In this document: piece by piece, positions 1-50,898 of the stretch | Layout of the letters: every line of letters starts with the position of its first letter | Position numbering within the stretch: position 1 is the first letter of the stretch | Virus record (IMG/VR): IMGVR_UViG_3300036826_000031 | Span: 1 to 50,898 of that record | Reading direction: 5' to 3' (one strand) | Source: a virus | Length of the DNA stretch: 50,898 nt | The notes under the pieces: model-generated | The model's input: only the letters and a program-made list of their open reading frames with translations | Told to the model about the DNA's origin: nothing | The model's database searches: none | Program-made: the position numbers and the translations under genes

Positions 1-6
1 AAGGAA

Positions 7-459
7 TTGACGGAAAGTAATCCGAATGGACCAGAGGGACCATTGGTTCCATTCAATCAACAAGGAAGACCGTCCCCCGTTCCCAGGGCATTAGATCCTA
101 GTTCATTGCCTCAAGCAGGTGAATTTCAGGGAGCTATCCTGGATATTAACGATCCTTTCGAGGCAGCATTGGGTGACCTACTCTTTGTCTATAGGACGAG
201 GCGCCCAACTCTCATGGTGAACAACGACATCTTCTGGACGTACAATCAATCAGCTAAATCATTGGGGATGTCTTCGTTCGGTGTTCCTGAATCATTACTT
301 CACCGTATGCTTGGGGAACTAGCCCACATCAATGCTATGCGTAGCACTGGTACTCTCTTCGACAAGGATAATGAGGAGGCATACGGAGCTTATGTCGAGA
401 CGGCATTCTACGCTAACATGTTGTTCGCCTGGGTTAAAAACTGGTACCTGAAGCAATGA
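7..459 (+). CDS. Hypothetical protein, probably 5'-truncated by the window edge
   Basis: The frame is open from the first base of the window. The first usable start is a TTG at 7, but the AAGGA before it is too close to act as its ribosome site, so the true start is probably upstream. The visible product is about 150 residues with a Pro/Gly-rich first 40 residues and a mixed helical remainder ending in an aromatic stretch (residues about 135-148). I recognise no family and see no transmembrane segment or catalytic motif. It is the first gene of the rightward operon. Confidence 0.6.
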   Translation: MTESNPNGPEGPLVPFNQQGRPSPVPRALDPSSLPQAGEFQGAILDINDPFEAALGDLLFVYRTRRPTLMVNNDIFWTYNQSAKSLGMSSFGVPESLLHRMLGELAHINAMRSTGTLFDKDNEEAYGAYVETAFYANMLFAWVKNWYLKQ

Positions 460-515
460 AAAATTGACTGAAAAGAAGTAACACCACGCAACGAGAGCGA
501 AACGAGAACACAGCG

Positions 516-1028
516 ATGCGTTTATCTCAACGTGAACAGATTGTCATTCAACAAGCGGCGGATAATTTTCCCGGACCTCTAGCCGATTGGCTCAAGGAAT
601 GGGTAGTCCGTCAGCAGGAAGTAAGACCAGGGGGTACATTCAACCTCCCTGTCATTCCAATGCAAAGGCCCGTCACGGTCACGGCTCCCTCTGAACTGCC
701 AGAGACGAACAGGGCAGAACAAGAGAAGTTCCTGGATAGCATCGGATACAAAGACCTTCCCATCATTCAGCGTCGAGCTATCCGAAAGTTCATGGGCTCT
801 GTTGTCAATCAGATTCGACAGACCGACCTGCTTCCGAGTGAACCTAGATGTTGGATGGGCAACCATGACCCAGACGAATGGAAAAATGAAAACGAAGACA
901 ACTTCCTATGGCAAGCTACTGGAAAGTGGCCAAGTGGTATCGAATTGAAAAAGTGGGGCTGCGAAGAGTGCGCAAGGGCTCTGTCTAAGGCTCACCCGGA
1001 AGCTGAATTGTCAGAGTGGGGTTTTTAA
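516..1028 (+). CDS. Hypothetical protein with a possible C-terminal zinc site
   Basis: The product is 170 residues. The N-terminal third is basic and helical. The last third has a CWMGNH segment (Cys-x4-His) followed by WGCEEC (Cys-x2-Cys), which could bind one zinc ion. I recognise no family. A weak purine-rich GAGAA lies upstream of the ATG. The stop codon overlaps the next gene's ATG in the form TAATG, so translation is probably coupled. It sits directly before the helicase operon and may serve DNA metabolism, but that is inference from position only. Confidence 0.75.
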   Translation: MRLSQREQIVIQQAADNFPGPLADWLKEWVVRQQEVRPGGTFNLPVIPMQRPVTVTAPSELPETNRAEQEKFLDSIGYKDLPIIQRRAIRKFMGSVVNQIRQTDLLPSEPRCWMGNHDPDEWKNENEDNFLWQATGKWPSGIELKKWGCEECARALSKAHPEAELSEWGF

Positions 1029-1261
1029 TGCCCAGGGATTATGACGAGGCTCGCGGAGATGAATGGTTCTGCACCATTTACGTAGACGATATGCTTGGTG
1101 GATCGCAGATTCATCTTGTGGGCAGTAGTAAAGGGTTGAAGCTATACACTGAAGACGTTCCCGAACTAGATGACAGAAAAATTCATCAATTAGTGCTGGC
1201 CTTGCAGCGTTTTGAAAGGTGGCACGTCGAGAGGTTTGCCAGTGACCCTCATCGTACCTAA
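1028..1261 (+). CDS. Small hypothetical protein
   Basis: A 77-residue protein starting MPRDYDEARGDEW. I chose the ATG at 1028, which overlaps the upstream stop (TAATG), rather than the in-frame ATG at 1016 inside the upstream gene. It is rich in acidic residues and contains no motif I recognise. Its last 20 codons overlap the start region of the SNF2-like helicase gene, the compact arrangement typical of phage early operons. Confidence 0.6.
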   Translation: MPRDYDEARGDEWFCTIYVDDMLGGSQIHLVGSSKGLKLYTEDVPELDDRKIHQLVLALQRFERWHVERFASDPHRT

Positions 1262-2765
1262 GAAGGACCAGGTTGTAGCGGTAGAGAAATTCCGCGACGT
1301 TGACGGATGCCTTGTCGGTGACGAGATGGGTGTTGGGAAGACTGTCACTGCCGTTGCTCGGGACCTTCAACTCAGGAAAGATCACCCAACACTAGCCAAA
1401 GCTCCAACGCTTATCATATGTGAGAAGATAGGGCTAGACGTATGGCTGTATCATCTTCGGGCAATGGGAGTTTTGGAAGGGGAGATCCTTGTCATCGACC
1501 CCAAGAACAGAGAGCCATTTGTCAGAGCAGTAAGTAATGTCAGGGACGATTTGTTCGAGGGACGGTCCGCCTATCCAAGGAACGGAGACGCTCGGACTGA
1601 CTACACCTATTACATCATGCACTACGATGCCATTAGACTCATAGCAGAGACATTGCTAGAGGAACCTCACCCTATTCGATGGTTCCACGTCATCGCGGAT
1701 GAAGTGCATTACATCAAGTCTCCAAAGACTCAACGGACTAAGCTATTCAAGAAGATTAAGTGCCACTATAAGACAGGACTAACCGGGACTCCTGCGGACG
1801 ACAAACCAATGGATTTCTGGAGTCCTCTGAATTGGATTAATCCAAAGAAGTATCGTTCGTACTGGCGTTTCTACGATGATTACATGGAGTTCGAGGAGAA
1901 AATCAGACACCAACGAATCCTAGTTGGTGGAAGATGGCAACTGAGGAAGACAGGTTACCGAGAGGTAATCGGAGTCAGGAATATTGAGAAGCTCCATGCA
2001 GACATAGAGCCCATCTATATTCGACGTCGCTTGTTGGACGTCGAGCCTGACATGCCCGAGTTGATTCCCGTCCGACCTATCACTATGGTGGACCTGACGT
2101 CCACGCAGCGTCGAGTCTACGATCAGATGGCGAAGAAAAGCATCGCTCGAATTCAAGATATGTGGGACGATGACTTCGTCATTGTGGGAGACATTCCTCC
2201 TGTTGTTTCCTTGCGGCTGCGACAGATGGCATTGGCTACTGTTAGGGCTGACTTAGGAGAAGATGTTTTGGGAGAGGATGAACCTCGATTCATTCTCAGT
2301 GCACCATCTCCCAAACTAGATGCGCTCATGGAGATAATCTCATGGCATGAGGAGCTGCCATTTGTAGTGTTCACATGGTTCCGTGGTATGGCGGACCTCA
2401 TTGAGGCAGAATGCAGAAAACAAGGAATATCTGTTGGCAAGATTCACGGAGGAGTGACCTCCAACCGAACCGACATCGTAGCTCGATTCCAGGAAGGAAA
2501 GGACCGAGTATTCGTCGGGACTATTGCAGCTGCGGGAAAAACTATTACCCTAACCCGGGCCCACCATGTTATCTTCACAGACCGTTCACCCAACCCCAAT
2601 CGCAACCAGCAAGCGGAAGCCAGATTGTGGAGAAGGACACAGAAGAATACAGTGAGGGTCTACGACATTCAGGCAAGGAATACAGTGGATCAGATCAATT
2701 GGGAGAAGATTCAGACTAAAGCTCAGTTGATCCATGCTATTCAGAATCCAGGAGTCTACGCATGA
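1242..2765 (+). CDS. SNF2-type DEAD/H-box DNA helicase / translocase
   Basis: The product is a superfamily 2 ATPase of the SNF2 type, about 507 residues from a GTG at 1242. That GTG has GAGAGG 7 bases upstream; a TTG at 1212 is an alternative. Visible motifs in order: Walker A GDEMGVGKT near residue 26, a DEVH box with IKSPKTQRTK, motif III LTGTPADD, and in the second RecA-like lobe GKIHGG, an FVGTIAAAGKTITLT motif V and QAEARLWRRTQ as motif VI. The family moves on double-stranded DNA using ATP. Phages often carry a short form like this in early operons. Its role here, in replication, recombination or defence evasion, is not shown by the sequence. It overlaps its neighbours at both ends. Confidence 0.93.
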   Translation: MTLIVPKKDQVVAVEKFRDVDGCLVGDEMGVGKTVTAVARDLQLRKDHPTLAKAPTLIICEKIGLDVWLYHLRAMGVLEGEILVIDPKNREPFVRAVSNVRDDLFEGRSAYPRNGDARTDYTYYIMHYDAIRLIAETLLEEPHPIRWFHVIADEVHYIKSPKTQRTKLFKKIKCHYKTGLTGTPADDKPMDFWSPLNWINPKKYRSYWRFYDDYMEFEEKIRHQRILVGGRWQLRKTGYREVIGVRNIEKLHADIEPIYIRRRLLDVEPDMPELIPVRPITMVDLTSTQRRVYDQMAKKSIARIQDMWDDDFVIVGDIPPVVSLRLRQMALATVRADLGEDVLGEDEPRFILSAPSPKLDALMEIISWHEELPFVVFTWFRGMADLIEAECRKQGISVGKIHGGVTSNRTDIVARFQEGKDRVFVGTIAAAGKTITLTRAHHVIFTDRSPNPNRNQQAEARLWRRTQKNTVRVYDIQARNTVDQINWEKIQTKAQLIHAIQNPGVYA

Positions 2766-3004
2766 CAGACGAAGAGAATCAAGAAAAGAGAACCCTCTTT
2801 GTTCCTGAAGGTATCTCTTGGGATGCACAATGGGAACATGGGGTACGTCTACTGGAAGATGGAATTAGTGTAGTGATCCACGATCATGCAGAGGGTGACC
2901 AGTGTAGGCTAGATGGAGCCCACTGTAAATGTGGGATCTTGATTGACGACGACGGCCTGCCTACCCTAGAGTTGTTCAAGCCAAGAGAGTTAGCATCGGA
3001 TTGA
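2762..3004 (+). CDS. Small hypothetical protein with Cys/His cluster
   Basis: An 80-residue protein whose ATG overlaps the helicase stop as ATGA, implying coupled translation. It is strongly acidic, with a central HDHAEGDQC ... HCKCG cluster that could hold a metal ion. No family is recognised. It is the last gene before a 12-bp perfect inverted repeat at 3047-3078. Confidence 0.7.
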   Translation: MTDEENQEKRTLFVPEGISWDAQWEHGVRLLEDGISVVIHDHAEGDQCRLDGAHCKCGILIDDDGLPTLELFKPRELASD

Positions 3005-3046
3005 CTTCTCGGCAGCATTAGTGGGGCTATTTGCTAAACCGAGATT

Positions 3047-3078
3047 AGCTACTGAGCAGGGCTTACTGCTCAGTAGCT
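3047..3078 (+). terminator. Perfect 12-bp stem-loop between operon segments
   Basis: AGCTACTGAGCA at 3047-3058 is exactly complementary to TGCTCAGTAGCT at 3067-3078, leaving an 8-base loop. No T-tract follows, so a classical rho-independent terminator is not supported on the plus strand. It may attenuate, protect the 3' end of the upstream mRNA or bind protein. A second, smaller dyad (CCTATA-gt-TATAGG, 3115-3128) lies between it and the next gene. Confidence 0.45.
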
Positions 3079-3152
3079 CCCCTCCGAGACGCAACCTCTT
3101 CGAGACTCAGACGTCCTATAGTTATAGGTCTCGGGGAACGGGGAGGTTGGCA

Positions 3153-3650
3153 ATGCGAAGGTTTATTATCCTGCTGACGGGGGTACTGTTACTGTTAGGG
3201 CTGACTGTATTGGTTAGTCCAACGGCATATGCAGTCACCTGTCCAACTGGATGGGGTTCTTTACCTAAGGTAAATAGTGTAGCTTCCCAAGCGCACATTA
3301 CCTCGGTAAGAGCTGGTAGGAACGAATGCTATGATAGATTGGTCTTTGACATCAACGGACCAGTAGCAGGTTGGTCCGTACAATATGTAGATAAGGTATT
3401 CGCTGAAGGAACCGGAGCTGTATTACCGGTGACTGGCGGTGCTAAGCTAGACGTCGTGGTTCGGTCACTGAGTGATACGAATCGTATGCCTTCAGTGAGT
3501 GGCTTTCCGACATTCCGGTCGGTGGTCTACGGTGGTAGCTTTGAGGGACAGACAACTGTCGGATTAGGTGTCCGGGCGAGATTGCCTTTCCGGGTGTTTG
3601 TTTTGACGAATCCTTCACGAGTTGTCGTGGACGTCGCCAATCATTGGTGA
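3153..3650 (+). CDS. Secreted AMIN-like domain protein
   Basis: I chose the ATG at 3153, with GGGAGG 6 bases upstream, giving 165 residues. Residues 1-27 form a signal peptide: MRR, a long Leu/Ile/Val core and an AYA cleavage motif. The mature part matches the AMIN-like domain of small secreted actinobacterial proteins: paired Cys residues, CYDRLVFDING, a mid-domain SVQYVDKVF, FEGQTTVGLGVRARLPFRVFVL and a closing RVVVDVANHW. This domain is a beta-sandwich related to the peptidoglycan-targeting AMIN domain. A phage-encoded exported copy could act at the envelope, for example by excluding other phages, but that is inference. It is the last rightward gene before the structured non-coding region. 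Confidence 0.85.
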   Translation: MRRFIILLTGVLLLLGLTVLVSPTAYAVTCPTGWGSLPKVNSVASQAHITSVRAGRNECYDRLVFDINGPVAGWSVQYVDKVFAEGTGAVLPVTGGAKLDVVVRSLSDTNRMPSVSGFPTFRSVVYGGSFEGQTTVGLGVRARLPFRVFVLTNPSRVVVDVANHW

Positions 3651-3656
3651 TTAAAC

Positions 3657-4548
3657 GTAGAGGGTATGCAGGAGAGGGAGGCTAAGGGTAAGAAAATCTT
3701 CCTCTTCTTAGGCATGAGGACGAGGAAGAAATATCCACCCAAAGGATACCCAAGTTGAACGAGTACCTTAGGAATCTGTCTCTGCATTGTCAGCTGATTT
3801 CGAGGGAAAGGTCATATCAACCAGGGTTTTGCACTCTCTTTCCCCTGGGGCGGTAATACCTGTCAAACTCGTTCGTACTGCATACTCTCTACCCCAAAGC
3901 TGAGAGGGGCCTTGCCTTTGCCGGGGAATGGAGAAAGGCTCAGGCTTAAACGACAATGGTACATGCTGGTAAGTGATGGCTGAGTCCGCTCTTATTAGTT
4001 TGCGCCCTCAAAAACTTCCGGGGTAGAATAGGCAGCTTACCCCTCCCGTTCTACCCACCCGTCAGGTCTGGTCCTCCTGAGGAAGAAACGGACCGCTAAG
4101 CTTCCAGGTGAATGGTTCTGTGCATACAACCACTCCACCGGCACAGCAGGTAGTGGTTCCCCTGCGGAAGAAATCGAACAAGGGACATTCACCTCTCCTG
4201 ACGTCGGCCTCGATTGATCTTAGAATTAATCTGACGCCCACAATCCGAGAGGTCAATTAAACAGTGTGGCCCCGAACTGGTCTCGATTCGGGGCGCCATT
4301 GATCATAGGTGTGGTCCGCTACTACCTATGCTTTCATAACTGAATAGACAAGTGCTGTCGCTTGTCGGAGGTGGGGGCGCGCATCACCTAAAAATACGCG
4401 CACTACGCGCACCACGCACTACGCATACTTAATAGTCAATCTGTGAGTCGCCTTAGCCATAGCGACTCCATCATTCGGGTGTCGAATGATGTACCGAGGC
4501 AGATTGACTCGCGAGGGTGGGACTCACTGGGCAACGTGAGTCCCACCC
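3657..4548 (+). ncRNA. Candidate large structured non-coding RNA
   Basis: About 900 bases with no credible gene but many exact complementary segments. Domain 1 is closed by a 15-bp helix, 3657-3671 with 3878-3892, containing one G.U. It encloses the hairpin 3698-3709/3717-3728, helix 3682-3690/3764-3771 and the overlapping pairings 3804-3810/3838-3844 and 3821-3825/3844-3848. Next are a hairpin at 3909-3919/3934-3945 and two alternative stems sharing 4020-4028 (with 4038-4043 or 4049-4056). Domain 2 is closed by 4106-4114/4186-4194 and contains 4118-4123/4141-4146 with a pseudoknot 4128-4134/4152-4158. Then come 4251-4257/4298-4304 enclosing 4269-4276/4287-4294, hairpins 4304-4310/4324-4330 and 4347-4352/4361-4366, a three-way junction 4434-4509 and a 13-bp hairpin 4515-4527/4536-4548. 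The imperfect pairs are G.U when read on the plus strand and would be A.C on minus, so the RNA is probably rightward. Family membership and exact ends are unknown. Confidence 0.6.
4395..4428 (+). repeat. Short tandem direct repeats (iteron-like)
   Basis: TACGCGCAC (4395-4403) is followed at once by an identical copy (4404-4412), then CACGCAC (4413-4419) and TACGCATAC (4420-4428). The run is preceded by five A residues and followed by an A/T-rich stretch, just before the three-way junction. Short tandem repeats next to A/T-rich DNA can be replication-initiator or regulator sites. Here they may equally be an unpaired linker of the RNA. Confidence 0.55.
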
Positions 4549-4580
4549 ATTAGCCCTAGGCCCAACAATGGGAAAAAGAG

Positions 4581-4682
4581 ATGAAGAAGATTCGCCGCAT
4601 TCTGATGGCATGGTGCACTTGTAGTTGCCGACCCTGCTACGACGGACGGCACTGTCACAACAGGTCGAGTGGTTGTTACTGA
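4581..4682 (+). CDS. Putative 33-residue Cys-rich peptide
   Basis: An ATG at 4581 opens a 33-codon frame ending with TGA at 4680-4682. The upstream GGGAAAAAGAG is a weak purine-rich site. The product begins with basic MKKIRRILMAW and then has six cysteines in a CTCSC-RPC-YDGRHC-GC pattern plus a His, which would suit zinc binding. Small actinophage proteins with CxCxPCxxGxHxxC patterns are familiar, which supports a real gene. It is the only rightward ORF between the RNA-like region and the terminator at 4738-4790. An alternative is chance, because it is short. Confidence 0.4.
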   Translation: MKKIRRILMAWCTCSCRPCYDGRHCHNRSSGCY

Positions 4683-4737
4683 CCCATTCACATAGTGAGT
4701 GAATGAAAGGTGGTGGTAGTTTAATCTACTCAGGATG

Positions 4738-4790
4738 CCCCGTCGCTTCCGAATCCTACTGGCGTTGGTTGGAGGCGACGGGGTATTTCT
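4738..4790 (+). terminator. Rho-independent terminator for rightward transcription
   Basis: The arm 4738-4750 (CCCCGTCGCTTCC) pairs with 4771-4783 (GGAGGCGACGGGG). This gives a 13-bp stem with one G.U, a 20-base loop and then TATTTCTTT. The U-rich tail and the G.U both fit plus-strand RNA. It lies two bases past the stop of the leftward MazG-like gene, so it may also stop leftward transcripts, although no T-tract follows in that direction. Confidence 0.7.
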
Positions 4791-4794
4791 TTGT

Positions 4795-5130
4795 CTATCG
4801 ATCGGAACCGTGGCCTTGCAAAACTCCACGCTTTTGACGGTCATTCAGCTTGGCAAGATTTTCTTGCGCCACTGAATTGAATCCATATCCTGTTTCCAAA
4901 GCGAAGCGAGCTAGGTACCAGAGTGCGTCCCCAGCTTCGGCAATCATTAGGGGGAACAACTCCTCGAAGGGTTCACCATCCCGGTAGTATTTCTTCCATT
5001 TGTTGGCGATGGCGCCTGCTTCGCCAATGAGTCCGAGGATGACATAGTTGATTGCTTCGGGGCTGCCCGTTCCTGCTTCGGGATAGATGGCTGTCTTGTT
5101 GGTTGCGGTTTGATAGACGGAGAAGTCGAT
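4795..5130 (-). CDS. MazG-like nucleotide pyrophosphohydrolase with apparent ATC start
   Basis: Reading leftwards from 5130 gives 111 residues with a clear MazG-like pattern: DFSVYQTAT, YVILGLIGEAGAIANKWKK, IAEAGDALWYLARFALETG and AQENLAKLNDRQKRGVLQGHG. MazG-family all-alpha enzymes hydrolyse NTPs/dNTPs to NMP plus PPi. No ATG, GTG or TTG exists in this frame between an upstream TAA and the conserved core. The ATC at 5128-5130 sits 7 bases after AAAGGA and gives a first residue followed by DFSVYQ, as expected, so ATC is the likely start. The metal-binding EAGE is EAGA here, losing one ligand, while EAGD is kept. Activity is therefore uncertain. It is the last gene of the leftward transcript. 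Confidence 0.82.
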   Translation of the reverse strand: MDFSVYQTATNKTAIYPEAGTGSPEAINYVILGLIGEAGAIANKWKKYYRDGEPFEELFPLMIAEAGDALWYLARFALETGYGFNSVAQENLAKLNDRQKRGVLQGHGSDR

Positions 5131-5696
5131 GGTACTATCCTTTCTCGTTTTTCTTCTTGTACTAATAGCTGTGATTGTAAGGGTTTGGCTTGATTCTCTT
5201 TAGGTAGGGGTGGAGACAATGAGGGGCTGCTTGTGGGGACTATTGGTTGTGGTTGTTGTGTTTTTGTATTGTTTTGTTGAGTGGTACGAGTTGAAGTACC
5301 CGTTTGGTTAGAAGTTTTGGGTGTTGTGGGTGTCGTGGTGGGTGTCGTAGTGGTGGTGGTGGGTGATGAAGTAGTTGGGTGGGGAGTTGGGTGGGACGTT
5401 GGAGTAGTCTCTACAGTGTTTGATGAGCTCGGGATCGTCGGGTCCGAATCTTGTCTCCAAAGCGATACATGTTGGACACAGGGGGTCGTATCCGGTTGGG
5501 AATTGAATGTCGGCAGACTCAATGGGGGTATTGTAGTATTTATTCCGGCAGGGCTGAGGAGGAGACCCGTCCCCAACCCCACCAGGATTGCTAACGGCCC
5601 AGCTATGAGTGCCCATCTCTTGATTGCTCTCTTATCAGTCGACGATAGAAACGGCTTCGTTGGAGCCAAATGACGATAGTGGACTTGAACTCGCAT
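4947..5696 (-). CDS. Membrane protein with Thr/Pro-rich tail; reading-frame conflict
   Basis: From an ATG at 5696 the frame gives a basic segment, one transmembrane helix (roughly residues 34-55, WALIAGPLAILVGLGTGLLL) and then a long Thr/Pro/Ser-rich tail that runs about 180 bases into the MazG-like gene. The helix looks real and matches the style of the neighbouring anchored peptidase. Downstream of the helix, however, the overlapping minus-strand frame (5308-5616) reads more like a folded protein, with YDPLCPTC, ALETRFGPDDPELIKHC and several acidic residues. A frameshift, real or from sequencing, or two overlapping genes would explain this. The tail end is the least certain part. The start overlaps the HNH gene. 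Confidence 0.45.
   Translation of the reverse strand: MRVQVHYRHLAPTKPFLSSTDKRAIKRWALIAGPLAILVGLGTGLLLSPAGINTTIPPLSLPTFNSQPDTTPCVQHVSLWRQDSDPTIPSSSNTVETTPTSHPTPHPTTSSPTTTTTTPTTTPTTPKTSNQTGTSTRTTQQNNTKTQQPQPIVPTSSPSLSPPLPKENQAKPLQSQLLVQEEKRERIVPSTSPSIKPQPTRQPSIPKQERAAPKQSTMSSSDSLAKQAPSPTNGRNTTGMVNPSRSCSP
5308..5616 (-). CDS. Overlapping alternative frame with CPTC...HC motif
   Basis: This frame lies inside the membrane-protein gene. Its segment PTGYDPLCPTCIALETRFG and the following DDPELIKHC have the composition of a small zinc-binding domain, whereas the overlapping frame there is irregular. The final His/Thr run (THHHHYDTHHDT) is simply the Thr/Pro repeat read in another frame and is probably not meaningful. 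It may be reached by a -1 shift from the transmembrane frame. It may also be a coincidence. Confidence 0.3.
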   Translation of the reverse strand: MGTHSWAVSNPGGVGDGSPPQPCRNKYYNTPIESADIQFPTGYDPLCPTCIALETRFGPDDPELIKHCRDYSNVPPNSPPNYFITHHHHYDTHHDTHNTQNF

Positions 5697-6045
5697 TTTG
5701 CCCCGACGCTTGGGGATGGGGATTGATCTCCCCTGCCGCGCCAGATCCCGATCGTAAGCTACGGCCCTTTTCCACGATTGCCCGAGCATATTCTGAGTAA
5801 TTCCTCAGTATGTCCCAAGGTGGGCGACCCTCATGCTCTTCGTACAGTCGCCACAACCTGTGGATATTTGAATGTGAAGTCGGACAGAGGATGACCAGAT
5901 TCTCTCTGACATCGGGTCCTCCTTCACCCAGTGGCCAAATGTGATGCTTATGCAGCTCCAAGGCCCGAGGAACATGTTTAGAAACGCACTTGCAATTATA
6001 GCGAGGGTCGGAACCGTCTAGCGTGAACTGGCGATCAATCGTCAT
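5635..6045 (-). CDS. HNH endonuclease
   Basis: A 136-residue HNH nuclease from an ATG at 6045, with AGGGAA 6 bases upstream. The core is HKHHIWPLGEGGPDVRENL, followed by VILCPTSHSNIH: the ββα-metal fold with first His pair, Asn (ENL) and final His. CKC before the core and C in the core suggest a structural zinc. HNH enzymes nick or cut DNA. Within phages they serve either as homing nucleases or in packaging with terminase. Here it lies in the lysis region, far from terminase, so a mobile homing-type role is more likely. The last 60 residues are low complexity. Confidence 0.88.
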   Translation of the reverse strand: MTIDRQFTLDGSDPRYNCKCVSKHVPRALELHKHHIWPLGEGGPDVRENLVILCPTSHSNIHRLWRLYEEHEGRPPWDILRNYSEYARAIVEKGRSLRSGSGAAGEINPHPQASGQNASSSPLSSFGSNEAVSIVD

Positions 6046-6088
6046 GTGGATTCCCTAGCCATTACATGGTGAGAGGCTACCGCTGTCG

Positions 6089-6988
6089 TTATCCCTTGCA
6101 GGGAGCAAACGAAATGTGAACGTGGTCAAAGTGGTCTGGAACTTGCCAGAGCACAACGGGGGTCGCTCCGAGAGCTGACCTCCTTGCGATCACATACGCA
6201 TACAGCCTATCACCAAGAGCCTTATTTGATCCCACAATCAAATCAATTGCTAATCCTTTAGGGTGACAAGAAGTGGGGTTTCCGGCTCTACCACCCACAC
6301 CAAGAACTGTCTTAACTTCTGGAAACGCTGCTAATATCTGATTACATGCTGCCTTAGGTGTGGGTAGTAGACCTATACTACCACACTTGCTATTGCTTGT
6401 CACTACTGGCTTTGTGGATGGTGATGGTGGCGGTGCTACTGTTTGAGGTTTTGGTCTCGGGCTTGGACTAGGAGGAACGACCCTCGCTACCGTAGTTGTT
6501 TTAGTTGTCGTAGTTGTTTTGGTTATAGCCTTTGAAGCTGAGGCTAAGGTTGATGAAGGTGACTTGGTAGTCTCCTTTTTCTTAGGAAGTGTTGTTTTGG
6601 GCAATCGTTGCGGGACAACCTGTTGAGGGCTGCTCCGCGGAGTGGCTGACCTCACAGAGGTTTGACGCGGGCGAGGGGCTGACGTCCTCACAGGCTTGAT
6701 CGAGGGAGGGTCAGCGGGTGTTACAACCTGGTCCTTTTCGATCTTGGGGGAGAGCCGCTGAGCCTGATTCCGCGGTCTCTTGATCTTGGTCCTAGTTGGA
6801 CTCATTGGGGTTGGTTGAGTAGTACTGGTTTCCACATCTACCTGCGGCGGGACGGAAATTTCCAGAGAAGTAGAGACAGCTCTAGGTTGACTCAGGAAGG
6901 CAATTAACAAGGTCACGACAGTGGAGAGGCACAGGCCCCAAGTAGCGAGGCGCCTAAGGATCGGCACCCTCTTTCGATGCTTTGCCAT
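6089..6988 (-). CDS. Membrane-anchored VldE/ARB-07466-like peptidoglycan peptidase
   Basis: A 299-residue protein: basic N-terminus, one transmembrane helix (about residues 12-33), a long Pro/Thr/Lys linker (about 45-200) and a C-terminal domain of the actinobacterial ARB-07466/VldE-like type related to M15 D,D-carboxypeptidases. Putative metal and catalytic residues are His242 and Asp249 in SCHPKGLAIDL, and Asp285/His286, His289 and His291 in DHFDHVHISF. Two Cys pairs may form disulfides outside the membrane. It lies 5 bases after the amidase gene, so the two are probably one lysis unit. It could cleave stem peptides while the amidase removes them. The ribosome site is weak, suggesting coupled translation. 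Confidence 0.85.
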   Translation of the reverse strand: MAKHRKRVPILRRLATWGLCLSTVVTLLIAFLSQPRAVSTSLEISVPPQVDVETSTTQPTPMSPTRTKIKRPRNQAQRLSPKIEKDQVVTPADPPSIKPVRTSAPRPRQTSVRSATPRSSPQQVVPQRLPKTTLPKKKETTKSPSSTLASASKAITKTTTTTKTTTVARVVPPSPSPRPKPQTVAPPPSPSTKPVVTSNSKCGSIGLLPTPKAACNQILAAFPEVKTVLGVGGRAGNPTSCHPKGLAIDLIVGSNKALGDRLYAYVIARRSALGATPVVLWQVPDHFDHVHISFAPCKG

Positions 6989-6993
6989 GGCAT

Positions 6994-7896
6994 CTACTTA
7001 GCCATTGTTTCGATGCAGAAAGTTCCTCCCTGGGGGAAATCGTATTGCACATTCACTTGGGTAGTGTTATTAGGTAGCTCTCGCCATGGGCGTTGCGAGC
7101 GTCCGTCGACGAAGTTAATTGTCCAGCTCCAATCAGCGATGCCCACTGCATCTGATTGAGCGAAGCATCGGACAGTGCCTTTAGACGGACCAATAACTAC
7201 AGCCGAAAGGAATGATTTAGCTACAATCTTTGAAGCGTCACCAGTGGGGCAAACGAGACGAATAGTTCCCTTGCCCGATGGGACGATAATGTCCTGCATT
7301 CCGTGGTCCTTCTTCTTGAGAATAGGAGGTGTCTTGAATCGTGGTATACGTCCAAGCGGATCATGGAGCAACCAGTCGACTCTATTACGGAAGTCGACCA
7401 TATTTATTCCAGCCGGATCGGGTTTCCGTCCAGCGGGAAGACAGCATTCCTTATGTCCAGTAGTACGTTCTGCTGTCCGACGACAATAGAAGAGGATGGA
7501 AGCACAGAGACGGGGATAGCAGTCGAGTTGGTCTGACGCCCACTTCCCATCGCCATCATCTTCTGCTTCAATACCTAGGAATTCATCGTTAAGGTCATGG
7601 AATCCTGCCCACGATGAAGCTCCAGCATGCCAGGCACATCCGGCGGCAACAACGTAAATCGTTCCGTCTCTTCCGAGTCCGTAATTCGCAAGAGGACCGG
7701 CGAGACCGGCTCGACCATTTGTGATAACTCCAAGAGACGGCATGTTTCCGACCTTGGGTCCGGCCGTATGGTGAGCGACAACGCCTTCAAGGACTCGCAT
7801 TCCACCGTGGCCACGAGTTTTCCATCCACCTACTTCGACAACTGGATAACCTGTGAGTCGCGCGCAATCGACAAGCCAAGGAATGTAGACAGTCAC
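6994..7896 (-). CDS. Endolysin, N-acetylmuramoyl-L-alanine amidase (Amidase_2)
   Basis: A 300-residue endolysin from a GTG at 7896 that overlaps the upstream stop as GTGA. The N-terminal 165 residues form an Amidase_2/PGRP fold: VVAHHTAG (His42/His43), NYGLGRDGTIYVVAAGCAWHAG (His90), LGIEAEDDG (Glu110), a TTGHKECC segment (His148) and GRKPDPAG (Asp160). The zinc ligands are expected to be His42, His148 and Asp160. The enzyme cuts the bond between MurNAc and L-alanine. Residues about 200-300 form a separate beta-rich domain that I take as cell-wall binding. There is no signal peptide, so it probably depends on the holin. The holin is not beside it but 9 kb away. Confidence 0.93.
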   Translation of the reverse strand: MTVYIPWLVDCARLTGYPVVEVGGWKTRGHGGMRVLEGVVAHHTAGPKVGNMPSLGVITNGRAGLAGPLANYGLGRDGTIYVVAAGCAWHAGASSWAGFHDLNDEFLGIEAEDDGDGKWASDQLDCYPRLCASILFYCRRTAERTTGHKECCLPAGRKPDPAGINMVDFRNRVDWLLHDPLGRIPRFKTPPILKKKDHGMQDIIVPSGKGTIRLVCPTGDASKIVAKSFLSAVVIGPSKGTVRCFAQSDAVGIADWSWTINFVDGRSQRPWRELPNNTTQVNVQYDFPQGGTFCIETMAK

Positions 7897-8165
7897 TCGG
7901 CATCACCCATTTGCCTATGAAGCATTCTGGTATAGACACCCTGCGTAGAATTATCATCCGGTGCAGTGGGGTCCATAATACGCTCGAAGAGACGACCCTC
8001 AGCCTGGGCTAAATGCTTTGGAGTGTCGTAGGCTGGCTCGGACCACTCCCGAGGGAGTAGAACTTCATCAGTGGACTCACAGGGAGGATAATAAATGGAT
8101 TCAGGTAGTTCCTCCTCGATATCTTGTTTGGTCATTTTCCGATAAGCTTCGGACTGTCGGTCCAT
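7893..8165 (-). CDS. Small hypothetical protein upstream of endolysin
   Basis: A 90-residue, acidic protein from an ATG at 8165 with GGGGGAG close upstream. It has no transmembrane segment and no recognised domain. The sequence has a Pro-rich middle (YYPPCES) and a C-terminal helix. Its stop overlaps the endolysin GTG, so the two are translationally coupled. It follows a terminator at 8184-8203 and is the first gene of the lysis transcript, so a promoter must lie near or within the preceding gene, or some read-through occurs. Confidence 0.7.
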   Translation of the reverse strand: MDRQSEAYRKMTKQDIEEELPESIYYPPCESTDEVLLPREWSEPAYDTPKHLAQAEGRLFERIMDPTAPDDNSTQGVYTRMLHRQMGDAE

Positions 8166-8183
8166 AGCTCCCCCACATAGAAA

Positions 8184-8203
8184 GACCCCGCCTAGGCGGG
8201 GTC
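8184..8203 (-). terminator. Rho-independent terminator after the replication operon
   Basis: GACCCCGCCTAGGCGGGGTC is a perfect 20-base palindrome that folds to an 8-bp GC-rich stem with a CTAG loop. On the minus strand it is followed by TTTCTATG. It sits 14 bases past the stop of the RuvC-like gene and therefore probably ends the leftward replication transcript. Confidence 0.85.
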
Positions 8204-8217
8204 AGTCTATTGCGAGG

Positions 8218-8787
8218 TCAGTCGTCAGCCAACCATATGGCGACGAATGGTGCCTGAATCTTCTTCACCACGAACATATAGCGGAGGAGATGACGGGTGG
8301 CATCCATTGCATGGACCATTCCTGGCAACCAGAGACCTACTTGTCGGATCTTTTCATTGGTAATGAAGTGTTTGGCCGCTGAGGAATTCAGTGCGTAGTA
8401 CGGTGCGTTGTTGAGAGCGCAATAAAGTTCCAACACCCCAATGTAGTTCCGAGAGATCAGCTCAACCTTATGGTTGGAGGGTCGAGGGCGACCCTCCTCG
8501 TCGTAATAAATGTGCTGTCTATACTCGAACGATTCCCACACATACTGGGTGTAAGGATTAGCCGAGAGAGCAGACCAAAGTTGAACATGGTGAGGCTGGT
8601 CGGCAAGATGCCACTGACAGAACTTGATTTGATCAATCGATGTCAGAGTGTCGTCGGGGGACGATGGTTCCCATTTAGCAGAGGCACAGCCGGTAGTTCC
8701 CCCGGGATCGAGGGAGAGAATATGAAAAGGCATGCCGTCCCATTTCGGAACGGCATGCCCTGGCTTACGCCGCATTCGAGAAGGCAT
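8218..8787 (-). CDS. RuvC-like Holliday junction resolvase
   Basis: A 189-residue RNase H-fold protein. FHILSLDPGGTTGCA carries the first catalytic Asp, as in RuvC (D-P-G-x-T-G). VWESFEYR supplies the central Glu and HAMDATRHLL the late acidic residue. Such enzymes resolve branched DNA before packaging. The ATG at 8787 overlaps the upstream stop (TAATG). A second ATG at 8733 just before the conserved strand is possible, and it lies inside a 10-bp inverted repeat. It is the last gene of the replication operon, next to a terminator. Confidence 0.85.
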   Translation of the reverse strand: MPSRMRRKPGHAVPKWDGMPFHILSLDPGGTTGCASAKWEPSSPDDTLTSIDQIKFCQWHLADQPHHVQLWSALSANPYTQYVWESFEYRQHIYYDEEGRPRPSNHKVELISRNYIGVLELYCALNNAPYYALNSSAAKHFITNEKIRQVGLWLPGMVHAMDATRHLLRYMFVVKKIQAPFVAIWLADD

Positions 8788-9311
8788 TACTCGTCGTACT
8801 CGTCTGCGCCTTCATCGGAAACATCGATCGCGTCTTCGGAAGCAGTACCATTCTTCCGCTCACGCTTCTGAGCGATACGAGCCCTGTAGTAAAGGGCATC
8901 CTTTCGCTCATCCAGGTCGAGACCGATCTCGGGAAGCGGAGGATCCTGAAGCAGACCTTCCTTGTTGAGGAAAAGCTTCGAGCGGTTGAGTTCACGCTTC
9001 GCTGCTTCGAGATGTTCCGGACTGGAGACCGGAATCCTTCGCCACTGACCAGAGTTGAAGACATCATCACGACGAAGAATGTCATCGTAATAACTCGGCC
9101 TACGCACTCGACCAGGGGCCTTGCGGTCCGGAGTGAAGTCATCCGGTGCCCACTCATCAGTGAACTCGAACTGAGGGTCGTCAAGCTCCTCTTCGAGATC
9201 GCTGTCAATGTCGTTGTCGGTTGTAGAAGTCATTTCGTCAGTATTCTCCTCAGGTTCAAGAGTTGCGATGGCGCTCTCCTGGACGCCTCGGCTCTTAGTG
9301 GATCGGGGCAA
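8787..9311 (-). CDS. Acidic hypothetical protein
   Basis: A 174-residue protein from a TTG at 9311 with AAGGA 6 bases upstream. The first 65 residues are highly acidic and Ser/Thr-rich. The middle has YYDDILRRDDVF and a helix-rich stretch with many Arg/Lys, and the C-terminus is acidic again. No family is recognised. It lies between the polymerase and the RuvC-like gene. An acidic, partly disordered DNA-metabolism accessory protein is plausible but unproven. The 75-base gap upstream holds an ACACCAGTGT dyad and a TTGAC/GTCAA repeat. Confidence 0.75.
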   Translation of the reverse strand: MPRSTKSRGVQESAIATLEPEENTDEMTSTTDNDIDSDLEEELDDPQFEFTDEWAPDDFTPDRKAPGRVRRPSYYDDILRRDDVFNSGQWRRIPVSSPEHLEAAKRELNRSKLFLNKEGLLQDPPLPEIGLDLDERKDALYYRARIAQKRERKNGTASEDAIDVSDEGADEYDE

Positions 9312-9351
9312 GGTGTATCCTTACATGTGGTTTACGGTGGGTGGGCTGACG

Positions 9352-9384
9352 ACACCAGTGTAACTACCTTTGACGTGAAGTCAA
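9352..9384. promoter_or_regulatory. Operator-like dyads upstream of the acidic protein gene
   Basis: ACACCAGTGTA at 9352-9362 resembles the perfect palindrome TACACTAGTGTA found at 16263-16274. Next to it lies TTGAC-gtgaa-GTCAA (9370-9384). Both are in the only gap (75 bases) between the polymerase gene and its downstream neighbour. They could be binding sites for a phage regulator. No convincing -10/-35 pair was found here. Confidence 0.35.
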
Positions 9385-9386
9385 GT

Positions 9387-11981
9387 CTACTTCAGGTCAG
9401 ACCAACGCTTGCCAACACTGGCGTCAGTACGGAACGGTACGTAGTGCTCTGTATACTCTTCGGCTGTCTCTACCATGATCTTGTTCATCAATGCCTTGAC
9501 GTCGTCGACCTCGTCAGGCCGCGCCTCAGCATACAGGGCATCGTGAACGAGATTAACAATATAGATACCCTCTCGGGTACATCGAGCGGCAGATTCCAAA
9601 CCGATATCACTGGCTGTCGATTGAGGTAGAAATGCCATTGCCTCGTTTTCAACGTCACGTTGGTTAGCTGGAGTAATGAGATAGAACCGACGATGCCTTC
9701 CGAATGGATTAACAAGAGGCTCGCCCCGATGAATCCGCTCGACAACATTCCTCTGGAATTCTTTAATTTGAGGGATACGAGCATTGAACGAGTCCATCTG
9801 GGTTTGGGCTTCAGCGACTGACATATGGAAATCCGGATCTGCGGCAATTCCCTCAGCGGTTCGCCCGTACGATACACCATAGACCAGAGTCTTGATGAGA
9901 GTACGGATTCTCTTCTTTTCATCAGGGGGGAGATTAGGAAACTCAGAGAAAATCTGAATACATATCTCGGTAAACAGATCCTTCTCGGGGTCCTTGAAGA
10001 TGTTGAGTAGAAGTTCCTCGTGAGCTAGCCAACAGAGAACTCTAAGCTCAGCCTGCGCATAATCAAGACCCACAAGAAGGTGACCAGGAGCCGAGATAAA
10101 TTGTTCTTTAATCGGGCCGGATCGGGGAATGTTCTGAAGGTTAGGTCCTCGCGAAGAGAGTCGACCCGTAGTAGTACCATGAATAAGGTAGCTCGAATGA
10201 ATTCTCCCATCTTCTGTAACCTTTTCCGCAGGTCCAGTGACGTAGGTACCTCTCAGCTTTGATACTGCACGACATTGTAGGATGAGACGTAGGGTGTCTT
10301 TGACTTCAGGAGAAACCTTACGATCCGATGCTTCAATGAGTACCTTGAGATGAGCCTCATCCGTACTGTCAGTACGGATATGATATGCTTCTAAGTAACC
10401 GAGTACCTGTTGCCATGAGCGAGGATTAAGACGCGCCTCTTCCAGTATTCCTGTCTTTTTATCAATACCCTTACTGATAATGGGTAGCCGTTTTTCGAGA
10501 CGTTCAATCTCCCACGTAAGAGTCTGTTCTATCTCCTTAGAACGTTCATGGTCCCACCCCATGCCATGACGCTCAACGAGGGTGAGCATGGGAGAGACAA
10601 CTTTAATTAGCCATGTATAGAACGCGACCAATCCACGACGTTCTAGCAGTAGCCTAAAGTAGGCACGAAGGAGACGAGTTCCATGCACATCGAAGGCATT
10701 GTATCGGTAAAGGATGTCACGGGGGATGGCTCCGTAACCCTCTTCTTTAGTGACGTATTCGTCAACGACACTTTTCCAATCAGGAGCGCCCAAGAGTTCC
10801 TGTCCCATGTAATCGAGACCATGAATACCGCTGACTTCATAACAAGCATAACTCGCAAGCATAGTGTCGTCGAGCAAGGGGAAAGGTACCTCGCAATTGA
10901 GAAACGACATGAGAACGCCCACGTCATACTTACCATTCTGGGCTATGATTCCACAGGCGAAGAGTAGCTCGACCATCTTTGCTTTGTTGACGTCGGTGAA
11001 ATCTTCTTCGATGATTGGATCGATACCAAAACACTCGTCGGCGAAGACGTAGACATGATGCTCATGCGAAGAATCAGTTGGGCCAATCCCAATGCACAGA
11101 ACTCGACCGAATAGACCATCATCGCGACCAAATGAGACGTCCTTGTCTCTTCCTGATTCGGTATCAACAACGACGCCGTGGTCCCGATTGAGGTTAATGA
11201 TTTCGTCCATGACCTGGAACGCTGTGAGTGGACGAGTGATGACCTCAAAGGAAGGTTCGTACCACTGATTGATCTGCTTCTTGTTAATAGCCTTGCCAAT
11301 GTCGCTCAACATGAGAGGGAACATGCCATGGCTGCGAAGAGTGTACGCTGGATGGAAAGTGGCAACCAACTCGATAGGGATAGAATTTTCCAAAGCGACA
11401 AGTTTGGGCGGACCTACCCGAAGCTTAGTGATGCCTTTTTTAGTCTGACCCTTAGGTAGAAGAGGAGCCACGGCTGAATTGCCCATAGCAACCACAGTAT
11501 GGATGTTTTGGTCTTCTAGCTCCGCAATGAGACGAGGACGACAGGCTTCGATAGCTTCTTTGGGAAGCTCCTTCATCGAGTCAGGGTAATGGCAACTTGC
11601 TGCATTGGTAAGAAGGATACTACTACGGTCCACCCCGTATCGAGAGAGAACAGCGTTAAGTAATTGGCCAGAAACGCCAACAAAAGGTCGTCCTTCTCGA
11701 ATCTCATTCTTAGCTGGTGCTTCCCCGATAAATGCCAAGCCAGAAGAACGTCTGCTACCTCTTGGAAACTCTGAAGGAACGTACTTTCCTCGACGACCCA
11801 AGGGACATTTTTCGCAGTGAGCGAGTGGGTGCTTTCTTTCTTCGATAGTGAGTGGGACACTTTGGTCACTCATCCTTTTGAGGATGCGTTGAGGTTGAGG
11901 TTTAGGATCGCTTGGGGGATCGGATTCTAATGGGGCTAGGGTCGGTGGTTCCCCCTTCTTCCTCATCCTCTGTTCCCGCAA
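9387..11981 (-). CDS. Uracil-DNA glycosylase (family 4) fused to DNA polymerase A
   Basis: An 864-residue fusion. Residues about 37-235 form a family-4 (Fe-S) uracil-DNA glycosylase: Cys56/Cys59 (CEKC), Cys130 and Cys147 for the 4Fe-4S cluster, motif GEAPAKNEIREGRPFVG from residue 86, and ATFHPAYTLR with His210. Residues about 265-460 are the 3'-5' exonuclease, with Asp273/Glu275 (DTES), NGKYD and YNAFD. The polymerase domain has motif A LDYAQAELR (Asp640), motif B K697...Y701G...Y705G and motif C as His813-Asp814-Ala815. There is no 5'-3' exonuclease domain. Tyr at 701 corresponds to T7 polymerase Tyr526 rather than E. coli Phe762. An ATG at 11873 (828 residues), just after the upstream stop, is an alternative start. 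It copies the phage genome and probably checks for uracil at the fork. Confidence 0.93.
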   Translation of the reverse strand: MREQRMRKKGEPPTLAPLESDPPSDPKPQPQRILKRMSDQSVPLTIEERKHPLAHCEKCPLGRRGKYVPSEFPRGSRRSSGLAFIGEAPAKNEIREGRPFVGVSGQLLNAVLSRYGVDRSSILLTNAASCHYPDSMKELPKEAIEACRPRLIAELEDQNIHTVVAMGNSAVAPLLPKGQTKKGITKLRVGPPKLVALENSIPIELVATFHPAYTLRSHGMFPLMLSDIGKAINKKQINQWYEPSFEVITRPLTAFQVMDEIINLNRDHGVVVDTESGRDKDVSFGRDDGLFGRVLCIGIGPTDSSHEHHVYVFADECFGIDPIIEEDFTDVNKAKMVELLFACGIIAQNGKYDVGVLMSFLNCEVPFPLLDDTMLASYACYEVSGIHGLDYMGQELLGAPDWKSVVDEYVTKEEGYGAIPRDILYRYNAFDVHGTRLLRAYFRLLLERRGLVAFYTWLIKVVSPMLTLVERHGMGWDHERSKEIEQTLTWEIERLEKRLPIISKGIDKKTGILEEARLNPRSWQQVLGYLEAYHIRTDSTDEAHLKVLIEASDRKVSPEVKDTLRLILQCRAVSKLRGTYVTGPAEKVTEDGRIHSSYLIHGTTTGRLSSRGPNLQNIPRSGPIKEQFISAPGHLLVGLDYAQAELRVLCWLAHEELLLNIFKDPEKDLFTEICIQIFSEFPNLPPDEKKRIRTLIKTLVYGVSYGRTAEGIAADPDFHMSVAEAQTQMDSFNARIPQIKEFQRNVVERIHRGEPLVNPFGRHRRFYLITPANQRDVENEAMAFLPQSTASDIGLESAARCTREGIYIVNLVHDALYAEARPDEVDDVKALMNKIMVETAEEYTEHYVPFRTDASVGKRWSDLK

Positions 11982-13374
11982 CGTTTGCCTCCTTGCCTAC
12001 GTTTTTCCCTGCTAGATAACTAGGTGGGACTGAATACCAAATCTTAGTGCCTAGCGTCTTACTTGAAGCGGGATGTGGATTTATGGATACCATTCCCCGA
12101 CGTATCATTGTTTCTTCAATGTCTGGCATCTCACTCTTGCGTAGACGGAACTTCTGCATTATCTCTGTTTGATTGTGAGGTGTAGGATAGGATGTCCTAA
12201 TCCAAGAGGCTATCTTATCCATCTTCCTCTCATACTTATTCAGGTCAGGTTTCTGCTCAATAGACACAGCAAAATCTGTGGCATACTGTAGCCATTCCTC
12301 ACCATAATAGATAGCGCGCTGTAGATCCTCCTCGGTAATCTTGTCTCTAAGATCTGCTCCACAAAGTAAGATAGCTACCTTGATGATTGAGTTCTTGAGA
12401 CGATCATAGAGAGCACAATAAAGTTCGGGGTCTGTCGTACTGAGTCCCATGATGCGAGAATCATTATCGAGAGTTTCCAGCCTTTGCCAGAATCCAGGAG
12501 TGCCTTGCAACCTAATATGCTTGGCCCTTGGCTTCATTATGATAGATGGATCTCCATGAAGCTTAATGCTAACCACGTTCCCACCATTGATGACAGAAGA
12601 ATCTTCATCGGTAGGCTCTGGAGCGTTGTAGTATTGTTTAATTTTCCAGAGTATATCAATAAGCTTCTGACGAGTAGGACCAGGATCATCTAGTTCCTCC
12701 ATCAATTCTTCGTCAATGGGAGGACCAAGGGGCCTAATGTCCTCGGGGTTTGTATTTCCCATGACGAAAATGAATCGAGGAATGAAGCCAGAACGAATAT
12801 GCTCGATACTAATTATCTCTTCCATGCGGGATTTGATCCCACCAGACATAATGACGAGATACGGATCCTTGATCTCAATCTTCTCTTTACGGAGAATGCG
12901 GGTCTGAGGCTGCGCGTCATAGAGTCGAGTCAGATGCTCAATGGTACCCGACATGTAGTCTTTATGGATAACAGAGTCCATAAAACCTGTAATCTCGTCA
13001 CGGTGCAAATTGCTTGATTTACCATCTCGTCCGGACAGCTCAGTGAGAAGTCCCTCAGGAGAACCATCATTCGCTAAGAGGTAATCATCGAGAACGTCAT
13101 CCATGAGTCTTCGAGCAAGATCAAGACATGTACTTTTACGAGTAATTGTAGTTCCTGCTAAGAGCATTATCCAAATGTTGGGGACGAAAACTGACTGCCG
13201 AGTGGGCAGACTAATATATGGGGCCATAGCCGTTGATAGAATGGCGGCCCCGATGGCTCTATGATATTGTATGGGGGCATCTGTTACCGTATGCGCCCAC
13301 TCCACATAGGAATCTATGAATGTCCTAGGGAGTTCTTCTTCAGGTGGGTCCTCCGACCTGAGAAAGGTCACCAC
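11902..13374 (-). CDS. DUF3987-like P-loop ATPase, probable replicative helicase
   Basis: A 490-residue protein from a GTG at 13374 (a second GTG follows at once). The layout matches DUF3987-type phage ATPases found beside primases and PolA-like polymerases. There is an N-terminal helical segment, Walker A-like LLAGTTITRKST near residue 73, Walker B NLHRDEITGF near 125, a sensor-like VIMSGGIK and a C-terminal helical part including winged-helix-like HNQTEIMQKFRLRKSEM. The last 45 residues are low complexity and overlap the polymerase start. Known relatives are thought to unwind DNA at the fork. No separate primase was recognised in the window. Confidence 0.75.
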   Translation of the reverse strand: MVTFLRSEDPPEEELPRTFIDSYVEWAHTVTDAPIQYHRAIGAAILSTAMAPYISLPTRQSVFVPNIWIMLLAGTTITRKSTCLDLARRLMDDVLDDYLLANDGSPEGLLTELSGRDGKSSNLHRDEITGFMDSVIHKDYMSGTIEHLTRLYDAQPQTRILRKEKIEIKDPYLVIMSGGIKSRMEEIISIEHIRSGFIPRFIFVMGNTNPEDIRPLGPPIDEELMEELDDPGPTRQKLIDILWKIKQYYNAPEPTDEDSSVINGGNVVSIKLHGDPSIIMKPRAKHIRLQGTPGFWQRLETLDNDSRIMGLSTTDPELYCALYDRLKNSIIKVAILLCGADLRDKITEEDLQRAIYYGEEWLQYATDFAVSIEQKPDLNKYERKMDKIASWIRTSYPTPHNQTEIMQKFRLRKSEMPDIEETMIRRGMVSINPHPASSKTLGTKIWYSVPPSYLAGKNVGKEANVAGTEDEEEGGTTDPSPIRIRSPKRS

Positions 13375-13404
13375 CTAGCATTCGCCCCCTTCATTAAGCA
13401 GACA

Positions 13405-13443
13405 CTACGGGGAGTGTCTCCATTTTAGAGACACTCCCCGTAG
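13405..13443 (-). terminator. 16-bp perfect stem-loop between replication genes
   Basis: CTACGGGGAGTGTCTC (13405-13420) pairs exactly with GAGACACTCCCCGTAG (13428-13443) around a 7-base loop. It sits between the DUF669-like gene and the DUF3987-like gene. No good T-tract follows on either strand, so it may set relative expression, mark an RNase cut or bind protein rather than fully stop transcription. Confidence 0.6.
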
Positions 13444-13458
13444 AACCTTACGAAGGGT

Positions 13459-14058
13459 TCACACCGTGGCCTCTGACACTTCGTCTTCCTTCTTGGCCTT
13501 CACCTTTGACTTCTTCTCGACAGCAGGTGTCTCTTCGACCACTACTGTCGGAACGGGAAGGAACTTGTCACAACGGTTGCGTGGCTTGTAGAAGTCACCC
13601 GTTTCCTTGTTCTTCTTCCCCGGCTGAACGCCAACGCGAATCATCAGACGCTCCCCAACCATTTGATTCGGCCAGATTGCGATCTCACCATCGGTTGCGT
13701 ACCCACATGCGTCCATGAATTCCATGACCTGCTGGTACATTGCCTCGACGAACACCATGCGGTGAAAAAGCTTACGATTCACAACCCTGATCGTCTGCAC
13801 AGAAGGCTTGTTGTCTTCAGGATTGCGAACCCGAGCGGTAACTTCCTCTTCACCATCTTCGGTGGATTCGATCGAGAACTTCCAGTTAATCATGCGAGCA
13901 CCGGGGTTGGCCGCAGAATCACTCGCACGTTCTTCCTCGTAGTCCTCGATCTCAACAATCACATTGAGACCAGCAGGAAGGAGATAGAATGCCTTCCTCG
14001 GCTCGACGTCTGTGAAATTGATCCGAATTGGCTGGTCTTCGTCGTACTCGTCAGTCAC
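13459..14058 (-). CDS. DUF669-like / putative single-stranded DNA-binding protein
   Basis: A 199-residue protein beginning MTDEYDEDQPIRINF. It has a predicted beta-rich core (AGLNVIVEIEDYEEE, MINWKFSIES, LMIRVGVQPG) and a Lys-rich then acidic tail. Position and pattern fit DUF669-type proteins, which lie next to Sak4-like ATPases in many phages and are believed to bind single-stranded DNA. Similarity cannot be proven here. The unstructured tail with an acidic end resembles the partner-binding tail of SSBs. It is followed by a strong 16-bp stem-loop. Confidence 0.6.
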   Translation of the reverse strand: MTDEYDEDQPIRINFTDVEPRKAFYLLPAGLNVIVEIEDYEEERASDSAANPGARMINWKFSIESTEDGEEEVTARVRNPEDNKPSVQTIRVVNRKLFHRMVFVEAMYQQVMEFMDACGYATDGEIAIWPNQMVGERLMIRVGVQPGKKNKETGDFYKPRNRCDKFLPVPTVVVEETPAVEKKSKVKAKKEDEVSEATV

Positions 14059-14093
14059 TTCAAACTCCAGGGTTCAGTGTTCAGTGTTCGGAA

Positions 14094-15011
14094 CTACTTC
14101 TTCTTGCGCATCATGCCTTCATCGGCAGGCTGAGTGGTCGGATCAAGAGTGACCGCACCAGGATTCCGAATCAGCATGTCGTACATTCTTTCGATTGTCG
14201 GATCCTGAATGGCTCTCTTGATGCCAGGGATTCGACACTTCGCCGATACGTAGTTGTCCTTATCTGTTTGGATCCACCGCGTATTGGCTGACCCATTGAC
14301 CTTCGAGTACATGTATAGAACTGCATCGAAGAACGCTGGGACCTCCGACCTTAGCTTATTCGTAAAGCTAGGTCGGATGACCATTCGGGGATTGTCTGAC
14401 TTCGCAGTGCGCGGGTCAGGTTGTTCGTACGTCAGTGCCGTACAGATGAAGTTCATCCGTAGGTCTCGGAAGGCTCTGAAGAATCTTCGCATCTGCGTGG
14501 TGGTCTCATTCCACTCCTCGAACTTGGGAAGATCAGCGGCGATGTTGATCTTCTCGTTGTATCCCAAGAGGTGACCAATGTTCAGGGCTTGAGCTTCTGT
14601 CCCTGAGTCCACCATGACAGTCTTGAATGGATGACGCATCTTGTAGAGATCGTCATAGATTTTCTGAATGTCCACCCATTTCAGTGGGCGTTGCTCATCT
14701 GGATCAGGCACCACGAGGATCTGATCTGTATCAAGATGAGACAGGGTATGCGTTCCCCCTTCGATGTCAATGACCAGGAGGGGGGCCATCTCGGGGACGA
14801 ACGCTGACATTCCTCCGAGGAGTGTCTTTCCTACCCCCGACTCACCATAGATCATGGTGTTGAGGTAGGAAAGTTTCTTCTGTGGTGGGCGTAGGATTAG
14901 ACCACCAATGGAACCGATAGTCAAACGAGGCGGAATACTTTCCTCATCGACCAACTCAGCATCTACAATTTGAGATGGTTGAGTTGTCGTAACCTCGATC
15001 TCTGATGTCAT
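14094..15011 (-). CDS. Sak4-like RecA-fold ATPase (single-strand annealing/recombination)
   Basis: A 305-residue AAA/RecA-fold ATPase. Walker A is YGESGVGKT (residues about 55-63), and Walker B is TVMVDSGTEA (about 135). VIDIEGG and an FICTALTYEQ sensor follow. This is the usual phage Sak4-type recombinase, which pairs with an SSB-like protein (next gene) and an exonuclease (previous gene). The start overlaps the stop of the nuclease gene by 4 bases (ATGA). The last residues are basic (MMRKKK). Confidence 0.85.
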   Translation of the reverse strand: MTSEIEVTTTQPSQIVDAELVDEESIPPRLTIGSIGGLILRPPQKKLSYLNTMIYGESGVGKTLLGGMSAFVPEMAPLLVIDIEGGTHTLSHLDTDQILVVPDPDEQRPLKWVDIQKIYDDLYKMRHPFKTVMVDSGTEAQALNIGHLLGYNEKINIAADLPKFEEWNETTTQMRRFFRAFRDLRMNFICTALTYEQPDPRTAKSDNPRMVIRPSFTNKLRSEVPAFFDAVLYMYSKVNGSANTRWIQTDKDNYVSAKCRIPGIKRAIQDPTIERMYDMLIRNPGAVTLDPTTQPADEGMMRKKK

Positions 15012-16183
15012 TCAGTGACTTCCTGTTCTTCTACTCGTCGTTCTTCCATCCAGTGGCGTCGGTTCGTTTGAATGAAACCTCCTTCCAGCAGGTAAGAAAT
15101 ATCCTCCTCCCGGTCCATTCCAATGCAGGGCTGACGGTACTTACAACTAGTGCAGTGGAATCGACTCTTATTTGGGTAGAGGCGAGGTTCGTTTATCATG
15201 TCGGCAGCCTCTTGGGCAATGGCCTTACCGACATTGACAAGTTCTTCTTCACCTTTGAGAACGGTGAATCGCTGGCTGAAAATCATGGTATCGGAGCTAC
15301 GTAGAAATTCAAGGTAATCGTCGTAGCAACCATCAAGGAGTGCCTGAGGGTCATGTTGAGCCACGTACGGTTCAAATACTTCGAGGTTTGTAGGTTGAAC
15401 CTTTGAGGTTGAGAAGTGGCAACCCTTTTGCATGCGTTTGAGAAGTCGAGGTGGACGGGGAAAATCCTTTCGCGTCTCGGCGTAGATGAATCCCGAGATG
15501 TTGAGGTTGAGCCTTTCCCACAGAGCCCACGTATAGCCCGCAACCTGATCGTCAAGTTCTAGGAAGTCTTCATTCTTGGAAATGACTCCTGCTGATTTCC
15601 AGTCGAAGATGTAATAGTCACCATCGACAATGTCTTGACAGAGAGCATCTACTCGACCGGCATAGACCACAAGAGAGTCGGGATCATTGGGGTCATTAGA
15701 ATGGTTCTGTCCACACTGTGGGGAGTTGTGACAGTGGAGAAGTTGTTTTGGATCATCAGGGTCGACGAGTGGAACCTCAAAGGAAATCTCAACCGCGACA
15801 GGGCGGAACCATTTATCATACTTGGGATGCACATACTTGGCATGGTAGTTCAGCATTCCAGTACCAAGGTCTAGCTTGTCCTCGAAATCGGATTCCATTT
15901 CTTGGGGTAGTTCATTGAGTTTGTGAGTCTCAAGGTAACGCTTGCGTTGAACTTCACATTCGAGAAGGAATGCCTGGATAGCACCTGCGGCTTTTTCATC
16001 TGCATCGGTAGTATCCCAAGTGCCGGGGTTGTAGAACACCTGCATACCACAGTGGAAAGCAATACCAAAGTCAAGCCTATCTTCAGGCTCAATGGGGACG
16101 TAACCTTCTATGTAGGCCCAGTTCCAACGGCGACGACAACCACGGAATGAGCGACGTTCACTATTATGTATTTCATGGACCAT
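15008..16183 (-). CDS. Cas4/RecB-like PD-(D/E)XK exonuclease with Fe-S cluster
   Basis: A 391-residue nuclease from an ATG at 16183 with GAGAGG 7 bases upstream. The N-terminus has FRGCRRRWNWAY, the usual first cluster Cys, and FGIAFHCGMQVF with the conserved His. GRVDAL followed by IFDWKSAG gives the PD-(D/E)XK Asp and Asp-x-Lys. QVAGYTWAL is the conserved Q motif. Near the end, CTSCKYRQPC supplies three Cys for a 4Fe-4S cluster. Cas4/AddB-like enzymes resect DNA ends. With the Sak4-like and SSB-like neighbours it makes a recombination set. It is the first gene after the promoter at 16220-16248. Confidence 0.88.
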   Translation of the reverse strand: MVHEIHNSERRSFRGCRRRWNWAYIEGYVPIEPEDRLDFGIAFHCGMQVFYNPGTWDTTDADEKAAGAIQAFLLECEVQRKRYLETHKLNELPQEMESDFEDKLDLGTGMLNYHAKYVHPKYDKWFRPVAVEISFEVPLVDPDDPKQLLHCHNSPQCGQNHSNDPNDPDSLVVYAGRVDALCQDIVDGDYYIFDWKSAGVISKNEDFLELDDQVAGYTWALWERLNLNISGFIYAETRKDFPRPPRLLKRMQKGCHFSTSKVQPTNLEVFEPYVAQHDPQALLDGCYDDYLEFLRSSDTMIFSQRFTVLKGEEELVNVGKAIAQEAADMINEPRLYPNKSRFHCTSCKYRQPCIGMDREEDISYLLEGGFIQTNRRHWMEERRVEEQEVTE

Positions 16184-16219
16184 GCTCTAGCCTCTCGAAG
16201 AGGTAACCCCTTGTAGTCG

Positions 16220-16248
16220 ATCATACCACCGTGGGTAGGCTCTGTCGA
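16220..16248 (-). promoter_or_regulatory. Sigma70-type promoter for the replication operon
   Basis: On the minus strand TCGACA (16248-16243) is separated by 17 bases from TATGAT (16225-16220). Each hexamer differs from consensus at one position. The start of transcription would be near 16213, about 30 bases before the ATG at 16183. It lies in a 126-base gene-free gap, the largest in this part of the genome. Confidence 0.7.
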
Positions 16249-16262
16249 CCAGTCAGGTGAAT

Positions 16263-16274
16263 TACACTAGTGTA
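16263..16274. promoter_or_regulatory. Palindromic operator-like site upstream of the replication promoter
   Basis: TACACTAGTGTA is a perfect 12-base palindrome lying 15 bases beyond the -35 element of the replication promoter. A related dyad, ACACCAGTGTA, occurs at 9352-9362. The position upstream of -35 suits an activator or looping repressor. The regulator is unknown. Confidence 0.45.
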
Positions 16275-16309
16275 GTTTTGTGGATCTTCACCAAGGGTAG
16301 AGATGTCGA

Positions 16310-16603
16310 TCATGTAGTCCCTCTCACCTGAGGATAGTCCGTCAGGACCTCATTGACTGCTGAGGGACCTGGATTCCCACCCAGTGAACACAGAAGGCAC
16401 TTCACCAGGGTCAACACTGCGGCACCTAGAGCTGGTCCTAGCCCTAATAGCCAATTGAACGTAAAGACATCGAACGTAGCCCCGACCGCTATCGAGAGGT
16501 AAATCCCAAAGTAGCATTCAAGAAAAGTGAAGAGGACGCGCTCAATTGAAGCCTTCCAAAATGCCCACGTCCATATGGGATGGCTAGCATTAGGGTTTGT
16601 CAT
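16310..16603 (-). CDS. Holin, r1t-like
   Basis: A 97-residue membrane protein starting MTNPNASHPIW. Two hydrophobic segments (about residues 22-45 and 50-75) are joined by a short polar turn, and the C-terminal tail has GGNPGPSAVNEV. Size, the RVLFTFLECYF first helix and this tail resemble r1t-type phage holins of actinophages. A holin makes holes in the cytoplasmic membrane so the endolysin can reach the wall. It ends the second lysis block and overlaps its upstream neighbour. A terminator was not seen. Confidence 0.75.
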   Translation of the reverse strand: MTNPNASHPIWTWAFWKASIERVLFTFLECYFGIYLSIAVGATFDVFTFNWLLGLGPALGAAVLTLVKCLLCSLGGNPGPSAVNEVLTDYPQVRGTT

Positions 16604-16913
16604 CTTCTAGGTATTCCCTTTCGAGAGTGAGGAGATAAAAATCCTCTGGATTCTCTCGTCGCAATGTTTCCGGATCGGCATGCATCACGTGGTACATCTT
16701 GCCCACTTCATGGAGACGATGACCAACAATCATTCCAATAGCTAAGACAATGATGGTAATGAAGACCACAGTCGTCAGCCATTCGATGACAGGAAAGAGA
16801 GTCCCAAGGATGGCAATGCCAAAGAGGACAGTCAGACCAAGGCAGAATAGATTGGCTTCGTTTCTGCCATGCTGATGCATATTAAAAATCTCAGGAGGTC
16901 TCTCGTCCTTCAT
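16590..16913 (-). CDS. Two-helix membrane protein, possible second holin/antiholin
   Basis: A 107-residue protein with two adjacent hydrophobic helices (about residues 22-45 and 48-68) and a charged C-terminus with HRLHEVGKMYHVMH and a long acidic-basic helix. The ATG at 16913 overlaps the upstream stop (ATGA), and the last 14 bases overlap the holin start. Paired membrane proteins beside a holin often tune lysis time. That function is inferred from position. Confidence 0.7.
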   Translation of the reverse strand: MKDERPPEIFNMHQHGRNEANLFCLGLTVLFGIAILGTLFPVIEWLTTVVFITIIVLAIGMIVGHRLHEVGKMYHVMHADPETLRRENPEDFYLLTLEREYLEDDKP

Positions 16914-17278
16914 TGAGTGTCTCCATTCAACTCAAGCATGTCTGGAATCCTAGGGAGTGGGGCTGTAATTTCGGTTGAGTCAATGGTTTCATACCAAACA
17001 ATAACCTTACGTCCCCACCTTACAAACATACTTATTCGCCGCTCCAGAGAAATTATCTTAGCAGACCCCTCGTCTCTCTGGATGCGCAGGGTCTCGGCAT
17101 CCTGACGCCAAGAAATAACCTGCGCATCCCTAGATTCAATTTCAAGATTTAACTGAGTCAACTCAGCCGTACGTTCAGCTGCCTTTCGAGTAGCCCTCGC
17201 TGATGAGATTGCTCCAAACAAACTCACTACTCCAGTAATTACGATTCCTAAAAAGGTGATCCATCCGGCAGGGTTCAC
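16910..17278 (-). CDS. Single-helix membrane protein with coiled coil
   Basis: I place the start at the GTG at 17278, which overlaps the previous stop as GTGA and has GGAAG 7 bases upstream. Upstream in-frame codons overlap the 4-helix gene and are not needed. The 122-residue product has one transmembrane helix (residues about 4-27), then a charged heptad-like helix rich in Ala, Glu, Arg and Gln (about 30-85), and a Pro-rich end. This shape resembles envelope-spanning lysis accessory proteins, but no family is recognised. Confidence 0.75.
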   Translation of the reverse strand: MNPAGWITFLGIVITGVVSLFGAISSARATRKAAERTAELTQLNLEIESRDAQVISWRQDAETLRIQRDEGSAKIISLERRISMFVRWGRKVIVWYETIDSTEITAPLPRIPDMLELNGDTQ

Positions 17279-17706
17279 GATTGTTCTTCCCAGCCACATG
17301 CAATAAGTATAGTTAACGCAAAGCCAATGTAAGTGGCCCCAATGCCCCAAACTCCTGGAGAATAAACAGTGAGGAAATAAACAAGAGCAGAAAATCCCCA
17401 CCATACAGACAAGGCTATCGCAGCCGTAAACTGTGGCCAATCTGGCCATCGTGGATAGATACCAGATAGGATAAACAATCCTACCACTATCCAAATAACT
17501 CCCCAAATTGGTATTGAAATACCAAACAATTCAGGGGTCGTTACTGGCCACCATTTAGGTGGGCTATTTGAGTTGTCCCAATAGCTTAACGCCATAGCTA
17601 TTCCATAGGCGATGTAAGCTAAGGCTACTACCAAAAGCAGAGCCCCGCGCCTTCCGATTCTCAAACGCAACCGGAAGGCCCAACGGGGCTCAAACTTCAC
17701 GCCCAT
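17275..17706 (-). CDS. Four-helix membrane protein in lysis block
   Basis: A 143-residue protein with a basic start (RLRLRIGRRG) and four hydrophobic segments (about residues 22-42, 62-82, 92-112 and 118-136) rich in Trp and Tyr. No family is recognised. It is the upstream partner of the coiled-coil membrane protein and lies 48 bases after the transglycosylase gene, so it is part of the lysis group. Roles in lysis timing or superinfection exclusion are both possible. Confidence 0.7.
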   Translation of the reverse strand: MGVKFEPRWAFRLRLRIGRRGALLLVVALAYIAYGIAMALSYWDNSNSPPKWWPVTTPELFGISIPIWGVIWIVVGLFILSGIYPRWPDWPQFTAAIALSVWWGFSALVYFLTVYSPGVWGIGATYIGFALTILIACGWEEQS

Positions 17707-17754
17707 TTCGAGGATCTTTCGTTGTTAGACCGAGACCTCGAAGCGAACGTTTGC

Positions 17755-18432
17755 TTAAGAAAGCCTAAGATGTTGTCCCGGGAAGATAAGGTTAGGGTTC
17801 TTGATGGTAGCTCTGTTGAGCTGGTAGACCGTTCTCCAATGACTACCTGCAATCCGAGATAGGGTATCTCCTCGCTTAACGACGTATGTTCGGTGCTTCC
17901 CACCAGCCGCAGGTGTGGCCTGCGCCACTCGGGGCGCGGGTTTGGGTTTCGCTGCGGCGGGTACGCTCTTTCCGGAGACAACTGTTCTTTGTTTTGTGGA
18001 GCCAACTGAAGGCAGTGGGGAGGAGAGCTTTTTCTTTCCTCCCGCCCAGCAGGATCGGGAAGCATTCCAATCAGAAAGGCTAGGATTCTTAGCGAAGATC
18101 CTATTAGCCACAATCTTTTGCTCCGCAAACGAAGCACCCATTGCCGTAGAGGAGAATTGTCCCCCACCATTGCGGAGCCAAGTTCCATTGGTAATCTGGA
18201 AAAAACCGCTAGCGGTGAAGGGGCCGGGAATTTGGGTATGAATGTTCTTGCCTCCGGATTCGCAGGCAATGATCGACTCCCAGCCCCCGGGAGGGTCGGC
18301 CGCAGCGCGCCCATGACTAACAGACGATAGTGCGGTACCCAAAAGTAGGGCAAGGGCCAGCGAAATCTTGTATTCCCGTTCGCTTATTTCTCTATGTTTT
18401 CCCTTATATCTGTAATCAGTCAGCAGACTCAT
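17755..18432 (-). CDS. Secreted Rpf-like transglycosylase with LysM
   Basis: I place the start at the ATG at 18432, with GAGGG 6 bases upstream, giving 225 residues. Residues about 21-45 form a signal peptide. Residues 50-125 match the resuscitation-promoting-factor/transglycosylase fold: GGWESIIACESGG with catalytic Glu58, ASGFFQITNGTW, and WNASRSCW with a Cys paired to CESGG. A Pro/Lys/Ala linker precedes a LysM repeat (about 180-225): YVVKRGDTLSRIAG ... NPNLIFPGQHLRL. It would cut MurNAc-GlcNAc bonds from outside. It could help entry, late lysis or spread. Confidence 0.92.
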   Translation of the reverse strand: MSLLTDYRYKGKHREISEREYKISLALALLLGTALSSVSHGRAAADPPGGWESIIACESGGKNIHTQIPGPFTASGFFQITNGTWLRNGGGQFSSTAMGASFAEQKIVANRIFAKNPSLSDWNASRSCWAGGKKKLSSPLPSVGSTKQRTVVSGKSVPAAAKPKPAPRVAQATPAAGGKHRTYVVKRGDTLSRIAGSHWRTVYQLNRATIKNPNLIFPGQHLRLS

Positions 18433-18440
18433 AGCATCCC

Positions 18441-18713
18441 TCAACGCACCCGCACTTTGATACAAGCAACATGCTCGGTATTAAAGTGAAGTGACGTTCC
18501 GTCTCGGTCGACAAACGTTAAGCTCCGCGTTGTGGCCAGCGTCTCGAATGATCCGCGGATCAAATTGTGGATGTTGTTGAGTTGCTCCTTAGGACAATAG
18601 CCCAACTGGACAGTAAATACATTTTGGGAATTGGTGTAGACGTCTACTAAAACCTCTACAGGGATCTCTTCTTCGGATTCCTGGGTGTCCTTCTCAAGAA
18701 CCACTTCATCCAC
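18441..18713 (-). CDS. Small hypothetical protein
   Basis: A 90-residue protein from a GTG at 18713. It is acidic at the N-terminus and has a compact alternating strand/helix pattern (VEVLVDVYTN, VFTVQLGYC, LTFVDRDGTSLHF, ACIKVRV). No family is recognised. A weak promoter at 18720-18748 would put transcription start on or next to the GTG, making a leaderless mRNA. It lies at the border between tail genes and the second lysis block and may be the first lysis-block gene. Confidence 0.65.
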   Translation of the reverse strand: MDEVVLEKDTQESEEEIPVEVLVDVYTNSQNVFTVQLGYCPKEQLNNIHNLIRGSFETLATTRSLTFVDRDGTSLHFNTEHVACIKVRVR

Positions 18714-18719
18714 CCGGCG

Positions 18720-18748
18720 ACACTAGCACGGACAACCAAGCGAGTCGA
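18720..18748 (-). promoter_or_regulatory. Weak promoter for the second lysis block
   Basis: TCGACT (18748-18743) lies 17 bases before TAGTGT (18725-18720) on the minus strand. The -35 resembles the TCGACA of the replication promoter; the -10 is poor. The predicted start is at about 18713, on the GTG of the next gene. Confidence 0.3.
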
Positions 18749-18766
18749 GAGGTGAATTGCGACTGA

Positions 18767-19060
18767 TTACAATACACCAGTCAACAGGTGAGCAAAAGTT
18801 CTAAAGTCATAGGCGTCGGGCAGATCTATTTCTCCCCGATAAATTTGGCCCAACTTTGCCAAATCATTATAAGCACTTTTGAGAACGGCTACTTCTTGGG
18901 CAGTGTAGTTGTACGGTGCACTAGTTAGATCGGCATCCGGTGTAGAGTCCAAAAACATTTTGAACTGATCGATGGCATCGAACGTATTGCGAATGGTGAC
19001 CGCAAGAGTTCCTGACCTGTCGTCAATTTCAGCGCGGGCTTTAGGGAATCCAACAGACAT
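18767..19060 (-). CDS. Small conserved-type protein after the tail fibre gene
   Basis: A 97-residue, mostly helical protein: MSVGFPKARAEIDDRSG, FDAIDQFKMFLD, EVAVLKSAYNDLAKLGQIY and a final RTFAHLLTGVL. It has no transmembrane segment or motif. The gene is 17 bases downstream of the S74-type fibre gene and probably part of the tail operon, possibly as a small structural or assembly protein, which is inference from position. Confidence 0.7.
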   Translation of the reverse strand: MSVGFPKARAEIDDRSGTLAVTIRNTFDAIDQFKMFLDSTPDADLTSAPYNYTAQEVAVLKSAYNDLAKLGQIYRGEIDLPDAYDFRTFAHLLTGVL

Positions 19061-19077
19061 CAGGTAGAACCCTTCGG

Positions 19078-21120
19078 TTAAGCAAGCTTGGTAATCTGTC
19101 CAGTAGCGAAAACTGCATAGAGGGAACCAGCAAAGACGTAAAGGGTCGCTCCAGTAGTAGGAGCAGACGGAATAACACTAACCTCGGGAATCCATTTCGT
19201 TCCATTAGTAAGGGCGTCAATCCTGTTTTGAATGTCTCCTTGTCCTTGCCATAGAAGAGTCTGCATCCTATCCCTGTCGACTCCCAGGAACCTCTCTGGG
19301 TTACCGGGCTCAGCGCCAGTCATAACGGTAAGCTCGCTAGGTAATTCCTCAGCAATAACACCTAGCTGAACAGGAGGCTCTTTGGGTTCTGATATAAGAT
19401 TGCCGTCAGGATCATAAACAGCATCCTCGGCCAGGAAATCCTTCTGGAAATACTTTGCTCGGGCTTCGCGGACAGCCTGTCGAGGGTCGAGATCCTGAGC
19501 TACTTCGATATTGCTTTTCAACTCCGCGGAGGAGTTCACAATCAAACCACCAGCGTAGAGCACAGACATGCACCAGATGTCACGCCAAGCACCATGATTG
19601 TCACTGACGAATTGACAGGAGGCCCAATTGGGCCCAACGGCAGGGGTAAAGCACATTCCTACATCTCGAAAGGGGGCATGGAAGAACGGTTCTCCACCAT
19701 TAGCAGTACTGTTGCCGAAGAACAACAAGGTATTGTTGTTAATGGTAGTACCATTGGTTTCCATTAGACCAATGTGATTGCCAGAACCTTGGGATGCATC
19801 GGTCATCAAGTCGACAACTTTGGCACGATTACGAGTGCTACCGTTGGCTGCATAGATGTCACTGATGAGTGTATTGAGAATATTGGTAGGGTTACAGTAG
19901 GCGAGAGTCGCAATGTCTTCACGAGCAATAACCATACCCCGATAGATTGAACCACTATCGTCCGCGCCGTACATCGCAATACCAGCGCCACCGGTACCAG
20001 AAGTAAAAGAGTCGATAGCAGCGGCACGACTACCCGTAGCAGGCCAAAAAGCAATCTGGTCAGGCTGAGCACCATTAGGATTGATAGAGATGCGCTGTCC
20101 AGAAAACGCCGTAGACATACTACCGGTTGCCGAGAAGTTTCCTGTAGAAGCTTCGGCAAACATGGTACGAGTGCCGGCACTGTTGAATGCTTGCAATCCA
20201 GTTGGATGCAACTCAACTCGGGCACCACTAGGATTACCTGCAAGAATGCGAGTGGCAACAACCAGATCAGATTCGAGCTTTGTTGCGGTTACTGAACCTG
20301 CTTGAATCTTGCCAGCGGTAATAGCGTTGGCTGCAATCTCATTTGCAGTAAGAGTCAAGGCAACAAGACGATCAGCCGTAATAGTCCGAGAGACAATGTG
20401 ACTAGCGCTAATAGAACCAGCAGCGATTTCAGTAGCACCTACAGCACCCGCAATAATCTTTGGGGAAGTAATCGCATCATCGGTTATCTTCGTCGTAGTG
20501 ATTGCGTTGGCTGCTACCTTAGCTGCCGTAACTGCATTGTCTGCTAGATCAAGCTCAGTGATAGCACCATTGATAATGTCAGCGCTGACAACCTGTTGGG
20601 GAGTACCTGCAATAGGAGGAGAGGGAGCGCTTTCTTTTCCTCCCATGTTGACCGCGGTGACGTCAACTAGATAAGAGACGTAATCCAGATTACTAATAAT
20701 AAATTTACCAGGAACAGGAGTAATAGTACCGCGGATGGTACGGTCTGTAGGATTGCTGGCGGGGGCCGCGTAGACGTTGAGGTGACTGAAGTCTGCGTAA
20801 TTACTGGAACCACTCTGAGTTTCGCCTGTATGAGATATAGTAAGGGTAGCAATACCGGGGGTGACTTGCGGAGCTGATGGAACTAGGGGAGGCTGAGGAT
20901 TCTTACTAGTAATGGTAGTCGTACCATCAGGTTGGAAACCCAAGATACCACGGTCGTTACCGTCATTGTCAAACATTTTAATTCCTCCACCTTCGAGGGA
21001 GGAATTACCCAACTGTCCAGTGCGAAGGCCGGACTCAATTGTCTTGAGCCTTTGATCCAAGTCTGCGAGATAGGCAGCGATGTCCCTACTCTCGGGGTTA
21101 GGTGGGGCAACAGTTACCAT
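19078..21120 (-). CDS. Tail fibre with C-terminal S74-type intramolecular chaperone
   Basis: I chose the ATG at 21120, which overlaps the previous stop (TAATG), giving 680 residues. Order: helical start (IAAYLADLDQRLKTIES), a fibronectin-like domain (about 75-170), then a long repeating stretch with pattern ITxxKIxxxAI (about 175-290), typical of a triple-stranded beta shaft. Next comes a globular part, and from about 540 a Peptidase_S74 domain. That domain has SSAELKSNIEVAQDLDPRQA with the Ser/Lys cleavage pair, and VQLGVIAEELP. The chaperone trimerises the fibre and then cuts itself off. About 110 residues after it form a coiled region and a last beta segment. Confidence 0.88.
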   Translation of the reverse strand: MVTVAPPNPESRDIAAYLADLDQRLKTIESGLRTGQLGNSSLEGGGIKMFDNDGNDRGILGFQPDGTTTITSKNPQPPLVPSAPQVTPGIATLTISHTGETQSGSSNYADFSHLNVYAAPASNPTDRTIRGTITPVPGKFIISNLDYVSYLVDVTAVNMGGKESAPSPPIAGTPQQVVSADIINGAITELDLADNAVTAAKVAANAITTTKITDDAITSPKIIAGAVGATEIAAGSISASHIVSRTITADRLVALTLTANEIAANAITAGKIQAGSVTATKLESDLVVATRILAGNPSGARVELHPTGLQAFNSAGTRTMFAEASTGNFSATGSMSTAFSGQRISINPNGAQPDQIAFWPATGSRAAAIDSFTSGTGGAGIAMYGADDSGSIYRGMVIAREDIATLAYCNPTNILNTLISDIYAANGSTRNRAKVVDLMTDASQGSGNHIGLMETNGTTINNNTLLFFGNSTANGGEPFFHAPFRDVGMCFTPAVGPNWASCQFVSDNHGAWRDIWCMSVLYAGGLIVNSSAELKSNIEVAQDLDPRQAVREARAKYFQKDFLAEDAVYDPDGNLISEPKEPPVQLGVIAEELPSELTVMTGAEPGNPERFLGVDRDRMQTLLWQGQGDIQNRIDALTNGTKWIPEVSVIPSAPTTGATLYVFAGSLYAVFATGQITKLA

Positions 21121-22823
21121 TAGATCCTCGCAATGATGTACGCTTGGAGCCACGTAACCACGTCGGGAATATCATCTGGGAAGTTATAGGTGTGGCCCGA
21201 CCTGATATATGCAGAGATGAGATAGTCGTTCCAGTCACTCACGATTTGAGGACAACCAATCCACGTCCAGTCTTCGCTAATGTCCCCACCACTCTTCATC
21301 TGATCCATGATGAGTTGGGCAGCCTGCACATCATCAGTGTACTTAGGTATCGTTGTTGATGGAGGAGTAGTACTTGGGTACGTAAACGAAGCAGAACGGG
21401 CAACACTAAGACGAATGATCTCAGACGCAGGAACATACGATATGGAGAGGATACGATACCACTCAGTGTAGAGATTGGGGAGCCAAGGAATCTCTAACTG
21501 AACGAAGATATCATCCCCAATGTCGTACTCACCAATAGAAGCATTCTCATGGCGAGCATGGATAACCATCTCACTTAACGAGAAAACAGATCCTTTACGA
21601 GCACCTAGCTCTTTCATAGCTAAAGCATTGGCTGCGTCTACAGTGGTGACAGTCTTATCGGTGATGACACTGACTTTACGTACGCGATTTCCAAAGGGCT
21701 CAGCCGCGTATCCTCTGATCGTAGCGGAACCTTCACCAGATCCAATAACGATAACCTCAGAGGCGTAGGTCTCGTCACCCTCTTGCACGGGGACAACCTC
21801 TAGAACGTTTTCCTCGTTAAAAAGTAACTTATCACGAGGAGTACCAATACGGGGATAACCCAAGTCAAGGTATAATTCGACATCAGTCTTGGCTGCGTTC
21901 CACTGGACTCTTTCTCGATAATCAAACGGAGCTTCATGGGAGAGTCTATCAATCTCGTCCCCACAGTTTGGAGTGTTCCACCATAGTAGTTCGTAGGGAG
22001 CTGCATCGACTTCATTGATAGAGGTAGTACCATCTGAGTTCTTGATAATTTCAGTGTGGGCAGGAGTACCTAAACGCTTAGCTGAAGTGGTATCAGAGAT
22101 TACAATACCCAGATTGGAGCGGGGATTGTTCTGTACGTTCTGCCAAATCGACCGGACTACGTTAAGAGGATCTATATCGATACTGCTAATCTGTCCACCC
22201 CAAACAACATAGTGTGAGATTGAGGAGAACCCCTCACAGCTAAAGGTGAGAGATGCTTCCTGATGCTGGGGTGGAAGGAAGATACCGGTAGCTCTTATTT
22301 CACCGGAGATTTCAACGTGGAGAAAATAAGCGTAGCCATCTAGCCCTAACTGTTGAATCGAGGATACTTCAGGTAGGAATGATCCTTGCATTACAGATGG
22401 ACCGGAAAGTTGAGTAGTGTAACTGAAACCATCCTGAACAGGGAGGTCCCAATCCACAAACTTACGAGATAGAATCTCTTGGGCAATGAGACGGAAAGGG
22501 TGCTGCTTCTGTTGAGGATATGGATAGTGAATGAAAGCTGTATCTGGTAGTTTTCTGCGTACGTTCGCTTGCGCTAGTAAGGTAGGAGTAGCAACTAAGT
22601 AAACAGACGGATCACTAATGGTAAGATTAGCATGTATCGTCAGGGTAGGTGTTGCAATGAGATTGGTTGTGACGAATTGACCTCTGAATGCTGCTACAGT
22701 AAGAGTAGGAGTAATAGTCAGAGGTTGAACAAATGAAAACGAAAGAGGGTTATCCCACGTACCAGTAGCGACTTGATCCCAAGTGTACGCAGATACCTGA
22801 TTCCAAGTTGCTAAGGGTGCCAT
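21120..22823 (-). CDS. Minor tail protein (ReqiPepy6 Gp37-like) with TPTLTV repeats
   Basis: A 567-residue tail protein. After a Trp-rich start (TWNQVSAYTWDQVATGTWDN) it has three copies of the 20-residue L-x-x-T-P-T-L motif (about residues 33-85) that also fills the giant fibre at 39-45 kb. The rest resembles the Gp37-like tail protein of actinophages: QEILSRKFVDWDLPVQDG, several strand-rich segments, a IGEYDIGDDIFVQ region and a C-terminal YPSTTPPSTT linker with a helix. These proteins lie after the Dit-like protein in the tail tip. The reading frame is continuous and its stop overlaps the next gene. Confidence 0.8.
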   Translation of the reverse strand: MAPLATWNQVSAYTWDQVATGTWDNPLSFSFVQPLTITPTLTVAAFRGQFVTTNLIATPTLTIHANLTISDPSVYLVATPTLLAQANVRRKLPDTAFIHYPYPQQKQHPFRLIAQEILSRKFVDWDLPVQDGFSYTTQLSGPSVMQGSFLPEVSSIQQLGLDGYAYFLHVEISGEIRATGIFLPPQHQEASLTFSCEGFSSISHYVVWGGQISSIDIDPLNVVRSIWQNVQNNPRSNLGIVISDTTSAKRLGTPAHTEIIKNSDGTTSINEVDAAPYELLWWNTPNCGDEIDRLSHEAPFDYRERVQWNAAKTDVELYLDLGYPRIGTPRDKLLFNEENVLEVVPVQEGDETYASEVIVIGSGEGSATIRGYAAEPFGNRVRKVSVITDKTVTTVDAANALAMKELGARKGSVFSLSEMVIHARHENASIGEYDIGDDIFVQLEIPWLPNLYTEWYRILSISYVPASEIIRLSVARSASFTYPSTTPPSTTIPKYTDDVQAAQLIMDQMKSGGDISEDWTWIGCPQIVSDWNDYLISAYIRSGHTYNFPDDIPDVVTWLQAYIIARI

Positions 22824-22829
22824 TGTAGA

Positions 22830-23885
22830 TTACGTCTGCTCTTTGAAGGCGACTCTAAATTCTCCTACTGAACCCCAAAAATATCTTAAGGTACTACTCG
22901 GTAGCATATTCGTACTAAACTGTACCTTGAATTTACAATGCTTCCCTCGTTGAGCAGAGGGAATGTTCACTCTTCCCGCTGCAACGCAAGTCATCCCATC
23001 GGGACCACCGCTAGTAAACGAGTAGTTATAGTCGATATCTACTTTAGGGGTGAGAATAGCTCCGTTGTCGATGTTGATTCTCGCACTGGAATAATGGTTG
23101 GCGAACACTTGCACCGAGTAGGCAGCGAACCATACCTCAGCTATAGTTGCCCATTTAGGAACGGGAACAATCCACTGCGCTGATACTGGCCAATCTCTCC
23201 AAGCTCCTATGGAACCACTAGTGAAATCATCAACCGTAGGGTTAGTGGTTTGAGGAAGAATCCTGGCGTAGACGACCTCAGGATTATCGGGTGTAGGTGC
23301 TCCCTCTACCGGTGGAATAGTAGTAGGAGGCACAGGAGGTGGGGGAGGTCCAACCTTACAACGCAGGGAAACAATCATTGCGTTGGTAATCGTGGATGTA
23401 AACGCAGGAATGTCAATACGGGCGAGAGTAATAGCTGACCACGAGTTACCCAGATCACGAACGGAACGAGTTGTCGAAGGGACACCCTTAACGACAACAG
23501 GATTACGGTATGGCCCATCGTCATTAGAGGGAGGAGCAGGCCAAGGTTCACCCGCTACATGGTTGTCCTCGATACGCAGAATGATGAGATCTGAACGGGC
23601 GGAACCTGTATTGTTAGGATCAATGGGGATAGTAATTGCTTGACCATACTTGCCCATGTAAGACTCGTAGGTCTGACCCAACCCTCTAGCGAGGACAACA
23701 TAGCCCCCTGGATTCATCTGAACTGAACCACCAGGGGTAGCTAAAGCTTGAATCTGGAGATCAGAACTTCCTAAAATTCCCTCGGAACCTTGAAACATAC
23801 CCCAATTCAGCATACGAGCATGCTCGACTGGATTGTCAGCACCACCACCCACGAATAGCGGTACACCCGGATTTGGAGAAGTCAT
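22830..23885 (-). CDS. Minor tail protein
   Basis: A 351-residue protein. Residues 1-185 form a beta-rich domain seen in siphovirus tail-tip proteins: WGMFQGSEGILGSSDLQIQA, GGYVVLARGLGQTYESY, SDLIILRIEDNHVAG. A Pro-rich linker (GPPPPPVPPTTIPP, about 186-205) leads to a second beta-sandwich (about 215-351) that may bind carbohydrate or stabilise the fibre. It lies between the Dit-like and Gp37-like genes, so the three probably form the tail-tip complex. Confidence 0.75.
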   Translation of the reverse strand: MTSPNPGVPLFVGGGADNPVEHARMLNWGMFQGSEGILGSSDLQIQALATPGGSVQMNPGGYVVLARGLGQTYESYMGKYGQAITIPIDPNNTGSARSDLIILRIEDNHVAGEPWPAPPSNDDGPYRNPVVVKGVPSTTRSVRDLGNSWSAITLARIDIPAFTSTITNAMIVSLRCKVGPPPPPVPPTTIPPVEGAPTPDNPEVVYARILPQTTNPTVDDFTSGSIGAWRDWPVSAQWIVPVPKWATIAEVWFAAYSVQVFANHYSSARINIDNGAILTPKVDIDYNYSFTSGGPDGMTCVAAGRVNIPSAQRGKHCKFKVQFSTNMLPSSTLRYFWGSVGEFRVAFKEQT

Positions 23886-23900
23886 GGGATAGGTGTCTCC

Positions 23901-24830
23901 TTACCACGTTGTCCAAGCGTCATTAAAACTTACGGATAGATACGCAGTACCAGTAGGGTCTGTTCCTCTGAGCACAATTTGATGCGTTCCTGGCGGAAGT
24001 GTTTGCATGCTAATTCTACGACTATCCTGAGTAAATCTCCCAGCAACGTTGACTGTTCCATTCATCAGGATCTTTCTCGACCAGGGACGAGGGTCAATCT
24101 CTAGGTAATCATAGACGCCTAGTGTGAAATTAGGAGAAGTCTTAATCTGGTAGTATCCTACCACATCGACTATGGGGGCGGTGATGGGACCATGGATATA
24201 AGTCATCATCCAAGTGTCGGTATTGCCACCTACATAGACAACGTCTGCACCTTCAGTGACAGCAACATCGGAAGCAGGAAATTCTAGGGGGAATTGAAAA
24301 CCCCCACCCACACCACCAGGAACAATACCAATATCATTATTGGCCAATATAGCACTATAAAACTTATGCGTTAGCATCTGAAAGTCACAAGTAACAGGAA
24401 TCCAACCAGAGTCAACGCGACCTGTAGTAGGCTCAATACGTCGAGGGCGACCATATGCAACCTTGGTCTCTCCGTGACGATTCATTACTAGCTGAGAAAC
24501 TGATCCAGTATCTAAGCGAGAAGCGCTAAAGTGAGTGTCCTCGGTGAACCATGCAGCTTCCATACCGGAATACAAAGTGTGAGCAGATGGAGAATCTCCC
24601 GGATAGGTACGAATATTGATGTCAAAAGAAATGAGACGCCCACGCATGAAGTCTTTACCAAAAGCCAGACCGTCATCACGAGAGTTAGGTTGATCCTGAG
24701 TCTCTACCTCGGGGGAACCAAAGCTGGCATGAGCAACGTTAACCTTAGTACCTCTACCGAACTGGAACCCCTCTCCTATGTTGAGTGGGGGATTGACCAA
24801 CTCGTAACCGAGGTCAGGAGGAAGGATCAT
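23901..24830 (-). CDS. Distal tail (Dit-like) / minor tail protein
   Basis: A 309-residue protein right after the tape measure gene, with which it overlaps by 4 bases. It begins MILPPDLGYELVNPPL, followed by a beta-rich core with FMRGRLISFDINIRTYPGD, RPRRIEPTTGRVDSG and DFQMLTHKFYS, and a second beta-domain (about 190-309) with YLEIDPRPWSRKILMNG and PPGTHQIVLRG. Order, size and the second Gal-binding-like fold match distal tail proteins, which form the hub joining tail tube to tip. Confidence 0.78.
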   Translation of the reverse strand: MILPPDLGYELVNPPLNIGEGFQFGRGTKVNVAHASFGSPEVETQDQPNSRDDGLAFGKDFMRGRLISFDINIRTYPGDSPSAHTLYSGMEAAWFTEDTHFSASRLDTGSVSQLVMNRHGETKVAYGRPRRIEPTTGRVDSGWIPVTCDFQMLTHKFYSAILANNDIGIVPGGVGGGFQFPLEFPASDVAVTEGADVVYVGGNTDTWMMTYIHGPITAPIVDVVGYYQIKTSPNFTLGVYDYLEIDPRPWSRKILMNGTVNVAGRFTQDSRRISMQTLPPGTHQIVLRGTDPTGTAYLSVSFNDAWTTW

Positions 24831-27800
24831 CGCTTAGTATACCTACCCTTCGCAGCGACCTTCTTGCGGAAGGCAATTTCATTGGCCAACTCACGAATAG
24901 TTGCCTTCGGGGGAAGCGTAATGTGGTAAATGTCTCCACCACTAGGAGCCTTAGTCTTCGTGGGGTGGAACATGTCTTGAAGAATTTGAACGAATTGGTT
25001 GAAGTCTTGAGTTTGGGTGGGAGAGAGGACTCGCTCCGCATGCCCACTGGTATTGATAGGAATGCCTAGCGAACGAAGAATACCACCTTTATCAAGGGTC
25101 TGAGAGAACCTTGGGTCTTGATTGTATGGGGAAAGATTTTCCGCACCAGGAACGGCCGGTGGGAACATATTGGAAAGCTTATTTTTAAGAGTATCAAGAG
25201 AAACCTTTACCAGGGCATCGGGGATGCGAGCGATAGCCTGACCGATTAGGCTAGTCACCCGAGGCATACTCGGTATCTTGGCAATGATACTATTGAAAAG
25301 AGCTGTCGCATTAACCCCAACCCTATCCCACCAGGATTGAGCCTTACCTGTACCGGTAGTTCCAGGAGCAGTAGTCGCACCTACTTGACCAGTACCCAAA
25401 GTTCCACCGGGAGGAACGAAACCTCCGGATTGGAATCGTGGAAGAGCAGCCAGGAGATCCATATTAGCCCGAGCGACTGAAGCAGGTACAATAAATTCAC
25501 CAGCAGAAACGCGGGCGAGAACGGAATCCGATGTACCCGTTCCTGGTCCTTGAACCATTCCACCTGTAGCAAAGGTGGGAAGCTCTGCCATGGGAGTAGC
25601 GGTAAGAGGAGCTGCTCCAATCCATCCCATGACAGTGTTCCATGAGTTAAGAATACCGTCGTTGATAACTACCCTAATAACCCAGTTGATAGGCTCCCTG
25701 AAGAAGTTGGCTACTGCCCGCCACGCTTTACCAATACCATCGGCTGCTTCTTGAATCCTCTGCGTACACCAAGGTCCGAATTCAGCAAAACGTTTCTTAA
25801 CCCATTCGAGGAAGTCAGTTCCAACTCCACTGAACCAAGTACCTAGCTCGCTCCATGTTTGCTTAATCCATACGTTTCCATCATCAATAACTCTGTTAAC
25901 ATCAGCCATAAATCGTTCAAAAACACCACGGGTGTCTTCAGTATTGGTTACAGTGTCTTGCTTGAAAATTTGGAGGAAGGATGACCATGCTGACTGAATT
26001 TCATTACCCTTGGTATCAACGTAACCCTTAATATTATCGAGCATAATAGTGAAAGCGTTCTGGGTGTTGGCTGATCCTCCATCAGCGGTCGACTTGAAAC
26101 CAGCCCAAAAGGCATTCCAAGCAGCAGTAATATCTTGGTCCCATTGCGTCATCTTGGCCTTGAGTTCATCAAGGGTCATACCAAAGACGCCAGCAATAAT
26201 GGTCCAGAAACCTTCAGTGATAGTCTGGAGTCCCTTACCGAATTTGTCCCAGTCTCCAGTAACCAAGCCAATGAAGGTTTCAATGGCACCGGACATTACT
26301 TCCAACGCGCCGGTAAGGATGCCAACTACGCGGCCGAAAATATCTCCAAAAACAGGACCAAAAACAGAGGTAAGGAAAGTAATTAGCTCAGTGAGTTTGG
26401 TAAGCAAATCAAGGAAAGCTGGAATGACATGCTGAGTCAGAACATCAGCGAGGGGTTGCAGATAAGGCTGAACTTTTTCAACAATAGTCTTGCCTACATC
26501 AACCAAAGTATTCCAGAGCTTTAGTGCAGCTTCACTTAGCTTGTCAAAAGCTGGTTTAATGTACTGCTCGAAATTGTTCTTGATGGTTTCCCAGATGGGA
26601 TTCCAAATATTCTTCAGCCAAGTGACAAACTCATCCATCTTGGCTTTAGCGGTATCGCTAGTCTGATACAGATATACAAGACCTGTAGCTGCGGCAGTAA
26701 TAGCACCAATGCCAAGAGCAACTGGTCCCCCGGCACCCAATATAAGGGCAGTCATAATGGCTGTGATGCCCATAGCAATGGCACCCAGCATACCCGGAGG
26801 GAGCTTATTCAAGAAATCAAGGGCGGCAATAAGTCCCTGCATTACAGGGCGACCTAGAGGCTCAAGGTCTCGAACGAGGTGAGCAATGAATGTAACAACC
26901 TGGACGAGAATTTCCCACAGGAGTTGCAGGTCTACCTTGACATCTTCAATCCACTTCTGAAAATTGGGATCATTCGCTAGGTTATTAGCCCAAGTGTTGA
27001 AATCTTCGAGCCCCTTAACGATCTTATCGAGAATCCAATCTGCAAGTGGTTGGAATGCGACAACGAGTCCCTTAAGTCCACCCATAAGGTTACCCACCGC
27101 AGCGAATACCTTATCGAGAGTGGGTCCAACATGCTGGGAAAGGAAGTTAACGAATTGCTGCCAGTCGGCTGATCGGAAGTATTGCTGAAGATTCTTGCCC
27201 ATCCTCTCAACCGCAGCAGAGGTGGCGTTGACGATAGGGTCAAGAGTATTGAGAGCAGCAGTCATACCGTCAAAGACGGAGGCCATAGCTGCGCCTACCG
27301 CCGGTGAGGTTCGATCCATCAAACCTTGGTATGATGCCTTCAATCGTTCGAGGGCATCGTAAGCTAACTGGTACCCAGGAAGCAATTTCTTGGGCATTTC
27401 ACCCAAGGCACTATTGTAATCTCTCTGGGCATTAGCTAGATCGCGGGTAGCTGCGGCTATCTGTCGGGAATTCTCTAGGGCAACTCTAGCTTGTTCCTTC
27501 TCAGCTTCTGCTACCGCCTTTTGTGCATCGGCAATATCGCGCTGCCCATCTAATGCTGTCTGCGCTGCTTCTCTTTGTGCCCTAGAAACCTCTTCCTGAG
27601 CTTCAAGGATTCGTTCTTGTCCCTCTACTGCCGTCTGAGCGGCTTCCCTTTGTGCCTTAGCAAGATCCTCTTGGGCTTTCTGGATGGATTTTTGACCATC
27701 AAGGGCGGTCTGAGTCGCTTCTTTCTGTGCTTTAACTACTTCCTCTTGGGCCTCTTGAATAGAACGCTGTCCATCAAGAGCGGTTTGAGTGGCTTCCTGC

Positions 27801-29641
27801 TGTGCTTCGGCAACCTTTTCTTGGGCCTCTTGAACCTTTTGTTGACCCTCAATAGCAGTATTCGTTGCTTCAGTACGCGCATCTGCTAGATCACGTTCAG
27901 CATCCGCAACATCTTCGTTAGCGCTCTTTACCTTATCCTGAGCATTCCTAACCCCCTCGGAGCCTTCAATGCCTGTCTTGGAATACTCAGCAGCTTTTTC
28001 TTTTAGATCCCCATAGCTTTCTCGGGATTCATCGAGAGCAAGCTGGGCCTTACGAACATCAAGTTCATATTGTTTAAGGTCGTCAGCATCGGCCCCCTCA
28101 GCGCGGGCTGCATTGAATCTCTTTTGCGCTTCGGCAAGGTCGAGGATTGCCTGTTCTTCATCAAGAGCACCACCACGAAGAGCAAGCCTCAAATCCTCTA
28201 AATCTTCGATAGCATCCTTACGCGCCTTATTGAGATCTTCTTGTGCGCGTTTGGCTTGCTCTTGAGTTCGAGTAAGAGAATGCTCCGCGGATTCTACCCT
28301 ACGCTGTGCTTGAACATTAGCCTGAGCTGCATCCTCGACTGCCCTTGCTACATCTTTTTGAGCAGAAATGATGCGTTTATTTGCGGCTTCATTAGCTCTC
28401 GCAGCATCCTCGACCGCTTTGGCCACTGCCTCCTGAGCGTCTTGAATTCTTTCCTTGGCATCTTCATTTGCCCTAGCAGCTTGTTCAACAGCATCAATGA
28501 CATTTTGTTCAGCGTCAGCCACTCGTTCTTGAGCTGCTACATTATCCCGGGCTGCGTCTTGGGTAATCTTTGCGAGATTCTTACGAGCGTCAGTAACTCG
28601 TTCCTCGGCCGCTACATCATCCCTAGCTGCCTGCTCAACTGTACGGCTAAGTTGTTCCCTAGCCTCGGCAACGCGTTGCTCAGCTTGCTCATTCTGATGA
28701 GCAGACTGCTCAATAACTTGAGTTAAACGTTCCCTGGCGGAAGCTACCTGGTCATAAGCCGAGGAAATTCCAGCGGTAGCTGTCTTGGTTTTTTCAGCAT
28801 GCTGACTGATAGTGCTAAAGACACCGGCCGCAACAAGACCAAAGGCCCCGAGACCAGAACCGACAATGCTAATAGCACTACCGAGGCCACCTAGTAGGCC
28901 AATGAGTCCATTAATTGCAGGAGCGCCAACGCTGAGGAGGAGAGGAAGTAGGGCAATAACTGCCCGCATTTCATTTCCTACGCCGCCAAAACTACTCCCC
29001 AGGTTGCGCGTCATTCCATTGAGTCGTGAAAGAGCAGATTGGTCTACATCGACTCTGACCCTGATAACGGGTCGAATCGCGTCAATACGCGCTCTAATAG
29101 CCGCTATCTCGCCAGCCTCTAGCCTGAGCTTGACATTGATAGTACCTACGGCTGAGTTGATTCTTGCTCTAATGGCAGCGAGGGTAGACTGATCGAGGTT
29201 AGCCCTAACCTTGATTGAACCTACCGCGCTATTAATTCTCGCCCTGATTGCAGTCAGAGAAGATTGGTCGAGATTAGCCCTGACCTTAATGCTACCAACT
29301 GCGGAATTGATTCTGGAGCGAATCGCTGCCAATGAGGATTGATCGAGGTTGGCTCTAACCTTGACGTTTCCGACAGTGCGATCAATACGTTGCTTGACGG
29401 CCTGCAAGCTAGAATTGTCAAGGGAAACCTTAACCTTGACGTTCCCGGTGACCTTTTCTATTTGCGCTTTGACAGCGGTGAGCGCAGTACGATCTAGCTT
29501 AGGCTCAACCTTAACTTGAATCGCATTCTTGGCCCACTTCTCAGCCTCAGCTCTCGCTGCTTTCAAACCCGCTGAGAATGCAGTCCTATCAAGGGTTAGT
29601 CGGGCATCGATACTCCCGGCGTTAAACGCGATTGGACTCAC
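24827..29641 (-). CDS. Tape measure protein
   Basis: A 1,604-residue protein from a GTG at 29641 with AAGGG just upstream. It is the longest protein of the tail module and fits a tape measure by place and composition. Residues about 30-205 hold five or more near-identical 30-residue units around ARINSAVGSIKVRANLDQSS. Residues about 290-730 are an Ala/Glu/Gln-rich coiled coil with a repeating unit of about 22-23 residues (AARANEDAKERIQDAQEAV type). Residues about 970-1015 and 1090-1170 hold hydrophobic helices. The rest is helical. Length would set tail length, and the protein probably enters the host membrane on injection. No lytic domain is obvious. Confidence 0.93.
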   Translation of the reverse strand: MSPIAFNAGSIDARLTLDRTAFSAGLKAARAEAEKWAKNAIQVKVEPKLDRTALTAVKAQIEKVTGNVKVKVSLDNSSLQAVKQRIDRTVGNVKVRANLDQSSLAAIRSRINSAVGSIKVRANLDQSSLTAIRARINSAVGSIKVRANLDQSTLAAIRARINSAVGTINVKLRLEAGEIAAIRARIDAIRPVIRVRVDVDQSALSRLNGMTRNLGSSFGGVGNEMRAVIALLPLLLSVGAPAINGLIGLLGGLGSAISIVGSGLGAFGLVAAGVFSTISQHAEKTKTATAGISSAYDQVASARERLTQVIEQSAHQNEQAEQRVAEAREQLSRTVEQAARDDVAAEERVTDARKNLAKITQDAARDNVAAQERVADAEQNVIDAVEQAARANEDAKERIQDAQEAVAKAVEDAARANEAANKRIISAQKDVARAVEDAAQANVQAQRRVESAEHSLTRTQEQAKRAQEDLNKARKDAIEDLEDLRLALRGGALDEEQAILDLAEAQKRFNAARAEGADADDLKQYELDVRKAQLALDESRESYGDLKEKAAEYSKTGIEGSEGVRNAQDKVKSANEDVADAERDLADARTEATNTAIEGQQKVQEAQEKVAEAQQEATQTALDGQRSIQEAQEEVVKAQKEATQTALDGQKSIQKAQEDLAKAQREAAQTAVEGQERILEAQEEVSRAQREAAQTALDGQRDIADAQKAVAEAEKEQARVALENSRQIAAATRDLANAQRDYNSALGEMPKKLLPGYQLAYDALERLKASYQGLMDRTSPAVGAAMASVFDGMTAALNTLDPIVNATSAAVERMGKNLQQYFRSADWQQFVNFLSQHVGPTLDKVFAAVGNLMGGLKGLVVAFQPLADWILDKIVKGLEDFNTWANNLANDPNFQKWIEDVKVDLQLLWEILVQVVTFIAHLVRDLEPLGRPVMQGLIAALDFLNKLPPGMLGAIAMGITAIMTALILGAGGPVALGIGAITAAATGLVYLYQTSDTAKAKMDEFVTWLKNIWNPIWETIKNNFEQYIKPAFDKLSEAALKLWNTLVDVGKTIVEKVQPYLQPLADVLTQHVIPAFLDLLTKLTELITFLTSVFGPVFGDIFGRVVGILTGALEVMSGAIETFIGLVTGDWDKFGKGLQTITEGFWTIIAGVFGMTLDELKAKMTQWDQDITAAWNAFWAGFKSTADGGSANTQNAFTIMLDNIKGYVDTKGNEIQSAWSSFLQIFKQDTVTNTEDTRGVFERFMADVNRVIDDGNVWIKQTWSELGTWFSGVGTDFLEWVKKRFAEFGPWCTQRIQEAADGIGKAWRAVANFFREPINWVIRVVINDGILNSWNTVMGWIGAAPLTATPMAELPTFATGGMVQGPGTGTSDSVLARVSAGEFIVPASVARANMDLLAALPRFQSGGFVPPGGTLGTGQVGATTAPGTTGTGKAQSWWDRVGVNATALFNSIIAKIPSMPRVTSLIGQAIARIPDALVKVSLDTLKNKLSNMFPPAVPGAENLSPYNQDPRFSQTLDKGGILRSLGIPINTSGHAERVLSPTQTQDFNQFVQILQDMFHPTKTKAPSGGDIYHITLPPKATIRELANEIAFRKKVAAKGRYTKR

Positions 29642-29647
29642 CTACCC

Positions 29648-29676
29648 TTGACAGTATGGCATGTTCGTGGTACCAT
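29648..29676 (+). promoter_or_regulatory. Promoter for the plus-strand HNH gene
   Basis: TTGACA at 29648-29653 is an exact -35 hexamer, 17 bases from TACCAT at 29671-29676 (4 of 6 match to TATAAT). Transcription would begin close to 29683, which is the GTG of the HNH gene, so the mRNA would be leaderless. The same bases on the other strand carry the tape measure ribosome site. Confidence 0.5.
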
Positions 29677-29682
29677 TGGTAG

Positions 29683-30162
29683 GTGGGTAGAAGATATTTT
29701 AGAGGTACTCTTGAAGAAAGGTTTTGGCACTATACTTGCAAGGATGCCAACCTTGACGGCCACTGGATGTGGACTGGTCCCACTATTACTAAGCAGCGCT
29801 CCGACACTTCTAAACCCCTTACCTACGGGGTCCTTACACTCCCTAATGGAAAACGGATCTATGCCCATAGGTTTGCTTGGGAGTTGTTGAAAGGCCCAAT
29901 TCCAGAGGGATTGCAAATAGATCACGTTTGCAGGATTGAGCTTTGCGTTCACCCGCATCCACTGCACTTGGAGCCAGTTACTAATGAAGTGAACAGTGCC
30001 AGAAGCACCTGCGCAGAAGTCAATAGGGCGAGACAACTTGCTAAAACTCACTGCAAATGGGGACACCCATTGAGTGGGAAAAATCTCGGGGTTAGCGAAA
30101 CTCAAAGAGTATGCCTTAGGTGCAAAGCAAATAGGGCGGCAGGCAGACCAATGGATTCCTAA
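29683..30162 (+). CDS. HNH homing-type endonuclease on the opposite strand
   Basis: A 159-residue protein from a GTG at 29683, the first possible start after an in-frame TAG at 29680. RYFRGTLEERFWHYTCKD leads into a GHWMWTG start typical of phage HNH nucleases, then IYAHRFAWELLKG, GLQIDHVCRIELC and LHLEPVTNEVNSAR. The central Asn of the usual CVNPxHLE is a His here (CVHP), with one extra residue. The C-terminal CKWGHPLSG ... RVCLRC is a zinc finger. It is the only plus-strand gene in this 46-kb leftward region and sits between the tail chaperone and tape measure genes, as expected for a free-standing mobile homing nuclease. Confidence 0.88.
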   Translation: MGRRYFRGTLEERFWHYTCKDANLDGHWMWTGPTITKQRSDTSKPLTYGVLTLPNGKRIYAHRFAWELLKGPIPEGLQIDHVCRIELCVHPHPLHLEPVTNEVNSARSTCAEVNRARQLAKTHCKWGHPLSGKNLGVSETQRVCLRCKANRAAGRPMDS

Positions 30163-30180
30163 GGCCACGACTTCCCCCTG

Positions 30181-30528
30181 TTATACCTTTTGAATGCGAA
30201 CCAGGTCACCGATATCCATATCGGATTGACCGCCAATGTTCCCACTCGCAAGGGATGAGCCAAGCCCACTGGAAGAGCTGCCTGTCTTTCCACCAGCGAG
30301 CTTGACTTTCCATTCAAAGTATTGGTTCATCCCTGACATGTAGGCATCTTGTTGCCACCATGGCAGGTTTTCCCATTCAGTTATATCGTAGTGGAGATAG
30401 CGTCGGGCGTTAAACCACACTAAACACTGCGTAGGCGTTTGGGTGTAGTCTTTGTACCGACGCTCGAAGCTTCCGGGGAGAGCATATTTTCCATGAGATA
30501 CCCGAAGAAAGCCATGAAGCGAGGCCAC
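30181..30528 (-). CDS. Tail assembly chaperone, T part (made by -1 frameshift)
   Basis: This frame continues the upstream chaperone after a -1 shift. Its conserved part is LVWFNARRYLHYDITEWENLPWWQQDAYMSGMNQYFEW, typical of the T half of actinophage G/GT chaperones. A Ser/Gly-rich tail follows. It overlaps the G gene by 109 bases and lacks its own good start. The most likely slip point is G-GAA-AAT at 30486-30492, read GAA-AAT in the G frame and GGA-AAA after the shift. That choice is tentative. The GT fusion would run 30863 to 30181. Confidence 0.85.
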   Translation of the reverse strand: MASLHGFLRVSHGKYALPGSFERRYKDYTQTPTQCLVWFNARRYLHYDITEWENLPWWQQDAYMSGMNQYFEWKVKLAGGKTGSSSSGLGSSLASGNIGGQSDMDIGDLVRIQKV

Positions 30529-30863
30529 GGAAGCAGCTCAATACTTTCTGGAGACGGGTGACCCTGGCAGAAATCTTTAATGGCTTCTACCAGGGTATCC
30601 GCAATCTTGCTGAATGCCTCTTCATCGTCCAGTCTTTGAAAAGCCTCGGCAATATCGTCAGGAGAATCCCCAATCTCCTCTTCCTCTGTATTGGCCACAT
30701 TCTTGTTGTAGGCCGTAGAGATTTTGGCCATCGTATCTTTGACGAGTTGCCGTGAAGGCTCGGGAACTACACCCCTATCTTGGATGTATTCCCCATCTGT
30801 ACCACGAATGCCGGTAAAATCGTACTCGACATCTGCGATACTACTGGCATCGAACTTTGGCAT
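30420..30863 (-). CDS. Tail assembly chaperone, G part
   Basis: A 147-residue acidic protein between the tail tube gene and the tape measure gene. MPKFDASSIADVEYDFTGIRG is followed by helical segments with many Asp/Glu (EEEEIGDSPDDIAEAFQRLDDEEAF) and FMAFFGYLMENML. The last 30 codons overlap the T frame. In siphoviruses the short G form and the frameshifted GT form bind the tape measure protein while the tube polymerises. They are not in the virion. Confidence 0.88.
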   Translation of the reverse strand: MPKFDASSIADVEYDFTGIRGTDGEYIQDRGVVPEPSRQLVKDTMAKISTAYNKNVANTEEEEIGDSPDDIAEAFQRLDDEEAFSKIADTLVEAIKDFCQGHPSPESIELLPWPRFMAFFGYLMENMLSPEASSVGTKTTPKRLRSV

Positions 30864-30875
30864 TCTATTCCTCTC

Positions 30876-31490
30876 TTACGGACCGGCGGCCACGTCCCAT
30901 TCCAGAATAATTAGCTCGGAGAGTGGGTTCACCATACGGAACGAGACAGCGTAGAGACGCTGAGTTTCCGCACGACGGTAAGAAGTCTCCACTTCTGCGA
31001 CACTCAGAACATCGGGGAAGAGAACGCGACGCCAATTTTCCTTACTGTTGACAGCTTCCATACCGAGAGTCAGGTGGGAAAGCTCGGAAGCAATCTTGAG
31101 CTGACGGGTACCTGGTTCGGTTGCCGTCTTTGCCACGGTATCGATCTCGCCACCACCGTAAGCAATGAGCATGGTCTCTAGGGTGTCCTCAGAAAGGACA
31201 GCCTCAATACGCGGGTCAAGCGTATTGGTCGCAACGTCGACCGGGTTAACCTGCTCTTCGATCGTAATATCCGTGGTTTCCCGCGTAAACCGCATGGTAA
31301 CACCGGACTCGGTCGCACCTACCGACCGCCACTCCGGATCGCCATCGGTAGCATCTGCCCAATCTCCACCCAATTCGAGAGTGTTGTCGGGAAGAGCGAT
31401 AGGAGTAGTAGCATTAAAGTCAGCCACCCACAGAGCGGCCTGACCACGGAGAACATTACGCCGAGTGTACCTCGGAATGAAATCAACCAT
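30876..31490 (-). CDS. Major tail protein (tail tube)
   Basis: A 204-residue beta-rich protein, MVDFIPRYTRRNVLRGQAALWVADF, placed directly before the tail chaperones. It has the alternating strand pattern of tube subunits (GVTMRFTRETTDITIEEQ, LSHLTLGMEAV, LYAVSFRMVNPLSELIILEWDV). The subunits stack in rings to make the tail tube. Size and order are as expected for an actinophage siphovirus. Confidence 0.87.
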   Translation of the reverse strand: MVDFIPRYTRRNVLRGQAALWVADFNATTPIALPDNTLELGGDWADATDGDPEWRSVGATESGVTMRFTRETTDITIEEQVNPVDVATNTLDPRIEAVLSEDTLETMLIAYGGGEIDTVAKTATEPGTRQLKIASELSHLTLGMEAVNSKENWRRVLFPDVLSVAEVETSYRRAETQRLYAVSFRMVNPLSELIILEWDVAAGP

Positions 31491-31696
31491 TATGAACCAT
31501 CCTCAATAATCAGCTTAACACTACTTGCGTTAGCTGCTTCTTGCGCTGCCTCTAGTTCGGCAGAAGTGAGATCGGTCCCCTTCTTAGTGATCGTAGGGAA
31601 ACCCTCTCCTGCGAACGAGCCAACAGGAAAGCCAACCCTCACTCTAACGCTTTTCCCGCCTTTGCTCTCCGGAGGAGACTCTTGCTCATCAACCAT
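31490..31696 (-). CDS. Small protein between tail terminator and tail tube
   Basis: I chose the ATG at 31696, next to the previous stop; a GTG at 31705 is an alternative. The product is 68 residues: a Ser/Gly/Lys-rich first third, then VRVRVGFPVGSF and a helix LTSAELEAAQEAANA ending in VKLIIEDGS. No family is recognised. The stop overlaps the tail tube start. It may be a small tail accessory protein. Confidence 0.6.
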   Translation of the reverse strand: MVDEQESPPESKGGKSVRVRVGFPVGSFAGEGFPTITKKGTDLTSAELEAAQEAANASSVKLIIEDGS

Positions 31697-32117
31697 TAGG
31701 AGCACCTATACTGGTAGCAACTTGGGCGTAGTAATTACAGGTAAATGTAAATCTGGAATTCTCATCGGCGAAGGGTAATTGAATAGGACCACCACCCGTC
31801 CTACCGATGGCATCCACGTATACATCGTCCATCCAGAACGAGATAGATTTTGAGTCAGGAAACTTACCCGTCAGGATGTCGTCTACTTCCAAAGCAATAA
31901 ACTCAGCGTCAGGGAAATTATTCTCTGCACCCCGACAAGTAACTTGGAACCCCACCGCGTCAAACAAGCCATCCATAGAAAAACCGGCACCTGAGACAAA
32001 GGTGACGGAAATAATACGGTTCGGCACATCGGGAATGCGACCGGCGAAAATCCTCGCTTGACTGGTCACATGCTGCTTGAGATGTGCTACTAGCTTTTTC
32101 GTGGTGAGAGAACCCAT
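31689..32117 (-). CDS. Tail terminator-like protein
   Basis: A 142-residue protein: helical start (TTKKLVAHLKQHVTSQARIF), then strands and FPDAEFIALEVDDILTG, ending FTFTCNYYAQV. Size, place just before the tail tube gene, and the alternation of one helix with several strands match the gpU-like tail terminators that stop tube growth and join it to the connector. Sequence identity to a named family was not shown here. Confidence 0.72.
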   Translation of the reverse strand: MGSLTTKKLVAHLKQHVTSQARIFAGRIPDVPNRIISVTFVSGAGFSMDGLFDAVGFQVTCRGAENNFPDAEFIALEVDDILTGKFPDSKSISFWMDDVYVDAIGRTGGGPIQLPFADENSRFTFTCNYYAQVATSIGAPNG

Positions 32118-32533
32118 TAGTGATGGTCCTCCGCTTCACGTGGAGCAACTGGAGCCCGCTCATAAATTGTGCGTCCTCCATCCGTTACCCAGGGAGCACC
32201 AGAATTAGCCAATACGTCACCGATATCAGGGTCTCTAGGAGCATTCTTCTCCACGAACCCCACCATCTTCTCAGAGACGGAAATCATTCCTCGGCGAAGA
32301 TGAGAACCGGATTCGTCAATGACAGAACTAGCAATCTCCTGCATGAGTTTGGTTGAATTTTCCATGAGGGGAGCACCTAAATAATGTGCTCGTCCCACAG
32401 TGTGATGGAAAGAAAGATTCTGATGCTGGTTCTGCGCGTAAATCTGGTCGACAGTACAGCCTGCCGTAATGTCTCCATGACCTACTTGCTCATCGAGATA
32501 GTCAATGCGCTCGAAGAAATCGTCCTGAGCCAT
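32117..32533 (-). CDS. HK97 gp10-like head-tail joining protein
   Basis: From an ATG at 32533 overlapping the previous stop (TAATG), this gives 138 residues. It has a helical, mixed-charge pattern, with HHTVGRAHYLGAPLMENSTKLMQEIASSVIDES and GMISVSEKMVGFVEKNAP, then a strand-rich end with GGRTIYERAP. It sits between the connector and tail terminator, the place of gp10-like neck proteins. The function is inferred from order and pattern. Confidence 0.65.
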   Translation of the reverse strand: MAQDDFFERIDYLDEQVGHGDITAGCTVDQIYAQNQHQNLSFHHTVGRAHYLGAPLMENSTKLMQEIASSVIDESGSHLRRGMISVSEKMVGFVEKNAPRDPDIGDVLANSGAPWVTDGGRTIYERAPVAPREAEDHH

Positions 32534-33066
32534 TAGTTCCACCCTGATGATGTTTGAGGAATAGGTCGAGTGGTGTACTCGGCCCCTTGACCAGTCTTAT
32601 CGGGAGAGTTGCCTCTCGGATACACATCGGTATCGAGCATGATATCCCCTGGGTAGGGATTGATGACGATGGCTTCGTTCCCTACCTGTTCTGGTCCTTC
32701 CCCGACATTGTATATTTGCAGAGTACCAGTACCAATAGAACGCAGAACCCCATTGCACCGAGACCAAGTAATCCTTGGAGGAGCGAGTTCATTAGCATAT
32801 TCACGAGAGCCCCTCCATACGTTGTCCGCCAACACTGCCGCCATATCGACGGACAACGTATGGATAATATCCGGAATAGGATCGGGAAGCGGTACTAGAT
32901 AGATTCTACGTAGAACTGCATTGATTTGGGAATCGGCATCCTGAATGGCATACTCAATCTGCGCGTCGTCAAGCATCGCCGGAGTGTAATCCGGGTCCTC
33001 TGCCATATGAGGGTCATTCCAACCCCTCAATACAAGACGCACTTCACTAGGCTCTGAGTAAGCCAT
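32533..33066 (-). CDS. Head-to-tail adaptor
   Basis: A 177-residue protein with MAYSEPSEVRLVLRGWNDPH, then DDAQIEYAIQDADSQINAVLRRIYLVPLP, and IPDIIHTLSVDMAAVLADNVW. This helical pattern matches gp36-like (DUF1320-type) adaptors that sit under the portal. The rest is a strand-rich domain ending in a Gly/Ser/Thr stretch. It lies after the capsid genes and before the other neck proteins, as expected. Confidence 0.8.
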   Translation of the reverse strand: MAYSEPSEVRLVLRGWNDPHMAEDPDYTPAMLDDAQIEYAIQDADSQINAVLRRIYLVPLPDPIPDIIHTLSVDMAAVLADNVWRGSREYANELAPPRITWSRCNGVLRSIGTGTLQIYNVGEGPEQVGNEAIVINPYPGDIMLDTDVYPRGNSPDKTGQGAEYTTRPIPQTSSGWN

Positions 33067-33086
33067 CGCCAGTCCCTTATTTCCTT

Positions 33087-33599
33087 CTAACTATTAGAAC
33101 TAGAACTACTAGCAGAAGAAGTAGGGGAAGGCTTACTACTAGGAGACTTAGCAGCACTACCGGATCGACGACGCTCAATGGCCTTCGCCTTTGCGGCATC
33201 AGCTTCTTGCTGAATCTCATCCGCAATCACGAGGTGTTCGTTGTCCGCACCCGTACCAGGAGGTGCGACATCGAAACCTTCTTCGTTGTCTTCTTCGGTG
33301 CGAAACGCTACACCTTCAGGGCCATTAGATCCGAGTTCCCGACCGACATCGGCAACATGCGAACCACCGTCACCCAAAGAACGCTGCGCAACGTAGTCGG
33401 AAGACTCTGGGTCTTCCGGTCCACCAGCCTCAACGAACAAACGAGTATTCCGAGGACCCTGAAGGAATCGCTTGGCAACATCCCCATCAACAGAAATAAC
33501 TTCGCCAGGGGCAACCATCTGGAATTCCTTGAACTTTCCATCATCATCGAGGATGGTCTGAGTCCAATGGGTAGTGCCGAGGTAACGAACGTCAGTCAT
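33087..33599 (-). CDS. Structural-module protein with Ser-rich tail
   Basis: A 170-residue protein: MTDVRYLGTTHWTQTILDD and FQMVAPGEVISVDGDVAKRFLQGPRNTRLFVE form a short beta-type domain. The rest is acidic and disordered and ends in a run of Ser/Pro/Lys (residues about 145-170). The first 60 residues resemble small proteins next to major capsid genes in actinophages. A minor capsid or head-completion role is possible. The tail looks unstructured. Confidence 0.6.
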   Translation of the reverse strand: MTDVRYLGTTHWTQTILDDDGKFKEFQMVAPGEVISVDGDVAKRFLQGPRNTRLFVEAGGPEDPESSDYVAQRSLGDGGSHVADVGRELGSNGPEGVAFRTEEDNEEGFDVAPPGTGADNEHLVIADEIQQEADAAKAKAIERRRSGSAAKSPSSKPSPTSSASSSSSNS

Positions 33600-33605
33600 A
33601 TCAGA

Positions 33606-34577
33606 TCACCACGCCACGTTTCCGCTACCGTCGATGTTCGTAATCTTGCAGACAGCCAGAGGGTTGTCGACAACCACGAGATCGCGGTACTTGAAGTAAG
33701 AGGTGTAGGAGTCGGTAGATTCATCAAACTTGAGCGGAGTGCCTCGAAGTGGCCATTCCGTCGAGATGAACCCCATTGCCTTACGCTGGCACACAATGAC
33801 AGTGTCAGCAGGACAACGCCAACTCTCGAAGAGATCAAGAGTCAGGAACTTTTGCGGGTACATTCCACTGAAACTAGTCACTCCCGCATTCGATGCAGGG
33901 TTACCAGCAGGCTGGAACATGCTCGCAACCTCGGCGTTCTGAATGAACATTGCCGAGACCTGAGGATGCACAATCATGGTGTTGGGCTTGTAACCCAACT
34001 TTTCGCTGTATTGAGCACCGGAAACGTTCTGCGACTTAATCTTGTAAATCGCCCGAGACACATCGTACTTAATCTTCGAGGCGGTAGCATCCGTCGCATA
34101 CCAACCATCAGTTGTCGCGGCCGAAGCAGCGGCAAAAGACTGAACGGAAGTGTTGCCTAGAACGGCAGTGATAAGGGCTGAGTCCTTACCGGCAATGAGG
34201 GTATTCCTCACCAGTTCCGTCTCATCCTGAACGCGACCCACATCGTTACGGGTACGCATTTCCTCGGAGAATCGGAATCCCAAACCACGCTTGGTGGTCT
34301 GCGCGGTAACCCGAGTCCGCATGGGAGCGGTGGTCATCGGGTATTCGGCATACTCAGCAACAATCTTGCCAACGTCACCTGCATACAGAACAACGGTTTC
34401 TTCGTAGGCGACAGCTCCACCGGCTGCACTGGGGCCAGTACGGAGAAGTTGGTCGGCAATATTGCTATCATTAACACTCTTGGCGATCTGGTTAGGAACG
34501 AACGTCGGGTTCTTAATCAGATCGTTGACGGTCCACTTCGGGCCATCATAGCTATGGGTAACAGTTGCGACTGCCAT
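33606..34577 (-). CDS. Major capsid protein (HK97 fold)
   Basis: A 323-residue protein. N-terminal MAVATVTHSYDGPKWTVNDLIKN is followed by the usual HK97-type layout: an E-loop-like region (about 60-100, RTRVTAQTTKRGLGFRFSEEM), the P-domain spine helix (VRNTLIAGKDSALITAVL) and the A-domain (YKPNTMIVHPQVSAMFIQNAEVASMF, FLTLDLFESW, DTVIVCQRKAMGFISTEWP). It follows the decoration gene and the scaffold/protease gene. I see no long N-terminal delta domain, consistent with a separate scaffold. Confidence 0.92.
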   Translation of the reverse strand: MAVATVTHSYDGPKWTVNDLIKNPTFVPNQIAKSVNDSNIADQLLRTGPSAAGGAVAYEETVVLYAGDVGKIVAEYAEYPMTTAPMRTRVTAQTTKRGLGFRFSEEMRTRNDVGRVQDETELVRNTLIAGKDSALITAVLGNTSVQSFAAASAATTDGWYATDATASKIKYDVSRAIYKIKSQNVSGAQYSEKLGYKPNTMIVHPQVSAMFIQNAEVASMFQPAGNPASNAGVTSFSGMYPQKFLTLDLFESWRCPADTVIVCQRKAMGFISTEWPLRGTPLKFDESTDSYTSYFKYRDLVVVDNPLAVCKITNIDGSGNVAW

Positions 34578-34582
34578 TTAGA

Positions 34583-35059
34583 TCAGGCCCCCCGACCAAG
34601 GTTAATCAGGCCCTGAGCGCCGGGCGAAATACCTAGAGGTTCCCAACAACGACCAACAATGACGTCGAAGGTTGCGGCTCCACCAGTAGAATGAAGAGTC
34701 AACTCACCATTGGCTGCACACTTCACGAGTGCACCGTAAGGAACGGCTGCGGATGTCGCTGCAATCTTCAGCTTGAAGACCCCTTCGAGCGCTACCGCTC
34801 CCTCATTCGGAGGATGTTGAGCATTGACAACGGTATTGCCCCACGTATCCGTAGTGTCTGCGTTGGAATAGTCACTCGCAGACATATCACCCATTGCCAC
34901 ACCAAGACAAGTGGTAGAACCGGCAGAAGCAGGCTTTACCCGACCCGTTGTGCCATCAGGCTCTACCATCATGCCACCCTTGATGTTTCCACCATTGGCC
35001 ACGGTAGTCGCTGAAACAGTCAGTGGGCCTTGATCAAAGACAGGAAGAACACCAGGCAT
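34583..35059 (-). CDS. Head decoration-like protein
   Basis: A 158-residue protein rich in Gly, Thr and Val, MPGVLPVFDQGPLTVSATTVANGGNI, with VALEGVFKLKIAA and VIVGRCWEPLG. The composition and position between scaffold and major capsid genes match DUF2190-like or lambda gpD-like decoration proteins, which strengthen the shell. Its start overlaps the stop of the scaffold/protease gene. Confidence 0.75.
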   Translation of the reverse strand: MPGVLPVFDQGPLTVSATTVANGGNIKGGMMVEPDGTTGRVKPASAGSTTCLGVAMGDMSASDYSNADTTDTWGNTVVNAQHPPNEGAVALEGVFKLKIAATSAAVPYGALVKCAANGELTLHSTGGAATFDVIVGRCWEPLGISPGAQGLINLGRGA

Positions 35060-36195
35060 TACAGATCCCTCCCATCATGCGCCCACATCGCATTGAAATT
35101 CTCTTCGAGTTCCTTATATGCCTTGTTTTCCGGAGTGTCGTGGTCACCGGTAAATTGATGGCCCCGTTCGTCTCCAAGAGTGATGACACCCTTGCATTCG
35201 TTGAGAATGTCACGAACGACCTGAGTAGCATCCACAGTGTCATCCTCGGCGAAATCGAGGGTGATTGTACGGTGGCGACTCAGAACCTTACCCGCCAGGT
35301 CGAGAATGACCGGAGGAACACCCTCGGTAAGGAGGATCGCGCGCTGAGCCTCCCAACGTTCTGAGGCTGCACTTACCTGCATGCGCTCGGCCAATTCGAG
35401 AGCCTTCTTAGAGGCTGCCTCTGAAGCGGCAATCTGGTCCTTGACTTCCTTGGGAAGTTCCGCTGGCTTTTCCCTGTCTTCTTCTTTCTCAATATCGTCA
35501 GCAGACTTACCAATTGCGTCGAGGTCGTCAACGAGAGCAAGGAGCCGAGTGATCTGCTCATCGGTCAACTTAGACATCAGATCGCCCCCATTCTCTTTGT
35601 CGTCATCCTTAACTTCCTTCTTCTTATCTTCGATAACCTCACCCGAGAAATCAATAGTTTCTTGGGCCTTCTCTTCCTCGGTGAGGTCTACCGGCTGCCA
35701 ACCAGCCATTCCCTTTAGGTGAGGACTCGTTGTCCCACAAACATGCCTTAGGGCATAGGGCCAACTCTTTCCTGTATCCCCTGCGGTGTAGTCCACCTCA
35801 ATGCGCCCGGACACCCCGAACTTGCCATTGCTCTTACGGATGATATCCCTGACCCTCTGGGACTGTGAAAGGTCGAAATACCCGTAGAGAGAACCATCCT
35901 GACCTAGTTCGAGTCTTTCCAGATCACCTTCGAGCTGGTCAGGCTCCTCACCCTTCTTCGGGTGCTTGTTATCAGGCATTGACATGACAAAAGGCACCCC
36001 ATCGAACGCCTTTTCATCGAATGCCTTGACCACTGCGGGGTTAATCACCCCAAAATCCAACTTTTGACCTTCGTAAGTACGAGTTCCTGCTGGAAGAATC
36101 TGCTTCTTCCAGAGAGTTCGACTATTTGTTCCGTCAGCGAGTTCAACTTCAGTAATTTCACTGACAACGAAGGGTGAGATTGCCGTAGAAGTCAC
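35059..36195 (-). CDS. Capsid maturation protease / scaffold fusion, putative
   Basis: A 378-residue protein. The N-terminal 165 residues form a beta-rich domain (FVMSMPDNKHPKKGEEPDQ, SLYGYFDLSQSQRVRDII, FGVSGRIEVDY, HVCGTTSPHL) that could be a phage prohead protease with His and Ser residues. The catalytic set is not certain. Residues about 170-290 are strongly charged and helical (KKKEVKDDDKENGG, then EVKDQIAASEAASKKALELAERM), the usual look of a scaffold. Its position before the decoration and capsid genes agrees with a protease-scaffold protein. Confidence 0.65.
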   Translation of the reverse strand: MTSTAISPFVVSEITEVELADGTNSRTLWKKQILPAGTRTYEGQKLDFGVINPAVVKAFDEKAFDGVPFVMSMPDNKHPKKGEEPDQLEGDLERLELGQDGSLYGYFDLSQSQRVRDIIRKSNGKFGVSGRIEVDYTAGDTGKSWPYALRHVCGTTSPHLKGMAGWQPVDLTEEEKAQETIDFSGEVIEDKKKEVKDDDKENGGDLMSKLTDEQITRLLALVDDLDAIGKSADDIEKEEDREKPAELPKEVKDQIAASEAASKKALELAERMQVSAASERWEAQRAILLTEGVPPVILDLAGKVLSRHRTITLDFAEDDTVDATQVVRDILNECKGVITLGDERGHQFTGDHDTPENKAYKELEENFNAMWAHDGRDL

Positions 36196-37154
36196 TTTTT
36201 CGTCTCACCGACTCTCGATAATGCACCCATCATAATATTGGAAGCTGCCTGAATCGCGTCACTCGCGGTTCTAGCAGTCACTCTAATGCCTGCGGGGCCT
36301 TGAATCAAATACCCTCCTTCTAGGCGCTGCACCCATCCCCCATTGTTGGGCAACCTGAACATCTGCCCAACCTGGAGATTAACAATACCTGCTTCTACGA
36401 TTCGATGACCGGCAATCATTTCCGCAGGAGTGAACTTAGAAGAAAACTTTCCTGTTGTGGGGTCTCGCATGTATTTAGCTTCGTCAAAAGGGCGATTGGA
36501 ACCACTGGCACCTACCCCTCGTCCAACCAGAAGGATTTTCTTTGCAAGAATCTCGGCAAATTCGAGGTCAGTCAGTGGTCTACCTCTAACCTCGGTTGCC
36601 TTGACCCTTGTTTGCGCCCTCTTACGATTCCAATCTGCTACAGCGGCGCAGGCTTCTGCATTGCCTTTAGCACATAAAACCTTGACTCGTTCCACCGCAG
36701 CCGCAATCGCATGCGAGATGGATAAGCCCGAGTCATAGTGAATATGTTTAGCAATGCGTCGAATGTACTGGGGTAGACCGCCTGCCTTATCTACCCAATT
36801 CTCTTTTGGGGAACGATCCAACCCTGGATGAATGCGAGAGGAATGTCCCTTCTTATAATGAGCAAGAAGAATAGCAGTCACGTCCGATCGATCAATGGCG
36901 GTGACTTTCTTCTTTTTCTGAGTATTGCTGCTGCTTCCCCAAGAATCGGGAAGCAAGTCGGTGCGTCCCAAAGCTTTCGCCCGGGAGATTATATGCGCCT
37001 TAGCGCCAGCCTTATCATTCGCTCTCCCGTACGCCTGGATAGCTTTCTTCAAATACGCAACGTTGGGAATAGGAAAAGACCCATCAGGCCTCGCCTGACC
37101 CTTTTTAGCCAAACGTCGCCTACTCGCTGCCCTTTCGACCGGAGGAGTTTTCAT
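36192..37154 (-). CDS. Head morphogenesis protein, DUF6582-like
   Basis: A 320-residue basic protein. RRRLAKKGQARPDGSFPIPN followed by LKKAIQAYGRAND, KAHIISRAKALG and LPDSW is the DUF6582-like pattern common in actinophage head genes. A second segment, NWVDKAGGLPQYIRRIAKHIHYDSG and AIAAAVERVKVLCAKG, is likewise typical. The C-terminal part (about 205-320) has FDEAKYMRDPTTGKFSSKFTP and a beta domain. It probably works in head assembly with the next gene. The ATG overlaps the peroxidase stop. Confidence 0.72.
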   Translation of the reverse strand: MKTPPVERAASRRRLAKKGQARPDGSFPIPNVAYLKKAIQAYGRANDKAGAKAHIISRAKALGRTDLLPDSWGSSSNTQKKKKVTAIDRSDVTAILLAHYKKGHSSRIHPGLDRSPKENWVDKAGGLPQYIRRIAKHIHYDSGLSISHAIAAAVERVKVLCAKGNAEACAAVADWNRKRAQTRVKATEVRGRPLTDLEFAEILAKKILLVGRGVGASGSNRPFDEAKYMRDPTTGKFSSKFTPAEMIAGHRIVEAGIVNLQVGQMFRLPNNGGWVQRLEGGYLIQGPAGIRVTARTASDAIQAASNIMMGALSRVGETKK

Positions 37155-38521
37155 GCTGGTAACTTTGCCAATCCCGCATCCACAAATAGATCCTCGAACC
37201 CAAACGGGACGTCTGTACGTGGCCTTCTGAGGATCGAATCTTCATCTACCTGAAGAACGCGAATAAAGACATCCGCCACAATCCTACCACCCACTGGCCC
37301 CAAGGTGATCCCATTCGCTTCCTTACTGGATTCATAGAGAATGTAGAACCACAAAGGAGTTCCCTGTTGGAAAGCGGGAAGCGTTGTGATTTCTGAGGGA
37401 GGAATGACCGGGATACCCATTGCCTTCGCCACATCCTGACCGGAAGCCATGGAGTAAGCATCAGCTCGGACCAGATTCCTGAACGCGAGAACATTAGACC
37501 CTGATGCCTCGGCCCCTGGGATAGGAAGAGCAAACAAGGAAGAAGAGATCAGAGTGTCCACCTTGCGAGAGATGTTGACGTGAGCCACATTCTCTGGCCT
37601 CGTCAATTCCTCAACAAAGTTACCCCAATCGATCTGCCGGCCGGCTGGGAGCTGTCGTCCACCACGCAAATCAGGTGCGGTCAGAGAGAATACCTGAATC
37701 TTACCCGTATCATTGGTCAGCTCGTACGCTCGACGCACCATCGAATGCCCGAATCGATAGGCAGCGACAGAAAATTCCACAGGGGTTCTAGGAGCGTTGT
37801 GATTACCAGGCTTGTAGAACCGCTTTAGGCTACCATTAAGAGTGCCATCTACCGTGGGCTGTCCTACAAAGTGTGGCAATACTTCCTTGAGAATAAGATC
37901 CTGATACCGAACGAGAACCGCATGGCGAGCCCTTTGGAAGTTCATTCCCTGATCGATAAACTTGTTGTGCAATAACAGGAACGCCGCATGGATCTGGGAA
38001 ATGACTTCATTCTCGTCATTGCGACCCTCGACGAGAATGGCCGATCCGTCCGGATTACGAGGAAGATCGACTACTCCATTCGGATTCGGATTCTGAACCT
38101 TAAAGTGTTTTCCATCAGCCTGGTAGAGTTGAGGGCTTCCTTTCGGTCCATTCCCATAGACGGAATCCAAATCAAACTTCATAGTCCGCCCATTAGGCGG
38201 AAGAGTCGAAATTTTAACCGGTTGGGTTGGGGAGGGAGTAGTGTCGAGCGTCAAATCATGGTCGAGGAATTGACCAAAATAGGTGTAGATCGACGTCATA
38301 TTCGGATTGTTTTCACTGTCAGCATTGGGATCCAACATACTCTGCGCGAGATCCGCGAGATCCTGATCCGTTGGCGACGTGAATCCTTTAAGCTTGGGAA
38401 ACATCGTCACGAATCTAGATTTGGAATGAGACTGACCGGTCGCACTCGCACTCGCGGGCGCCACCAAAAGAATAACTAAGAGAGCACTAAAAAACACTAC
38501 TAATAATCGCTTAATCACCAT
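37151..38521 (-). CDS. Secreted haem peroxidase (animal-type peroxidase superfamily)
   Basis: I chose the ATG at 38521, with AAGGTGG about 9 bases upstream, giving 456 residues. Residues 1-27 are a signal peptide with SASA cleavage. GQFLDHD at 83-89 holds the distal His88 with Gln84 and the haem-ester Asp87. DLDSVYGNGP (about 117-126) is the calcium-site strand. GRNDEN (166-171) supplies catalytic Arg167 and Glu170, followed by QIHAAFLLLHNKFID. YRFGHSMV holds proximal His259. All key residues of the peroxidase-cyclooxygenase superfamily are present. Bacterial members use H2O2 to oxidise halides, phenols or other substrates. The gene is coupled to the papain-like gene (11-base overlap) and to the head gene (ATGA). 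Export or virion display are both possible. Confidence 0.93.
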   Translation of the reverse strand: MVIKRLLVVFFSALLVILLVAPASASATGQSHSKSRFVTMFPKLKGFTSPTDQDLADLAQSMLDPNADSENNPNMTSIYTYFGQFLDHDLTLDTTPSPTQPVKISTLPPNGRTMKFDLDSVYGNGPKGSPQLYQADGKHFKVQNPNPNGVVDLPRNPDGSAILVEGRNDENEVISQIHAAFLLLHNKFIDQGMNFQRARHAVLVRYQDLILKEVLPHFVGQPTVDGTLNGSLKRFYKPGNHNAPRTPVEFSVAAYRFGHSMVRRAYELTNDTGKIQVFSLTAPDLRGGRQLPAGRQIDWGNFVEELTRPENVAHVNISRKVDTLISSSLFALPIPGAEASGSNVLAFRNLVRADAYSMASGQDVAKAMGIPVIPPSEITTLPAFQQGTPLWFYILYESSKEANGITLGPVGGRIVADVFIRVLQVDEDSILRRPRTDVPFGFEDLFVDAGLAKLPA

Positions 38522-39215
38522 CGTAAGGTTCCACCTTATGCGTTCGTACGGGTCTATCCGTCGGGATACATGCCTCGCCATCTTCCCTGAGCAGTCGACT
38601 CAAGCTCTCCACCGGGATGTATCCTCTACCGTTGATCCCGTAGTCTGAACCCCACGAATTGGTCCAGACTACCACATCCTCCTTAAACAGTGGATGGTTG
38701 GGCCAGATGCCGTTGGCTAGGATGCAGTGTCCCCCAACGCGATTTCCTTCTACTGTTACCAAACCAAGTTCGTCAGTTTCATACATACTAGCGTACCAGT
38801 TGATACCGAGAATAACAGGACCACGACGGCTAAGAGTCTGCAAAACGTCGTTGATTCCAAAACCCCAATAGTAACTTTTAACATTGCCGAGCATCTGCAT
38901 AGTTTTAGCCCCGGCAAGGACACTAGCACCATCGGAAAAGTCATTACCCATCTCACGATCTTTTGCCTGGACTAATGGCCAATGCAGACGACACCATTGG
39001 CTATCGATTTCATATCGATGAGGACTAGCCGCTAATTCAGCTCCCCAACCAAAGATGACACACTGGCCCTCTCTACCCTGATCCAACGGAGACAGCCCAG
39101 GTTTCCATATACGTTTATTGAGCTTTCGAGGTGCACCCAACTGCCGCATGATTCCATAGTTGCGGGATGCGTCGTCGAAATGGACCTGTCGATCCAAAAT
39201 GGGATAGTCAGGCAT
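38511..39215 (-). CDS. Papain-like cysteine peptidase (C1 family)
   Basis: From the ATG at 39215, with GAGGA 6 bases upstream, the product is 234 residues. The papain core is clear: LDQGREGQC with Cys52 (and Gln46 for the oxyanion hole), GGHCILANGI with His163, and VVWTNSWGSDYG with Asn186. There is no signal peptide, propeptide or transmembrane helix. C1-like proteins are seen in some large phages but their targets are unknown. Here it is located between the giant fibre and the peroxidase and overlaps both. It could process the fibre or a host surface protein, but no evidence picks between these. Confidence 0.9.
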   Translation of the reverse strand: MPDYPILDRQVHFDDASRNYGIMRQLGAPRKLNKRIWKPGLSPLDQGREGQCVIFGWGAELAASPHRYEIDSQWCRLHWPLVQAKDREMGNDFSDGASVLAGAKTMQMLGNVKSYYWGFGINDVLQTLSRRGPVILGINWYASMYETDELGLVTVEGNRVGGHCILANGIWPNHPLFKEDVVVWTNSWGSDYGINGRGYIPVESLSRLLREDGEACIPTDRPVRTHKVEPYDGD

Positions 39216-42200
39216 TAACGTCCTCAAAATCAATATATGGATTAGAGACCATCGCTTGGTTGGTGGACTCGTTTCTTACGCTCTGTAAAGCAAATGTAGG
39301 TTTGAATTCTGTTTGCTCGGATGGTACAGGCTCTTCACCGTTGTCAACAGACACCACGCGGAAAACGATGGGCCAACCTGGTCCCGCTCCCTCAACGTAA
39401 CCCTTGGCCAAGAGAGTCGGAATAATAAGCAAATAGACAGAGGAGACTGCTATACGTAGTTCTAGGACACTGAGTGTCGGAGTTATAGTGAGATTGATAA
39501 TGGGGAACGTAAATCGAACGCCATCAATGCTGAAAACTGGGGATATTACCAGAGTCAGATTGGCAGGAACGTACCTAGTTCCATCTACGTTAAGGCTGGG
39601 TGTAGCAATCAGCGAGACAGTAGCGGGAACGGAGGCGAAGAAACCTACCGTCAACGTAGGAGTAACGATCAACTCAAGGGTCAGAGGTAACCCGAGGTAG
39701 CCACCCACCATGATCGTCGGGGTCGCTGTGAGCTGAGCTGTCAGCGCACCCTTATAAAGAGGTGTAACGAAGATCGTTGGGGAGGCGATGAGGGCTACTG
39801 AGGCGCCCGGAGCGACTAGAGTTATCGAGAACGTTGGGGCAACAACTAGGGAGACCGACAGCGATTGTTCGCGGAATGCGGTGACCGTCAAGGTCGGGGT
39901 GATAGTTAACTGGATAGACGCAGGTACAACTCGAATACCGTCGACAGATAGAGTCGGGGTCGCTATACCATTGAAGCTTGCGGATAGATTTAGGTAAGCA
40001 TTGACTGCGAGTGTAGGAATTGCGATAAGGCTCACATTCGCAGGGGTAACTCTGACGCCATCAATGGTTAAAATAGACGTTGCGAAAAGTGAAACCTGTC
40101 CAGTCTGACCACCCAACAGAAGAGATATCGTTGGAGTAGCTGTGAGATTAACTGAAGTGAGGGACTGTAGGTAAGGACTGACATTGAGCGTTGGGGAGGC
40201 AATCAATGTCAGTGCTGCGGGGAGACTAAGATAAACTGATACGCTAATAGTTGGGGAAACAATTAGCGAAAGAACAGCGGGGATAACTCGGATAGCATCT
40301 ACGGAGAACGTTGGCGTTGCCACAAGAGAGATAGATGCCTGAGGCAAAAGGGCGGCCACTGTTAGCTGCGGAACTACTATCAAAGTGACGGTAGATAGAG
40401 TAATGCGTTCCGCATTAATCGTCAACGCGGGAATGACGATTAAACTAACAGTGGCCGCTGTCTGTAGGGATGGAATCGCTATCGATAGCGTAGGATTAAT
40501 ATTAAGAGCGACGGATACTACAGCGATCCTCAACCCATCGATGGAGATCATGGGGGAGATAATTAACGTCGTTGTAGCAAATGTCGTCAGTGAGGGAACG
40601 GAAACCGTCAAGGACGGAGTAGCAATTAGTGCAAGGAAAGCGGATGTAGTAACGAAACCGTTAACAGTAAGAGTCGGGGTAACGGTAAGGGGAAGAGTTG
40701 CGGGGGTAGTGCGGAGGGCGTCAACGGAGAGAGTAGGAGTAGCAATAAGTGTAGTTGCTAGGGGGACAATAGAGAAGGCACTGACAGAAATAGTGGGAGT
40801 AATAGATAGACTTAAAGATGCCCATTGAGTGACTCCAGTTATAGTCGCGTTAGCTGTGAGAGTTGGGGAGGCTATCAGACTGACACTAGCAATTTCGACA
40901 AGAGCTGGAGAAGATATAACCAGGGTCGGAGTAGCAACTAGAGATATCGAGGAGACGGCGTAACGTATTCCACTGATCGATAGCGTCGGAATGGCACTGA
41001 GAGTAATGGAAGCAAGAGCTGCGAGTTGTGGTGCGGAGATTGACAGAGTTGGGGTTGCGCTAAGAGATACACTGGCGGGGGTAGTTCTAACCGAGTCAAC
41101 AGAGAGTGTCGGGGTCGCGGTGAGCGCAACGGATGCAGCGGCGGTAAGATAGGCATTGATTCCTAAAGTCGGGGTAGCTGTCAAGGACAGTGTAGCAGGA
41201 ACAATACGGACAGCATTGACAGAAAGTGTAGGAGTAGCTGTCAGTGAAAGTGTAGCTGGAGCCGTTCTGACTGCATTGACAGTCAACGTCGGGGTAGCGG
41301 TAAGAGAAAGAGTCGCTTGCCATACCGGAGTGAGTGCCTGATTAAGGTTGAGATAGGTAATAGTGGCGATAGCATCGCCGGTCGACCCAGTACCGGTATC
41401 TGTCTTGTGGTAAGAACCTGTCTTTAAATATGAACCGGTAACCTCGGCAAATCCACTTGCTGGGAAAGTAAACTGCGGTGAAGCAGGAAGAGTGGTCTCA
41501 TCGCCGATAGAACCGTAAATATTGACGTTTCCACCGGTACATTCAATCCTGAAAGCCAGTTTATCAGTGGGGGTAAAACCCGTTGCCAGGTTACCAACAC
41601 CGGGTCCATCCTTGAAAACTCGCAATCGGGACGGAGAGGCATCATAGTCTACCGTTAAGTAGATTCCCGGGGTACCACTCGTTTCATGAATTTGGCCTAC
41701 GATCATCACTTTCTTCGGAGCTGAACCTCCGGTGATGTTTGTCGGGTCAAAATACCCGGAAACAGTAAGCTGTCGAGACGCAGTAGTCTTATTCCACGCA
41801 GATTCGACAGCACCATCCATTTCACGCAACTCGGTACGTACGCCAGAAGAGCCGGACGTCGTATCCCCATTGACCGGAGCGTCCATTACCATGCGGTTAG
41901 AGCCATCGAGATAGAAATACCGTGGATCTACGTAAGTCGCAAGGTCGGGCTGAATGATTTCATCGGCGTAGACGTTACCATCGGGACCATCATACGGAAC
42001 GGTAATTTTCCAATTTGACAGGTCAAAGACGGAATCCGGCGGCTTATAAACTGTCCCTGAGACAGTCAGGGTTGGAGAAACAATCAGAGTGCAGGAAGCC
42101 TGAAGGGTAGTTGCACTAACCGAGGATCCAATAGCAGTGGTAATGGCTACCCACTGCTCGGCCAGGCTCAGAGAAACCGTACCCGGAGTAAATCCAGAAC

Positions 42201-44751
42201 TTGAAGGGTAAAGTTGCTCTTGGGTGTTCGTAGCCGCTGATGTTGTAGTAGACGCCTGCTGAGTAGTCGAGTTTGAATAGCCAGAGGCAGTACCAAAGTT
42301 CTGAGTGGTACCCGCTGAGGAGTCTGTATGGATGGAGAGAATAGACAGATAATCCTTAGTACCGCCCGAAGGAGTAATGGAGACAGGTGTAGCCGTAGAC
42401 GACGACGCACCACTCGTCGAGGTAGCCTCTGGATCACTGGCATTTTGTAGAGCTATAGAGATATGAGTTGACTTTTCGGCAGTACTGGAGTCGATAGTGA
42501 ACGAATCGGAACCGGTTGCCCGTTTCCACCATATAGAACCTGTATGATTGGTCGTTGTACCTTGCGCCTGCTCGATAAGTTTCTGCCAACCAGTCGATGA
42601 GGTCGAAGTGATCGTTGTCGCGGTATCGATCGAAAACGCAACGTAAAGAAGGTCTCCTACTTGGATTCCAGCAGGCAAAGAAATAGGGTGAGATGTAGAA
42701 TCTGAGGTTTGAGCGCCCTGATTACGGGATCGAACGGAAACTTGAGTACCGGCAACTGTACCATCAATGGTCAAAGATGGTGTTGCAGTAAGGCTAAGAG
42801 AACCCTGAGACGTAATAGTCCCAAAAGAACTAGGTCGAAGAGCTACACCCCACGCACCCCACGCTTGCGTAGTACCACTCTGAGTCCAAGTCCTGACACC
42901 AGTTGCGCCTGAGGAAGGGATTACCTCATAAGCAGTAGCGGAACGACGTCCTGTACCAGCAGACTTTGTCCCTTGGGTCATTCCAGCAGGAACGGCTGTA
43001 TCCGCAGAGGTAGTGGCATCGACCATATCACAGCTAATCAACCAACTATTTGGCGTAACTGTGGTGACGGACGGCAGATTCATCGTGGTAGACGGTACCG
43101 ACGTGACCGTCACTATCGATGTATCCAATGGCGTAGTGGGATTTACTCCTGTGAAAATCAAAGTGTGAGCAGAGGCAACATTCGCCCCCGACCAACCTAC
43201 GGTACAGGTATCTCCACCCGTCAAGACCTTATAATAGGCTGCCATGAAGTCGGCAGCGCCAATATTGACCTCAGAACTAGTAGGATCAAAGAACGCTGTC
43301 CAACCAGATGATGTTGGTTGCGATGTAGGAGTGCTTACACCTACAGCGAAGAAACAAATGGCAAAGTCGCCTACTTGTCCACCCGTCAGATTCGCAGAGA
43401 TCGACGTTCCTGAACCAACTTCTACCTTGACCGGAGCAGTGCGCAGTGCAATTGGCTGAGATCCAACCGTCAGGGTCGGGGTGGCAGTAAGAGTTACGGA
43501 ACCTTGATAGGTAGTAACCTGATGAGATGAGGAATTTTCGGCGGTACCATCCCATACCCAACCAGAAAAACCACCATCTCCATACGGACGAACATCGACG
43601 ACATCCTCAACCATAACGGCAGTCATCGACATATTAGTGGTACTGCCTTGGGGAGAGATTTCGTATTCTACCGTTGCTGCCGTAGCAGGAGCCGTTGCAA
43701 TAACGTAACCACGCTGCCAAACGTTAGCAGTCGCCAATTCCGGCACTTGCGTACTGGAACTGATTAAGGAACCTCCAGACGTATACCAGTTAATACGTCT
43801 GTTAACAGTAACGGCTGCGGCCACAGTATAGTATGCCGAAACAAAGTACGTAGTTCCCACAACGACCGGAGTACGAGGACCACGAAGGTATCCACCATTA
43901 GCAGGAGTACCACGCGCAGCAGTAGTACGGGGAGCACCTGTCTGACCGGTAACCCTAGATAGCGTTCCACTCGTCGAATAGCCGGTAGTGTCGACTCCAG
44001 CGCCAGGGTTAGGACAAAGATTGTCTTCTGCGGTGAGAGCTTGACTACGGATGCGAATAAGCATCGATCCGCCGGTAGCCCCTGTACCTGTCGACATTGT
44101 CGCAGTAAATGAGGGAGCGCCAGAAGACGAACCAGAAGTTACCGAAGTCGCATGGAGAGCAAATCTCTCATCGTTACCACTCGTTGTACCAGTATCATAA
44201 ATAGAAGATACGGCAGCGAAAGTTGCCCCTGTCGCAGTAAGAGCAGGAGACGAGAACGCAGGAGTATCAGAAGTGACTCCAGACAGAATTTCTACTATAT
44301 CGCCGGAAATGAATCCAGGATCACTGAGACCAGTAGGAGCCCATGAAGTATCAGCGGTGACATCAGTGCCAGATGTATAAGTCCAGACTAAATCCTCATT
44401 GGCAGCAGGTCGGTATACCGACATTGATACGCCAATGACGGAACCACCACTGGCTGTAACAGTGGGAAGGGTTCCCAAAGTCCCACTAGCTACCCGCTTG
44501 GCAAAGACTCCAATAGTAACTATACCAGCATCTGCCGCAGGACTTCCTGTACCAACAAGGGCAACGGAAGAAGCTCCACCTTCCCAACCACTTTGGTCCA
44601 CGGCGAGCTGAATAATAGCCGTACCAGAAGTGCGCTTACAAACTACATAGATAATAGCTAAATCTTTATCGGCTATAGACGCCACGGACCCCGGTGTGGC
44701 AGTAGTCGTACCGAATACAGGCGCGCTTCTACCAACCAGGGTCGCAGACAT
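39208..44751 (-). CDS. Giant tail fibre/depolymerase: PL7 alginate-lyase-like domain and 32 tandem repeats
   Basis: A 1,847-residue protein. Residues 1-240 are a beta-rich domain. A carbohydrate-binding-like jelly roll follows (about 245-410), then two further beta domains separated by single L-T-A-T-P-T-L segments (about 420, 655 and 890). Residues about 903-1135 match polysaccharide lyase family 7: FDLSNWKIT, RTELREM (near 973), QIH (near 1019) and YLKTGSYHKTD (near 1110), the Arg/Gln/His/Tyr set. Residues about 1140-1790 are about 32 tandem 20-residue units, consensus A-S-x-S-L-x-A-T-P-T-L-S-V-x-x-x-R, each probably two strands. No signal peptide is seen. It probably forms a long virion fibre that cuts an acidic surface polysaccharide. 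The actual substrate is unknown. Confidence 0.88.
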   Translation of the reverse strand: MSATLVGRSAPVFGTTTATPGSVASIADKDLAIIYVVCKRTSGTAIIQLAVDQSGWEGGASSVALVGTGSPAADAGIVTIGVFAKRVASGTLGTLPTVTASGGSVIGVSMSVYRPAANEDLVWTYTSGTDVTADTSWAPTGLSDPGFISGDIVEILSGVTSDTPAFSSPALTATGATFAAVSSIYDTGTTSGNDERFALHATSVTSGSSSGAPSFTATMSTGTGATGGSMLIRIRSQALTAEDNLCPNPGAGVDTTGYSTSGTLSRVTGQTGAPRTTAARGTPANGGYLRGPRTPVVVGTTYFVSAYYTVAAAVTVNRRINWYTSGGSLISSSTQVPELATANVWQRGYVIATAPATAATVEYEISPQGSTTNMSMTAVMVEDVVDVRPYGDGGFSGWVWDGTAENSSSHQVTTYQGSVTLTATPTLTVGSQPIALRTAPVKVEVGSGTSISANLTGGQVGDFAICFFAVGVSTPTSQPTSSGWTAFFDPTSSEVNIGAADFMAAYYKVLTGGDTCTVGWSGANVASAHTLIFTGVNPTTPLDTSIVTVTSVPSTTMNLPSVTTVTPNSWLISCDMVDATTSADTAVPAGMTQGTKSAGTGRRSATAYEVIPSSGATGVRTWTQSGTTQAWGAWGVALRPSSFGTITSQGSLSLTATPSLTIDGTVAGTQVSVRSRNQGAQTSDSTSHPISLPAGIQVGDLLYVAFSIDTATTITSTSSTGWQKLIEQAQGTTTNHTGSIWWKRATGSDSFTIDSSTAEKSTHISIALQNASDPEATSTSGASSSTATPVSITPSGGTKDYLSILSIHTDSSAGTTQNFGTASGYSNSTTQQASTTTSAATNTQEQLYPSSSGFTPGTVSLSLAEQWVAITTAIGSSVSATTLQASCTLIVSPTLTVSGTVYKPPDSVFDLSNWKITVPYDGPDGNVYADEIIQPDLATYVDPRYFYLDGSNRMVMDAPVNGDTTSGSSGVRTELREMDGAVESAWNKTTASRQLTVSGYFDPTNITGGSAPKKVMIVGQIHETSGTPGIYLTVDYDASPSRLRVFKDGPGVGNLATGFTPTDKLAFRIECTGGNVNIYGSIGDETTLPASPQFTFPASGFAEVTGSYLKTGSYHKTDTGTGSTGDAIATITYLNLNQALTPVWQATLSLTATPTLTVNAVRTAPATLSLTATPTLSVNAVRIVPATLSLTATPTLGINAYLTAAASVALTATPTLSVDSVRTTPASVSLSATPTLSISAPQLAALASITLSAIPTLSISGIRYAVSSISLVATPTLVISSPALVEIASVSLIASPTLTANATITGVTQWASLSLSITPTISVSAFSIVPLATTLIATPTLSVDALRTTPATLPLTVTPTLTVNGFVTTSAFLALIATPSLTVSVPSLTTFATTTLIISPMISIDGLRIAVVSVALNINPTLSIAIPSLQTAATVSLIVIPALTINAERITLSTVTLIVVPQLTVAALLPQASISLVATPTFSVDAIRVIPAVLSLIVSPTISVSVYLSLPAALTLIASPTLNVSPYLQSLTSVNLTATPTISLLLGGQTGQVSLFATSILTIDGVRVTPANVSLIAIPTLAVNAYLNLSASFNGIATPTLSVDGIRVVPASIQLTITPTLTVTAFREQSLSVSLVVAPTFSITLVAPGASVALIASPTIFVTPLYKGALTAQLTATPTIMVGGYLGLPLTLELIVTPTLTVGFFASVPATVSLIATPSLNVDGTRYVPANLTLVISPVFSIDGVRFTFPIINLTITPTLSVLELRIAVSSVYLLIIPTLLAKGYVEGAGPGWPIVFRVVSVDNGEEPVPSEQTEFKPTFALQSVRNESTNQAMVSNPYIDFEDVNA
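39400..41330 (-). repeat. Tandem coding repeats of about 60 bp in the giant fibre
   Basis: About 32 consecutive 57-66 bp units encode the 20-residue L-x-A-T-P-T-L-S-V repeat. DNA identity between units is partial, with conserved segments such as GTCGGGGT/AGTCGGGGTAGC read on the plus strand. The spacing is too regular for chance and the units stay in frame throughout. They are protein repeats, not a CRISPR array. Confidence 0.9.
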
Positions 44752-44759
44752 TATTACTA

Positions 44760-44927
44760 CTACTTAACCAATGGATCAATCAGATCTGATCCCACCCAAA
44801 AAGCCAATCCGAGGGCAATAAAGTTGGTTCGAGCCCAACCGGCATCTGTCCTGCCGTAACCAGTGAAGGTAGCGACCAGGAAAAACACCAACGCCAAAAT
44901 CTTCAAAATAAGCGCAAATGTACTCAT
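44760..44927 (-). CDS. Small one-helix membrane protein
   Basis: A 55-residue protein from an ATG at 44927 with AAGGA 5 bases upstream. Nearly all of it is hydrophobic: MSTFALILKILALVFFLVATFTGYG then TNFIALGLAFWVGSDLIDPL, giving one or two membrane segments. No family is recognised. It lies between two tail-type genes in the accessory island. Confidence 0.72.
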   Translation of the reverse strand: MSTFALILKILALVFFLVATFTGYGRTDAGWARTNFIALGLAFWVGSDLIDPLVK

Positions 44928-44940
44928 TACTATCCTTATG

Positions 44941-45618
44941 TCATGAGTGCAACCATGCCAAGTTGATGCGTCCCCAACCAGCGGTGTTGTTGAATTCGAG
45001 GCTGCGGCTTCCCCCTGAGTTCTGATATGCCTCTGCCTGCACCCACGCACCAGATACAAAATGCCGAGTTACGGCAAGAGTAGAGGTGTAGGGGGCATTA
45101 GAAGAGCCAGTCAGAGCCAAACCAGAGGAGGATAGACCACCATCGCTGGAATTGAGAAGATTATATCGCTCACCGGTAGCGGAGGTCACTGCCCAGCGAA
45201 TACAACATGTGATAGCCCACGTACCCGTACGGTTCAGCGTAAAGCGGTGCCCTGCACCTTGGGTGGATCTAGCCACGATTGGCGACGTACGATTCTCAGT
45301 GCCAAAGGCAATTACAGGTTGGGCAGTATCGGCAATCGATTGCGTAGAACTAGCGTTGGCTTCATAAGTGTTGGATACACTGGTAGAAGCTAGAATAACG
45401 GGTACCCAAGCAGAACCGTTCCACAGGGAGATCATTCCAGTGTCAGTTTCATGGATAAACTGACCAGAATACGGAGAAGAAGGACGAGTTGAACTGGTAC
45501 AGACAAATGCACCGATCTGCGCGTCAACCTTCGTCATATTAGCATTGACAACGTTAACATCGCAGAACTCACCGCCTACTGGCAGAACATATCCAGCACG
45601 GCTTGTTGTAGTGCTCAT
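44941..45618 (-). CDS. Tail-associated protein with C1q/TNF-like C-terminal domain
   Basis: A 225-residue protein. The start (MSTTTSRAGYVLPVGGEFCDVNVVNANMTKVDAQIG region) and the short SGQFIHETDTGMISLWNGSAWVPV module are typical of phage tail appendages. Residues about 105-225 have the strand pattern of a C1q/TNF-like jelly roll (HRFTLNRTGTWAITCCIRWAV ... WGRINLAWLHS). Such domains form trimers at fibre tips and bind surface sugars. It is next to the giant fibre and probably part of the same appendage. Confidence 0.72.
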   Translation of the reverse strand: MSTTTSRAGYVLPVGGEFCDVNVVNANMTKVDAQIGAFVCTSSTRPSSPYSGQFIHETDTGMISLWNGSAWVPVILASTSVSNTYEANASSTQSIADTAQPVIAFGTENRTSPIVARSTQGAGHRFTLNRTGTWAITCCIRWAVTSATGERYNLLNSSDGGLSSSGLALTGSSNAPYTSTLAVTRHFVSGAWVQAEAYQNSGGSRSLEFNNTAGWGRINLAWLHS

Positions 45619-45627
45619 TTACTATAC

Positions 45628-46020
45628 CTATGACATTCCGAGAACAATCGCTCCTGCGGCAAACGAGAGAGTATCTCCGGACGCAGTAGTACGAGAAGCT
45701 GCAAGGGTTCCATAGAACTTGCGCGCAGGAGTACCATTGCTATCTGTAGCGTCAACCGACGTCACCGTTGCCACCGGCATATTAGTATAAGAAACGACAC
45801 TGTTATTCGTAATTTGTCGACTGGCAGCGGAGTTCCATCCAGCAGCGGCAATCGTTTGAACTGCATAACCACCACCGGCAACCTTTGTACCTGCCGCGGT
45901 ATCGTTTCCCACGGCCGTACAGAGGTCCAATTTAATCGGAGGGGAAAGCGTAGGGTATGCTGTCTTGCAAACTAGGGCCTCAAGATAACGATTGACCTCT
46001 GCGGTGTCGAGAACAGCCAT
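45628..46020 (-). CDS. Hypothetical tail-module protein
   Basis: A 130-residue protein: MAVLDTAEVNRYLEALVCKTAYPTL, then a Thr/Ala/Gly/Val-rich beta domain with SVVSYTNMPVATVTSVDATDS and a closing GAIVLGMS. This resembles the small beta proteins found beside tail fibre genes in actinophages. Its function is unknown. Spacing to both neighbours is about 10 bases, indicating one operon. Confidence 0.7.
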   Translation of the reverse strand: MAVLDTAEVNRYLEALVCKTAYPTLSPPIKLDLCTAVGNDTAAGTKVAGGGYAVQTIAAAGWNSAASRQITNNSVVSYTNMPVATVTSVDATDSNGTPARKFYGTLAASRTTASGDTLSFAAGAIVLGMS

Positions 46021-46029
46021 TATATACTC

Positions 46030-46401
46030 CTAATCGATCTCAAGGCCAACGGCGCGGGCGTTTTCCAACTCTTCCTCGGTCGCCAATTCCTTGAATTGAC
46101 CAGATGCATCCGCCGTGGTGAAGATTGCGGCCTGATTTTCGGGAGACTTCTGCATTTCGGCGACCAGAGCACTCCACAGGGCCTCATCTTTCTTACCATC
46201 AGGCCCCCAACCCTGTGCGACAGCGTCCAACTCTGCTTTACAGGAATCGCAACCCATCATCGCATGGCAATCCTTGTGGTAATAGGCCACATTGCCATCT
46301 GCGAGGGCCATTTGATCCCTAGGAGCCTTATCAGTCTTCCCACAGGCGATGCAGACCCGATCAGGACGCTCTTCATAGCTATTTTCGACACCTTGTGGCA
46401 T
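46030..46401 (-). CDS. Zinc-ribbon-like protein
   Basis: A 123-residue protein with RVCIACGKTDKAPRDQM, then YYHKDCHAMMGCDSCKAEL. The four to six Cys and two His would hold one or two zinc ions. The C-terminal part is acidic and helical (ATEEELENARAVGLEID). No family is recognised. Its place in the structural operon might suggest a head or portal accessory protein, but it could also be a regulatory protein. Confidence 0.72.
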   Translation of the reverse strand: MPQGVENSYEERPDRVCIACGKTDKAPRDQMALADGNVAYYHKDCHAMMGCDSCKAELDAVAQGWGPDGKKDEALWSALVAEMQKSPENQAAIFTTADASGQFKELATEEELENARAVGLEID

Positions 46402-46410
46402 TTATTTCCC

Positions 46411-46755
46411 CTATGCAACCGTTTGGATGACATGCAAAGGGCCGCGAATACCTATGATTTCGCGGCCATCATCAATATTCGTCACTTTTATCCCGAAAAC
46501 GACTCTCTCAAACTCCCAATCATCACTTATGGTCCCCGGAACTCTGACAATAAGGAACCCATTTTGCGGATCTAAGCCATTTGGACCTGTGGGAAACAGG
46601 TATAAATCGGGGGAATCGTTGTCTGTAGTCTTACAAACCCTTCCCAAGAAGGCAAATCCGCTTCTGAGGTCGAGTGGAGTCCCTGTTACAGGGTCGGTGG
46701 CAGAAAAAGTCACCTCATAATCCTGCCCTTGCACAACTTCCATCTCGAACCACAT
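46411..46755 (-). CDS. BppU/LtfC-like beta-sandwich tail protein, putative
   Basis: A 114-residue beta-rich protein: MEVVQGQDYEVTFSATDPVTGTPLDLRSGFAFLGRV and FLIVRVPGTISDDWEFERVVFGIKV. The opening pattern (x-G-x-D-x-x-x-T-F-x-x-x-D-P-x-T-G-x-P-x-D-L) is that of small beta-sandwich domains at the start of phage tail appendages. It follows the portal gene by 15 bases and begins the accessory island. A start at MEVVQG is also possible. Confidence 0.62.
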   Translation of the reverse strand: MWFEMEVVQGQDYEVTFSATDPVTGTPLDLRSGFAFLGRVCKTTDNDSPDLYLFPTGPNGLDPQNGFLIVRVPGTISDDWEFERVVFGIKVTNIDDGREIIGIRGPLHVIQTVA

Positions 46756-46770
46756 GGATTTATTTAGCCT

Positions 46771-48297
46771 TTACTTCTTGGGAGGCGTTGTCTTCTTTCT
46801 TGTGGACGGTCGAGTCCTCTTCTTCGCCGCAGCAGGACTATTCACAACGCTTTGAGAACCCGTAGGAGCAGGAGGGGAGCCCGGAGCAGGCCCAATGGGT
46901 GAAGGGGCAAGCTGACCGGTCGCCTGGGCACCCTGAACCATTTGAGTGGCAATCTCGGTCTTTTTGGCTAGTTCCTGAAGAGTCCCGGGAGTATCGACCC
47001 CTTCGGAAATACTCTTGCGAACCTTACCCTCATCTAGTTCGAGGAGCGTTGCCACGCGCGAGACAAGCTGGTCATAGAATTCCGGGTCAACATTCGCACC
47101 TGTCGACGCAATGGCTTTGAACATATCCAGAACAGCCAACTCATTCTGCTCAGAAAGTGGACCAAATTGGAAATTCGGACATGGAGCTTCACTACCGTAA
47201 TTGTAACGGACCAGATCAGCGACGAGCCCATTTGTGATTTGTCTCGCCATGTCTCTTGCGACCATTCGACGGGCGCGGAGAAATAGCTTGGATTGGCTTT
47301 CCGCGAGTGCATAAGAACCCTTACCCTCGGCCGCCTGACTGGTCAACTCAGTAAATCCAGCCATGATCGAGTTCGACATCTCTTGATCCAAGAAATGAAT
47401 CGCCTCTAGGTACCCTTGGGAACCATGACCCCCGGATTCGAGTGTCGTAACCTCGGTATCTTGCCTGAGGCCAACTACACCTTTGCTACGGAGCTGAGCA
47501 ACCTTCTTGGCGTCCCTTACTGCTTGAGTGTCGTCGGGGTTTCTGACAATTGTCTTGGGCAGGTAATTTTGATCGAGAAACTGGTACCAAAGCCAACGTA
47601 GCTTTCGCTTAGTAATATAACACCAATAAGGCACTCGCATTGACGAAATGCCATGGAGTGGGTCTCTCCACGTTCCATGGATGTAGATGAAAGCCCGCTG
47701 CATGGGCACCCAGATACGCTGACCCTGTGGATAGAGGTGTGGGGTAGGCTCGAATTTGACCGGAGTTTGGTAATATCCTCTGAGGTCGGCATTCTTGGCG
47801 TCATAAGTAACCTCACAAGTCTCCAATGGACGCCAAGCCCACTTGTCAAAGACTACTTTGCCCTTTTTCTCTTTGAAAACCTTCTCGAAGATGGACTTTT
47901 TGTCTGTAAAAGCCATTGTCATCTGGCTAATGAGGTCTTCTACAGTAGTTCGAGGTCCACCTTGATGTGGAAGATCCGTAAACGCATCCAAGACGAATTG
48001 ACGAATTTCATCGGCTTTTCCACCCGTATTGACAGTTCCATCGGGGTTAAGAGCCGCAGTGATCTCCCAGGGAGCTGAAACGATGGGATAAGTCAACATT
48101 TGCTCGATATTTGCCGCTTTTCCATCTGTATCGAGCATTTCATGGTACTCACGAAGTCCAGCCTCGGGTACCTCGAATACTTTACCCTTATCGTACCCAC
48201 CAAAGGTATCATTCCAAGCAAAAGAGGATCCCAACTCACCATAGGGAGGTGGGTCCTCATTAAGTTCTGCTTCTACGTACTTCGTTGGGTAAGTCAC
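46771..48297 (-). CDS. Portal protein (DUF935/Mu gp29-like)
   Basis: A 508-residue protein with the layout of Mu-like portals: REYHEMLDTDGKAANIEQMLTYPIVSAPWEITAA, FTDKKSIFEKVFKEKKGKVVFDKWAWRP, and LHGISSMRVPYWCYITKRKLRWLWYQFLDQ. A long helix (AESQSKLFLRARRMVARDMARQITNGL) follows. The tail after residue 440 is Pro/Ala/Lys-rich and disordered. The portal is the dodecameric ring through which DNA enters and leaves the head. It follows the terminase gene with a 4-base overlap, the normal order. Confidence 0.9.
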   Translation of the reverse strand: MTYPTKYVEAELNEDPPPYGELGSSFAWNDTFGGYDKGKVFEVPEAGLREYHEMLDTDGKAANIEQMLTYPIVSAPWEITAALNPDGTVNTGGKADEIRQFVLDAFTDLPHQGGPRTTVEDLISQMTMAFTDKKSIFEKVFKEKKGKVVFDKWAWRPLETCEVTYDAKNADLRGYYQTPVKFEPTPHLYPQGQRIWVPMQRAFIYIHGTWRDPLHGISSMRVPYWCYITKRKLRWLWYQFLDQNYLPKTIVRNPDDTQAVRDAKKVAQLRSKGVVGLRQDTEVTTLESGGHGSQGYLEAIHFLDQEMSNSIMAGFTELTSQAAEGKGSYALAESQSKLFLRARRMVARDMARQITNGLVADLVRYNYGSEAPCPNFQFGPLSEQNELAVLDMFKAIASTGANVDPEFYDQLVSRVATLLELDEGKVRKSISEGVDTPGTLQELAKKTEIATQMVQGAQATGQLAPSPIGPAPGSPPAPTGSQSVVNSPAAAKKRTRPSTRKKTTPPKK

Positions 48298-49871
48298 CTG
48301 AAGAAGTCCTCTAAGGAATGATCCTGCCTACCAACTGGAGTTAGCTCATATTCAAGGCTTGGTTCATCAGGAGCCGTCTCCCAATCCACCGCGCCGTATA
48401 CCTCGTCATCATCCACGTTGGAAGAGTCTTTGTCTACCCAATGGAACGTGGAATCTTCGGTAGTGAGGTCAGAATCGCCAGCGAGCCACATTGAAAGAAT
48501 AACCGCGTCGCCACGGTCGGGGGAGCGTCCCAAACGTTTCTTGACGTCTTTCTTGCTCTCGATAACAACCTTACCGCCTGCCATTGTCTCCCAACGCAGA
48601 GAAGACAGGTCGGCGGCTAAAAGTTCGTCAGGTGGCAAACAAAGGGTTGGATTCTTCCCCGGGTCAAGAGCCTCACGCAGTCGCCAAGTAGCCGCAGCGC
48701 GAAGATTATAAAACTCGACTTGCCCAGAGCGATCACGTAGAGAGGTGCGGTTCCCCGAGTTAAACGGCAACGCGGGCATTCCCTTTGCTCGAACTTTATC
48801 GTAGACACCTGCGCCCACGCCATTGGTGTCGATAACCGCGGTCGCCCCGATCTGTTCGAGAACTCGGTCCGCGGTGATTTCAGTATCTCCTCCTGGATGT
48901 ACGTCAACGGAAGTAACAATGTCTCCGTGACGATGGGAGAAAGCGGTTTTGTCTCCTCCGTATCGCGCAACATCCACCCCGAGAAGATAACGACCGGAAG
49001 CAGGCTTACCGGTGGCTTCCCATTCCTGATAACGTTCCTGCGCCCGATGAATCCACGCCAACGGGATCGTCGACATTTCATCGACCTCAGGGAATTCCCC
49101 GAGTACCTTAGAAGTCCAAAGAGCCGTTCCGATCCCGACTTCTTTGGCCATAAAATCAATCCAGTCAGGCTGGGTCAGTTTCCTACTGGCTTCTTCGGAA
49201 ACTTCCTCACCTGTGAAGTTCGGAGAGTCATAAACGGAAATTCCGATGACATTCCAACCACTACCTGGCTTACAGACCTTGGCAAAATAACTTGAAGGAT
49301 CATCGGGGTTTCCAATGGCGACAATCCGGTTGTCCTCCCCGGTCGCCATTGACTGAGCTGCAATCCATAACCACTCGTCGACACCGCAAGCCTCATCAAT
49401 GATGATAAGCAAATGCTCACGGTGAAGTCCCTGAAAGGCATGCTTATCGTAATCTTGCGGCTTTCTACCGAAACCAACCTCTGTATTGTTGATAAGCCAA
49501 CGATTGGATCTCTGAACCTCACCGGCAAGATTGGCCTTCCTGTGGATTTTCCGAATTTCTTCCCACATAATTGCACCGACCTGCCGGGAGGATGGTGCAG
49601 TGGAAATGACCATGGTATCGTCGACAGGGTGGGTATCAACCCACCATGCGGCCAATTGAGAACAGGTCATTGATTTTCCCACTCCATGACCTGATCTGAC
49701 AGCCGTTAGTCGATTCTTCTGAACTGAATAGGCGATTTCCCGTTGTTTTGACCACAATTCGATACCAGATTTGGTTTTTACCCAGTCAACTGGATCTGGC
49801 GGGAGTATTTGCGCCCTTAATTGACTAAGGGCGTAATCTTTGGCATCGAATTTAGGCTGTCTAGGCATCAA
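48294..49871 (-). CDS. terL: Terminase large subunit
   Basis: A 525-residue protein. ATPase: Walker A RSGHGVGKS (about 60-67) and Walker B LLIIIDEACG. Nuclease: LLGVDVARYGGDKT (first Asp), VIDTNGVGAG, and SPDRGDAVILSMWLAG (late Asp). WDAQ-like residues near the N-terminus (LWSKQREIAYSVQ) fit the Q motif. The last 60 residues are acidic. It powers DNA into the prohead and cuts it. A second ATG at 49868 is an equal choice of start. It overlaps the upstream gene by 11 bases. Confidence 0.95.
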   Translation of the reverse strand: MMPRQPKFDAKDYALSQLRAQILPPDPVDWVKTKSGIELWSKQREIAYSVQKNRLTAVRSGHGVGKSMTCSQLAAWWVDTHPVDDTMVISTAPSSRQVGAIMWEEIRKIHRKANLAGEVQRSNRWLINNTEVGFGRKPQDYDKHAFQGLHREHLLIIIDEACGVDEWLWIAAQSMATGEDNRIVAIGNPDDPSSYFAKVCKPGSGWNVIGISVYDSPNFTGEEVSEEASRKLTQPDWIDFMAKEVGIGTALWTSKVLGEFPEVDEMSTIPLAWIHRAQERYQEWEATGKPASGRYLLGVDVARYGGDKTAFSHRHGDIVTSVDVHPGGDTEITADRVLEQIGATAVIDTNGVGAGVYDKVRAKGMPALPFNSGNRTSLRDRSGQVEFYNLRAAATWRLREALDPGKNPTLCLPPDELLAADLSSLRWETMAGGKVVIESKKDVKKRLGRSPDRGDAVILSMWLAGDSDLTTEDSTFHWVDKDSSNVDDDEVYGAVDWETAPDEPSLEYELTPVGRQDHSLEDFFR

Positions 49872-50493
49872 TGACCGTCGGTACCAGTTGTTGCTGAGCG
49901 TAATGCTCCACTCGACCCGTCATATTGGCCTCACGTTCCATTTGGTCCAAAAGAAGGGCCTGAGCACGAGTCATTCGCGCCTCATCCAATCGCAACTCTT
50001 TCACGACGTTCATTACCATGCGGATACACATGTCGATTTGAGCTTTGCCCAAAGAGACCGTCTTATCCTGCAAAGACACCTTGCTCATTTGGCCCAGGTG
50101 TTTGGAAAGTCGATCCAAGGCGCGTTCATAAATAGCAACAAAACTATGAAGCTGCTCTTGGCCCCCGCGATCCCGGTAACGCCAGCCGTCTCGACCGCCT
50201 AAACTCTCAACATTAGAACGGGCTTCAAGAACCCAATTCTGAATAGTCTCCAGCGCTTCAGCCATCTGTTCCAGTGCAGAAGTGTGATAATCGTCTTCGG
50301 GAAGTTCTTTTGCCTTTGAAATAGCTTCCTGAACATCGGAGAACTTGACGAGTCGACCACGTTGAATGACATCCATGACATGTTGCTTTCCGCGAGGAGT
50401 ATTCAAATGCTCCTGGCAGAAGTCGTAGTCGAAGGCTCGTTCATTTGGGCACCCCCGACCACTGGTTCGGAGGTCGTATTTACAGGGGTACAT
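49861..50493 (-). CDS. Probable terminase small subunit
   Basis: A 210-residue protein directly upstream of, and overlapping, the terminase large subunit gene. The first 40 residues have CKYDLRTSGRGCPNERAFDYDFCQEH, a three-Cys/His zinc-binding segment. The rest is helical with a long coiled-coil part (EDDYHTSALEQMAEALETIQNWVLEAR, LSKHLGQMSKVSLQD) and ends in a mixed charged helix. Position and helical form fit a terminase small subunit, which recognises the packaging site. The zinc segment is unusual for that family. Confidence 0.6.
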   Translation of the reverse strand: MYPCKYDLRTSGRGCPNERAFDYDFCQEHLNTPRGKQHVMDVIQRGRLVKFSDVQEAISKAKELPEDDYHTSALEQMAEALETIQNWVLEARSNVESLGGRDGWRYRDRGGQEQLHSFVAIYERALDRLSKHLGQMSKVSLQDKTVSLGKAQIDMCIRMVMNVVKELRLDEARMTRAQALLLDQMEREANMTGRVEHYAQQQLVPTVIDA

Positions 50494-50579
50494 GGCTGTG
50501 ATCCTAGCATGCGGTAATTAGGAACGGTCTCGATCTTGCTCCAGTTGATCTTGCGTAACAGTGTTTTGAGGGGGGTATA

Positions 50580-50876
50580 TTAAGAAGTGTCTGCTTCGCT
50601 ACTCTCCGTAGTGCGTAGAAAGGGTGTAAGGAAGGCATCATATTTGGCCATCGCGTCTTCATCATCGCAACGAATGGTCGTTTCTTGACCCTCGCAAACA
50701 AGATGATAAGCATATCCACTTGGCCAATCCGGGGGACGTTCCCAGTCATCTTCAACTAATTGATATGGGTAAACGATATCGTAGGCGAGCGAAAAGTACA
50801 GATCCCAGATGGGTTTATCTGAACCATCCTCTAGAAACTCCAAGAAAACGATCTTGTTCGAGACAAAACCTGTCAT
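50580..50876 (-). CDS. Hypothetical acidic protein
   Basis: From the ATG at 50876, with GGGGG 7 bases upstream, the product is 98 residues: MTGFVSNKIVFLEFLEDGSDK, DLYFSLAYDIVYPYQL and YAYHLVCEGQETTIRCDDEDAM. It is acidic and aromatic-rich, probably a small alpha/beta fold. No family is recognised. It is the first leftward gene visible and is separated by 86 bases from the terminase group, a gap in which I find no clear promoter. Confidence 0.65.
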   Translation of the reverse strand: MTGFVSNKIVFLEFLEDGSDKPIWDLYFSLAYDIVYPYQLVEDDWERPPDWPSGYAYHLVCEGQETTIRCDDEDAMAKYDAFLTPFLRTTESSEADTS

Positions 50877-50898
50877 CAAAGCCCCCAATCATTTCTAA

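Follow-up and report, generated by a model that had tools for sequence, protein, structure and literature searches.

Evidence for a conserved large structured RNA, read as a new family, between converging gene blocks of a tailed phage

The gap between two converging gene blocks near the left end of a tailed phage genome carries a conserved structured RNA, a conclusion we hold with high confidence. The window analysed here was a 50,898-base IMG/VR virus record in which terminase, portal, tape measure and capsid proteins were found; the isolates nearest by capsid protein were actinobacterial phages, with Streptomyces phages on top (~31% identity). The region of about 900 bases is probably a working RNA whose job is unknown rather than empty DNA, a judgement made in the absence of transcript data. 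In our reading it represents a new family of large, ornate RNAs from phages, similar in kind to GOLLD and ROOL with no detectable sequence relation, and the criterion for this kind of RNA, a long elaborate secondary structure with covariation support, was met. To our knowledge, few classes of very large structured phage RNAs have been described and none has an established function; the present RNA is a further, independent family whose module boundaries are clear.

The rightward block at the left end comprises an SNF2-type helicase gene (1212-2765), an 80-aa ORF and a gene for an exported AMIN-like protein (3153-3650, plus strand; Pfam PF24837). The facing leftward block begins with a MazG-like ORF and includes an endolysin gene (6994-7896). 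The body of the proposed RNA was placed at 3656-4550 on the plus strand, based on fold z-scores and on the structure being kept in the related contigs L030, L032 and L033. The RNA locus was found every time at the same place, in the gap between converging rightward and leftward gene blocks and ahead of a terminator hairpin, with P1, the helix that closes the 5' domain, starting 7 nt past the AMIN-like stop codon and the spacing identical in L030 and L033. L032 alone has an additional strong hairpin (CTTCTTAATCCTTCGGGATTAAGAA, 3637-3664) between the AMIN-like gene and the RNA, which resembles a processing site or an attenuator.

The initial annotation had proposed a helix-rich structured RNA without a plausible gene at 3657-4548, and its coordinates, the lack of a gene and the richness in helices were all confirmed. 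No ORF longer than 64 aa was present in 3657-4548 and no protein frame was conserved among relatives, whose translated matches were short and fell in several frames and on both strands simultaneously, as expected of non-coding conservation; a protein-coding region was therefore ruled out. Ten perfect stems of at least 8 bp were counted in the region compared to a mean of 2.1 (maximum 5) in shuffled sequences and a mean of 3.7 (maximum 8) in 50 other windows of the genome. The minimum free energy of the region was -346 kcal/mol on the plus strand and -353 kcal/mol on the minus strand, and the fold outperformed every shuffle, with z-scores of about -8.2 (plus) and -7.4 (minus) against 20 shuffles and of -5.7 (plus) and -6.1 (minus) against 40. 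The counterpart regions of the three relatives gave fold z-scores of -3.4 to -6.5. Among 169 windows of 300 nt across the phage (mean z -0.9), positions 4257-4556 ranked second (z -6.2). The strongest fold outlier of the phage, 17457-17756 (z -6.8), is in an area of leftward ORFs and overlaps a 143-aa ORF (17275-17706) that has no Pfam match. Short CGCGCAC/TACGC repeats also occur within the RNA region.

Searching with the helicase and AMIN-like proteins located the same neighbourhood in four contigs representing three distinct types: L030/L031 (near identical), L032 and L033. Their helicases have 61-76% identity and their AMIN-like proteins 76-90% identity to those of the window, while the RNA region could be aligned only as short blocks, its fold nonetheless being kept. 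An RNA region that barely aligns beside flanking proteins of 61-90% identity indicates that the RNA evolves fast. A search of related phages for covariation at this locus, proposed in the initial annotation, thus returned homologues whose pairs do covary, although the comparison rests on three independent relatives and one distant partial match (L161).

Covariation was assessed in a helix table built by eye on the plus strand; the most diverged hairpins were taken to be homologous from their position. The 23 homologous helices contain 144 pair columns, 54 of them with compensatory changes, and 436 of the 467 cells were Watson-Crick pairs, the remainder being 22 G.U, 5 A.C and 4 other. The RNA is modular: the 5' domain is conserved, the modules in the middle can be exchanged, and of the 3' domain only the shape is kept. 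The 5' domain D1 (3656-3893, plus strand), closed by P1 (3657-3671/3878-3892) and delineated by alignment, RNAalifold and pair counts, was present in all four types (window, L030, L032 and L033). Of the cells in its 39 RNAalifold pairs, 92.3% were paired, a value reached by none of 500 shuffles and falling to 35-55% once the partners were slid. Two plus-strand hairpins within D1 were supported by pair counts and the helix table. H1 (3821-3848; CCAGGG/CCCTGG) covaries, CCAGG/CCTGG being replaced by CTAGG/CCTAG and by TCAGG/CCTGA; H2 (3849-3864; GGCGG/CTGTC) has one G.U pair common to all four types and another that only the window has. The 3' domain, also on the plus strand, consists of stem M with inner hairpins (4434-4509; 5 of 6 columns compensatory) followed by a terminal 13-bp hairpin (4515-4548; 8 of 13 columns compensatory). 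Both elements are at the same place in all four types with little common sequence, stem M keeping its position and pairing but not its sequence.

There was no nucleotide match of the RNA region to isolated phages, scanning viral contigs for 15-mers yielded nothing above chance beyond the known relatives, and no D1 match was found in lower-identity helicase homologues, including L162 and L163. Gapped-pattern matches in bacterial and archaeal genomes (L154-L157) and in L158/L159 were rejected as chance, with model matches absent or E-values no better than 0.02.

Between the two end domains, two kinds of pseudoknot were identified in the helix table that are common to the window and L030, all on the plus strand. 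Type 1 is present in two copies in the window. Copy 1 (4015-4094), with homologous copies in L030 and L161, is made up of Pa (4015-4019/4081-4085), an inner hairpin (4021-4056), S1 (4062-4066/4076-4080) and S2 (4070-4074/4090-4094), and copy 2 (4101-4179) of Pa (4101-4105/4166-4170), S1 (4146-4150/4161-4165) and S2 (4156-4159/4176-4179). CTTCC pairs with GGAAG and the hairpin loop GGNCC pairs immediately downstream; in L030 the change of CTTCC to CTTTCC is matched by a change of GGAAG to GGAAAG. The type-2 pseudoknot (4246-4294; two copies in L030) has stems Pa (4246-4250/4281-4285), S1 (4262-4265/4276-4279) and S2 (4269-4275/4288-4294), and all three differ between the window and L030 with pairing intact in each. 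A middle stem (4192-4197/4247-4252) with a hairpin at 4212-4231, spanning 4192-4252, is also common to the window and L030; some bases of its outer pairs also belong to Pa of the type-2 pseudoknot, and the two elements may therefore form as alternatives. Exchange of modules was likewise observed among the other types, D2 being common to L030 and L032 and D3 to L032 and L033. D3 contains a 7-9 bp kissing loop in which nearly all of the sequence has changed and complementarity is present in each; when L032 is compared with L033, 6 of 7 columns show compensation. A sequence-free scan for pseudoknot topology returned two in the RNA region, while other scoring 900-nt windows of the phage returned only one (mean 0.06).

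The type-1 stem encloses a hairpin, and the loop of a second hairpin pairs just 3' of the stem, a topology that both the window and L030 have, with compensatory changes. This topology, together with the tandem arrangement, resembles flaviviral exonuclease-resistant RNA (xrRNA; PMC5760640), an example of which also stops the bacterial RNase J1 in vitro (PMC5760640). The likeness counts towards a reading in which the whole structure is a cis-acting 3' untranslated region, the tail of a rightward mRNA with no separate RNA product needed, whose pseudoknots and terminal hairpin would block nucleases or polymerase and so shield upstream messages or insulate the converging operons. A body that begins so close behind the AMIN-like stop codon and finishes ahead of the terminator could indeed be such a tail. 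We nevertheless consider it unlikely. The likeness to xrRNA does not go beyond topology, and the inner hairpin is missing from the L161 copy; a protective tail would not need ~900 nt and a conserved 5' domain; and in L032 the additional hairpin separates the gene from the RNA. Sequence similarity to xrRNA has not been shown and nuclease resistance of the window RNA has not been demonstrated.

The initial annotation had favoured a rightward RNA on the argument that imperfect pairs were G.U on the plus strand and would be A.C on the minus strand. The three pairs it listed (3663/3886, 3708/3718 and 4252/4303) are G.T or T.G on the plus strand as claimed, but the argument alone was not decisive: unselected single interruptions inside helices of the four homologues comprised 8 G.U and 9 A.C, so wobble pairs leave the strand unsettled, and the excess of G.U over A.C cells in the homologous helices leans rightward but comes from helices chosen on the plus strand. 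The direction itself was made likely by gene context. Rightward ORFs up- and downstream, a Shine-Dalgarno-like tract and a rightward intrinsic terminator (4738-4793, plus strand; CCCCGTCGC...GCGACGGGG followed by a T-rich stretch), with a hairpin at the equivalent place in all relatives, favour a rightward transcript ending near 4790. Without transcript data the strand is inferred, and a rightward RNA is what we would expect with good confidence; a sigma-70 scan for a promoter yielded nothing convincing.

That no rightward RNA acts here, the region being instead a DNA-level element (a replication or recombination site with hairpins) or the source of a leftward RNA, could draw on the equal fold energy of the two strands and on a leftward terminator-like hairpin (4412-4396) with a T run within 4396-4425. 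This appears highly improbable, since a DNA element would not readily account for pseudoknots and a kissing loop with compensated pairs, the G.U excess of the homologous helices, even if selected on the plus strand, and the universal G.U of H2 with a second in the window speak for the rightward strand, and the adjacent ORFs and terminator point the same way.

Between the RNA and the terminator is a small Cys-rich ORF of 33 aa (4581-4682, plus strand; MAWCTCSC.PC..G.HCHNR.SGCY) that has 70% identity to a copy in L033 (3396-3497) and is absent or different in L030 and L032. The extended Shine-Dalgarno-like tract (4704-4719, plus strand) is located just ahead of the terminator, with no consistent start codon after it, and is the best plus-strand match of the window to the 3' end of 16S rRNA; in the locus of every relative, too, the corresponding tract matches 16S best (L030 4237, L032 4496 and L033 3522). 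It would suit a decoy or anti-host RNA that binds a host factor (ribosome, nuclease or defence protein) and whose middle modules are swapped as hosts change, as would the rapid sequence turnover and module exchange next to conserved genes. An abundant non-coding region of ~500 nt in mycobacteriophage L5 is toxic to the host (PMC5712189), which also counts for this reading. We find it doubtful, however: no partner is known, and rapid turnover equally fits weak sequence constraint. The tract itself, separated from the folded body by ~150 nt, is mismatched at its centre in the window, in L030 and in L032, and could simply be a normal ribosome binding site.

Comparison with known RNA families supported the suggestion of the initial annotation that the region could not be assigned to GOLLD or ROOL and, if unassigned, would be a new class. 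None of the 4227 Rfam families matched the window at gathering score in a cmscan, including OLE, HEARO, raiA, group I/II introns and riboswitches, for which no covariance-model match was obtained. At E-values up to 5, positions 2950-4900 gave only chance-level miRNA and lncRNA matches, and L030, L032 and L033 gave nothing relevant at E-values up to 1. The GOLLD model (RF02032) had no match at E-values up to 10 in the window and five related records. A direct search for ROOL (RF03087) was also without a match, though its control genomes were silent too; ROOL was equally absent from the all-family cmscan, which does detect tRNAs in L161. There were no tRNA genes in the window, L030, L032 or L033. 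Two further candidates were rejected: a retron or intron RNA, as no RVT_1 reverse transcriptase was found in the window or related records, and a TnpB/IscB guide RNA (omega RNA), as there was no PF07282 match and the nearest candidate was a 136-aa HNH ORF ~1.1 kb away.

GOLLD is often found near tRNA genes and forms a 14-mer RNA cage. The window RNA is like GOLLD in being phage-borne, longer than 800 nt, ornate and intergenic, with conservation at one end and variation elsewhere (PMC12286853), but here the conserved sequence is at the 5' end, with the 3' end conserved in shape only, and neither a neighbouring tRNA nor a covariance-model match was present. With ROOL it shares the character of a large phage RNA with pseudoknots, from which it differs in length (~900 nt compared to a 574-position model), in the absence of adjoining tRNAs and in the lack of a match. 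Both GOLLD and ROOL form RNA-only cages (PMC12286853). In phage ICP1 the most abundant transcript is an orf-less RNA of ~800 nt (PMC7567579), which likewise occupies an orf-less gap of ~1 kb near lysis genes; host and phage are unrelated, however, and the ICP1 RNA has been proven by RNA-seq whereas the window RNA has not.

In the distant relative L161, whose helicase is 42% identical to that of the window, a single type-1 pseudoknot was found downstream of the helicase (4249-4297), in which CTTCC/GGAAG is unchanged and both remaining stems carry compensatory changes. It is surrounded by tRNA-Pro, tRNA-Gln and tRNA-Glu genes. Also present are two Y-RNA-like matches (YrlA, RF02553; E-values 0.0014 and 0.006, below gathering score), whose tRNA-like module has its two halves permuted, and a Ro60-like TROVE protein; together with the tRNA genes they occupy 4160-5870 and 6422-8092 of L161, downstream of the helicase. 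The likeness to Y RNA is confined to L161, where these genes are at the equivalent locus beside the shared pseudoknot; the window RNA has no Y-RNA match and the window no TROVE protein. A pseudoknot cassette next to Y-RNA-like and Ro60-like genes hints at a hotspot of phage RNA tools here.

On balance we favour a trans-acting structural RNA, its function being inferred without transcript data. The RNA would be transcribed rightward, by read-through from the AMIN-like gene or from a start just upstream, and would end near 4790, at the terminator. Its body (3656 to ~4550), possibly after processing, is predicted to fold into a compact and stable structure, with the P1-closed 5' domain, an exchangeable middle that in this phage would consist of tandem pseudoknots, and the 3' domain with its long hairpin. 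Modelled on proposals for GOLLD and ROOL, it would most likely be an abundant RNA that acts in trans in lytic growth by self-associating or by docking on a host partner; transcription, processing and abundance, like the action in trans, are all inferred. A more tentative possibility, which we would not expect to hold but do not dismiss, is that the exchangeable pseudoknot cassettes self-assemble into a new RNA-only particle or form tandem barriers to the 5'-3' nuclease of the host, the latter of which, if true, would be a bacterial counterpart of viral exonuclease-resistant RNA. Fast RNA turnover beside stable genes makes covariation, self-assembly, nuclease resistance and host binding testable on a compact sequence set.

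Two further observations concern other parts of the window. The leader of the AMIN-like gene (3003-3156) is a second covarying structured element, in which both sides have changed in 9 of the 37 predicted pairs, with counterparts in L030 (2566-2742), L032 (2958-3132) and L033 (1952-2111). Two upstream strands, CCCCTCC and AACCTC, are each able to pair with the Shine-Dalgarno sequence of this gene (GGGGAGG), and these pairing alternatives look like a translational switch. Elsewhere, the ORF at 9387-11981 encodes a uracil-DNA-glycosylase superfamily domain fused to a family A DNA polymerase.
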